Position numbers and translations under genes: made by a program
Source of the DNA: Prosapia bicincta
Taxonomy: Eukaryota > Arthropoda > Insecta > Hemiptera > Cercopidae
Length of the DNA stretch: 64,000 bases
Assembly (NCBI GenBank): GCA_036971475.1
Contig: JBAIZL010000006.1
Span: forward strand, 65,222,898-65,286,897
Direction of reading: 5' to 3'
Part shown: piece by piece, positions 1-64,000 of the stretch
How the letters are laid out: every line of letters begins with the position of its first letter
How positions within the stretch are numbered: the first letter of the stretch is position 1
Notes under the pieces: model-generated
The model's input: only the letters and a program-made list of their open reading frames with translations
What the model was told of the DNA's origin: nothing
Database searches by the model: none

Positions 1-2169
1 TTTTATGTTAGAAAAATGTAACATAAATAGGGGATGTTAAAGTGAAGGATGTGTTGCAATGTTAACATACGTCCAGATTTGCTCGTAAACAATAGGTCAA
101 ATATAAAGGGTACCAACTAAATGAAATCAGTGAAATTCTAGTAATTGGAGACTTTGCTGCGAGCAGAACTGGATGCTTTTATTTATAAATTACACTCTAA
201 TTGCATGAACGGAGAATCCTGTAAAATATAAAATCTTCAGTTTTTATTATTATATCCACCTACTTGTTTTGAGACGGAAATAATATTCATTCATCCGCAA
301 TAATTTGAGAAGAAAGATTGCTTCTTCCCTTTACATATACAAGGTATAGAATTGGAAAACCTTTCATAAACTTCAAAATAATAAGGTACTTAGTTGATAC
401 GTTTTTTATCTGTGCTCTTTTGAATATAGTATATAATTTTAACCCTATTACTGACTCACTTCTACCGCGTTGGTTTTTATTTCTTCAAATAGTTAACATT
501 TTTTTATTATACTGTTTATTACTTTGGTTTCACGTTTGGTTTGATAGATTTTGACAATACGACCTTTATCACTATTAATGAACAACCGATGAACAAATTA
601 TATATTCTCTGAAGTTTTCTTTAACAATTGAGAGAATTATCGCAACCTTTTTTCACTACGTGTAGGTCAGATCGATAGTGTGGCAGTGACAAACACAAAA
701 AGAAACCTCTTCTAACTTCCTGCTCTGGTGCACTGCCAACTTAATTTCCTAAACACAAAAAAGAACAGAACAAAGGCATCCTTTGTTGCGTGAAGAGGAA
801 TTACAACAATGGCGGCTACAACAATGGCTCAATGAACAATTAATCTCTTGAACGGTATCCTGTTGAAATAAAATAATCCGGTAAAAATAGACAAAGAAAT
901 CTATAAATATACAAGAATAATTTTATTGGTATTAAACGATTTATTTTGGCTTTTGTATTTCATTTATGCAAAACTACTATTTCCTTACCTGGAATATCAT
1001 TCAAACTTTATCGGAGGATTTTAGAAATTTGACAAAGTTCTAAGTGCACAAACCGTTAGGTGAACTGTCTCACATCTAACTCATTGAACAGATGAATGCA
1101 ATACTGGTGGTGTTTGATTGCTGAACAGTTTCATCATCCAATTCCAACTGCTAACACAACATAGATCTTTGTTATCATGTCCCCTACCTTTTACCTGTAA
1201 GGAAACAATTTACAGTTGTCTCTTAATCTGCTATTTTGAATTTAGTAGCAAGTTATAGTATTGTTATTTCTTATATATGTATATATACATGTGCTGAAAT
1301 AGCTTGTCGTATATACCGTTTATTGTTAACATCTAAATCAATCATCCTGCTTGTCCGTAATATTATTTTCTGCTATTCTGCTGATATGATTATATTTTTA
1401 CAGCATGCTCAATAGCACGAAGATGTACATAGTTTCTAGTTAATGCAAAAGAAGTGAATGAAAATAAACGTTAAAGCGGGTGGGGCATAGAAAGAGACTT
1501 CAGTCATGCGCAGAAAGGACGTTTTCGACTAGTAGAAGTGAAAAATCAGGCGTATGTCTACTTTCCTCATGCATCTAGTTATAGTGATGAATAAGACACG
1601 TGGTGAACCTATAAGTAGAGATGCCTTAAGTGAGCCGAATAGAGACGGCCGTGAAAACCTTTCTCGCAACATATCCGTCACCAGTTCTTGTTTATAACTT
1701 TTAAACTGTAAAACTGTTTAGGCCTCATTTAAAAGAACATTTTTATCTGTACTCTTTTTAATTGTCTCTACATTTTATAAACAAAATAATATACACAATT
1801 TACCATTATAAAATTTTAATTTCATACGCGTTTCAAAGTCTTATGTGTATTTAAAGTGTAATAATTGTGATTTGTGTATATTTATTTTGTTTATAACCTT
1901 AACTCATAAGGCAGCTGGAATACTATTTGCATATAATGCTATGGAAAGCACAAAAACTTAATTATAATATTCCGTAGTACTGAATAATTATCAATAATTA
2001 TTATTCACAAACAAAAAAGTACTTTAAACGTACTGATAATTGAAAGCTTCTATATATTAGAATAGATAACCACTGTTTAGATAATTTTTCCTTGTGTAAT
2101 TTATTATGATAAATGAAATAGGTCAATTTAGGTATATCAAAGTACATTCAAAAAATACATACTCAGTTA

Positions 2170-2171
<2 letters not shown>
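1..2171. other. AT-rich DNA, no gene recognised
   Basis: No coding domain, RNA gene or tandem repeat was recognised. The only open frame of any length (318-554, plus, 78 codons) is rich in Phe, Leu and Ile with no motif I know, as expected of AT-rich non-coding DNA. Confidence 0.6.

Positions 2172-2230
<59 letters not shown>
2172..2230. repeat. (TA)n microsatellite at the 3' end of a minus-strand PLE
   Basis: Uninterrupted TA dinucleotides, about 29 units. The tract lies on the 3' side of a hammerhead-like remnant and a GIY-YIG coding fragment, both on the minus strand. The same order recurs at the outer flanks of the inverted-repeat elements elsewhere in the window, so I read it as part of, or the target of, the PLE 3' end. 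Confidence 0.9.
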
Positions 2231-2231
<1 letters not shown>

Positions 2232-2274
2232 GATTAAATGAAATTTTCATAAGCAAGATTTTTTATTTTATTTT

Positions 2275-2342
2275 TCTTCATACATTGAAGCTTTTCGCTG
2301 ATTGGCAGTATCAGTTTTATGAAAATTTTCTGAGTACTTTAT
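2275..2342 (-). ncRNA. Degenerate hammerhead ribozyme motif (PLE 3' region)
   Basis: Read on the minus strand the segment has CUGAUAC where CUGAUGA is expected, a short CUG/CAG stem II, an intact GAAA, the palindrome AGCU and UC. The core is damaged by a small deletion, so cleavage is unlikely. It sits between the PLE coding remnant at 2452-2806 and the TA tract at 2172-2230, in the same orientation as both. Flanking short inverted sequences (gaaattttcata near 2239 and its complement near 2318) suggest some folding. Confidence 0.45.
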
Positions 2343-2451
2343 AGTTTCAAAACTACAACTGGACTGTCCATATAATCGTACTATGCTTAAAATATGAGTT
2401 ATTCTTATCTTATCTGCGTGATTAAACAATCATCAATAATCTGTATTTATT

Positions 2452-2806
2452 TTAGTCTTTTATTCTTAAGATTTCATTGAATACGCTAAAAATAGTATTA
2501 TGCTTAGACTTTATTTTTACTTGCTCCTCAATAAGTATATTTTTAATAATATTTTGATATATTCTTAAATTCTCAATGATATTGATTCGTAAACCTTTTT
2601 GTGCGTGTTTAATTAACTTCATATTATGTATCTCTGGGAAATCATGTTTATCCATACAATGTGTTGCTAAATTTGATATATATATTAGGTTTTTCATATG
2701 GCTTTCAATTTTCTTTATACGTTCCTTTTATTTTTTTTTAGTTTGTCCTACATAGTATTTTTGACACATAGTACATTTTATACTGTAAATATCACGTAAA
2801 TACTAC
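2452..2806 (-). pseudogene. Penelope-like element, C-terminal GIY-YIG endonuclease fragment
   Basis: The minus-strand translation gives a GIY-YIG start (DIYSIKC, with Asp replacing the first Gly), a second Cys two residues on (CTMCQKYYVGQT), then a Lys-rich stretch and a tail containing ATHCMDKHDFPEIHNMKLIK. CxxC between GIY and Y-V/I-G is typical of the PLE endonuclease, and the tail matches the usual PLE C-terminus in style. A poly-A run (rc of 2725-2740) breaks the frame between YVGQTKKK and the tail. The RT domain is absent: the coding sequence stops, going upstream, at the junction with satellite-type sequence. The element is therefore a 5'-truncated PLE whose 3' end points to low coordinates, followed by a hammerhead remnant and a TA tract. 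Confidence 0.75.
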
Positions 2807-5800
2807 ACATAAACTACCAAAATACATGGACAAAATATTTCTTCTATTTCTTTTAGTTTGTCCTACATAGTATTTTTGACACATAGTACATTTTACACTG
2901 TAAATATCACGTAAATACTACACATAAACTACCAAAATACATGGACAAAATATTTCTTCTATTTCTTTTAGTTTGTCCTACATAGTATTTTTGACACATA
3001 GTACATTTTATACTGTAAATAACACGTAAATACTACACATAAACTACCAAAATACACGGACAAAATATTTCTTCTATTTCTTTTAGTTTGTCCTACATAG
3101 TATTTTTGGCACATAGTATATTTTATACTGTAAATATCACGTAAATACTACACATAAACTACCAAAATACATGGACAAAATATTTCTTCTATTTCTTTTA
3201 GTTTGTCCTACATAGTATTTTTGACACATAGTACATTTTATACTGTAAATATCACGTAAATACTACACATAAACTACCAAAATACATGGACAATATATTT
3301 CTTTTATTTTTTTTTAGTTTGTCCTACATAGTATTTTTGACACATAGTACGTTTTATACTGTAAATATCACGTAAATACTACACATAAACTACCAAAATA
3401 CACGGACAAAATATTTCTTTTATTTTTTTCAGTTTGTCCTACATAGTATTTTTGACACATAGTACACTTTATACTGTAAATATCACGTAAATACTATACA
3501 TAAACTAGCAAAATACATGGACAAAATATTTCTTTTATTTTTTTTAGTTTGTCCTACATAGTATTTTTGACACATAGTACATTTTATACTGTAAATAACA
3601 CGTAAATACTACACATAAACTACCAAAATACATGGACAAAATGTTTCTTCTATTTCTTTTAGTTTGTCCTACATAGTATTTTTGGCACATAGTATATTTT
3701 ATACTGTAAATATCACGTAAATACTACACATAAACTACCAAAATACATGGACAAAATATTTCTTCTATTTCTTTTAGTTTGTCCTACATAGTATTTTTGA
3801 CACATAGTACATTTTATACTGTAAATATCACGTAAATACTACACATAAACTACCAAAATACATGGACAATATATTTCTTTTATTTTTTTTTAGTTTGTCC
3901 TACATAGTATTTTTGACACCTAATACACTTTATACTGTAAATATCACGTAAATACTACACATAAACTACCAAAATACACGGACAAAATATTTCTTTTTTT
4001 TTTTTTAGTTTGTCCTACATAGTATTTTTGACACATAATACACTTTATACTGTAAATATCACGTAAATACTACACATAAACTACCAAAATACACGGACAA
4101 AATATTTCTTTTATTTTTTTTAGTTTGTCCTACATAGTATTTTTGTCACATTGTACACTTTATACTGTAAATATCACGTAAATACTATACATAAACTAGC
4201 AAAATACATGGACAAAATATTTCTTTTATTTTTTTTAGTTTGTCCTACATAGTATTTTTGACACATAATACACTTTATACTGTAAATATCACGTAAATAC
4301 TACACATAAACTACCAAAATACACGGACAAAATATTTCATTTATTTTTTTTTAGTTTGTCCTACATAGTATTTTTGACACATAGTACATTTTATACTGTA
4401 AATAGCACGTAAATACTACACATAAACTACCAAAATACACGGACAAAATATATCTTTTACTTTTTTTTAGTTTGTCCTACATAGTATTTTTGTCACATGG
4501 TACATTTTATACTGTAAATAGCACGTAAATACTACACATAAACTACCAAAATACACGAACAAAATATTTCTTTTATTTTTTTTAGTTTGTCCTACATAGT
4601 ATTTTTGACACATAATACACTTTATACTGTAAATATCACGTAAATACTACACATAAACTACCAAAATACATGGACAAAATATTTCTTTTATTTTTTTTAG
4701 TTTGTTCTACATAGTATTTTTGACTCATAATACACTTTATACTGTAAATATCACGTAAATACTACACATAAACTACCAAAATACATGGACAAAATATTTC
4801 TTTTATTTTTTTTAGTTTGTCCTACATAGTATTTTTGACACATAATACACTTTATACTGTAAATATCACGTAAATACTACACATAAACTACCAAAATACA
4901 TGGACAAAATATTTCTTTTATTTTTTTTAGTTTGTCCTACATAGTATTTTTGACACATAATACACTTTATACTGTAAATATCACGTAAATACTACACATA
5001 AACTACCAAAACACATGGACAAAATATTTCTTTTATTTTTTTTTAGTTTGTCCTACATAGTATTTTTGACTCATAGCACATTTTTTACTGTAAATAGCAC
5101 GTAAATACTACACATAAACTACCAAAATACACGGACAAAATATTTCTTTTATTTTTTTTTAGTTTGTCCTACATAGTATTTTTGACACATAATACACTTT
5201 ATACTGTAAATATCACGTAAATACTATACATAAACTACCAAAATACATGGACAAAATATTTCTTTTATTTTTTTTAGTTTGTCCTACATAGTATTTTTGA
5301 CACATAATACACTTTATACTGTAAATATCACGTAAATACCTCACATAAACTACCAAAATACATGGACAAAATATTTCTTTTATTTTTTTTAGTTTGTCCT
5401 ACATAGTATTTTTGACACATAATACACTTTATACTGTAAATATCACGTAAATACTACACATAAACTACCAAAATACACGGACAAAATATTTCTTTTATTT
5501 TTTTTTAGTTTGTCCTACATAGTATTTTTGACACATAGTACACTTTATACTGTAAATATCACGTAAATACTATACATAAACTACCAAAATACACGGACAA
5601 AATATATCTTTTACTTTTTTTTAGTTTGTCCTACATAGTATTTTTGTCACATGGTACATTTTATACTGTAAATAGCACGTAAATACTACACATAAACTAC
5701 CAAAATACACGGACAAAATATTTCTTTTATTTTTTTTTAGTTTGTCCTACATAGCATTTTTGACACATAATACACTTTATACTGTAAATATCACGTAAAT

Positions 5801-8800
5801 ACTACACATAAACTACCAAAATACATGGACAAAATATTTCTTTTATTTTTTTAGTTTGTCCTACATAGTATTTTTGACACATAGTACATTTTATACTGTA
5901 AATAGCACGTAAATACTACACATAAACTACCAAAATACACGGACAAAATATATCTTTTACTTTTTTTTAGTTTGTCCTACTTAGTATTTTTGCCACATGG
6001 TACATTTTATACTGTAAATAGCACGTAAATACTACACATAAGCTACCAAAATACACGAACAAAATATTTCTTTTATTTTTTTTAGTTTGTCCTACATAGT
6101 ATTTTTGACACATAATACACTTTATACTGTAAATATCACGTAAATACTACACATAAACTACCAAAATACACGGACAAAATATTTCTTTTATTTTTTTTTA
6201 GTTTGTCCTACATAGTATTTTTGACACATCATACACTTTATACTGTAAATATCAAGTAAATACTACACATAAACTACCAAAATACATGGACAAAATATTT
6301 CTTTTATTTTTTTAGTTTGTCCTACATAGTATTTTTGACACATAATACACTTTATACTGTAAATATCACGTAAATACTACACATAAACTACCACAATACA
6401 TGGACAAAATATTTCTTTTATTTTTTTTTTGTTTGTCCTACATAGTATTTTTGACACATAATACACTTTATACTGTAAATATCACGTAAATACTACACAT
6501 AAACTACCAAAATACACGGACAAAATATTTCTTTTATTTTTTTTTTAGTTTGTCCTACATAGTATTTTTGACACCTAATACACTTTATACTGTAAATATC
6601 ACGTAAATACTACACATAAACTACCAAAATACACGGACAAAATATTTCTTTTATTTTTTTTTAGTTTGTCCTACATAGTATTTTTGACACATAATACACT
6701 TTATACTGTAAATATCACGTAAATACTACACATAAACTACCACAATACATGAACAAAATATTTCTTTTATTTTTTTTTAGTTTGTCCTACATAGTATTTT
6801 TGACACATAATACACTTTATACTGTAAATATCACGTAAATACTACACATAAACTACCAAAATACACGGACAAAATATTTCTTTTATTTTTTTTTAGTTTG
6901 TCCTACATAGTATTTTTGACACATAATACACTTTATACTGTAAATATCACGTAAATACTACACATAAACTACCAAAATACACGGACAAAATATTTCTTTT
7001 ATTTTTTTTTAGTTTGTCCTACATAGTATTTTTGACACATAATACACTTTATACTGTAAATATCACGTAAATTCTACACATAAACTACCAAAATACACGG
7101 ACAAAATATTTCTTTTATTTTTTTTTAGTTTGTCCTACATAGTATTTTTGACACATAATACACTTTATACTGTAAATATCACGTAAATACTACACATAAA
7201 CTACGAAAATACATGGACAAAATATTTCTTTTATTTTTTTAGTTTGTCCTACATAGTATTTTTGACACATAATACACTTTATACTGTAAATATCACGTAA
7301 ATACTACACATAAACTACCACAATACATGGACAAAATATTTCTTTTATTTTTTTTTAGTTTGTCCTACATAGTATTTTTGACACATAATACACTTTATAC
7401 TGTAAATATCACGTATATACTACACATAAACTACCAAAATACACGGACAAAATATTTATTTTATTTTTTTTAGTTTGTCCTACATAGTATTTTTGACACA
7501 TAATACACTTTATACTGTAAATATCACGTAAATACTACACATAAACTACCAAAATACATGGACAAAATATTTCTTTTATTTTTTTTAGTTTGTCCTACAT
7601 AGTATTTTTGACACATAATACACTTTATACTGTAAATATCACGTAAATACTACACATAAACTACCAAAATACATGGACAAAATATTTCATTTATTTTTTT
7701 TTAGTTTGTCCTACATAGTATTTTTGACACATAGTACATTTTATACTGTAAATAGCACGTAAATACTACACATAAACTACCAAAATACACGGACAAAATA
7801 TTTCTTTTATTTTTTTTTAGTTTGTCCTACATAGTATTTTTGACACATAGTACACTTTATACTGTAAATATCACGTAAATACTATACATAAACTACCAAA
7901 ATACATGGACAAAATATTCCCTATATTTTTTTAGTTTGTCCTACATAGTATTTTTGACACATAATACACTTTATACTGTAAATATCACGTAAATACTACA
8001 CATAAACTACCAAAATACACGGACAAAATATTTCTTTTATTTTTTTTTAGTTTGTCCTACATAGTATTTTTGACACATAATACACTTTATACTGTAAATA
8101 TCACGTAAATACTACACATAAACTACCAAAATACATGGACAAAATATTTCTTTTATTTTTTTAGTTTGCCCTACATAGTATTTTTGACACATAATACACT
8201 TTATACTGTAAATATCACGTAAATACTACACATAAACTACCACAATACATGGACAAAATATTTCTTTTATTTTTTTATAGTTTGTCCTACATAGTATTTT
8301 TGACACATAATACACTTTATACTGTAAATATCACGTAAATACTACACATAAACTACCAAAATACACGGACAAAATATTTCTTTTATTTTTTTTTAGTTTG
8401 TCCTACATAGTATTTTTGACACATAGTACACTTTATACTGTAAATATCACGTAAATACTATACATAAACTACCAAAATACATGGACAAAATATTCCCTAT
8501 ATTTTTTTAGTTTGTCCTACATAGTATTTTTGACACATAATACACTTTATACTGTAAATATCACGTAAATACTACACATAAACTACCAAAATACACGGAC
8601 AAAATATTTCTTTTATTTTTTTTTAGTTTGTCCTACATAGTATTTTTGACACATAATACACTTTATACTGTAAATATCACGTAAATACTACACATAAACT
8701 ACCAAAATACATGGACAAAATATTTCTTTTATTTTTTTAGTTTGCCCTACATAGTATTTTTGACACATAATACACTTTATACTGTAAATATCACGTAAAT

Positions 8801-11800
8801 ACTACACATAAACTACCACAATACATGGACAAAATATTTCTTTTATTTTTTTTTAGTTTGTCCTACATAGTATTTTTGACACATAATACACTTTATACTG
8901 TAAATATCACGTAAATACTACACATAAACTACCAAAATACACGGACAAAATATTTCTTTTATTTTTTTTTAGTTTGTCCTACATAGTATTTTTGACACAT
9001 AATACACTTTATACTGTAAATATCACGTAAATACTACACATAAACTACCAAAATACACGGACAAAATATTTCTTTTATTTTTTTTTAGTTTGTCCTACAT
9101 AGTATTTTTGACACATAATACACTTTATACTGTAAATATCACGTAAATACTACACATAAACTACCACAATACATGGACAAAATATTTCTTTTATTTTTTT
9201 TTTGTTTGTCCTACATAGTATTTTTGACACATAATACACTTTATACTGTAAATATCACGTAAATACTACACATAAACTACCAAAATACACGGACAAAATA
9301 TTTCTTTTATTTTTTTTTAGTTTGTCCTACATAGTATTTTTGACACATAATACACTTTATACTGTAAATATCACGTAAATACTACACATAAACTACCAAA
9401 ATACACGGACAAAATATTTCTTTTATTTTTTTTTAGTTTGTCCTACATAGTATTTTTGACACATCATACACTTTATACTGTAAATATCAAGTAAATACTA
9501 CACATAAACTACCAAAATACATGGACAAAATATTTCTTTTATTTTTTTAGTTTGTCCTACATAGTATTTTTGACACATAATACACTTTATACTGTAAATA
9601 TCACGTAAATACTACACATAAACTACCACAATACATGGACAAAATATTTCTTTTATTTTTTTTTTGTTTGTCCTACATAGTATTTTTGACACATAATACA
9701 CTTTATACTGTAAATATCACGTAAATACTACACATAAACTACCAAAATACACGGACAAAATATTTCTTTTATTTTTTTTTAGTTTGTCCTACATAGTATT
9801 TTTGACACCTAATACACTTTATACTGTAAATATCACGTAAATACTACACATAAACTACCAAAATACACGGACAAAATATTTCTTTTATTTTTTTTTAGTT
9901 TGTCCTACATAGTATTTTTGACACATAATACACTTTATACTGTAAATATCACGTAAATACTACACATAAACTACCACAATACATGAACAAAATATTTCTT
10001 TTATTTTTTTTTAGTTTGTCCTACATAGTATTTTTGACACATAATACACTTTATACTGTAAATATCACGTAAATACTACACATAAACTACCAAAATACAC
10101 GGACAAAATATTTCTTTTATTTTTTTTTAGTTTGTCCTACATAGTATTTTTGACACATAATACACTTTATACTGTAAATATCACGTAAATACTACACATA
10201 AACTACCAAAATACACGGACAAAATATTTCTTTTATTTTTTTTTAGTTTGTCCTACATAGTATTTTTGACACATAATACACTTTATACTGTAAATATCAC
10301 GTAAATACTACACATAAACTACCAAAATACATGGACAAAATATTTCTTTTATTTTTTTAGTTTGCCCTACATAGTATTTTTGACACATAATACACTTTAT
10401 ACTGTAAATATCACGTAAATACTACACATAAACTACCACAATACATGGACAAAATATTTCTTTTATTTTTTTTTAGTTTGTCCTACATAGTATTTTTGAC
10501 ACATAATACACTTTATACTGTAAATATCACGTAAATACTACACATAAACTACCAAAATACACGGACAAAATATTTCTTTTATTTTTTTTTAGTGTGTCCT
10601 ACATAGTATTTTGACACATAATACACTTTATACTGTAAATATCACGTAAATACTACACATAAACTACCAAAATACACGGACAAAATATTTCTTTTATTTT
10701 TTTTTAGTTTGTCCTACATAGTATTTTTGACACATAATACACTTTATACTGTAAATATCACGTAAATACTACACATAAACTACGAAAATACATGGACAAA
10801 ATATTTCTTTTATTTTTTTAGTTTGTCCTACATAGTATTTTTGACACATAATACACTTTATACTGTAAATATCACGTAAATACTACACATAAACTACCAC
10901 AATACATGGACAAAATATTTCTTTTATTTTTTTTTAGTTTGTCCTACATAGTATTTTTGACACATAATACACTTTATACTGTAAATATCACGTATATACT
11001 ACACATAAACTACCAAAATACACGGACAAAATATTTATTTTATTTTTTTTAGTTTGTCCTACATAGTATTTTTGACACATAATACACTTTATACTGTAAA
11101 TATCACGTAAATACTACACATAAACTACCAAAATACATGGACAAAATATTTCTTTTATTTTTTTTAGTTTGTCCTACATAGTATTTTTGACACATAATAC
11201 ACTTTATACTGTAAATATCACGTAAATACTACACATAAACTACCAAAATACATGGACAAAATATTTCATTTATTTTTTTTTAGTTTGTCCTACATAGTAT
11301 TTTTGACACATAGTACATTTTATACTGTAAATAGCACGTAAATACTACACATAAACTACCAAAATACACGGACTAAATATTTCTTTTATTTTTTTTTAGT
11401 TTGTCCTACATAGTATTTTTGACACATAGTACACTTTATACTGTAAATATCACGTAAATACTATACATAAACTACCAAAATACATGGACAAAATATTCCC
11501 TATATTTTTTTAGTTTGTCCTACATAGTATTTTTGACACATAATACACTTTATACTGTAAATATCACGTAAATACTACACATAAACTACCAAAATACACG
11601 GACAAAATATTTCTTTTATTTTTTTTTAGTTTGTCCTACATAGTATTTTTGACACATAATACACTTTATACTGTAAATATCACGTAAATACTACACATAA
11701 ACTACCAAAATACATGGACAAAATATTTCTTTTATTTTTTTAGTTTGCCCTACATAGTATTTTTGACACATAATACACTTTATACTGTAAATATCACGTA

Positions 11801-13345
11801 AATACTACACATAAACTACCACAATACATGGACAAAATATTTCTTTTATTTTTTTTTAGTTTGTCCTACATAGTATTTTTGACACATAATACACTTTATA
11901 CTGTAAATATCACGTAAATACTACACATAAACTACCAAAATACACGGACAAAATATTTCTTTTATTTTTTTTTAGTTTGTCCTACATAGTATTTTTGACA
12001 CATAATACACTTTATACTGTAAATATCACGTAAATACTACACATAAACTACCAAAATACACGGACAAAATATTTCTTTTATTTTTTTTTAGTTTGTCCTA
12101 CATAGTATTTTTGACACATAATACACTTTATACTGTAAATATCACGTAAATACTACACATAAACTACCAAAATACATGGACAAAATATTTCTTTTATTTT
12201 TTTAGTTTGTCCTACATAGTATTTTTGACACATAATACACTTTATACTGTAAATATCACGTAAATACTACACATAAACTACCACAATACATGGACAAAAT
12301 ATTTCTTTTATTTTTTTTTAGTTTGTCCTACATAGTATTTTTGACACATAATACACTTTATACTGTAAATATCACGTATATACTACACATAAACTACCAA
12401 AATACATGGACAAAATATTTCTTTTATTTTTTTTAGTTTGTCCTACATAGTATTTTTGACACATAATACACTTTATACTGTAAATATCACGTAAATACTA
12501 CACATAAACTACCAAAATACATGGACAAAATATTTCATTTATTTTTTTTTAGTTTGTCCTACATAGTATTTTTGACACATAGTACATTTTATATTGTAAA
12601 TAGCACGTAAATACTACACATAAACTACCAAAATACACGGACAAAATATTTCTTTTATTTTTTTTTAGTTTGTCCTACATAGTATTTTTGACACATAGTA
12701 CACTTTATACTGTAAATATCACGTAAATACTATACATAAACTACCAAAATACATGGACAAAATATTCCCTATATTTTTTTAGTTTGTCCTACATAGTATT
12801 TTTGACACATAATACACTTTATACTGTAAATATCACGTAAATACTACACATAAACTACCAAAATACATGGACAAAATATTTCTTTTATTTTTTTTAGTTT
12901 GTTCTACATAGTATTTTTGACTCATAATACACTTTATACTGTAAATATCACGTAAATACTACACATAAACTACCAAAATACATGGACAAAATATTTCTTT
13001 TATTTTTTTTTAGTTTGTCCTACATAGTATTTTTGACACATAGTATATTTTATACTGTAAGTAGCACGTAAATACTACACATAAACTACCAAAATACACG
13101 GACAAAATATTTATTTTATTTTTTTAGTTTGTCCTACGTATAATTTTTGACACATAATACACTTTATACTGTAAATATCACGTAAATACTACACATAAAC
13201 TACCAAAATACATGGACAAAATATTTCTTTTTTTTTACTTTGTCCTACATAGTATTTTTGGCACATAATACACTTTATACTGTAAATATCACGTAAATAC
13301 TACACATATACTAGCAAAATGCATGGACAAAATAATCAGACAATC
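2724..13345. repeat. 115-bp satellite array (about 92 copies) built from two PLE fragments
   Basis: The anchor gtttgtcctacatag recurs every 114-117 bp from 2741 to about 13238; length variation is mostly in a T-run. Each monomer has two halves. The first, read on the minus strand, encodes the GIY-YIG piece DIYSIKCTMCQKYYVGQT. The second, read on the plus strand, is the sequence around cataaactaccaaaatac, which in the neighbouring PLE (13463-13497) encodes HKLAKYMDKII of the RT region. The left edge runs without a break into the minus-strand PLE (2452-2806) and the right edge into the plus-strand PLE (from about 13311). Early copies (2741-3780) carry the variant cttctatttctttt and later ones cttttatttttttt. 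Block duplications are visible inside the array. Confidence 0.97.
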
Positions 13346-14690
13346 CATACAAACAACATCAAACAAATCCACCCTAAAGCACCTACCCTCCGCACTCTCC
13401 CTAAAATTCACAAACCCAATGTCCTCATCCAAGCCATCATCAACTACCTAATTGCCAATGCACATAAACTAGCAAAATACATGGACAAAATAATCGGATA
13501 ATTCATAAACTTGAACACAGAAACACACATAAAAAACAGAACAAACCTCATAAACAAAATTTAAGACATAAACATACCACACAATTTAACACTGCTATCA
13601 CTCGACAGAACAAACACCAACATACCCATACCCAAAACGCTCAACATCCTAGAAACCCAAATAATACAGAAAAACTTATCAAACCCACAGTACCGAAATT
13701 ATAAACATCCTCCAAACCATCATCAAACACAACTATTTCACCCACAACTCAAACTTCTGATCACAACCAGATGGTCTACCATGAAAAGTCCTATCAGAAG
13801 TGCCCTAAGCGGAATTTTTCTACAACACAGAAAACAATGCACACGCACACAAAATCATTTAGTGCAGCTGATAAATCGCTGATATCATAACACTATATAG
13901 AGGTAACTCCCGACAATGCGAAAAACTCCTCACCTACGCTAATAAAATACACCCAAAACTAAACTTCACTTCAGAAATTGAAACCAACCGATCCCTAAAC
14001 TTCCTCGACCTAACAATAACAAAATGCCACACACAAAAAAAAGCTTCAACATTTACAGGGAACCCATAACGACAGACACACCCTTAACACCTCAAACCAT
14101 CCTATCCAAAACATACACGCTGCCTTCAGATCCATGCTCCATAGACTTGAAGAAGTCCCAATGACCACAGAAAACATAAACAAAGAACTAAACAATTAAA
14201 TATTTAGCATACACAAATGGATGCAACACCATAATAGACAAAATATAATACAAAATACAAAAAAACACTAAAATTAACACTAGAGACAGGGAAAACAAAT
14301 AGGGCATACATAAACAAAACAACAAAAAAATTGCCCGCAAATTTCATAAAATAGGATACAAAATAGCATACAAAACTAATAACAAGTTACAATACAATAT
14401 ACAACACAACACCAACAACAAGGATAAACTACAAGCACCAGGCGTATAAAAACTGAACTGCGACAAATGTAACAAATTCTACATTGGACAAACAGGTCAT
14501 AGCTTTGAACAAAGAGTCGAGGAACACAAGTAGAACACCAACTCAACATTTTACAATCACATAAAAAACATGACAGAAGTACACAGACATTTACCATAAC
14601 CTAGAAATCCTACACATCAACAAAAAAGGACCACAATTTAAAAACACTAGAACAATATAAAAATTTTCAGACATGTGCCTTAAACGTCGC
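13306..14690 (+). pseudogene. Penelope-like retroelement, RT to GIY-YIG, heavily degraded
   Basis: Known family role: PLEs encode a reverse transcriptase joined to a C-terminal GIY-YIG endonuclease. In order along the plus strand I see an RT start with KAPTLRTLPKIHKPN (13376-13420) and HKLAKYMDKII (about 13463-13495); LNILETQII (about 13640-13668); QPDGLP (about 13765-13785), the place of the PLE motif before the catalytic strand; a damaged catalytic box where only ADII of the usual YADD remains (13878-13889); SLNFLDLTITK (about 13995-14027); HRLEEVPM (about 14145-14165); then the endonuclease part with CDKCNKFYIGQTG (about 14461-14500) and EEHK. A last block near 14620-14660 (GPQFK, LEQYK) is the usual PLE tail. 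Several frameshifts and stops make it non-functional. The N-terminal region before RT is missing and replaced by the satellite. Confidence 0.88.
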
Positions 14691-15771
14691 ACGTTTAACT
14701 GTTTTGGAGCATCTCTTGGGCAACAACGCTAGGCAAACACTGAATCAGCGAATCCCCGACCACTCTAAATGTCAACTAAATAATTTATCATCTTTTAATG
14801 TTTCGAGAGCTGTACGTTTACTATTAGATTAAACATAATGTTTATAGTAAATACAGCGATAGGATCACAATAATGTAATTTAAATCATTCGCTACTATTA
14901 TATTTCACGTATATCACAAGACTTAACTAGGCGACATTAAAGAAAATATTAATATTTTCAAATACAAGAAGTATTACAAACTAGTTTTTTCCTGTTTTTC
15001 CTGCAATTCTTTGTGTTTTAAACAAATTTGCTTTTTTGTTCTAGGTGGGAATTGAATACTGTACAGTCATCTATTTTGTGGGTAAATATTATAGACTATT
15101 TTAATTATCTTAATCTACTTCTGTGTATACTTTGGTTTGTATTTGAAACTTAATTTAACGCGATATATTTATTCGCACGTTTTTATGCATTTCCATTATG
15201 TATATGTATAAACTAAATAAAGATTTAATACAGATTTGTTTTTGAGGAGTAGGGGGGTTGTAACTGTTGATTACTAGTCTAAAGTTTGTCAGTTACACCT
15301 CAAATATTTTCCTGGATTTCTTCAACGATTTATGTGTAATGAGTATCTAAAATCAATATTAAAATTATATTTGAGCTGTATTTTAATTCAGGGGATTATT
15401 TAAAAAAATGTACATGGGTCATAGTAATAATCAGAAAATACTGACACGCGTTTCATTCCCACATCATTAACACCAGTGACACTCCTATATATTCATAATA
15501 ATCAACTCTAAGCTATAAGGTTGCCAAAGCTGAGTCAGTAGATTCCCCAACTTTACTTGTTAGCAATACAGCTAGACCAGCATCGTCTCTTGCTATGGCT
15601 CGGGAATTATAACGCGAATGGCCTGATCTGAAATCCAGAACTCGACATTCTTTTTCTAACATTATACGCTTCGTTAGGAGCAGAGTTTCTCAATACAATG
15701 CATATAAAATGAACCAAAAACATGTCCTGAAGCTATATTGACAATTATTGTTGGCTATTGTCACGGTAGGT
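14691..15771. other. AT-rich DNA downstream of the PLE, nothing recognised
   Basis: The first part may still belong to the PLE 3' region, but I could not find a hammerhead core here. No open frame, tandem repeat or RNA gene is apparent. Confidence 0.5.
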
Positions 15772-15975
15772 TAATTTTATATACCAAGAAGTATCCAGTC
15801 AGGATAGATTTGGTTGTAATTTTATACGTTTAACCAGATATTCACATTTAAGGCTAGAATAGAGATCACGTGACGAAATATTAATCTGCGGAAGTAGACG
15901 TTTAATTAGGCAATGCTGTATAACATTAAAACCAAATATCCTGACTGGACACTTTACAGGTATATTTTAATATAG
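15772..15975. mobile_element. MITE-like inverted-repeat element
   Basis: The left arm (15772-15827) contains tccagtcaggata followed by tttggttgtaattttatac. The reverse complement of the right arm (15915-15975) gives tccagtcaggata then tttggttttaatgttatac, so the arms pair over roughly 55 bp with mismatches. A further inverted partial copy of the arm lies at about 15985-16020 (ataaaattacaacaaaatct). There is no coding capacity between the arms. The family is not identified and target-site duplications are not clear. Confidence 0.55.
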
Positions 15976-16602
15976 GTATATAGTATTGTATAAAATTACA
16001 ACAAAATCTATCGTAACAAGATACGTTATAGGTAGGATTATATTTATATATATGTATACGTAGTACGGCGTGGACGTTGATATGCAGACGTAGTATTTCT
16101 TATTATTCCACAATAAACGTTTTACTCAACTTTAATTTGATACAAATTTTATTTATTTTCTTGAGCGAGAGTTTTTATTATTTTTTTCGTATCCCTGATG
16201 ACATTCTGCGTCGCCCGGCATAATTTCCCCCTTATTGAGCACGTTGGAACGGGAAATAAATACCTGATATTTTACGTGTACAATATTAGGGTCCCTGGTT
16301 ATCACACTGGCCTATTTCTATTTAGAAGTTCCATTAGGGCACCACCCACTGGCCTTGGAAACTCCCTTAACGGTAGGAAAATAAACTATACTTTGATATA
16401 TTCATTGGGATTTAATTTCAGTAAATTAAACTTGACCAAAATACAAATACAAATTAAATTAATACAAATATTCGTAAATCCCGTAAAAAGGATGGGTACT
16501 CGGCTAGTGTATTTTCTGGTTTTATACATACACAATTTAATGACACTCTCATAAATTTATTGAAAGGTCTTGTTTTTGAAAGTGACATTAAAAGGTCATT
16601 TA

Positions 16603-16604
<2 letters not shown>
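15976..16604. other. AT-rich DNA with an unrecognised open frame
   Basis: A plus-strand open frame of 118 codons occupies 16198-16554. Its product has no motif I know, there is no codon periodicity that I can judge by eye, and no recognisable exon context. I treat it as probably chance. A short extra copy of the 15772-15975 repeat arm lies at 15985-16020. Confidence 0.4.

Positions 16605-16653
<49 letters not shown>
16605..16653. repeat. (TA)n microsatellite
   Basis: Pure TA tract directly upstream of a plus-strand hammerhead motif. It occupies the place that, in the complete inverted-repeat copies, marks the outer end of the minus-strand arm. Confidence 0.92.
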
Positions 16654-16657
<4 letters not shown>

Positions 16658-16659
16658 TA

Positions 16660-16722
16660 GATAATTATTTTTCTGAAGATGCTGGTACTATTTTATCGGC
16701 GAAAAGCTTTGAATAAATATAT
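16660..16722 (+). ncRNA. Hammerhead ribozyme motif, minimal PLE type (AGCU stem III)
   Basis: CTGAAGA at 16673-16679, stem II GCTGG (16681-16685) pairing with TCGGC (16696-16700) using wobble pairs, GAAA at 16701-16704, palindromic AGCT at 16705-16708, TT, then GAAT. All conserved core nucleotides of a hammerhead (CUGANGA, GAAA, UH) are present. Stem I is weak (U-rich strand against GAAUAAA). A four-base palindromic stem III is known to make such minimal ribozymes work as dimers. It is followed at 16799 by an AT tract, as in the other copies. Confidence 0.65.
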
Positions 16723-16794
16723 TCATTAAAAGTATTCTTGTTTTTGAAATATTTTTAATTTATTAAATATATTACAAGAAAACATATCACCACA

Positions 16795-16798
<4 letters not shown>

Positions 16799-16853
<55 letters not shown>
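16799..16853. repeat. (AT)n microsatellite between two hammerhead elements
   Basis: Pure AT tract. It is 3' of the plus-strand hammerhead at 16660 and also 3' of the minus-strand hammerhead at 16898, so it is shared by two adjoining elements. Confidence 0.92.
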
Positions 16854-16856
<3 letters not shown>

Positions 16857-16897
16857 AGTAAAAATATTTCAATTACAAGATTAGTTTTAATTATACA

Positions 16898-16955
16898 GTA
16901 TTCAAGCTTTTCGCCGATAAAATAACTATTAGCAACATCAAGAAAACAAAGACAT
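16898..16955 (-). ncRNA. Hammerhead motif with broken core (left arm)
   Basis: On the minus strand GAAA and the AGCU palindrome are intact, but the expected CCTGAAGATG has become CTTGATG through a small deletion and a substitution. The CUGANGA core is lost, so self-cleavage is not expected. Confidence 0.55.
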
Positions 16956-17016
16956 CATTATTTTTCCTGAAGATGTTAATACTTATTTTATCGGCGAAAA
17001 GCTTTGAATAATTTAT
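16956..17016 (+). ncRNA. Hammerhead ribozyme motif, minimal PLE type (AGCU stem III)
   Basis: CTGAAGA at 16967-16973, stem II strands GTTAAT and ATCGGC (one mismatch, two wobbles), GAAA at 16996-16999, AGCT, TT, then GAATAA at 17006. Stem I can form from tttttc before the core and GAATAA after it. The core is complete; activity would depend on dimerisation through AGCU. Confidence 0.65.
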
Positions 17017-17047
17017 AATTGAAACTATTCTCATATTTGAAGTATTC

Positions 17048-18307
17048 ATGAGCTATATTGGAAGAAAACGTATCACTAAATTTAATTCATAGCCTGTATG
17101 ACTTTTTATAATAAATGAAAAGACAAGAAGTAGCATAATATTATTTGCTATTTAGTTCAATTTTAATTATACAAAATTATCTTCTACTCATAAATGACAA
17201 TATCGATAAATAATTTTAAAATAAATCTTTGAAATTATATTCGTCATCAGAATATACTATATTGTCAATGTTTCGAATCACGTAATAACACTAGTTATGC
17301 CTATATAATTTTGTTGTGTAGTTGTGTATGTTATTATAATTATTTTGATGACAAACACTGTTTCAAGTACAGGCATGTATTTTAAAATTATCTATATATT
17401 TTATAATTTATATATTGTGTCTATTATATTCTTTTATATTTGTTAATAACTAATTAGTATTTTATTAACTTATTTGTGCTAATAATTACGTAATTTATTA
17501 TGGATTCTAAGCCTGAAGATAGTGGGTAAATAGTAGTAGAATCGATGCCAGCTTAAAATTGAGTAGGGTGGCACTAGACTCACGTTTAAACAGTGTTTTT
17601 GTTACATATTATAATGTTTTTTAGTGTACACACAAATTATGTTAAGTCTCTAGATGCCGAACGTGTTAAATGATTAAACGTTTGCAGAAACCTACACAAA
17701 TTTTATTTTTAAGAAAATTACAATTTATTTCCGGCATTAAAGTTTTCCCCTATTTTATACTGCGTCGGTGGTACAAATTTAATTTTATGTCAGTTCGTTT
17801 CAAACACAATACACCATGTCTGCAGCGAAACATTTTACCGATACTTTGACTGGTTTCGGTTCGGTAATAAGTAAACCCCTCGAGAAATAACATATATTTA
17901 CTTCTGGCACTTAACCGCTCTCTGTACTAGCTTTCTGTACTAACTTTACAATAATTTCTTACCAATTGATTGTTGTTGACAATTTCTATATTAAAATTTA
18001 TTATATTTGCTTTATTTATGGTAGATACAAGTTTAAACTGAAACGTTATTGCATCGTTATTTTCATAATTCCAGTTTATCACGTTTGCCCTAGTTAAAAA
18101 ACCATTTTGAATTATGGTGTAAATTTACATGATATCTATAAATAAAGTTGTTTACATAATAACTAATACAATTACGCTGTGACACCTTCAAGAATTCTTT
18201 AAATATTCAGTTAGTTTTGTAAAATCAGTATGTTTTAAATTGGATGCTAATTAACTAACTGTAATAATGATAAATATATAACAACAACCCTTGCTACAAA
18301 TATTTAA
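17048..18307. other. AT-rich DNA, nothing firmly recognised
   Basis: No gene recognised. On the minus strand around 17225-17262 there is CTGATGA followed by GAAT/ATTTC that could be a stem II, but GAAA is not in place. At best it is an eroded hammerhead. Confidence 0.45.
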
Positions 18308-18360
18308 ACACTCTTGATGTACATTTCGCCAACACAGTTAACATCATCAGAAGGTTACAA
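18306..18360 (-). ncRNA. Hammerhead ribozyme motif, UGUACA stem III
   Basis: On the minus strand: CTGATGA (complement of 18344-18350), stem II GUUAAC pairing with GUUGGC (six pairs, two G-U) closed by UGU, GAAA (complement of 18324-18327), palindromic UGUACA (18318-18323), UC, then AAG pairing with CUU on the other side of stem I. Every core base is present. Stem I is short (three good pairs). It shares the UGUACA stem III with the pair at 42707-42984 but differs in stem II. It lies about 60 bp to the left of the 80-bp satellite. Confidence 0.7.
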
Positions 18361-18420
18361 ACATATTGGTAATTTAACTTACTGTAGTTTTAAAGATTTA
18401 AGAAACAATACGCGTAAAAA

Positions 18421-21400
18421 TATCTTTTAGGAGGGGCAAGTGAAGGTTATTGATAATAATGTAGACTTTAACGAACTGCATAGAAATCAATGTGTGTGAA
18501 ATAGATTTTCAAGGGCAAGTGAAGATATTTGATAATAATGTAGATTTGAATGAACTGCATGAAAATAAATGTGTATGAGGTAGATTTTGGAGGAGAAAGT
18601 GAAGATATTTGATAATAATGTAGACTTTAACGAACTGCATAAAAATCAATAAATGTGTGTGATTGATTTTGGAGGGCAAGTGAAGATATTTGATAATAAT
18701 ATAGACTTTAACGAACTGCATAAAAATTAATGTGTGTGAGATAGATTTTGTAGGAGAAAGTGAAGATATTTGATAATAATATAGACTTTAACGAACTGCA
18801 TAAAAATCAATGTGTGTGAGATAGATTTTAGAGGGGCAAGTGAAGATATTTGATAATAATGTAGACTTTAACGAACTTCATAAAAATAAATGTGTGTGAG
18901 ATGTGTGAGATAGATTTTGTAGGAGCAAGTGAAGATATTTGATAATAATATAGACTTTAACGAACTGCATAAATATCAATGTGTGTGAGATAGATTTTCG
19001 ATTGGCAAGTGAAGATATTTGATAATAATGTAGTATTTAACGAACTGCATAAAAGTCAATGTGTGTGAGGTATATTTGGGAGTTGCAAGTGAAGGGGGTT
19101 GATAAAAATGTAGACTTTAACGAACAACACCAAAATCAATACGGGTAGCGTATCTTTTAGGAGGTGCAACTGAAGATTATGTATAGTAATGTAGACTTTA
19201 ACGAACTACCCCAAAATCAATGCGTTTAAAATATATTTAGGAGGTGCAAGTGAAGGTTATTGATAATTTTTTATTGATAAAATCAGTGCGTGTAGCGTAT
19301 CTTTCAGGAGGTGCAACTGAAGATTATGTATAGTAATGTAGACTTTAACTAACTGCCCCAAAATCAATGCGTTTAAAATATATTTAGGAGGTGCAAGTGA
19401 AGGTTATTGATAATATTTTACATTTAATCGAAATGCACCAAAATCAGTGCGTGTAACATATCTTTTAGGACGAGTAACTTAAGATTATTAATAATACTGT
19501 GCTTTAACGAACTGCACAATGTGTGTAATACATATTTTAGGAGGTGCAAGTGAAGTTTATTAAGAATAATGTAGAACTTTACGAAATGCCCAAAAATCGA
19601 TGCATGTAACATATCTTTTAGATCAAGCAACTTGAGATTATTATTAATACTGTACTTTAAAGATTTGCACCATGTGTGTAACATATACTTTAGGAGGTGC
19701 AAAAGATTATTGATAATAGTGTAGACTTTAACGAACTGCACCAAAATCAATGTGTTTAAAATAGATTTAGGAGGTGCAAGTGATGGTTTTTGATAATAAT
19801 GTAGACTTTAACGAACTGCACCAAAATCAATGTGTTTAAAATAGATTTAGGAGGTGCAAGTGATGGTTTTTGATAATAATGTAGACTTTAACGAACTGCA
19901 CCAAAATCAATGTGTTTAAAATAGATTTAGGAGGTGCAAGTGATAGTTTTTGATAATAATGTAGACTTTAACGAAATGCACCAAAATCAATGTGTTTAAA
20001 ATAGATTTAGGAGGTGCAAGTGATGGTTTTTGATAATAATGTAGACTTTAACGAACTGCACCAAAATCAATGTGTTTAAAATAGATTTAGGAGGTGCAAG
20101 TGATGGTTTTTGATAATAATGTAGACTTTAACGAACTGCACCAAAATCAATGTGTTTAAAATAGATTTAGGAGGTGCAAGTGATAGTTTTTGATAGTAAT
20201 GTAGACTTTAACGAAATGCACCAAAATCAATGTGTTTAAAATAGATTTAGGAGGTGCAAGTGATGGTTTTTGATAATAATGTAGACTTTAACGAACTGCA
20301 CCAAAATCAATGTGTTTAAAATAGATTTAGGAGGTGCAAGTGATAGTTGTTGATAATAATGTAGACTTTAACGAACTGCACCAAAATCAATGTGTTTAAA
20401 ATAGATTTAGGAGGTGCAAGTGATGGTTTTTGATAATAATGTAGACTTTAACGAACTGCACCAAAATCAATGTGTTTAAAATAGATTTAGGAGGTGCAAG
20501 TGATGGTTTTTGATAATAATGTAGACTTTAACGAACTGCACCAAAATCAATGTGTTTAAAATAGATTTAGGAGGTGCAAGTGATAGTTGTTGATAATAAT
20601 GTAGACTTTAACGAACTGCACCAAAATCAATGTGTTTAAAATAGATTTAGGAGGTGCAAGTGATGGTTTTTGATAATAATGTAGACTTTAACGAACTGCA
20701 CCAAAATCAATGTGTTTAAAATAGATTTAGGAGGTGCAAGTGATGGTTTTTGATAATAATGTAGACTTTAACGAAATGCACCAAAATCAATGTGTTTAAA
20801 ATAGATTTAGGAGGTGCAAGTGATAGTTTTTGATAATAATGTAGACTTTAACGAAATGCACCAAAATCAATGTGTTTAAAATAGATTTAGGAGGTGCAAG
20901 TGATGGTTTTTGATAATAATGTAGACTTTAACGAACTGCACCAAAATCAATGTGTTTAAAATAGATTTAGGAGGTGCAAGTGATGGTTTTTGATAATAAT
21001 GTAGACTTTAACGAACTGCAATAAAAAATCAATGTGTTTAAAATAGATTTAGGAGGTGCAAGTGATGGTTTTTGATAATAATGTAGACTTTAACGAACTG
21101 CACCAAAATCAATGTGTTTAAAATAGATTTAGGAGGTGCAAGTGATAGTTGTTGATAATAATGTAGACTTTAACGAACTGCACCAAAATCAATGTGTTTA
21201 AAATAGATTTAGGAGGTGCAAGTGATGGTTTTTGATAATAATGTAGACTTTAACGAACTGCACCAAAATCAATGTGTTTAAAATAGATTTAGGAGGTGCA
21301 AGTGATGGTTTTTGATAATAATGTAGACTTTAACGAACTGCACCAAAATCAATGTGTTTAAAATAGATTTAGGAGGTGCAAGTGATGGTTTTTGATAATA

Positions 21401-21657
21401 ATGTAGACTTTAACGAACTGCAACAAAATCAATGTGTTTAAAATAGATTTAGGAGGTGCAAGTGATAGTTTTTTATAATAATGTAGACTTTAACGAACTG
21501 CACCAAAATCAATGTGTTTAAAATAGATTTAGGAGGTGCAAGTGATGGTTTTTGATAATAATGTAGACTTTAACGAACTGCACCAAAATCAATGTGTTTA
21601 AAATAGATTTAGGAGGTGCAAGTGATGGTTTTTGATAATAATGTAGACTTTAACGAA
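18421..21657. repeat. 80-bp satellite array (about 40 copies)
   Basis: The anchors gtagactttaacgaactgca and aggaggtgcaagtgat recur every 80 bp. Copies from 18421 to about 19740 are divergent (about 75-95 bp, many substitutions and indels). Copies from about 19740 to 21657 are nearly identical, the usual picture of a homogenised core with an older edge. Marker variants (tgatagttgt; tgatagtttt with acgaaatgca) recur at 240-bp or 320-bp steps (19941, 20181; 20341, 20581; 20821, 21143, 21463), so multimers of three or four were the unit of spread. The monomer carries stops in the frames I checked and has no recognised protein similarity. Confidence 0.97.
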
Positions 21658-23202
21658 CTAAATTACAAGCCTTTATAATAATCTCGATGTTTCAGTCATG
21701 TACAGAAACGCTCAAGGGTCATTTTCAAGAGGAATAGGTAAGTACGTGTATAAGAAAGTTACAAAAGAAAAAGGCAACATATTACCTATATGTATCAAGT
21801 GTTTTAACCCTTCAGGCTTTGTGCCCCATTTCTACTAGATCTGAGGTCACTATTTTATTATCGTATCCATTTAATACAAAAACACAGCAAGAATATGTAT
21901 TAACTGACAGATAATTTTATACACACTTAGTATTAGTACACACACGTTTATTGTAAACGTAATAATATTAGTATTAAGTACTTCTGTCCCAATAGAAAAC
22001 AAATCCCCATCCAACAGTTTTTGATATATCCTCCTCTAAAATACTTGAAAATTTCAATACAACTAAAAACCTGCTTTGCAACATGAGTATTGAACACAGA
22101 ATCAGTATAAAACTAGCTAAAACTTAATTTTTATTATTAGTTTTTTGTCATTTTAAGACGATCACCTACTATAGCTACTATTGTTTACTTTGGATAAAAA
22201 ATGATTCTACAGGTAGGATGATGATATCGAGATACTGATCGTCAGGTATAACGTAAACGATTAAATACGCAGGAAGCGAAAACAGATGAAAATGGGAACT
22301 GCAGGAGAGGAAACTGTAAGACAGGCACGTCAGGTTTTCTCAATGCCTCCCCTTCACACAAATCACATAAAGTCGTTCTACGAATCTCAGGGTCACAGAT
22401 CAGTCTAGACTTGATCATTTTCAAGATACAGAAAAGATATTGTCACATCGTATGTGAAATATCATGAACCTGAAGTAGACTTACTCTATGCAGAGGTGCC
22501 TGGCCGTACACCCCTTTATTTTAAAGGAAAAGGAAGGGTATATGTAATTAGATAGGTCTAACGAAAGTTCATAATGATTTCTTGGCATCGCGTGGGAAAG
22601 GTCGAGTATCAGGGTAAGATAACAATCTTACTATGTAAATTAATCGTGGTTTCTTTAGACGGAAATTGTTAGTGAATAAAGCAAACACTTGAGTCATTAA
22701 AAATAATCAAAATAATTTTTGTTTACAATAACCTTTTAAAATTTGTGCTTCTAAATGAATGTAGCACGGGAATGGTTAAAATAACAATTCTGTGAGCAGA
22801 TTTGCCTAAAGAAAGTAATTGCTTTGATTAAATTACTTATAGGTTTCACCGAAAGAATATATTAATAGTTTTTACATTAGAAGCATTTATTTAGTAGGAC
22901 TAAACGATGCATTATTAAATGTGAAGGAAGAAATAGAAGAAGAGTAATTGGAAATAAAACGATTCACTCCAAACCATTAACAAAATAAATATAAATACTA
23001 GGTAGAAAAAGAAATAGGTAACCTAACCTAGTCTAACCTGACATTCTTATTCCATATTATTACTAAAATCGTTTAATAATTTGATCAAATCGCTTAGCTC
23101 ATTTAGGAAAATCAACCCATATTGTCGTTATTTTAAATGACCTTTGTGAAACGTTAGTTTACCTTTGTGATATATAATGAAAACTCCATTCCTATGCCCC
23201 TT

Positions 23203-23205
<3 letters not shown>
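21658..23205. other. Unassigned DNA
   Basis: No gene recognised. A minus-strand open frame of 60 codons (22242-22424) has no motif I know. The stretch near 23018-23042 contains short runs of AACCT-like units, too few to call telomeric. Confidence 0.45.
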
Positions 23206-23238
<33 letters not shown>

Positions 23239-23282
23239 AACAAAAGTCAAAATACAAATACAAGAATTATATTTGAATTTAA

Positions 23283-23330
23283 AATTCAACGCTTTTAGTT
23301 GGCTAACAGTACCAACATCATCAGGAATAT
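23283..23330 (-). ncRNA. Hammerhead motif with one core change (left arm)
   Basis: On the minus strand CTGATGA (23318-23324) and the stem II strands GTTGG/CCAAC are intact, but GAAA has changed to TAAA and the stem III palindrome AGCTTT is changed to AGCGTT. The loss of the invariant G of GAAA should abolish activity. Confidence 0.7.
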
Positions 23331-23357
23331 TAAACAATGATGATTAAACAATTTGTT

Positions 23358-23410
23358 TAATATTCCTGATGATGTTGGTACTGTTAGCCAACGAAAAGCT
23401 TTGAATTGTA
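23358..23410 (+). ncRNA. Hammerhead ribozyme motif, complete core (AGCU stem III)
   Basis: CTGATGA at 23366-23372, stem II GTTGG/CCAAC (five Watson-Crick pairs) with a nine-base loop, GAAA at 23393-23396, palindromic AGCT at 23397-23400, TT, then GAAT at 23403-23406. Stem I is formed by ATTC (23362-23365) with GAAT. This is the textbook minimal type I hammerhead of PLEs: all core bases, perfect short helices, and a stem III so short that a dimer is needed. Confidence 0.85.
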
Positions 23411-23499
23411 AATTCAAATATAATTCTTGTATTTGTATTTTGACTTTTGTTCTTTATTTATACACAATAAAACATATTGCGATATATATATATATATAT

Positions 23500-26400
23500 T
23501 ACAGGCATAAATAATTCCTACTTGTTGTGTTGACTTTAATAAATTATAAAACTGATTGTTAGGAAATAGCTTGATGAAGTAATGTTTGAATGAAAGCAGT
23601 GATTGGATTCATAGCGGGCGTAATATGATGAAGCTGGAATAACTTCAGCCTAATGCAGGAATACCGAGGCAACTCCGCACATTCAAGCCTGCTTAATCTG
23701 TCTCGTCAACTTTGCAAACTCGCTGTAACGAAGTTAGCAACTTTGCAAACACACGTTACGCTTACCGTACACGGACTGAACACGAGTTTGCGAACACGCT
23801 ATGATTACAACACTCCAGGTATAAAACAACTAGAACTGATATAAAACTATAACACTTCAATAAATAGATTAGACACTCTATAGTAAGAATCGTTATAGTA
23901 GTATTCCGTGTAGCAGTAATAAGTGAAGCATTTGTGTTATGAACTCTATTTTACTTCGTCTATATCAAATCTTTAGGAAAACCCTATTTGTTATTTAGGA
24001 ATAATAACTTTAGTTCAAGCTTTTGAAATATAACCTTCATACTCTCTGGTTAGTACAACTATCCAGTTGTGCAACGCTGAAACATTAAGGGTTAACTCTC
24101 CACAATGGTTATAAAATTCCTTAAAATCTTTTATAGATACAAAATATTCAAATGACCTATTTTTAAAATAAATTCATATATATATTTCTTTTAGTTTATA
24201 CTAATTTAAAACGGTTACTTCTTTGATATAGTTTTCCTAAAAAAATAAATTCACAATAACCTAAGAACTAATAATAAATCAGTGTAGACTTGTAGAGAAA
24301 GACTTTAACGTGCATACGTTTATAATACATCGCAGTATAGTTAAGAAACAAAATGTATGAAGAGCGCGTAAGTAGAATGTACATAGCTTCTATCATCGAG
24401 AGAAATCTCTGCAATAGATGATGATGTACTTAACAAACTTTAAAGTAATCTCTCACGCTCAATATTTCTTTTTAGAATTGTAGTTTGTAAATGAAAGTTT
24501 AAAGTATGTAATTTCTACAATTTCCTGGATGGATGGCATCCTGTACATGCACATAAGTTTAATGTTAGTTGAAAACTCTTCATATTTGGAATATAATTCA
24601 AATGAAGACATACCTAGTTCGCTTGGTTTGTATTGGCTTGTAATGCATTTTAATATTCAAAACTCTGCATTGTGGTTATAATTCAGGTTATAAACCCATA
24701 TGAATGCCAATTAGAAAGAAATTTCTGCTTGCACTATTGCAAATATTTGACAGTGTAAAAGTTGATGCATTGCAACTTTGGAATTGAACTAAGAGAACTA
24801 AAATATATATTCCTTAGTGACTAAACGGATTAAGCGGTTTCTTGTAAAAAAAGTTATTGTCTGTAAAATGGTATTTACTAGAAAATTCCCTTACGTGCAT
24901 TTCTAGAGAGTACTTCTGAAATCAATGGTGCATAACGACTGTTAAGTATTTTTTTAAATACATAGGGTTTTTTATATTTTGAAAGAAATTTGACGTAACG
25001 TAAAAGGGTAAAAAACACTCACGTACAGACACCCGACATTATCTCATCATCTCTGCAATCATACACCCATCATCCATTCAACTAAGAAATGTATTCATTT
25101 ACTCGGAATTTATTCAGAGCAATCAAGATTCAACAAGTCAGAGTTAACATATTGATCTTTATAAATTAGAAACAAACCGACTAACAGAGGCAATATTTGG
25201 CTGTCAGATTACATGGAAACCACCAAATGTGTGGCGGGACTCTTGGTGTGATCAAATAATTTTGATTACGAATGAAGCAAATCAAGAAAAAGTAAAGCCA
25301 TTGGTTAAATCAAGATAAAATACCCACTCATGCCAAATTTACCAGGTTTAAGGAAGTAAATGTTCCAGATTGGAGTTATGAGGTGTATATGTAAGGCACC
25401 TGTCGTATTAATGACAGAGAGAAGTTCTAGTGTTGTCTGATGTGTAGTTGACTATAAATGTATTTTATCGTGCCCTTGTACTAAGATGGGTTTGCACAAA
25501 ATTTCTAAATACCGTGAAGAGACAATTAGAACCACACCACTAAACAGCCAGGGGGTATGTTCTCCCACTAAATCAAATTGTTACAATTACTTCAGTTCAA
25601 TTAAGTTAAATACCTCCATCTTGGAAATAATATTTTTACTTACTTGAGGAATATATCTTTGCAGCGCTAAGCTTGGTTTGTACAAGGTAGTTGGTTTTCG
25701 TTGCCTAGCAACCGTTTGGACTTGTTATCGCGTTAGTTACAGTGGATTTATCAAGCACATTTTCTAATTGTATGATTCGAAAATTGTATGACAAAGCAAA
25801 ATTTGCCAGAAAGTGCAAGATGTAAAATTATAGTCAGTATGTTATAGTCTGTCTTATAGATTGGTTGGCTAAATGGGGCTTGGGAGGATAAACCTATACA
25901 GTTCTCAGCTTTTTCTTGACTAAGACACCGGTTTTATAGCATCTCCACTGTAGTTTGTATATAGCTAATCTTCTGGACCGCTCGGTTACTTTCCCGGCCA
26001 ACCTCTGTTAGGTGAATGGTCTAGGAGATAGCCTACATTATACAGAGTGTGGTGGATATCATAGTACGTGTCTTATTAAAGTAAAAGCTGTGAGCTGCTG
26101 CAAGTGACGGGGGATTTGTCATACATCATTAATCAAGAAATCTTTCGGCATTTAAGGATGAGAGAAAGTGTCAAGCTGATGTTAACATATAACCTATAAG
26201 ATGGTTTTAAACTGTTTTCTTGAGTTACAAACTGCATCACGCCAATTTATACGTAATGGTTTGTGGTATCCACTCATAATAAAGCTGCTATATTTGTGTA
26301 TGGATTCATGTAACGCAATGAAACGGTCATTTTATGTAGAGAAACATTTGGCCCCTTAGATTTCTATTTCTATTAAAGTTATATCGAGGTTTCTATATTA

Positions 26401-27053
26401 TGTAATGTATGTAATGCGTAAAGGTTAAACAACATGAATAGTAAAGGTAATAGAATTAACATCCTACAAATTAATAAAACAAAAGTATTGAGTAAAGTAT
26501 AATCCTAAATATACAGTGTGACCAACAGTCATGTATAAAAATAAAAACCTTTAGATAGATTACAGAAAAAACAGCAACAATAATATACAAAGAAAAAAAA
26601 TTAAGTTATCGATAGCCCAAATAATATATGAGTTGAGACCATAGAAATAACTCAACCCACGTAGGAAGAGTAAAAGTGGTTTAAGAAATAAACTTTCAGT
26701 AGGCCTACTAGAAACATATACACACACTCCATAGAAGGGTCAAGTGCGATGATCACGAAATTAGGATTAGCTGATAGTAGTACTAATAAATACTTTCACA
26801 TCCCAGCAGTAAGTACAAGGAAAATGCCTTTAAATTTTTAACTAAACTAAATTTTTATTTAAAATCCTAATTTTAAAATTTAAATTTTATAAACGAGATG
26901 TATTTCTAATAATTTTATAAAATGTATTGCAAAAGGAGGGAAATATAGGGAAAATGTTTGTTACAATTCGCAGTACTTCGGAATGACTAGAGGTCTGAAA
27001 TCTCTTAACTACGTTCGTTAAACAACTCAGTCCATCACCTGAGTAGAATACAG
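23500..27053. other. Unassigned intergenic or intronic DNA
   Basis: No gene recognised over 3.5 kb. The stretch 23640-23840 is less AT-rich and holds a 63-codon plus-strand open frame without a known motif. Apart from the X-box-like site at 25700 I see no structured element. Confidence 0.45.
25700..25712. promoter_or_regulatory. RFX X-box-like palindrome
   Basis: GTTGCCTAGCAAC fits the RFX site pattern GTNRCC, short spacer, RGYAAC with a one-base spacer. Such sites drive ciliary genes in animals. There is no recognised promoter or gene next to it here, so the function is only a possibility and a chance match remains open. Confidence 0.25.
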
Positions 27054-27253
27054 GTAGTCAGGTTTATCCTGACCGATGAGAAGCGCAGGAGAGTTAGATA
27101 GATAGACTGGAGTGGGAACCGCTACCGCTAAAGAAGTAGGGGCGCAGCTTTGTACCCTAAACTACTCGAACATTAATCATCCCCATCACACAAATCGAAT
27201 CAAGTGCTTTTGCGCCTGTCAAGGTCACCAGTCAGGCTAAACCTGACGACCAG
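27054..27253. mobile_element. MITE with palindromic terminal inverted repeats
   Basis: The left end has gtcaggtttatcctgac (27057-27073) followed by gatga. The right end has gtcaggctaaacctgac (27231-27247); its complement preserves the same motif followed by ggtga. The terminal repeats match at about 23 of 27 positions and each is itself nearly palindromic, so each end could form its own small hairpin. The interior of about 155 bp is non-coding and more GC-rich than its surroundings. No autonomous partner is in the window. Confidence 0.65.
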
Positions 27254-30200
27254 TAACTCATACACAACCAAATGCTTATAAAACATTTGTTACAGCTACA
27301 TTTTCGGTTATATTGAATTGTTTCAAGCTTTTTTTAGTTTTTGGGTTTTTAAAATATAGTTCTTTAGTCAGGTCAACGTTCAAAACCTTTCAATGCTCAA
27401 ACATTTGTAAAATACAAGTGAATCGTTTAATCTGTGATTGACGCACGAAAAGCCATTTCAGGACCGCTTTACAATGACTCCTTCAACAAGAACGAACAGT
27501 CATTGTAACTAAACGTTTAACTTTCGACGCGTCGCAAAACTTTCCACACAATGTGACAGTGAAATTAAAACAATCCAACAGTGAAATTAACTTAAGCCCG
27601 AGTTACGTATCATGACGTCTGTCGGAGTTCTATAATGAGTTTTGATTTCTCCAACCCAATGTTCAAACGCTCGGGACTTTATAAGTGGAATGTAATGTTT
27701 GATATTTAAATAAATATTCCGTTCACCCCTGGAATCACAGCCCGTGATTACCATTCTATCTCTGTAATAACACAAAAATACTCTTATAAAGTCACAGCTT
27801 GCAAAACCTTCATTTGATATGAGTATTTATCAAGTAACCGACACTTACTAGTGGACGGCCTCAGCGCAGCTTATAAACAACAAATTTGTGATAAATTTCG
27901 TCTGAAATATATAATTGCAAACAATAAATTTGATATTTTAGACAATATAGCCGGAAAATAATTATTTTCATTAGCAAACAGTTGTATTATATAAATTATA
28001 GTAACCAATAAATTTTAGAAAAATGTTATAAATTAAAATGTTAATAAATGTATGTTATTAACTCGGAAATAACTCTGCTGGCACACCATAGTAATTTTAT
28101 TTACTCCTTGATGTGTATCACTCTTAAATATCCATGTAATTGTATAAACGAAGCGACGGCGTTTTCGTTAATAGGTATGTAAAATTCGTAAAGCATATTT
28201 TAACTAATTTATAAACGTATTTAATAATAGCTCAGTTATATATTCATTGTTGCGTTCGCCATCGGTGGAACAGTTATACTCGTCGTGTGCCACTGGGGGT
28301 GTTTGACTACGTCTTACAGGCAGTGTACAATCGGAGGCTATCTATTTCTTTGTATTAGTTATCTTGTGTAACACATATTTACTTAAACTGTTTTATTTAG
28401 AGCGTCTTTGTCAAAGATTCAACATAAAGTTAATTGTTGCACAGGTGGTACACTAAGGGGTAGGCCTAATGTTATACTCGTCTTGTGTCACCGGTGTCGC
28501 ATTTGGTTAGGAACTTGTGTTTTATCAAGGGCTGAGAGGGAATGTAAGCTGTTCTTTTCCTTATGCTAAGATAATTTTAGGGTGAGGCAGATTGGAGTGA
28601 GGGTAAGCGTTGGAGAAGAGGAAGAGAGGAGATACTGGTGGCTGTGTTCGTAGCTCTATAATCAACTAAAACCTTATATTTAGGCAGTAATACAAAGGAA
28701 TGTTCTATTTCCTGACTATGTCTTGATATACATTTCTACGTAGGAGTGGGGCACGGAGGAAAGGGACCAAGGAGGTTTGCAGCCTCCTTAGCCTGACCAA
28801 AAAATTAAGTTTATAAATAAATTAAAAATTGTTAAAAAATATTATATATGTTTTAACTGCAATTTAGGTGTAGGATATAAGGAACCAAAGTAGAAAATAT
28901 TATTTAGCCTACTTGTAAATTGAATTCCCCGAATCAGTATTTCCTCTTGTGAACGGGCTATAATATATTTCTTCTAAACGTATTGCTTCTAATAAAAATA
29001 ACATGTAATTAAGAGTTTTGAAGATTGTCAAAGTTCAATTAGGTCCGACAGTTTAAAAAGATGTCATAAGAAGAGGAGCAAACAAAAGGTTTTAGTAACA
29101 TTGTCCATATTTCGTTGTAAATATTTTACAGAATTAATCTAAGACCATTATAAAAACCAAACCAACTTATAACTGGTTATTATTTATAATTGGCAATAAA
29201 TATACAATATATTTGTCAAAAGTTTGTTTTTGCTGCCCATTGTCTTAAAATTTAGACCATAACTAAAAAATGTCGTTTGAACATTATCATTGTGTGAGAA
29301 GAAAAAAAACAATAAGACAACTTCAATGAATGTCAATGGTACAGGAGTCAAAATGTAAAAGAACCCAATATACTAATAGAAAATATTAACTTACATACTA
29401 TAATACGACCTAAAAGCTCAAATTTAGTCTTAATTTGAGTCTTTTCAGTGCTGGAAATGCATAAAACATGAGTTTTTAGAGGGATAAAACTTCAATATTT
29501 TCTATGGGGGTTGAACCCCTCGGCCCTTCCTTTTAGTTCTGTCCTTCCTTGAAAAACTTCTGGAAGCGTTGAGTAAACTTCTTCGTAGCGTAATTTACTT
29601 TTGTTTAGGACGGCTCCATATACATAGGTTATCTACAACAAATTTTAAACACAATGTATTTTTCCAATCGAATGAATTTGTTTTAGTTTTAATCAGTTTT
29701 TACTTATTAATCAGTGTTACTTATTATCTACGACTGATAGTAGAAGGTGTTTGAGGACATAGACCAGGTTAACGTAGGACATAACCTTTGGTACGGAATG
29801 TAGATGAAACAATATAGCATTAAGTGTTTAGAGTAGCGTATCAGAAGTGTCCTTCTCTCCATCATCCGTAGAGAGGAAGACTTGCCTGTAAGGGGAAACA
29901 CTTTTCTGTAAATTGGCTAAAGGTGCCCAGCGAAGGAAATATACCCGAGGTTCGTACGGATATGGTCGAAATATTTAGTGATATCTAAGTGAGGATTGAT
30001 GTAAGGGGACGTCAGAGGGTAGCCATGGAAAAAAATTACAATGCACTCAGTTTGAAATATAGAAATGGTAGTTCTTACTAGTAAGGGCAAGAAGAAATAG
30101 ACGGTGGGAAGAGGGCAAAACGAATATAAAATAATTTGTGACCGGAAGGGCGATCAGTCCAAGGTGTGACTGGAGGTCAGCCTAAGCGTTTTGGTATGTA

Positions 30201-31330
30201 TACCTTATAAAGAGGATGTAATGTGTCGGGTTTATATGCAACATCGAGCCTGCGACCATTTTGGCTTCAAAAAAATTTAGACGACCAAAATAGAACTCTT
30301 AACCGTGAGATAGATTCCATTAGTTCTGTGTGGTGCCAGCGAGAATTAGGAAAAGTATGTTAGTGTCAGTTACTTACAGTATACTAGTAGTTTCATTAGG
30401 GTAGTGATGGTTTTACATCTGCATTACACATTTATAATCATGTCTACGGAAGCAAGAATAATCGAGAGATATCTGAATCCAGCTTTTCAATCTTTATAGG
30501 CTATATTATCGGCCGTAACCAAATATGGAGTTCATTAGTTTGGATTTATATCAAACCTTTGTAACAGCGAGACAGGGTAAAAATTATTATGTAAGAGAAA
30601 AGATAAAGACGGTTTAAAGTGAATGAATCATTGTGATAAATGTTGACATATCAAATAGTTGGTGTGAAGGCAATTTAATGGAACATGTATTTGAGAGTTT
30701 GTCATTTAACGCAAAACTTACAATTAACAAAACTAAATCTCGAAATCAAGCTGTTAACGCAAAGTATTATTGCTGCCATATCCAGCGTTGAATTCTTTAA
30801 AAGAACATAAATGTTGGTACTATTTATAAAAGGCGATAAAAGAAAAATTATGAAGACGTTTTTATTTCCCTCTCTGTAGTTCACACATTATATGTGGCAG
30901 ACACGCCGCTGTGTGTGTGTGAGCTTAACGTGCACTTTAATAAATTTCCCCACAAATAATGTGTTCGTTATAAACTCCGCTTTTGCAGCATAGAGAGGGA
31001 AATTAATGGAAAATAGTGAGGGAATTTGTCTTTTCTAAAGATTCATACTTAGGTTTAACATGTTAAAAAAATAAAAAAATAATAGACATTGCCTTACTTT
31101 GATTCAGGTTATTACAATTTTACCATTTTCAGAAGCTACTCTTATGTTACCTAACTGTACCATTTTACAGTCAGTCCAAGTATAATCGCGCCTTAGAGAG
31201 AGCACGCGTCGAGGAATAGATTTCTTTAGGTTTCTACTCCATTAACCTGTCAACAACATAAATTTGACTAGAACTATGATGTAATATTGCCGTTTGAATT
31301 TGGACTAGAACGTTCATAAAACATTGCTAG

Positions 31331-31469
31331 TATATATATATATATATATATAAAGAACTAAGTCAAAATACAAATACAAGAATTATAATTGAATTTACAA
31401 TTCAAATAATTCTTGTATTTGTATTTCGACTTAGTTCTTTATTAATAGCCTACACAAAAATACATATTG

Positions 31470-31514
<45 letters not shown>
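31331..31514. mobile_element. PLE inverted repeat, family A copy 2, hammerheads deleted
   Basis: TA tract (31331-31352), then an inverted repeat: agtcaaaatacaaatacaag near 31362 returns as its complement near 31405-31432. The tail ending attgcg and a second TA tract (31472-31514) follow. Compared with the copies at 23206 and 46875 the central block holding both hammerheads is missing, leaving a tight hairpin. Arm B of the inverted duplication lacks this insertion: the matching place, about 49207-49219, has only a short TA-rich stretch. Confidence 0.8.
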
Positions 31515-31516
<2 letters not shown>

Positions 31517-31545
31517 TTTTAAGAGGACTAAATGTTTAAAGAGGA

Positions 31546-31548
<3 letters not shown>

Positions 31549-31595
<47 letters not shown>

Positions 31596-31605
31596 ACACA
31601 CGCAA

Positions 31606-31673
<68 letters not shown>

Positions 31674-31682
31674 ACACACACT
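31549..31682. repeat. (TC)n followed by (CA)n microsatellites
   Basis: TC tract 31549-31592 and CA tract about 31602-31682. The apparent open frames across this stretch on both strands are translations of these repeats. A GA/GATA tract stands at the equivalent place in arm B (49069-49173), so a TC-type repeat probably pre-dates the duplication. Confidence 0.95.
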
Positions 31683-32360
31683 CACGCGTGCATACACGCA
31701 CTCACGCACGCACACATATTTTTCTCTCACTCACTTACTGCTTTCTTTTTCTCTTTATCGATCAGATGTGCTTTTAAGGCGATAGTTCAATAAGGCTGTT
31801 ATCTTCAACGAATTGTAAGGTAATGACAGGGAATAAAGTGAAGGACACCTGGCAGAGTACATGCAGGGTCGCCGACGGTCTGATGGTGTATGCCATTGGG
31901 AAATGCTAAACACTATACATTTTGTAAGAAGTAAAGTAAGGAAGGCTTGTATCTTAGGTGACGATAAGATTCAAGAAAAGCAAACGGAACTAGATGGTCA
32001 TTTACCTGAATAAGGGACATTTCCTGAGGAGAAAGAAACATTTACGCAGTGAAAACAGGAAGATATTCAGTTATGCCAGAATTGATGTACCAGAGATTTA
32101 TTAGGACTTGTTGCACTTTTAGTTTTATATTGCGCTTTGAAAAATCATGTCATGCAAATGTAAGACATGGAACCACGATAACCGTCATCCAAAAGTTTAA
32201 ATAAGTTTTTTTAATTTATAATGAATGCTCTTTGAAGCAGTATGATGGGTCAAAACTAACCCAAAACATTATTAGTTAAAAAGTTCAAAGGTGTTTGTTT
32301 TTAAAATGGCCTAATTTGTACATACTGCAAAAAACTCTTTAAAAACGTATAAGCTTTGCG

Positions 32361-35300
32361 ATAAACTCTCTGGAAGGCATTGTGCGATACAGACGTAGGC
32401 TTCTGACGTAACGGCAGTTGTTCCGAATTGTTTCCACACCACATAAATACTTTACGTACATACTCGGGCAATAAAACCACTACGTTCTCCATTGGCTCCA
32501 TTTCGTTGAGTTAAACTCTCTGGAAGGCATTGTGCGATACAGACGTAGGTTTCTGACGTAACGGCAGTTGTTCCGAATTGTTTCCACACCACATAAATAC
32601 TTTACGCACATATTCGGGCAATAAAACCACTACGTTCTCCATTGGCTCCATTTCGTTGAGTTAAACTCTCAGGAAGGCATTGTGCGATACAGACGTAGGC
32701 TTCTGACGTAACGGCAGTGGTTCCGAATTTTTGCCACACTACATAAATACTTTACGCACATACTCGGGCAATAAAACCACTACGTTCTCCATTGGCTCCA
32801 TTTCGTTGAGTTAAACTCTCTGGAAGGCATTGTGCGATACAGACGTAGGTTTCTGACGTAACGGCAGTGGTTCCGAATTTTGTCCACACCACATAAATAC
32901 TTTACGCACATACGCGGGCAATAAAACCACTACGTTCTCCATTGGCTCCATTTCGTTGAGTTAAACTCTCTGGAAGGCATTGTGCGATACAGACGTAGGT
33001 TTCTGACGTAACGGCAGTTGTTCCGAATTTCTTCCACACCACATAAATACTTTATGCACATACTCGGGCAATAAAACCACTACGTTCTCCATTGGCTCCA
33101 TTTCGTTGAGTTAAACCCTCTGGAAGGCATTGTGCGATACAGACGTAGGTTTCTGACGTAACGGCAGTTGTTCCGAATTTTTTCCACACCACATAAATAC
33201 TTTACGCACATACTCGGGCAATAAAACCACTACGTTCTCCATTGGCTCCATTTCGTTGAGTTAAACTCTCTGGAAGGCATTGTGCGATACAGACGTAGGT
33301 TTCTGACGTAACGGCAGTTGTTCCGAATTGTTTCCACACCACATAAATACTTTACGCACATATTCGGGCAATAAAACCACTACGTTCTCCATTGGCTCCA
33401 TTTCGTTGAGTTAAACTCTCAGGAAGGCATTGTGCGATACAGATGTAGGCTTCTGACGTAACGGCAGTGGTTCCGAATTTTTTCCACACCACATAAATAC
33501 TTTACGCACATACTCGGGCAATAAAACCACTACGTTCTCCATTGGCTCCATTTCGTTGAGTTAAACTCTCTGGAAGGCATTGTGCGATACAGACGTAGGT
33601 TTCTGACGTAACGGCAGTGGTTCCGAATTTTTTCCACACCACATAAATACTTTACGCACATACTCGGGCAATAAAACCACTACGTTCTCCATTGTCTCCA
33701 TTTCGTTGAGTTAAAATCTCTGGAAGGCATTGTGCGATACAGACGTAGGTTTCTGACGTAACGGCAGTGGTTCCGAATTTTTTCCACACCACATAAATAC
33801 TTTACGCACATACTCGGGCAATAAAACCACTACGTTCTTCATTGGCTCCATTTCGTTGAGTTAAACTCTCTGGAAGGCATTGTGCGATACAGACGTAGGT
33901 TTCTGACGTAACGGCAGTGGTTACGAATTTTTTCCACACCACATAAATACTTTATGCACATACTCGGGCAATAAAACCACTACGTTCTCCTTTGGCTCCA
34001 TTTCGTTGAGTTAAACTCTCTGGAAGACGTTGTGCGATACAGACGTAGGTTTCTGACGTAACGGCAGTGGTTCCGAATTTTGTCCACACCACATAAATAC
34101 TTTACGCACATACGCGGGCAATAAAACCACTACGTTCTCCATTGGCTCCATTTCGTTGAGTTAAACTCTCTGGAAGGCATTGTGCGATACAGACGTAGGT
34201 TTCTGACGTAACGGCAGTTGTTCCGAATTTTTTCCACACCACATAAATACTTTATGCACATACTCGGGCAATAAAACCACTACGTTCTCCATTGGCTCCA
34301 TTTCGTTGAGTTAAACCCTCTGGAAGGCATTGTGCGATACAGACGTAGGTTTCTGACGTAACGGCAGTTGTTCCGAATTTTTTCCACACCACATAAATAC
34401 TTTACGCACATACTCGGGCAATAAAACCACTACGTTCTCCATTGGCTCCATTTCGTTGAGTTAAACTCTCTGGAAGGCATTGTGCGTTACAGTCGTAGGT
34501 TTCTGACGTAACGGCAGTGGTTCCGAATTTTTTCCACACCACATAAATACTTTACGCACATACTCGGGCAATAAAACCACTACGTTCTCCATTGGCTCCA
34601 TTTCGTTGAGTTAAACTCTCTGGAAGGCATTGTGCGATACAGACGTAGGCTTCTGACGTAACGACAGTGGTTCCGAATTTTTTCCACACCACATAAATAC
34701 TTTATGCACATACTCGGGCAATAAAACCACTACGTTCTCCATTGGCTCCATTTCGTTGAGTTAAACCCTCTGGAAGGCATTGTGCGATACAGACGTAGGT
34801 TTCTGACGTAACGGCAGTGGTTCCGAATTTTTTCCACACCACATAAATACTTTACGCACATACGCGGGCAATAAAACCACTACGTTCTCCATTTTCTCCA
34901 TTTCGTTGAGTTAAACTCCTTGGAAGGCATTGTGCGATACAGACGTAAGTTTCTGACGTAACGGCAGTGGTTCCGAATTTTTCCACACCACATAAATACT
35001 TTACGCACATACTCGGGCAATAAAACCACTACGTTCTCCATTGGCTCCATTTCGTTGAGTTAAACTCTCTGGAAGGCATTGTGCGATACAGACGTAGGCT
35101 TCTGACGTAACGACAGTGGTTCCGAATTTTTTCCACACCACATAAATACTTTACGCACATACTCGGGCAATAAAACCACTACGTTCTCCATTGGCTCCAT
35201 TTCGTTGAGTTAAACTCTCTGGAAGGCATTGTGCGATACAGACGTAGGCTTCTGACGTAACGACAGTGGTTCCGAATTTTTTCCACACCACATAAATACT

Positions 35301-38300
35301 TTACGCACATACTCGGGCAATAAAACCACTACGTTCTCCATTGACTCCATTTCGTTGAGTTAAACTCTCTGGAAGGCATTGTGCGATACAGACGTAGGCT
35401 TCTGACGTAACGACAGTGGTTCCGAATTTTTTCCACACCACATAAATACTTTATGCACATACTCGGGCAATAAAACCACTACGTTCTCCATTGGCTCCAT
35501 TTCGTTGAGTTAAACTCTCTGGAAGGCATTGTGCGATACAGACGTAGGCTTCTGACGTAACGACAGTGGTTCCGAATTTTTTCCACACCACATAAATACT
35601 TTACGCACATACTCGGGCAATAAAACCACTACGTTCTCCATTGGCTCCATTTCGTTGAGTTAAACTCTCTGGAAGGCATTGTGCGATACAGACGTAGGCT
35701 TCTGACGTAACGACAGTGGTTCCGAATTTTTTCCACACCACATAAATACTTTACGCACATACTCGGGCAATAAAACCACTACGTTCTCCATTGACTCCAT
35801 TTCGTTGAGTTAAACTCTCTGGAAGGCATTGTGCGATACAGACGTAGGCTTCTGACGTAACGACAGTGGTTCCGAATTTTTTCCACACCACATAAATACT
35901 TTATGCACATACTCGGGCAATAAAACCACTACGTTCTCCATTGGCTCCATTTCGTTGAGTTAAACTCTCTGGAAGGCATTGTGCGATACAGACGTAGGCT
36001 TCTGACGTAACGACAGTGGTTCCGAATTTTTTCCACACCACATAAATACTTTACGCACATACTCGGGCAATAAAACCACTACGTTCTCCATTGGCTCCAT
36101 TTCGTTGAGTTAAACTCTCTGGAAGGCATTGTGCGATACAGACGTAGGCTTCTGACGTAACGACAGTGGTTCCGAATTTTTTCCACACCACATAAATACT
36201 TTATGCACATACTCGGGCAATAAAACCACTACGTTCTCCATTGACTCCATTTCGTTGAGTTAAACTCTCTGGAAGGCATTGTGCGATACAGACGTAGGTT
36301 TCTGACGTAACGGCAGTTGTTCCGAATTGTTTCCACACCACATAAATACTTTACGCACATATTCGGGCAATAAAACCACTACGTTCTCCATTGGCTCCAT
36401 TTCGTTGAGTTAAACTCTCAGGAAGGCATTGTGCGATAAAGACGTAGGCTTCTGACGTAACGGCAGTGGTTCCGAATTTTTTCCACACCACATAAATACT
36501 TTACGCACATACTCGGGCAATAAAACCACTACGTTCTCCATTGGCTCCATTTCGTTGAGTTAAACTCTCTGGAAGGCATTGTGCGATACAGACGTAGGTT
36601 TCTGACGTAACGGCAGTGGTTCCGAATTTTTTCCACACCACATAAATACTTTACGCACATACTCGGGCAATAAAACCACTACGTTCTCCATTTTCTCCAT
36701 TTCGTTGAGTTAAACTCTCAGGAAGGCATTGTGCGATACAGACGTAGGCTTCTGACGTAACGGCAGTGGTTCCGAATTTTTTCCACACCACATAAATACT
36801 TTACGCACATACTCGGGCAATAAAACCACTACGTTCTTCATTGGCTCCATTTCGTTGAGTTAAACTCTCTGGAAGGCATTGTGCGATACAGACGTAGGTT
36901 TCTGACGTAACGGCAGTGGTTCCGAATTTTTTCCACACCACATAAATACTTTATGCACATACTCGGGCAATAAAACCACTACGTTCGCCATTGGCTCCAT
37001 TTCGTTGAGTTAAACTCTCTGGAAGGCGTTGTGCGATACAGACGTAGGTTTCTGACGTAACGGCAGTGGTTCCGAATTTTGTCCACACCACATAAATACT
37101 TTATGCACATACTCGGGCAATAAAACCACTACGTTCTCCATTGGCTCCATTTCGTTGAGTTAAACTCTCTGGAAGGCATTGTGCGATACAGACGTAGGTT
37201 TCTGACGTAACGGCAGTTGTTCCGAATTTTTTCCACACCACATAAATACTTTATGCACATACTCGGGCAATAAAACCACTACGTTCTCCATTGGCTCCAT
37301 TTCGTTGAGTTAAACCCTCTGGAAGGCATTGTGCGATACAGACGTAGGTTTCTGACGTAACGGCAGTTGTTCCGAATTTTTTCCACACCACATAAATACT
37401 TTACGCACATACTCGGGCAATAAAACCACTACGTTCTCCATTGGCTCCATTTCGTTGAGTTAAACTCTCTGGAAGGCATTGTGCGTTACAGTCGTAGGTT
37501 TCTGACGTAACGGCAGTGGTTCCGAATTTTTTCCACACCACATAAATACTTTACGCACATACTCGGGCAATAAAACCACTACGTTCTCCATTGGCTCCAT
37601 TTCGTTGAGTTAAACTCTCTGGAAGGCATTGTGCGATACAGACGTAGGCTTCTGACGTAACGACAGTGGTTCCGAATTTTTTCCACACCACATAAATACT
37701 TTATGCACATACTCGGGCAATAAAACCACTACGTTCTCCATTGGCTCCATTTCGTTGAGTTAAACCCTCTGGAAGGCATTGTGCGATACAGACGTAGGTT
37801 TCTGACGTAACGGCAGTGGTTCCGAATTTTTTCCACACCACATAAATACTTTATGCACATACTCGGGCAATAAAACCACTACGTTCTCCATTGACTCCAT
37901 TTCGTTGAGTTAAACTCTCTGGAAGGCATTGTGCGATACAGACGTAGGCTTCTGACGTAACGACAGTGGTTCCGAATTTTTTCCACACCACATAAATACT
38001 TTACGCACATACTCGGGCAATAAAACCACTACGTTCTCCATTGACTCCATTTCGTTGAGTTAAACTCTCTGGAAGGCATTGTGCGATACAGACGTAGGCT
38101 TCTGACGTAACGACAGTGGTTCCGAATTTTTTCCACACCACATAAATACTTTATGCACATACTCGGGCAATAAAACCACTACGTTCTCCATTGGCTCCAT
38201 TTCGTTGAGTTAAACTCTCTGGAAGGCATTGTGCGATACAGACGTAGGCTTCTGACGTAACGACAGTGGTTCCGAATTTTTTCCACACCACATAAATACT

Positions 38301-40410
38301 TTACGCACATACTCGGGCAATAAAACCACTACGTTCTCCATTGGCTCCATTTCGTTGAGTTAAACTCTCTGGAAGGCATTGTGCGATACAGACGTAGGCT
38401 TCTGACGTAACGACAGTGGTTCCGAATTTTTTCCACACCACATAAATACTTTATGCACATACTCGGGCAATAAAACCACTACGTTCTCCATTGACTCCAT
38501 TTCGTTGAGTTAAACTCTCAGGAAGGCATTGTGCGATACAGACGTAGGCTTCTGACGTAACGACAGTGGTTCCGAATTTTTTCCACACCACATAAATACT
38601 TTATGCACATACTCGGGCAATAAAACCACTACGTTCTCCATTGGCTCCATTTCGTTGAGTTAAACTCTCTGGAAGGCATTGTGCGATACAGACGTAGGCT
38701 TCTGACCTAACGACAGTGGTTCCGAATTTTTTCCACACCACATAAATACTTACGCACATACTCGGGCAATAAAACCACTACGTTCTTTATTGGCTCCATT
38801 TCGTTGAGTGTAACCCTCTGGTAGGCATTGTGCGATACAGACGTAGGTTTCTGACGTAACGGCAGTGGTTCCGAATTTTTTCCACACCACATAAATACTT
38901 TACGCACATACTCGGGCAATAAAACCACTACGTTCTCCATTGGCTCCATTTCGTTGAGTTAAACCCTGTGGAAGGCATTGTGCGATACAGACGTAGGCTT
39001 CTGACGTAACGACAGTGGTTCCGAATTTTTTCCACACCACATAAATACTTTATGCACACACTCGGGCAATAAAACCACTACGTTCTCCATTGGCTCCATT
39101 TCGTTGAGTTAAACTCTCAGGAAGGCATTGTGCGATACAGACGTAGGCTTCTGACGTAACGACAGTGGTTCCGAATTTTTTCCACACCACATAAATACTT
39201 TACGCACATACTCGGGCAATAAAACCACTACGTTCTCCATTGGCTCCATTTCGTTGAGTTAAACTCTCTGGAAGGCATTGTGCGATACAGACGTAGGCTT
39301 CTGACGTAACGACAGTGGTTCCGAATTTTTTCCACACCACATAAATACTTTATGCACATACTCGGGCAATAAAACCACTACGTTCTCCATTGGCTCCATT
39401 TCGTTGAGTTAAACTCTCTGGAAGGCATTGTGCGATACAGACGTAGGCTTCTGACGTAACGACAGTGGTTCCGAATTTTTTCCACACCACATAAATACTT
39501 TATGCACATACTCGGGCAATAAAACCACTACGTTCTCCATTGGCTCCATTTCGTTGAGTTAAACTCTCTGGAAGGCATTGTGCGATACAGACGTAGGCTT
39601 CTGACGTAACGACAGTGGTTCCGAATTTTTTCCACACCACATAAATACTTTACGCACATACTCGGGCAATAAAACCACTACGTTCTCCATTGGCTCCATT
39701 TCGTTGAGTTAAACTCTCTGGAAGGCATTGTGCGATACAGACGTAGGCTTCTGACGTAACGACAGTGGTTCCGAATTTTTTCCACACCACATAAATACTT
39801 TACGCACATACTCGGGCAATAAAACCACTACGTTCTCCATTGGCTCCATTTCGTTGAGTTAAACTCTCTGAGAGGCTTCGTGCGATGTAGACATGGCTTT
39901 CGGTGTTCAGAATGACGTAAAGGGAAGAGATTTGAACGACAGTTGTTCCGAATTTTTTCCACACCACATAAATACTTTACGCACATACTCGGGCAATAAA
40001 ACCACTACGTTCTCCATTGGCTCCATTTCGTTGAGTTAAACTCTCTGAGAGGCTTCGTGCGATGTAGACATGGCTTTCGGTGTTCAGAATGACGTAAAGG
40101 GAAGAGATTTGAACGACAGTTGTTCCGAATTTTTTCACACCACATAAATACTTTACGCACATACTCGGGCAATAAAACCACTACGTTCTCCATTGGCTCC
40201 ATTTCGTTGAGTTAAACTCTCTGAGAGGCTTCGTGCGATGTAGACATTGCTTTCGGTGTTCAGTATGACGTAAAGGGAAGAGATTTGAACGACAGTTGTT
40301 CCGACTTTTTTTTTACACCATATAAATACTCTACGCACATACTCGAGGCAAAAAAACCACTTGCCTGCTCCATTGACTCCATTTCGCTGCCTAAAACCTC
40401 TCTGATAGCT
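32361..40410. repeat. 150-bp satellite array (about 53 copies) with 177-bp copies at the right edge
   Basis: The anchor gagttaaactctctggaagg recurs every 150 bp; from 32513 to 39861 there are 49 periods with only two single-base deletions. The last three copies (from 39861, 40038 and 40214) are 176-177 bp long and contain extra sequence around ttcagaatgacgtaaaggga where the 150-bp form has a shorter gacgtaac block. Both lengths are multiples of three. Minus-strand frames such as MEPMENVVVLLPEYVRKVF run through most of a monomer, but a stop recurs once per monomer unless a rare variant removes it. I recognise no protein family. Flanks are decayed partial copies (40321-40410). Confidence 0.97.
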
Positions 40411-41999
40411 TCCGGCAACACATTACACTAGTACAAAATTTATGTGCAGCGACACGTTGTAACGTTCCCCCAGGTGTTCACGTGTCTGAACTTTCTGTGC
40501 AGCACTTCCTAACCGAGGACCTAAAATTAATGTAGTCTACTTGTTCTTTTACTTCCAAATAATTAATTATAAAACTGCTTCAACAACAACTTGAATTTCA
40601 AACTGAAATTTCCCAATGTAAACCATTTCCATGATCTTACTCCAACGATTTTCATGAACGTAATGTAAATCTTTAATTACTTACTCTAACAAAACATCTT
40701 ATGTTGTACTTAAGTAAGAAGCATTGTCAGTAAGTTTTTTTGACAGTTAATTTAAAAAGATAAGCCAAAATATGTGGAAAAAGAAATGAAATAATTAAAT
40801 TTTATACAAGTACGACGTGTTTCATAATAATCTTAGATGTGATGAAAATAATACAAAAAAAATAATAAATTTCCTTGATTAGAAAGAAACTAGTAGCCTA
40901 CCTACTATAAGAGAGTGGACCTTTTTGCCGGATAGACGTAGAAAGTAGAAAAAATATCTACCATGGGAAATGAACTTTACGTGTTAAGGTCAGTAATTAG
41001 TGTGAAATGTATGGTTTATAGGAAATTTATGAGAATCTACAGAGTGACAAATAAAGTCGAATTAGAGCCTAATCCAAAATCAATTTATGTGTTAATAAAC
41101 GCTGGTGGAATACTAATCTTATCACTGTAGTGTCAAAACTGGTTTAAAATAAACTTTAAAAATCACTGAAAGACGAGACATTCTTTAATAAAGATTGACA
41201 ATTAGTATATTTGTACCTTTAAATAATGCAATAAATCGGATGGATCTTTGCAGCTAGCTTATTACCCAACTGAATGCCATTAACTATAATCGCCACCTGG
41301 TATTAACAGCTATTTAACGATGCAAGTGATATATTGGCCCTAATAATAGCCATATGGTGGTGTCCAGCTGTTTGCTAATGTCGACACAATTCATTTTAGA
41401 ATTCAAAATCCATATTCAATATTCAAGGTAACGCTGGTAGAGAAAGAGTTAATAACAACCTAGAGTCAAGTATATAGGAGTAAAACAGTCGAAAAGCAAG
41501 AGATAAAGTTAGCACATTGCAATGATCAGCTCGGCCACGTTTTAAGGAGCTACCATCACAATACATCATATAGTGCTTTTTTTTAACAATGCGTTGGCAA
41601 GCCTAAGGAAATCAAATAATACAGTCCGTCCATGAGGTCTTATTGTTGTTCGATTCAGAGAGAGTAAGAGGTGGTTACTTGTTTAGCCACCAGACACTCT
41701 TTGTAAAACGTTATTGGTTAATGCAACTCGTGGGTACATAGCCATGTCAGTTCTGTGTGGGTACTGTCGCAATACATCATATGCTGCTGTGGGTTTAATG
41801 CTGCTAAGGTAACATTATACAACTGATTACTTAATACAATTGTTTGTGTTTACTATTATTTATTTTCTATTCTCCTTTTAATGAAGATACAATTTTATTT
41901 ATTGTATTAGGGTACGAAGACGCAAGACGGACATTCAGGACCACATATTCCGTAGTCTACTGTTCTGAGATAACTGAATAATTAAATAAACTAATCCAT
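40411..41999. other. AT-rich unassigned DNA
   Basis: Nothing gene-like was recognised. A short direct repeat containing caatacatcatat occurs at about 41558 and 41770, roughly 210 bp apart, which may be the relic of an old repeat. Confidence 0.45.
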
Positions 42000-42190
42000 C
42001 AGCATACCTTCGATAATTTATTTTTCAAATGTGTTTCAATTACAAGTCCTCATCAGTGATTATAGCAATACAACATTTAAAATATAACAAGGATTATTTA
42101 TATAGAGTTTAGATGTTGTACGCGCTGTACTTACTGATGATGAATTGTAGTTAAAGCGCGTTTGAGAAATAAATTACTGTTTATTTATTA
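42000..42190. mobile_element. Old divergent pair of hammerhead-like motifs (PLE relic)
   Basis: On the minus strand CTGATGA (complement of 42050-42056) and GAAA (complement of 42034-42037) are present, but the bases between them cannot form a good stem II. On the plus strand CTGATGA near 42149 is followed by ttaaagcgcgtttgag, where GAAA has become TAAAG and CGCG is a palindromic stem III. Similar flanks (aatttatttttcaaatg on one side, gagaaataaatt on the other) are inverted. I read an eroded head-to-head pair of a third stem III type. Confidence 0.4.
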
Positions 42191-42706
42191 GTGTTAGTTT
42201 TTCATTCTTTTACAACTTTTTGGTCACAAGTGAATCAAAAAAATTTGATATTATTAAATGCAGATCATTTTTACTGTCAGCAATACTTATTAGAAATATA
42301 TTTTACTCGATTTCCTATTTTGTAATTTAATAATTAGTAGCTAAAATTTTTACAAATGTGTTTGTTCAATTTCTCACTCACATTCTTACATTTCTAGATA
42401 TCGTTGAAATCACGTTTAACCATAATGAATGTTGAAGAGCAAGTCCGTATTAAGTAGACTTCGTGACCTAGTTGGCGTTATGCCAAAACGGCTTGTCAAA
42501 ATGACAGTTATCAGCTGATTTGGCTCAGTTCACAATGTACCAAGGTTGACGTCATATTTAGACTGAGTAGTTGTTGTAAGCATTAAAAATACTACATTAA
42601 AAACGGTTCAGTATTTCTACATTAAGTGCTCCATTTATAATAATAATGTTTTTTAATAGAAAATAAAAACTAGTTTATTAATTTGAATTCTAATAATTTT
42701 AGGTAA
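42191..42706. other. AT-rich unassigned DNA
   Basis: No gene, tandem repeat or RNA structure recognised. Confidence 0.5.
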
Positions 42707-42762
42707 TTTTAAAAACCTTATTTTTAAAATAAATAAAACCTCTAAACCACAAATAACATTTA

Positions 42763-42813
42763 TTAAAACCTTATGTACATTTCGATTGCCCAGCAATCAT
42801 CTTCAGAGGTATT
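42763..42813 (-). ncRNA. Hammerhead ribozyme motif, complete (UGUACA stem III), left arm
   Basis: Complement of TCTTCAG 42800-42806 gives CUGAAGA. Stem II GAUUGC/GCAAUC has six Watson-Crick pairs and a three-base loop. GAAA is the complement of 42780-42783, the palindromic UGUACA is 42774-42779, UA is the cleavage pair, and stem I is ACCU/AGGU (42807-42810 with 42768-42771). All core positions are intact. Confidence 0.85.
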
Positions 42814-42844
42814 TAAAAAATACAACGCTGAGTTGTATTTTTTA

Positions 42845-42893
42845 AATACCTCTGAAGATGATTGCTGGGCAATCGAAATGTACATAAGGTTTT
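42845..42893 (+). ncRNA. Hammerhead ribozyme motif, complete (UGUACA stem III), right arm
   Basis: CUGAAGA 42852-42858, stem II GAUUGC/GCAAUC, GAAA 42875-42878, palindromic UGUACA 42879-42884, UA 42885-42886 with cleavage expected after the A, and stem I ACCU (42848-42851) with AGGU (42887-42890). Identical to the left-arm motif. The six-base palindromic stem III favours dimers, as described for PLE hammerheads. Confidence 0.87.
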
Positions 42894-43280
42894 AATAAAT
42901 GTTATTTGTGGTTTAGAGGTTTTATTTATTTTAAAAATAAACATTACGCCACAGTTGCTTCATACAGTTTTAAAAACCTTATTTCAATTTATTTGCCTTA
43001 GGATTTATATTAGAATTGTTACATTAGAATTGAAATAAATTCTAATTTTCTTATAGTTTTCGGAATGTGCATCTTTTGAATAACAGCTACTCATTGTTTC
43101 ACTTGGCAAAAAACAATTAGTTACTGGTATTTTCTCAGTTGGCGCTTTTGAATATGTACATTTTTTTAATGCTGTGAATCATGAGCAAGACAGTATTGAA
43201 CAATGCATTGACCAAGTGCGAAACGCTTCTGCTGTGAAAACATCAGTAAATAGTGGTTTTTTTTCAAGTGAATTAATATA

Positions 43281-43704
43281 CAGGGTGACGCAAACGTCAC
43301 TGCACACTACAGTAAACAAAGATTGAATTTATTTTTTATTACAAAAATCTTAGTAATTTTTTATGTTCAAAGTGTTTACCGTCTTCATTAACACATCTTT
43401 CAAGTCTCTCTCGAACACTGTTACATACTCTGTGACATATCACTGTCCAACTCTTTACATGCCTCGTGTATGTAGTACTTCATCTCGTCGATGTTATGAG
43501 GCTTTCGAGGATAAACAGAATCCTTGACGACACCCCATACGTGGAGAGAGTCTTGAAAGATTTAATAGTACAGAAGAAAAACACTTTGAACATGAAAAAT
43601 AATTGTACCTTTTTTTCCAATTAAAAATAAATTTAAACAATTTAAATTAAACAAAATAAATTTCTTTGTTTACTGTAGTATCTAATGACTTTTTCGTCAC
43701 ACTT
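43281..43704. mobile_element. Tc1/mariner-type remnant made of two inverted 3' ends
   Basis: Ends: cagggtgacg at 43281 and cgtcacactt at 43695-43704, with TA on both sides (43279-43280, 43705-43706) as expected for this superfamily. Internal parts of the terminal repeats match well: actacagtaaacaaag near 43307 and its complement near 43665. On the minus strand 43350-43550 encodes a transposase C-terminal type sequence (VWGVVKDSVYPRKPHNIDEM, then EACKELDSD, then after one frameshift ERLERCVNEDGKHFEH). On the plus strand from about 43551 the same last part appears again (ERLERF, EEKHFEHEK, stop). Both ends therefore derive from the transposon 3' end, joined in inverted orientation, and the catalytic part is missing. 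Confidence 0.7.
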
Positions 43705-44760
43705 TATAAGCGACAAGTTTTCTTTTTCATTACACTTTCTGTAATGAACGCTTGGAGGAGATCATAGTTTACAAAACAACTTTCGCCAAACTACATTTTG
43801 TCTGTAGAGTAAAAAGTGTTATCAAAACTAAATAAAGTCTAACACTTTCTAAAATTATGTTTTTTTTAACCCTTGATTTTGATTTGATCTGGCTGTTACG
43901 AGAGATTAGCACATTAGCGTACAATCGGCAAGGCATAACTGAATGCTACGATTATTAAACACTACAATTACAATTGTTTAAGCTTAATATGACTGGGAGG
44001 GGGGTGTATGTAGATTAGATCAGTTAAGATCCAGTTGAAGGGTTTTGTCGATAACAAAGCACTATGTAATACGTGCGAGAGTTAGCAGAGCAACAATTAA
44101 CTTTGGGGACAATGTATTTATTTCTTTATTTAAACTCACACGAGTACAGTAGCAAGATATCTTTCTTTTTATACTTATATAGGAGACCCGTTTGGGCTAA
44201 ACTAGGAAGTTTCTTTCAGTTAAAAGCTATTTATATTTACACGCAGTTACTTTTACACTAGTACTATCCTTACTGAAACAAATTTAAATTACAACGGACC
44301 AGATGTTGATCCCCACTTATGACGGTTAGTTTGCTTCTTTTGTCTCCAACACGTTTACCTAGCTCTTCCTTCACCACTCGTTATAGAGACTCATTTCTTA
44401 GCAAATATTTACAAACATATTTTACTTTTATGTTTTTTAGGGTCATATAAAGGGGCAAGTGGTAGCCGTATAATATTCTCATAATAATACTCACTTTATT
44501 CCATTCCTAAATTGCAATTTTCTACTTAATTTTTCTTATAATTAATAAAACAGGTGATACAAAAACTCAGGTATAAAAAATTTATAAATTTTATTACACT
44601 ACCGCCTCTCTGGTGAATTTATTTGCTAAAGTTTAGTTCATATTTGGACCGAGCGGAGCGTCAAAATAGCGGGCACGGGGAATAAATCGTAGCAAATGGG
44701 CCAGAATCAGTCGAAAATCGGCCGCAGACAGGAGCCATCACTCTCGACGGGGGGGGGGGT
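43705..44760. other. Unassigned DNA; G11 run at 44749-44759
   Basis: No gene recognised up to the LINE fragment. A 62-codon open frame at 44073-44261 has no motif. The segment 44640-44760 is more GC-rich and may be the upstream, unrecognisable part of the LINE. The run of eleven G bases is unusual for this window and could hide a length error. Confidence 0.45.
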
Positions 44761-44763
44761 CTA

Positions 44764-45180
44764 TTGCATGAAGGACCTCAGTCAAGTACTTCGGCGCCTC
44801 TCTCACCTCACGTTAACTCCTTCTTTCCCAAAGGTATAGCTATCCGTTCCAAGTTATTCCCTCTCCTGTCCCGCCACAGTCCTTTAAAAGTCAAATTCCT
44901 CATCTAGCCCATGAATATCCGTCCTGTCATCACCTACTCCGCACCAGTCTTTTGGCCACTCTGCACCAAAACCTCTCAGCAACGTCTCGAAGCTTCCAAG
45001 CACGATCGCTGAGGTTCATCTCAAACTCCCCTCTCTTTCTCACCAACTACAATATCCGTCAATCCTATCATGTTTTACCCTGTCCGACTTTTCACGTTCC
45101 CTTTCTGCAAAACTCTTCGGCACAACCGAAAGCTAAAAAATACCATCAGATCCGGAACATCATCGATATGTCCGGTCCCA
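44764..45180 (+). pseudogene. Jockey-type LINE, C-terminal end of the reverse transcriptase
   Basis: The plus-strand translation carries SKLFPLLSRHSPLKVK (about 44848-44895), then after a stop NIRPVITYSAPVFW (about 44912-44953), then, across a frameshift, FISNSPLFLTNYNIRQ and LPCPTFHVPFLQNSSA (about 45015-45125). In Jockey-clade and related LINEs the RT thumb region reads in the style 'lyPLL.rnS.l..k..lyk..iRPvltYaaPvW', followed by 'lr.i.naP.yvrn..ih.dL.lPtl.efi'. The order and spacing fit. At least one stop and two frameshifts are present, so it is dead. The upstream RT and endonuclease are absent, consistent with 5' truncation. Confidence 0.7.
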
Positions 45181-46611
45181 CTCCCATCTTCTTCCTCCAT
45201 TCTAAAATCCTCCTGGACCCCTCATAACACTATTTTTCACGCCCCCGGCGATCTTTTTGCTTTCACCCACTCTACCTAAGAAATTATTACACATTACTAC
45301 ACTCTTATGTAACAACATCCGTATTACAAACATGTTTATAGCATGTGCGAAAATAAGAATATGTTACTCAAAAAAACGTTAGTCAGCCAGACCCAAATTT
45401 AATAAATAAACGTTGTCCCCCAGCATATAAACCGCATTCCGTCCCACCTAGTAAAACGTCCTGCCATGCAGAAACCCCTCCTCAGATCCAGACCTAACCA
45501 AAAGCCCGGATCTCAAATTTCTACCTGCAGACAGTGTCGCGTGACAGACGCTTCAAAACTTCGGGGCCACCAAACCCCTCCTTCTCTGACTGACTGACTA
45601 ACTGAGAATCAGTCGATTGACGGGTTAATCGAATTTAATAGCATAGGAATGGTAACAAATATACCAATAAACATATATTTTATCAACATTCCTAATCAGT
45701 GATGCTTTACATTTTATCCAGTAATATTTAACGAACTTATGTGAATATGTAGAATAGACATTTATTTAGAAAATACTATAAAACAACCAGTAATGCAGTT
45801 AGGATGTGCTTATTGGAGGTTTTATAATTGGTGTAAGCGTTCATTCCACATAATGATACCATCCCAGCAGACATGGTCTCTCCGTTACAACAAGCAACCA
45901 TTAAAATTTATTGCAGCGGAAAATAATTTGTATTCACGTAAATGTAGGAATGTACCGTTGAGTCGTGTTTGCAGGCTATACCATGTAAAGTGTTCGTTGA
46001 CAGACAATGACGTAAATGAAACATATTAAACGTGCACATTTATTTATGTTTTCAACACATATACTTCAAAATCCTTCAAATTAAGTATTAATTAAAGGTT
46101 GCATTTATCTTGCCTACGGCTGCATATACCAAGTGCTTCTAAGCGATTACATTTATTTATAACTCTTTTCAGTTCACTGAATTGCTATTTGTAATGTGCA
46201 GCTGATTTATAAACAAGTAATATAATGACGCATTTTGTCAAGTAAATTCCTATATAGGTCAACAAAGACAAATTTAATTTCAGTTACTTTTTATTATATA
46301 ATCACAATTATATAAATATAGTAATATGACCTACGCGTTAAAACACCTGTTCTAACACCTAACCTATAACATAAAATCAGCTGTCTTATGAAATCATATG
46401 CTATCACTTAAGCCAAATGGGTTGAAATAACTATATTGTATATTTTGCCCCCTTTGTGAAGTTTTCTCCGATATAAAAATAAAATTAATTACTTAAATTT
46501 AATTAATGAATTATTATTTGCAAAAACTGTATTGACAAGTGTCATCCATCACAAATTTCAAAACAATCATTTGAGTATAGAGTATTTTATAACTGATTGA
46601 AAATTTTAACA

Positions 46612-46613
<2 letters not shown>
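45181..46613. other. Unassigned; C-rich stretch 45410-45580
   Basis: The first 100 bases may be LINE 3' sequence. The C-rich stretch 45410-45580 is unlike its AT-rich surroundings and could be further LINE or other transposon sequence, but no motif was recognised. The 78-codon open frame at 45793-46029 has no known motif. The remainder is AT-rich. Confidence 0.4.

Positions 46614-46660
<47 letters not shown>
46614..46660. repeat. (TA)n microsatellite
   Basis: Pure TA tract immediately left of the inverted-repeat element starting at 46661. Confidence 0.92.
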
Positions 46661-46663
<3 letters not shown>

Positions 46664-46833
46664 TGAAATAAAATAATAGAGTAAGACTCCAATCTTACTC
46701 TAGTTACATAACTGAACAGTGATTTATAAATTTTGAAAATGCTAATAATGTAAATTAGCGAAAAGCTTCAATCAACAGTAAAATGAAGTAATAATCGTAT
46801 ATTCTTATTTATGAAAATTATTTTATTTCACCA
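46661..46833. mobile_element. Short inverted-repeat element with an eroded hammerhead
   Basis: The ends ggtgaaataaaataat (46662-46677) and attattttatttcacc (46817-46832) are inverted repeats. In between, on the plus strand, ttgaaaa (46733-46739) stands where CTGAAGA is expected, followed by a perfect six-pair stem II GCTAAT/ATTAGC, GAAA, the palindrome AGCT and TC. Two core changes make the ribozyme inactive. It is wedged between the TA tract 46614-46660 and the family A element starting at 46875. Confidence 0.55.
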
Positions 46834-46871
46834 TACATATTCAACAAGAAAAAATATTTCATCTAAGTTTT

Positions 46872-46969
<98 letters not shown>

Positions 46970-47011
46970 AAGAACACAAGTCAAAATACAAATACAAGAA
47001 CTATAATTGAA

Positions 47012-47062
47012 TTTACAATTCAAAGCTTTTCGTTGGCTAACAGTACCATCATCAGGAATATT
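47012..47062 (-). ncRNA. Hammerhead motif, core intact but stem II shortened
   Basis: On the minus strand CTGATGA (complement of 47049-47055), GAAA, AGCU, UU and GAAU are all present, but three bases are missing at the start of stem II compared with the 23358 copy, leaving only UGG/CCA to pair. Activity would be weakened or lost. Confidence 0.6.
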
Positions 47063-47084
47063 AAACAATGTTTTTGAATTGTTT

Positions 47085-47137
47085 AATATTCCTTATGATG
47101 TTGGTACTGTTAGCCAACGAAAAGCTTTGAATTGTAA
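47085..47137 (+). ncRNA. Hammerhead motif with one core substitution
   Basis: Plus-strand copy with the stem II strands GTTGG/CCAAC, GAAA, AGCT, TT and GAAT intact, but CTGATGA has become CTTATGA near 47092-47098. The invariant G is lost, so it should be inactive. Confidence 0.7.
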
Positions 47138-47517
47138 ATTCAATTATAATTCTTGTATTTGTATTTTGACTTATATTCTTTATTAATACACAAGAATACA
47201 TATTGCGATTATATATATATATATTAGTTTACATATATAGGTTACGCGTTTTATTAAGCGCAAAAGGTTTTTAAAAATGATTTTATTTTTACAAATCTTT
47301 TATTTAATTTAGAATAATTTTAAGTTGAAATTATTACAAAATTAGACTTAACAAATAACAACTGATGTACATTCAGTTGGAGTGGAGACAACTGTTCTCT
47401 TCTAAAGTTCGCTACACAATGACTTAACTATGGTCCGCAGGTGCACAATTCACATAACCTGCATCAGCAAAATTAAACATAGGTCATCCTAATAATAACA
47501 GAATACTTAGTTATATA

Positions 47518-47518
47518 A

Positions 47519-47588
<70 letters not shown>
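47518..47588. repeat. (TA)n microsatellite
   Basis: Pure TA tract of about 35 units, left of the inverted repeat 47641-47830. Confidence 0.93.
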
Positions 47589-47591
<3 letters not shown>

Positions 47592-47640
47592 TTAACTTTG
47601 CAATACTGTTTTCTTGTATTCGCTAATCACTTTCACTATA

Positions 47641-47830
47641 TTTACTTAAACAAGAATGTTACTCCGTATCTATGCGAATTAACTTTCAAAGATTGATAGT
47701 ATCTCCATTATCAAGCATCACCTACCGGGGGTTGTAGTAGACTGGGTCAGCGATGCTCTATAATGGAGATACTATCAATCTTTGAAAGTTAACTCGCATA
47801 AATACCAAGTAAGTTTCTTGTTTAAGTACA
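47641..47830. mobile_element. Inverted-repeat element of the PLE-remnant type
   Basis: Arms 47641-47711 and 47761-47830 are reverse complements with few mismatches; both include ggagatactatcaatctttg or its complement. The centre, 47712-47760, is unrelated single-copy sequence of about 50 bp. Beyond the arms the similarity continues faintly to the TA tract on the left and to a short TA stretch at about 47844 on the right. Within each arm, read outward, GAAA is followed by a GTTAAC or GTTAAT near-palindrome and TC, like a hammerhead 3' half, but the CUGANGA half is not convincing. Confidence 0.6.
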
Positions 47831-48589
47831 TAAGTGTGAAGTGATATATATATGGAGCGTATGAACTAATACAAGGATTTCAATAACGAACTAAAAGGTT
47901 CGTAGCTCGTCTTCCAGGGCTAATGAAAATCTGCATAGTAAAATTATTATAATTATATAAAATAAAAACTGAGAAAGCTGTTGAAATCTAAAAAGTCAAT
48001 CACATGTCTGCGAATTTGTTTATCGTGATCAAGTAAAGTGGTATAATTGTCTATAATTTTCTAATTAGAAGTGTGTTGGAAAGAATAGCAGGAGCTTTAA
48101 ATTACATGGCATATGTTTAGATTGTATATCCGGCTAATTATATTCAGGCGTGTATATTAGGGCTATCTCGAGGCTGTTGTTAAACGTATGATTTGGTACG
48201 GGGCGAAAACTGGGTTACGAGCCATAGATCCTGCCCCGTAGGCAACGATTCTGTCCAGTGGAAGACTCATATACGGTACTTCTGGTATATCTGACGGTTC
48301 TTTTCACTGTATCCTATTACGTTAATTAAACGCCCAATGTAAAATTATAAAGAAAATAACACTCTAGTACTTCACTACTGGTAAGTTTAACGTTCTTCAT
48401 AACCTCATGTCTAATCATTAAGCCTATCTTACTTTATCAAGGCGCAATATAATTTGGAAATATTGTTAAGGCTTAATAAATTTTCATCACGCAGTATTGA
48501 CATATATGATGTTTTTATTATCCAATATCATGTTTTTAGGGGCAATATAAATAAAATTTCTTTTTCCTAATACATCTACAGCACGCTAC
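47831..48589. other. Unassigned DNA with faint internal repeats
   Basis: No gene recognised. A motif like caaggcgcaatataatttgg recurs loosely near 48438, 48540 and 48646 (about 105 bp apart), which hints at an old tandem repeat reaching into arm B. Confidence 0.4.
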
Positions 48590-49068
48590 TGGTGTAGATG
48601 ACTGTCATCGGGGTTCTATGATTTACATTTGACTAATAAGCTTTTTCAAGGCATAATATAAAACTGAAGTGCTATAGGTACCTAATAAATCTTTAGTACA
48701 TAACTACTAACATAAATTACTTTATTTCTGGTGCCATGGTATCAATTTTTTCAAGAAATATCCCTCGATAAGGGGCATTCCAGTTTTATGTGATTATCTT
48801 GCATGTTATAACCTAATTAAAATGCCCTTCCATATTGTAATTCTTACACAAGGGGCAGAGCGTCAGCACTTCCTAATGGGCTACAAGTAATGAGTCTTCC
48901 GAATGAGACTTTTGGAGATGGACATTATTGCAACCACCCTTCATTTGCCAGGAGTCTTTTATATTACTCCTTATCCTTACCTTACAAGTGGTTGAAGATA
49001 ATAGCCTTTTTGAACTGGTGCCTTAAAACCACATAATCCGATCAAGAAAGAGAGTGAAGGAATGAGCG

Positions 49069-49080
49069 AGAGAGAGAGAT

Positions 49081-49173
<93 letters not shown>
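49069..49173. repeat. (GATA)n flanked by (GA)n
   Basis: A short GA tract, GATA units at about 49080-49117 and a long GA tract to 49173. Counterpart of the TC/CA tracts at 31549-31682 in the other arm. Confidence 0.95.
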
Positions 49174-49176
<3 letters not shown>

Positions 49177-49524
49177 AGAATAAATACATTTAGTCTTCTT
49201 TAAACTTGCATATATATTTACTCGTCTTTCTTCATGAACTTTCTAGTGTAAATTCAAACAGAAACATTACGTCACAGTCCTTGTCGAATTTATGTTGTTG
49301 ACAAGTTAATGGAGCAGAAACCCAAACAGGGATATCCCACAATGCGTGTTCTCCCTAAGGCGCTATTATATTTAGACTGACTGTACAATGGCACAGTCAG
49401 GAAACGCAGGAGTGGCTTCTGAAAATGTACTCTGAATATATAAAACAAACTGTATAGCTCGGCCCTCAGTTTAATTGCAAATTACTACTTTAAATAGTTA
49501 TAGTTTAGAATTGCTGCCGTTTTA

Positions 49525-49592
49525 CTCATTGACACTGAAGATGACTCTCATTTGAAAGTCGAAATAAAAAATTATATATTAAATGTGAGTAG
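49525..49592 (+). ncRNA. Possible hammerhead motif in an arm-B-specific insertion
   Basis: CTGAAGA at 49535-49541, stem II GACTCTC/GAAAGTC (49543-49549 with 49554-49560, one mismatch), then GAAA at 49561-49564. Stem III and the cleavage site are unclear because the following bases are A/T only. A stem I of seven pairs (ACTC and ACA before the core, TGTGAGT after it) is possible with a bulge. The surrounding 250 bp are missing from arm A, as expected of an insertion. Confidence 0.35.
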
Positions 49593-51939
49593 ATGGTCGT
49601 TCTTATTCAATTATCTTGACCTGTAAATCAAGCTAAAGTTTTAATATCTCAAATCAAATGATATTATTATTTTAATTTTTATTTTGACTTGATAAACCCT
49701 ACTACGAACAATTGTTTACAAAAGAAAATTTCCCTCGGTATTTTCCACAAATTTCCCTCTCTATGCTGCAAAAGCGGAGTTTATAACGAACACATTATTT
49801 GTGGGGAAATTTAGTAAAGTGCACGTTAAGCTCACACACACACAGCGGCGTGTCTGCCACATATAATGTGTTAACTACAGAGAGGGAAATAAAAACGTCT
49901 TCATAATTTTGCTTTTATCGCCTTTTATAAATAGTACCAACATTTCGGTTCTTTTAAAGAATTCAACGCTGGATATGGCAGCAATAAAACTTTGCGTTAA
50001 CAGCTTCAATTCTAGATTTAGTTTCGTTGATTGTAAAGTCGTTGTGCTTTAAATGACAAACTCTAAAAGACACGTTTCATTAAATTGCCTTTACGGTTCA
50101 TTATTACTAAATTGATCCATTTAAATTTATTTTAAATATCAACATTTACTACAGTAATTTTATCACTGCTAAGCTCCCGTCTTTGCTATATATGTTACGG
50201 GAAAGTTATAAGTTTATGTATAGGTTTTGGCTGACCTCCATTGTTGCCATATTTAGACTGATCGTACCCTCAATGTCAGTCAGTTCCATCCCCAACCGGC
50301 TGTACATTAGCCCAGCTCTCTTCTCTTTTCTTGGACTTTTCGTCTATTCCACAATTTCGAGAATGGGTTGCGTTGTAATCCTCTTGCCTTTGACGTCCCC
50401 TTCCATCAATCCCCACTTACCTAGCACTGAATATACCGTATCCACTAAAGCCTCGTGTATATTTTCATCGCTGTGCATCCTTCAGCAAATTTACCGAATA
50501 TTCTGGCTCCCTTACAAACAAGTCTGACTCTTGACTGGTGATGGAGAGAAGGCCACTTGTGATACGCACCCTAAACACGTGATGCTATACTTCCGTACCA
50601 GAGGTTATGTTCTTCGTAACCCTGACCTATATTCTCAAACACCTTTTACCATTCGTAGATAATAACAGTCGCTAAAGATGATTAAAACTTTGAAAAAGAC
50701 ATTCGATTGGAAAAATACATTGTGTTTAAAATCTGTTACACAAAAACCTCTATACATGGAGCAGTCCTAAACTGTCATTAAAGGAAAATTTTATACGCTA
50801 CGTAGCAGCAGCGCTCCCAGGATTGTGTCAAGGAGGTGCAGGACGTCAAGGGGCCGAGAAATATTCAGTCACCACGTAGAAATATTGAAGTTTTACCACT
50901 TTAAAACTCTGGCTGTACTAACAGCAGCACTAACAAGACTCAAATTAAGAATAAATTTGTGTTTTTTAAAAATCATAGTATAGTAGGTTATGGATCATTT
51001 TTCGACGAGTACCTTGGGCGCTTTTACATTTTGATACCTGTATTATTGACAAACATTGAAGTTGTCTTATTATTTTTTTGCTTGTCAAAAAGTTTCACCT
51101 CTCTACCTCCCACGTTCTCCTACGCAAACTCTATCCCTCACTTCGATATGCCTTAGCCTAAAAATTTCTTGCCCTAAAAAAAAACAATTTAGTGAGTGGT
51201 CACTTTAATTAATGTATTACAGAAGTACAGTAGTAATTGTTAAAATATCAAATTTATTATTTGCAATAAAATTATTTCAGACTAAAATTATCACAAATTT
51301 GTTGTTTATGCGCTGCGCTGGGGCTGTCCACTATAGTAAGTGTCATTTACTTGATAAATACTCATATCAAATAAAGGTTTAGCAAGTTGTGACTTTATAA
51401 GAGTATTTTTGTGTTATTACAGAGACAGAATGGAAATCTCGGACTGCGATTCCAGGGGGAAACGGAATATTTATTTAAATATCAAACATTAAACTCCACT
51501 TATAAAGTACCGAGCGTTTGAACACGGCGTTGGAGAAATCAAAACTCATTATAGAACTCTGACAGACGTCATGATATGTAACCCGGCTCAAGTTAATTTC
51601 ACTGTTGGATTGTTTTAATTTCACTGTCACATTGTGTGGAAAGTTTTGCGACGCGTCGAAAGTTGAACGTTTAGTTACAACGCCTGTTATCGTTTTAGTT
51701 GAAGAAGTCATTGTATTGGGGTCCTGAAATGGCGTTTTGCACGTCACGTTAAATGATTCACTGGGTTTTTATAAATTTTTGAGCGTTGGAATATTGTTAT
51801 AGTTTATCCGACTAAAGAATTGCCGTTTTAGAATTAAAAAAAACAAGTGACAATTAAGAGACAAGAAAATTTGTGGAATATTTTACACAATTGAACACAC
51901 CATTACCATGTTGAACATTACAATGTTTCTCGCTTATAG

Positions 51940-52179
<240 letters not shown>

Positions 52180-52225
52180 AATTTAAAATATATCAAAAAC
52201 ATGAATACTTTTAATGAATATATTT

Positions 52226-52276
52226 ATTCAAAGCTTTTCGCCGATAAAATAGTACCAGCATCTTCTGGAAAAATTT
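52226..52276 (-). ncRNA. Hammerhead motif with one core substitution (left arm)
   Basis: On the minus strand the stem II strands GCTGG/TCGGC, GAAA, AGCU, UU and GAAU are intact, but CTGAAGA has become CAGAAGA. The changed U is a core base, so activity is unlikely. Confidence 0.65.
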
Positions 52277-52330
52277 TTTTTCCTGAAGATGTTGGTACTA
52301 TTTTATCGGCGAAAAGCTTTGAATAAATAT
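52274..52330 (+). ncRNA. Hammerhead ribozyme motif, complete core (AGCU stem III)
   Basis: CTGAAGA at 52283-52289, stem II GTTGG/TCGGC with wobble pairs, GAAA 52311-52314, palindromic AGCT, TT, GAATAA from 52321. Stem I pairs ttttttc before the core with GAATAAA after it (one mismatch). All core bases are present. Confidence 0.8.
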
Positions 52331-52370
52331 ATTCATTAAAAGTATTCTTGTTTTTGAAATATTTTTAAGG

Positions 52371-55032
52371 CTAGGCCTATACAGTATATACTTCAGTAGT
52401 ACTGGGATGAATCATTGCTTCTTGCCTAAACTAAATATAGTGTCTACCGAGCTTCAAGACTGATCTTTTCCCAAAGTTAGGTTAGGTTTTATATACTCAA
52501 ACAATAGAAAAAATCATGGTTTTTTTGGCTAAAAATAGATTTAGGTCCTACAGTTCAATGATAGATGTTTTCTCAATATCCAGGAAATGTAGAAAATGGA
52601 AAAATTGAACATCTTTGTATGGTACGTAGGTGGTTTGACTAATGTAACGGTTCCAAAGATCACATAAATAATTATGTAAGCAAAGAGCTCAGCTAGCTTT
52701 ACAAGCACAGGAAGCCACGACTGTTTGATTTTCGGCTATGATAAATACAGTACACAGATAAATAGATGATAACAAGCGAAGGCCAAATTATTTGTTTGAG
52801 ATGCGTGTAATGGTGTTTGATAGACGAGAGAAAAAGATTTACAAACTAAAAGTAATAAGAGCCATTATTTGTATTAGATCTAGAACTACGGAAGCGTAAT
52901 AGAAGAGCGAAGTTGTTCCTGTAATTACCAAGTGTCAAGATATAAATGCTAATCATGACATACGCTGCTGTATTAATGACCTAATTATAGTAGTCTTGAA
53001 AAGACTTTAACGACTCATACAACAATTAACAAAATACTAGGGTGGTGGTATCTCTATAAACACATTTTTTTTTAATGTCACATTTTCTGTGCTCACGACA
53101 ATCCCGCACCCCTTGAAGATGTCGCTAAAACAATGAGATCAACTTCGCCGACCGTAATAAATCATAATTTGCGCGACGTCTCCGTCAAGTGTTGGATTCG
53201 GAGACTGTTTTACTTTCGAGATAAATCTAAACTCAGCCTCGCATTATACAAGGCCCGTAGCTTTAAGCCCCCGTTGCGTTCATTGTTATGACGCCATTAA
53301 TATTCCTTTACAATGTTACGGCCAATTTCTTTACATTTATTACTGCGGTTTCCCCGTGGACGATCCTTCATCTTGCTTCTTAATATTGCTATTTGTCATG
53401 CCTAATGTTTTGTAGGTCTTGCGAGAACATCGGAGGCATTAAGTTTAAGGAATATTTTAAATAAGGAAATGAGGGAGAGAGATAGAGAGATTTATTCTTC
53501 TCTTTAACTAGTCATCATATATTCCAAACATATTTGTGAGAAGCACTATAAAAGTTTTAAAAGGATATTTTCTAAATATCCATCATCTAAAAGTATTACT
53601 AATTTAAGTTTAAACAAGTTGGTAATTAATTTTGTTGAAAAAATTTTAAAATCTAAAAACATTTTTCTAAGAGCAATGTTTTTTGCTTTGGAGGCTTGCT
53701 AATAAACCTAAATAGATTTAAGGGAAAACTTTAAATACCTTTTTTCTGGAAGATATATGAAAAATTTTATAAGCTGCCACCAATGGGCTGCAGGCCTTGG
53801 CCAGAGGCCTAGGACGAGGGGAGGTGCTCACAGGTCATTTAAAAAATAAACTTTGAATCTTAAACTTCTGCTGACTCATAGGATTCTCATTAGATTGTTA
53901 TTTATATTATTAAATATATTGTATATATAGCAACAAAAGTTAATAGAGCGTTCACAAAGCGTGATAATAGGATTGTCAAAGGTTGGATGGGTAGGCTGTA
54001 ATTTATAATCCCGATGAGCAAATTTCGACAGTGCCTGATGTTTTACAGACGACGAATACACTATTTCTACTCAAGAGGCAAGTGCCAGCCTATAAAATTT
54101 GACCTGTACATAATCATCCTAAATAGCGTGCTCAGTGATAATCAAGGTAAAGTAGGACTTGATACTATGGGAGATGTGAAGCCTCCATGTGGGAGATAAA
54201 AACCTTTATCTTGTGAGATGAAGTGCTTCCATCTACAAAATGGTAGGAAAAATACATTGATGTAGGCGACCAAAATCTCCCTAATGGGAGTGAAATGCTT
54301 TACCGTGGGAGGTGGTAGTTATTTGTGTTCTGTAGCTGTTTTATATCCAAATATAAGTGTATGTAAGCCTATGGACAGATTATTAGGTTTTTTCCAAATA
54401 GCTGACCATTTTTTTATTTATTTTTTTGTTCTTGTTTTGTTTTTTTCTTCAATTTACGTTATCACATTTCCTGCCCTTAAACCTTTCTCTAGGGGTTTTT
54501 ATGGGTGTCTTTTTTCCAGCGAGTTTCTAATCAGTCTTTACACATGGTTTTAACACACCATTTTTAAATCTCAACGTAGACGATTTTAAACATTTTCCGG
54601 CAATTTGTTTTAACTTGAAGATTTTTGTATTTTTGTCTCTTCCGTCCATTTTGCCTGCTAATAATTGTATCTACGTGCGGACAACGGTTAATAGATAGCG
54701 CAACCCCCAAGGGAGAAGCACCATACGTCTCTAAGACCAGCAGACCTAATGTCGAAACGTGCCACTTTAGGAAAAACTCACTTGGATTTCAGCTGGTTCT
54801 TTAATGCCAACCGATGAGATCCTCCACCAAATTTTGTTTATAATAGTTCAAATTTTAATTACTTCTACTACAATCAGAATGCCACATGACTCCAAAGCTT
54901 CGGTAGCAGTTGTTAATATTATTGAAGAATTGCTCAGTATCTTACTATTTAATCCGTCATAGACTTGCTCCTTAACTTGATTTAACTTATCGAGGATTAC
55001 ACACACGCGCGGGCGCGCACACACAGACACTT
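52371..55032. other. Unassigned DNA
   Basis: No gene recognised over 2.7 kb. Around 54155-54310 a unit like tgggagatgaagtgcttcca recurs three or four times in degenerate form. Near 54738-54775 the string gtcgaaacgtg resembles the 3' half of a PLE hammerhead, but the CUGANGA half is not intact. A pair of AGGTT-type units at 52476-52488 is too short to call telomeric. Confidence 0.45.
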
Positions 55033-55033
55033 A

Positions 55034-55104
<71 letters not shown>

Positions 55105-55105
55105 T
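55033..55105. repeat. (TC)n followed by (AC)n
   Basis: TC tract 55033-55088 and AC tract 55088-55105; an alternating CG/CA stretch precedes it at 55000-55030. Confidence 0.95.
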
Positions 55106-57149
55106 TTTTGATGATCAGCCTTTTGGATCCAAAGTTACAAGCTCCACGTCCTACCGGCCAGTATTTTGTTTAACTCCATTATTGTAAAATTACTTTATCT
55201 TTTCTATATTATTTAAATCATATTTCACTCTAAGTACCTAAGCCGTATCCTACATTTCTACTTCGACCTTTAAGATATTTATAAAGCAATTGTATACATT
55301 TACTATGCTGTTAACCTTTATAATTACATACAACGACCTAATGTAACTTATGCAGGATAATGGCAACAATGTTAACAATGCGGAACTGTAATCTGAGGGG
55401 TATAGTATGGTCTAGCTAACCGTGGACTTGCTCATTCCCACTTTCTCGTGTACTGCCACTTCTGAAATGATGTTCTATAAATAAACAGCTTCTGCATCCG
55501 ATATGTCTATACACATTTCAAGATTGTTTGTTATTTTATACCGAAGATAATTTATCATCGATTTTATCTAATCTGAAGTGTCTTATGCAAGTCAGTGTTT
55601 TGAAAGTCCTTAACGTGTTTGTATTAAAGTATGTATACTGACTCAACTCAGCCCTCAACTTCCGTCTCACTTATTGCGATCTCTCAAGGCCAAGTGCACG
55701 GTTAAACGGTCCCGACTATACCTTCCAATCTGAAACAGGAAAGAATTTCGATTGGTTCTTAACATGCTAAATATTTTTTCTGAAACGATTGCTTCTTTCA
55801 TTGTCAAATTGACTTTCTGTACTGCTGTCAAAGTTTGTAATATGACTAGTACATTGCATGTATATGTATTTTAATTGCCTGTATATTTCAGGAGTATCTG
55901 GATTTTTAGTAAAAGTGCTTCTTGTTTTGGAGGATATTTATTTGTAATGTTTATTTATTTCCTTAAATCCTATTTATGCGTGTTTGTTTATTTATATACA
56001 TTTGTTATTTATATATTTCAAATTCATTTGACTTACACACGTTATTTGATCATGGCCGTTTTAGCTCTCTATATTTTTAAAGATTTCAGACAGACAAGTT
56101 TTGAATTTATAGGATCATTATCCTTCAAGCATATTTAGGTCATTGATTAATACCATTAAATAAGAAATATATAAAAGTAGCTTCCTACCGTGCAGTTGTC
56201 TGTCCTAGACCCATCCTGGCGCAAATACAGTCTGTTTAAGCAATTGCGGTAAATAAATGAATGACAAGTTATAACCAGATAATTCTGCCGCTTATTGGAT
56301 TTATTAATTAAGTTATCTACTGTGAAAACAATCCACTAAGTTTCCCTCAGACCTTATTATAAAAGTAGCTTTATTAAGTTGGCAGCACTGCTAACGCCGG
56401 GGCGAAACTCTCTTGAAAAGACCTTGTCATGAAAAGGGATTATTTCGTTCTAAACAAAGTGAACCGTTCGGTTTACGGGTTTTGTAAAGTAAATAGGTTT
56501 TCACTCACCTCAAAGGAGTCCTTTAAACACCATTTTATTTATTTTCAACTGCAACTCTTTTTCGTTTTTGTTTTAAGAGTTCGCTTTTAGAGTATTTTCA
56601 ATTAGTTTTGGGACCTAAATAAAATAAAGTTTGTTAAATTGAATGAGGATATTTGTCTGTCTTAAAAATACTATAGTTAGAAATATCTAAACTTGCTCGC
56701 TCCTTACCGACCAGTTAAATTGTTTTTTTTTCGTAAAATAATAAAATAAAAATAACAATAGGGTTTATCGTCATATTCAATAAGCAAATAAATTTACGCT
56801 AAATAAATGTTATATTGTAGGCCCATTTAGAAGCAATTAGAGATACGAAACCAAAATGTCTTAGTTTTGAAACTAGATAAAGGTGTTTGATTTTAAACCT
56901 ATGCTGTGCATTGTTAGTAAAGGTGTATTGCTACTAATAATTTGTTTTACCACTAGCATCGTTATTTTGTAGGAGAAAAGTTATTATTTTTACTCTTCTC
57001 CTTTCCTTTTTGACCAGATAAAAATGTACATCTCTCCTACATTTCTTTAACAACTTGAGAAATAATTATTTCTGTATCACAAAAAACAATATGCGTCAGG
57101 ATAGAAACCGTCTATATCTAAGCAATAATTCCATCTTACCTCTCAGTTC
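55106..57149. other. Unassigned DNA with one member of a dispersed repeat
   Basis: No gene recognised. The stretch 56380-56570 is similar to 58730-58890, in the same orientation; both contain cttgaaaag/gaccttgtc-like and ttctaaacaaa sequences followed by gttcggtt or attcggct. The intervening 2.2 kb holds the degenerate tandem repeat. Confidence 0.5.
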
Positions 57150-58290
57150 AAGGACTATTTATGCCACTACTCCAATTACGTCCAAGTACTCCATAGTTCT
57201 CCCTTACTGTTAGACCCAGGAGATTTGTATAGTCCTACCTCCGTTTCAAATATACAATAATTCTCCCCAAACTTACTTCTCAGGGAATATGTGTGCCCTT
57301 ACTTACTTACAAATATACAATAATTTTCCCCAATCTCTAAACCCAAAGGATATTTCAGCCCCTATTTCCGTTTTAGGTACAACCATATTTTGTTATTGCA
57401 TCTACTTCCGTTTTCCAACAGTTTACCCGTACGTTTAATCCCAGGGTATATTTATGCCACTATTTCCGTTTTAGGTAAGCAATAGTTCTTCCACTCTCGT
57501 ACAACCATGTTTTGTTTTTGCATCTACTTCCGTTTTCCAACAGTTCACCCGTATGTATAATCCAAGGGTTATTTATGCCACTATTTCCGTTTTAAGTAAT
57601 CAATAACTCTCCCTTACCTCTAACCCAATTGGATATATATGTTCCTATTTTGATTTTAAGTAATCCAAAATTCACCCCTACTTTAAACCCAGGGAATATT
57701 TATGCATATACCTCCATTTTAAGTTGCCAATATCACCCCAACTACTAACCCCAGGAAATATTTATGCCCTTGGTTTGGGGTGCAACTAATCATTAGTTCT
57801 CCTCTAGCTTTAAATCCAGGAGATATTTATGCCCATACCTCCATTTTAAGTTGCCAATATCACCCCAACTACTAACCCCAGGAAATGTTTATGCCCTTGC
57901 TTGGGGTGCAACTAATCATTAGTTCTCCTCTAGCTTTAAACCCTGGGGATATTTATGCCTATACCTCCATTTTAAGTTCCAAATATCACCCCAACGACTA
58001 ACCCCAGGAAATGTTTATGCCCTTGCTTGGGGTGCAAGTCATCTATATTTCTCCTCTAGCTTTAAACCCAGGGGATAGTATTGCCCCTATTTCCATTTTA
58101 CGTAGACGTTAGATGACCCCTAAGCTCAACCCTTAGGATATATTTATCTTCCTACTTCAATTTTAAGTAAGCAATAATTCACCCTTACTTTGAATTCCAG
58201 GTATATTTTAGCCCCTATTTTCGTTTCAATTAGGTAATAATTCTCCCTTGCCACTAACCCCAACGGATGTTTATACATCTAGATTAGTTG
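57150..58290. repeat. Degenerate tandem repeat, short unit with a 127-bp higher unit
   Basis: A block with tatttatgcccctatttccg, then ttttaagtaa, then a caataattctcccc-like piece and taaacccagg recurs about every 60-80 bp in poorly conserved form. Between about 57700 and 58080 a longer unit recurs more faithfully (ttgccaatatcacccc at 57724 and 57851, with a variant at 57976: 125-127 bp steps). It has no coding potential. This is the oldest-looking array in the window. Confidence 0.75.
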
Positions 58291-59020
58291 CCTATATTTT
58301 CTCATTATTCAGAAACTTAAATTTTATGCCCTCAAAAAAGCTGTATCTTTTGAATCAAATCAAGAAGCAGCGTGTGTCCTTAAGGAAGGGACAGTATATC
58401 CTTTGTATCAAATAAAGAAACAAACCCAATTTGGATGTTACTTGTATACAAATTTTCTATAAACGTTGAAACCCTTACAGAATTATGCAGTAATAAAATC
58501 TGGTTTCCTCTTCATTATCGATTTTGAAGCCTTATAACGTTCATTAGGAAACAAGAGTCAGGTTTTAGACCTGAAATTTATTTCCACCCATTTGTAATTC
58601 ATATTCTTTGATCACGTAAATGGATTTTATTTCCTTTGGGTAATAAAATATCTTAATCACATTATATTCACAATTTGCGGTGGAACTTATTGAATGTGAT
58701 TCCTTCCTTAGGTTTGTGAGACTGGTAATGTGTAAGTGAAATTGCCAGCGTTAGGTAATTTCTTGAAAGGATCTTGTCCTGAACAGGAATTGTTCTAAAC
58801 AAAAGAAATCCATTCGGCTTCTGCTTCGCGAAAAAAAGTGAATTATTTACCCACCTCCATTCCTCAGACTTCAGCGCCATGTTGTTTGCTTTGAGCGTTT
58901 TCTGTAATAGCGATGTGTTATGGTAAGTTATAAAATGGTGCAAAATTGTTGAAAAATTATTTAGTATTTTTTGCTGTTGTAAACATATGTAGTTTTAATA
59001 TATTTCATGACGAAGAACGT
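58291..59020. other. Unassigned DNA with second member of a dispersed repeat
   Basis: 58730-58890 matches 56380-56570 in direct orientation. The 91-codon minus frame at 58668-58943 spans it, but the frame is not open in the other copy, so I do not call a gene. Confidence 0.45.
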
Positions 59021-59024
59021 CACC

Positions 59025-59110
59025 ACAGGCTACATGGTTAAGAGGGTAGAAAATAGTTCCTAGAAATCTTTTCATAATGAGTACCTAGGATCAAATCCTG
59101 GTTAGCAACG
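59025..59110 (+). other. tRNA-like Pol III promoter, possible SINE head
   Basis: tggttaagagg (59035-59045) fits the A box TRGYNNANNNG and gatcaaatc (59089-59097) fits the B box GWTCRANNC, with 43 bases between them. A T-arm can form (CTAGG and CCTGG around a seven-base loop). The acceptor and anticodon stems are not properly formed, so it is not a functional tRNA gene; a tRNA-derived SINE or tRNA pseudogene is more likely. It lies just left of the 167-bp satellite. Confidence 0.4.
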
Positions 59111-59189
59111 GGTGGTTTATTCGTAGTGTAGGTCTTATTTCCTTACTTTAACGTCATGAGACAAAAGTAAGGCAAACCTTCCATGGAAT

Positions 59190-62100
59190 AGGATATAGCG
59201 GTGACTAAGCCTGAATGTATTGCAGCTATGTAGACTTGCTGTCTATTGAGAAGATACAGAGGCCACTTTGAAATAACCACAAGTGAATAGACGAAGCTAT
59301 TGAAGGTTTTATGGGATATAAATATAACTGAGGTAAAGGCATGAAGCTCTGCTTCATTATGAAATATTGGTGACTAAGCCTGAATGTATTTCAGTTATGT
59401 AGACTTGCTCTCTATGAAGAGATACAGAGGCCCCTTTGAGATGACCAAAAGTGAATAAATATAGTTAGAAATGTTTTATGGAATAAGAATACAACTGAGG
59501 TAAGGGCATGAGGCTCTGCTTCAATATGATGTAATAATAAGAAATATTGGTGACTAAGCCTGAATGTATTCCAGTTATGTAGACGTATTCTGTATGAGGA
59601 GATACAGATGCCCCTTTGAGACGACCACAAGTGAATAAACGTGGTTAGAGAATTTTTTATGGAATATAAATATAACTGAGGTAAGGAAGTGGAACTCCGC
59701 TTGAATAAGAAATATTGGTGCCTAACCCTGAATCTATTTCAGTTAAGTAGATTTGGTCTGTTTGAGGAGTATCAGAGTCTCCTTTGAGATGACCAAAAGT
59801 GAATAAACAAGGTTAGAGATGTTTTATGGAATATAAATATAACTGAGGTAAGGAAGTGGAACTCCGCTTGAATATGAAATATTGGTGCCTAACCCTGAGT
59901 CTATTTCAGTTAAGTAGATTTGGTCTGTTTGAGGAGTATCAGAGTCTCCTTTGAGATGACCAAAAGTGAATAAACAAGGTTAGAGATGTTTTATGGAATA
60001 TAAATATAACTGAGGTAAGGAAGTGGAACTCCGCTTGAATAAGAAATATTGGTGACTAAGCCTGAATGTATTCCAGTTATGTAGACGTATTCTGTATGAG
60101 GAGATACAGAGGCCCCTTTGAAACGACACAAGTGAATAAACGTGGTTAGAGAATTTTTATGGAATATAAATATAACTGAGGTAAGGGAGTGGAACTCCGC
60201 TTGACTAAGAAATATTGGTGCCTAACCCTGAATCTATTTCAGTTAAGTAGATTTGGTCTGTTTGAGGAGTATCAGAGGCCCCTTTGAGATGACCAAAAGT
60301 GAATAAACAAGGTTAGAGATGTTTTATGGAATATAAATATAACTGAGGTAAGGAAGTGGAACTCCGCTTGAATAAGAAATATTGGTGCCTAACCCTGAAT
60401 CTATTTCAGTTAAGTAGATTTGGTCTGTTTGAGGAGTATCAGAGTCTCCTTTGAGATGACCAAAACTGAATAAACAAGGTTAGAGATGTTTTATGGAATA
60501 TAAATATAACTGAGGTAAGGAAGTGGAACTCCGCTTGAATAAGAAATATTGGTGACTAAGCCTGAATGTATTCCAGTTATGTAGACGTATTCTGTATGAG
60601 GAGATACAGATGCCCCTTTGAGACGACCACAAGTGAATAAACGTGGTTAGAGAATTTTTTATGGAATATAAATATAACTGAGGTAAGGAAGTGGAACTCC
60701 GCTTGAATAAGAAATATTGGTGCCTAACCCTGAATCTATTTCAGTTAAGTAGATTTGGTCTGTTTGAGGAGTATCAGAGTCTCCTTTGAGATGACCAAAA
60801 GTGAATAAACAAGGTTAGAGATGTTTTAAGGAATATAAATATAACTGAGGTAAGGAAGTGGAACTCCGCTTGAATAAGAAATATTGGTGACTAAGCCTGA
60901 ATGTATTCCAGTTATGTAGACGTATTCTGTATGAGGAGATACAGAGGCCTCTTTGAAACGACCACAAGTGAATAAGCGTGGTTAGAGAATTTTTATGGAA
61001 TATAAATATAACTGAGGTAAGGGAGTGGAACTCCGCTTGAATAAGAAATATTGGTGCCTAACCCTGAATCTATTTCAGTTAAGTAGATTTGGTCTGTTTG
61101 AGGAGTATCAGAGTCTCCTTTGAGATGACCAAAAGTGAATAAACAAGGTTAGAGATGTTTTATGGAATATAAATATAACTGAGGTAAGGAAGTGGAACTC
61201 CGCTTGAATAAGAAATATTGGTGCCTAACCCTGAATCTATTTCAGTTAAGTAGATTTGGTCTTTTTGAGGAGTATCAGAGTCTCCTTTGAGATGACCAAA
61301 AGTGAATAAACAAGGTTAGAGATGTTTTATGGAATATAAATATAACTGAGGTAAGGAAGTGGAACTCCGCTTGAATAAGAAATATTGGTGCCTAACCCTG
61401 AATCTATTTCAGTTAAGTAGATTTGGTCTGTTTGAGGAGTATCAGAGTCTCCTTTGAGATGGCCAAAAGTGAATAAACAAGGTTAGAGATGTTTTATGGA
61501 ATATAAATATAACTGAGGTAAGGAAGTGGAACTCCGCTTGAATAAGAAATATTGGTGCCTAACCCTGAATCTATTTCAGTTAAGTAGATTTGGTCTGTTT
61601 GAGGAGTATCAGAGTCTCCTTTGAGATGACCAAAAGTGAATAAACAAGGCTAGAGATGTTTTATGGAATATAAATATAACTGAGGTAAGGAAGTGGAACT
61701 CCGCTTGAATAAGAAATATTGGTGACTAAGCCTGAATGTATTCCAGTTATGTAGACGTATTCTGTATGAGGAGATACAGAGGCCCCTTTGAAACGACCAC
61801 AAGTGAATAAACGTGGTTAGAGAATTTTTATGGAATATAAATATAAACTGAGGTAAGGAAATGAAACTCCGCTTGAATAAGAAATATTGGTGACTAAGCC
61901 TGAATGTATTCCAGTTATGTAGACGTATTCTGTATGAGGAGATACAGAGGCCCCTTTGAAACGACCACAAGTGAATAAACGTGGTTAGAGAATTTTTATG
62001 GAATATAAATATAACTGAGGTGAGGAAGTGGAACTCCGCTTGAATAAGAAATATTGGTGACTAAGCCTGAATGTATTCCAGTTATGTAGACGTATTCTGT

Positions 62101-62340
62101 ATGAGGAGATACAGAGGCCCCTTTGAAACGACCACAAGTGAATAAACGTGGTTAGAGAATTTTTATGGAATATAAATATAACTGAGGTAAGGAAATGAAA
62201 CTCCGCTTGAATATGATATATCGAGTAACCCTCAATTTATTCCAGTCATGTAGACCTGCTCTCTATGAGGAGATACAGTGGCCTTTCTGAGATAAAAACA
62301 AGTCAACAGAAAGTGATACGAAATAACACGAGGAATGTAT
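59190..62340. repeat. Satellite array of about 167 bp (about 19 copies, two subtypes)
   Basis: The anchor gaaatattggtg recurs every 166-180 bp. Subtype B has gactaagcctgaatgtattc and ggagatacagaggcccc; subtype A has gcctaaccctgaatctattt and ggagtatcagagtctcc. From 59360 rightward the order is B B A A B A A B A B A A A A B B B. Copies at both edges are B-like and more diverged (59190-59360, 62210-62340). Minus-strand open frames in the array merely repeat the monomer. No protein similarity is recognised. Confidence 0.96.
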
Positions 62341-64000
62341 ATATCATTAAAGTGGGGAGTGATCATCTACTTAATTAGGAGATAGATTTGTAATCTATTT
62401 AATAGATATGTTCCCTATCAGGAAATACGGATACCTCTATAAGTTAATTACTAGTGGAAAGAAATAGTTGGCGATGGAAGAACAGATGGAATATAAATAC
62501 GATAGAAATGGGGAGATGTATTTTCTCATGTCTAGAGGATATGAATCTAGAGGATAGAGAATCTTAACTACAGAAAGTGGGGATAATTGCCTGATACATA
62601 GAACCATCCTGTATATAAGGATTACATATGTTACTATGACCATTGAGTGAAGATTGGGCATGCAATTTAAAAAGAGTTAAGCGAGAGGCATCAGCCTTGG
62701 ATAGTATTATGATTGGGGATGACGATATCACCTGTGGGCAGTGTAAATGTATCGAAGATCACGTGCTAACAAGTGAATAAACAAAGGCGTGTCTTTTCAC
62801 TGCTCTATATTCTCTTAATCTGTGAATTTTTATAATAAAACAGCTTACACTTTGAATTTCTCTTTTAATTTTTATATTCGATTATTTTTAAAATGCTGTA
62901 AATAATTTTATTTTAATGTTATGGTGAGTGTTATGTCTTAAGGTCTTGTAAGAATCGTGCAGTTGGCAGTTTTTATAATATTAGGTTTTATCATGATCAA
63001 AGCGAGGTCGGGGAGACAATCCCCATAACAGCACACGTGTTCAGAATTAATTATTTCGGTTCTCATTGTTAAATATTGTAAATATTCGAACATTGTGGTT
63101 TTGTAAATGTTTTAGAGACAGGAGATGCAATGTTTGGCCACCAATCTTCTCCAGCACACAGATCCCCAAGCAATATATAGTTTAATCGTGTAAGCAATCG
63201 CCGAAGTGTATCGGAACACAATATAACAAAACTTACGGTAAAGTCCAGACAATCCGCCGCTAAGACTGCATCTTTCCTTCACCTTCGGAGGAAACAAGTT
63301 TTAATTGAAAAACTTCTATAACAAGTTTTCCCTCTGCAACTTCTACATACACCTTTTACCCGTTCGATCACGATATATTCACAAAGGCTTATGAGTTTTA
63401 AATATCGAGATAAACACTTCGAAGGAGAACAAAAACTAGGTTGATACGTGAGTCAAGAAACATTGATTTATTTAAAATATTGTCTTTTGGATGAACTTCG
63501 AGAGGTAGTTGATGTTAATTGATTAGAAGTTTTTTAATTGTTTTGACACATTTCAATTAATTGTTTTATAGTTTTAATAATCATGTGTGCTTTTATTATT
63601 TAATTTATTTATCTGTGTTATTTTGTTAATTTATTAGTATTATTAACTTAATTGTACATCGTAATATTTTTGATTTCATATTAATTTTACATTGTAGTTC
63701 TGTCTATTGTTGTCGTAGGCTTGAATGAAAACCACAATTTAGTCATCGAAATGTAGCCGAATATTTTTAATAAATAAATTTTTCTTGACTCTCTTATCAA
63801 CCGAGTTCAACAAAACATTTTGTGAGTTTACCCTACACCTCAGTACTTTGAAGGAGAGTTTGACTAATCTCTGTAGTAAAAGTATACTAATCTTTTGTTA
63901 AATGTATTTTTTTGAGTAGATCTCTTTTGGTAGTATTTTAAACGAGAAGTTTTATTTTCTATATATACTAAATCTAATAACGCAAATTGTAGACAAATTT
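62341..64000. other. Unassigned DNA
   Basis: No gene recognised. The 74-codon (62437-62661) and 61-codon (63112-63297) minus frames have no known motif. Near 63735-63765 the string gtcatcgaaatgtag looks like the 3' half of a PLE hammerhead, but no intact 5' core precedes it. Confidence 0.45.

Follow-up and report, generated by a model that had tools for sequence, protein, structure and literature searches.

A 10.6-kb tandem array in the genome of Prosapia bicincta is probably a single-locus satellite born in place, in which a 115-bp stretch lying across the head-to-head join of two 5'-truncated Penelope-like elements (PLEs) was tandem-duplicated to 92 copies. Birth and growth in place appear well supported by the comparison of the array with dispersed PLE copies, from which we infer both, as well as the order of the steps. 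A satellite can rarely be traced to its origin, as homogenisation and spread remove the evidence of how it began. At the present locus the seed junction, both parents and, at the left edge, parental letters are all preserved. This makes the probable duplication breakpoints readable and allows a search for the ancestor in relatives.

The array and its chimeric unit

The window analysed is a 64-kb stretch at 65.22-65.29 Mb on a 140.6-Mb contig of a 2.2-Gb assembly; its G+C content is 32.7% and it contains no N. The array occupies window positions 2725-13334 (plus strand) and consists of 92 units of 115/116 bp, as determined by TRF (period 115-116, 92.0 copies, 95% matches), unit splitting and junction pattern search, in agreement with the approximately 92 copies of a 115-bp monomer counted in an earlier sequence-only reading of this DNA. 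Splitting at a conserved anchor yielded 91 complete units of 111-117 bp, with a mean identity of 97.2% to their consensus and a mean pairwise identity of 95.5%.

The unit is composed of the putative GIY-YIG end of one element, PLE A, on the minus strand and of about 35 bp of the reverse transcriptase of another, PLE B, on the plus strand, the two being joined by their 5' ends. On its minus strand the unit translates as DIYSIKCIMCQKYYVGQT, the sequence assigned to the GIY-YIG end of PLE A, as had been claimed for each monomer, and on its plus strand as THKLPKYMDKI. The peptide HKLAKYMDKII reported earlier is accurate in part: KLAK is found in PLE B copies and in the PLE B stub at the right edge of the array, whereas the unit itself reads KLPK, with codon CCA (P) instead of the GCA or GCT (A) of that stub and of 12 aligned PLE B copies. 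In the first copy the PLE B piece spans ~2803-2804 to 2837 (plus strand) and matches 7 of 29 B loci over 31-35 bp at 88-97% (E-values 1e-6 to 3e-8), while the same piece (2803-2837) gave zero matches to 37 A loci. Both halves thus match dispersed PLE copies, which upholds the description of the unit as a chimera of two divergent, 5'-truncated PLEs. No Rfam family reached its gathering score in a scan of the window, and the predicted single-strand DNA fold of the unit is not unusual (z -0.23).

Two junctions define the unit. J1, the head-to-head A/B birth junction, has A on its left and B on its right and lies at 2801-2804 in the first of its 92 copies. J2, the unit/unit duplication junction, has B on its left and A on its right and lies at 2837-2838 in its first copy; no clear microhomology was apparent there when the sequence was read against dispersed copies. 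A BLAST search with the unit returned 40 partial matches and missed the array since very common words are skipped, and pattern searches of the whole assembly were used instead. The J1 pattern (28 bases, up to 3 mismatches) matched 92 times in the 2.2 Gb, always within the array, as compared to 1 match for a reversed control pattern; copies elsewhere that had diverged like PLE copies (~13%) could slip past this limit. The J2 pattern (31 positions, up to 2 mismatches) matched 87 times, always at the array locus, and its control 0 times. A satellite spread over the genome was accordingly rejected, both patterns matching the array locus alone. The search for a single-copy, unamplified junction, proposed together with the sequence-only reading, found none in the genome with J1 at up to 3 mismatches, and for that reason we infer the single-copy ancestor.

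The array displays head-to-tail units, concerted homogeneity and exact multi-unit duplications in its core, as is characteristic of tandem arrays. The abundance that would define a satellite, in the form of many loci or long heterochromatic blocks, is not seen, as one 10.6-kb array was found at one locus. It is better called a single-locus satellite-like array.

Parent elements at the two edges

On the left, the array is bordered by a 5'-truncated 3' piece of PLE A extending from its GIY-YIG region to its 3' end (2231 to ~2801-2803, minus strand), which runs unbroken into the first array unit. Its 3' end is marked by an (AT)n tract at 2172-2230 (29.5 AT units, TRF), and many dispersed A copies likewise carry such a tract at or near their 3' end. 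Part of this piece (2452-2700) has at least 41 further genome matches at 87-94%, among the best 40 of 893 candidates scored. Most of 37 A loci align through the left array boundary, mostly to 2789-2803. The collinearity of these dispersed copies across the boundary bears out the earlier statement that the left edge continues into a GIY-YIG PLE on the minus strand. The 18 of 37 loci that were aligned in detail each continue beyond the boundary into their own upstream sequence. This argues against the tandem repeat being a normal internal part of a PLE family, comparable to the 3' UTR repeats of Ogre elements and merely expanded here. Several published satellites did arise in that manner (PMC7004042), but J1 and J2 are found at the array locus only and dispersed copies differ, for which reason the unit as a regular PLE part was rejected and such an origin is hardly credible.

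The assignment of the left parent deserves a comment. Its window piece scores 13.4 bits against the Pfam GIY-YIG model, below the cut-off of 22.6, and 15.2 bits against GSHPx (a glutathione-peroxidase model), slightly above the GIY-YIG score and likewise below its own cut-off. The PLE A label therefore rests on the comparison with PLE B and on homologues. The GIY-YIG region of PLE A shares 33% protein identity with the GIY region of PLE B (E 3e-14), and A and B are, as judged by sequence, different families. Three ORFs of PLE A copies gave no GIY-YIG match in Pfam, and the ORF of copy L038, which carries a YVDD stretch, gave no Pfam match; among the homologues of the latter, PF00078 (RVT_1) is present in 17 of 36 and PF26215 in 29 of 36.

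On the right, the array ends in B1, a 50-bp PLE B stub at 13300-13349 (plus strand) that exceeds the B part of the unit by about 15 bp. It matches 12 of the 29 fetched B loci over 46-53 bp at 84-94%, and two more over shorter stretches. It is followed by B2, a PLE B fragment covering the reverse transcriptase to the GIY-YIG region (13351-14673, plus strand) and truncated at both ends according to its alignment with B copies: the other copies shown extend beyond 14673, most by ~145 bp. The start of B2 lies upstream of the B1 stub in B coordinates. This restart ahead of the stub marks the element at 13351-14673 as a fragment of its own, and it was consequently rejected as the direct source of the right edge. 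B2 lacks both ends and is separate or re-copied; the parent proper is the B1 stub. The proposal that the right edge continues into the reverse transcriptase of a plus-strand PLE thus holds for 50 bp, and the longer B2 does not belong to that continuation. Likewise, A and B do border the array, as in the claim that both parents are still attached, but the plus-strand parent amounts to the stub only. The join of B1 to B2, J3 (13349-13351), has one genome match at up to 3 mismatches; it could have been produced by a template jump at the time of insertion or by rearrangement afterwards.

PLE B has at least 52 genome matches, including three in the window, most of the others at 85-89% (best 40 of 6902 candidates scored). 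The ORF of copy L041 reaches RVT_1 above the Pfam cut-off (40 versus 29.6 bits), and homologues such as P0003 and P0004 carry PF00078; the B2 pieces of the window itself gave no Pfam match. A CNKFYIGQTG stretch is present in PLE B, a Pfam search of B itself gave no GIY-YIG match, and precomputed PF01541 (GIY-YIG) is found in 7 of 95 PLE B homologues. The named homologues are insect proteins, the best from Periplaneta americana, with the exception of one labelled Bartonella apis.

At the left edge A runs past the J2 position into its own flank, and at the right edge B runs past it by about 15 bp, as predicted by the duplication of a segment spanning J1. It is very improbable that these edges are assembly joins or the array an assembly artefact: the window is free of N, other A copies stay collinear with it through the left edge, as do other B copies through the right edge as far as 13349, and the units show position-dependent variants, with 51 distinct sequences among 91, unlike an assembler loop. 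Assembly joins at the edges had been named as an observation that would contradict the sequence-only reading.

Origin of the junction and growth of the array

The proposed course of events can be summarized as follows. PLE A on the minus strand and a piece of PLE B on the plus strand would first have met 5' to 5' at J1, probably as one of the recurrent head-to-head PLE insertion products of this genome. A tandem duplication from ~2723 in A to ~2837 in B would then have created J2 and a two-unit array, and unequal exchange or similar recombination may have enlarged the array and homogenised its core.

In order to evaluate the first step, the PLE neighbours were counted in 66 fetched loci (37 obtained via A or unit searches and 29 via B), excluding the copies L001 and L039 of the window itself. 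Neighbours no more than 50 bp apart were head-to-head in 12 cases (11 without L035, which overlaps L018), tail-to-tail in 0 and direct in 7; when gaps up to 1000 bp were allowed, the numbers rose to 15, 3 and 22, respectively, in a set of best-scoring matches that is not a random sample and in which some loci overlap or duplicate each other. A published account likewise names head-to-head as the inverted arrangement seen most often among Penelope elements (PMC3846280). All 15 head-to-head neighbours of the sample are A-A or B-B, each within one family, which makes the A-B join of the window unusual.

A head-to-head insertion product is the likeliest origin of J1. The main rival, a credible though less probable account, is that A and B inserted independently and that their 5' sides were brought together at J1 by a subsequent deletion or inversion, followed by the same growth of the array. 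Truncation of B2 at both ends would suit this rival, with J3 as an extra rearrangement, and so would the restriction of each sampled head-to-head pair to one family. The absence of a 3' end of its own in B2 counts against the preferred model as well, as it is not predicted by a simple insertion primed at both 3' ends, and J3 calls for an extra step. Further points against that model are the lack of clear microhomology at J2, the ordinary fold of the unit, the absence of a significant parental trend in the right half of the array and the sub-threshold GIY-YIG score of the A piece. The rival, in turn, would have both 5'-truncation points meet at J1 by coincidence, and the recurrence of abutting head-to-head pairs (11 distinct versus 0 tail-to-tail) makes a special deletion unneeded. 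Searches of the genome with ~1 kb of the left and right flanks found no other copy with a readable empty site, and inspection of the window flanks by eye revealed no obvious target-site duplication.

Abutting head-to-head PLE pairs with unequal 5' truncations, 3' ends pointing outward and gaps of -7 to 1 bp were observed at L002, L004, L011, L027 and L060, and are candidate seeds for further satellites. The recurrent head-to-head joins of this genome offer a testable supply of such seeds. That head-to-head PLE insertion acts as a recurrent satellite nursery, its 5'/5' junctions supplying unique chimeric seeds of which one has grown here, is a speculative and rather unlikely extension.

The growth of the array has left a pattern in its units. 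Diversity at the edges together with homogeneity in the core is the expected outcome of unequal exchange. Edge units of the array keep older letters, and both edges are still attached to their parents. At two columns in which most of the array departs from dispersed A copies, the parental letters are present in 10/10 and 9/10 of the first ten units and in 16/81 and 10/81 of the remaining 81 (Fisher p ~1e-6 at each column, values that overstate certainty because the units are non-independent and the boundary after the tenth unit was set with the data in view). Six further columns that depart from the most common parental letter do not distinguish the first ten units in this manner. Scored over 91 columns, agreement with the parental letters weakens the farther a unit lies from its closest edge (rho -0.30, p 0.004). 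The left half accounts for this trend (rho -0.41, p 0.006), and the right half alone shows no significant rise of parental letters toward its edge (rho -0.20, p 0.17). Compared with all other units, the first ten average 94.2% identity, the middle units 95.7% and the last six 93.9%. Of the first 29 units, 22 have a sequence that occurs once, as against 13 of the remaining 62, a boundary likewise set afterwards. Within the core, stretches of 795, 721 and 535 bp recur without a mismatch at distances of 3003, 3579 and 3234 bp. No regular higher-order period was detected, the mean identity being nearly flat by lag (0.956-0.962 for lags 1-5).

The long exact blocks of the core indicate copying of several units at a time, which would also be compatible with growth on an extrachromosomal circle carrying the J1 segment, by rolling circle and with reinsertion at the source by homology. 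Rolling circle replication is a recognised proposal for satellite growth and is listed as such in PMC3648361. The genome-wide J1 and J2 patterns nevertheless revealed no second locus, and collinearity with the parents persists at both edges, an outcome that local unequal exchange gives without extra steps. Amplification on a circle is therefore quite unlikely, and growth in place is retained as the preferred reading.

Comparison with known systems and the neighbourhood of the array

The earlier remark that a birth of this kind is rarely visible is reasonable, with the qualification that satellites derived from transposable elements, including PLE-related ones, are already in print (PMC3648361, PMC7004042, PMC11846391). 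The tandem repeats CRM1TR and CRM4TR of maize are described as wholly retrotransposon-derived, CRM1TR being located at two neighbouring loci, and a start by illegitimate joins followed by enlargement and homogenisation has been proposed for them (PMC3648361). Some maize units resemble the present one in combining parts of two variants of one element, but they originate from the LTR-UTR region of a single element subfamily (PMC3648361), whereas the Prosapia bicincta unit joins two PLE families head-to-head, with both parents at the array ends. The satellites of Lathyrus sativus were likewise expanded from retrotransposon sequence, in that case from tandem repeats pre-existing in the 3' region of Ogre (PMC7004042); J1 and J2 of the 115-bp array, in contrast, were found in no dispersed copy.

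Penelope itself has been associated with satellites in the flea beetle Omophoita octoguttata, where some satellites are similar to Penelope and most matches of satellite DNA to transposable elements are to Penelope (PMC11846391). The similarity reported there is partial and concerns whole satellite families, and the accessible text of that report describes no birth junction or attached parents. In Adineta vaga, Penelope copies have been described that are joined 5' to 5' and have palindromes at the join; self-priming was given as the cause, and no satellite arises from these junctions in the accessible text (PMC3846280). The Prosapia bicincta junction differs in that it joins A to B and is present 92 times. 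No satellite that arose where two PLE families meet head-to-head, and that still has both parents at its ends, was encountered in the literature searched, which included the accessible text of PMC9659126, PMC3833285 and PMC12910113 and left most subscription-journal papers outside its scope.

The neighbourhood of the array, at 46% of the contig, is satellite-rich. Four long tandem arrays, with units of 115, 80, 150 and 167 bp, are distributed between 2725 and 62283 and fill ~38% of the window. The 150-bp array comprises 51 copies at 32362-40063 (TRF), and its pattern has 54 genome matches, all within contig positions 65255253-65263301. Its minus frame is protein-like, LNEMEPMENVVVLLPEYVRKVFMWCGKNSEPLS, with no Pfam model above cut-off. 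To the left of PLE A, a short sequence at 1775-1928 has many dispersed matches in both orientations (mostly to 626-779 of the left-flank query) and is perhaps a small palindromic element. A 45-bp stretch immediately to the right of B2 (14734-14779) has eight dispersed matches at 81-93% in a flank that is otherwise near-unique. Further to the right, at 16653-17086, a repeat with the motif CGGCGAAAAGCTTTGAATA is found in inverted copies near (AT)n tracts, and is also present at L002, L006 and L032.
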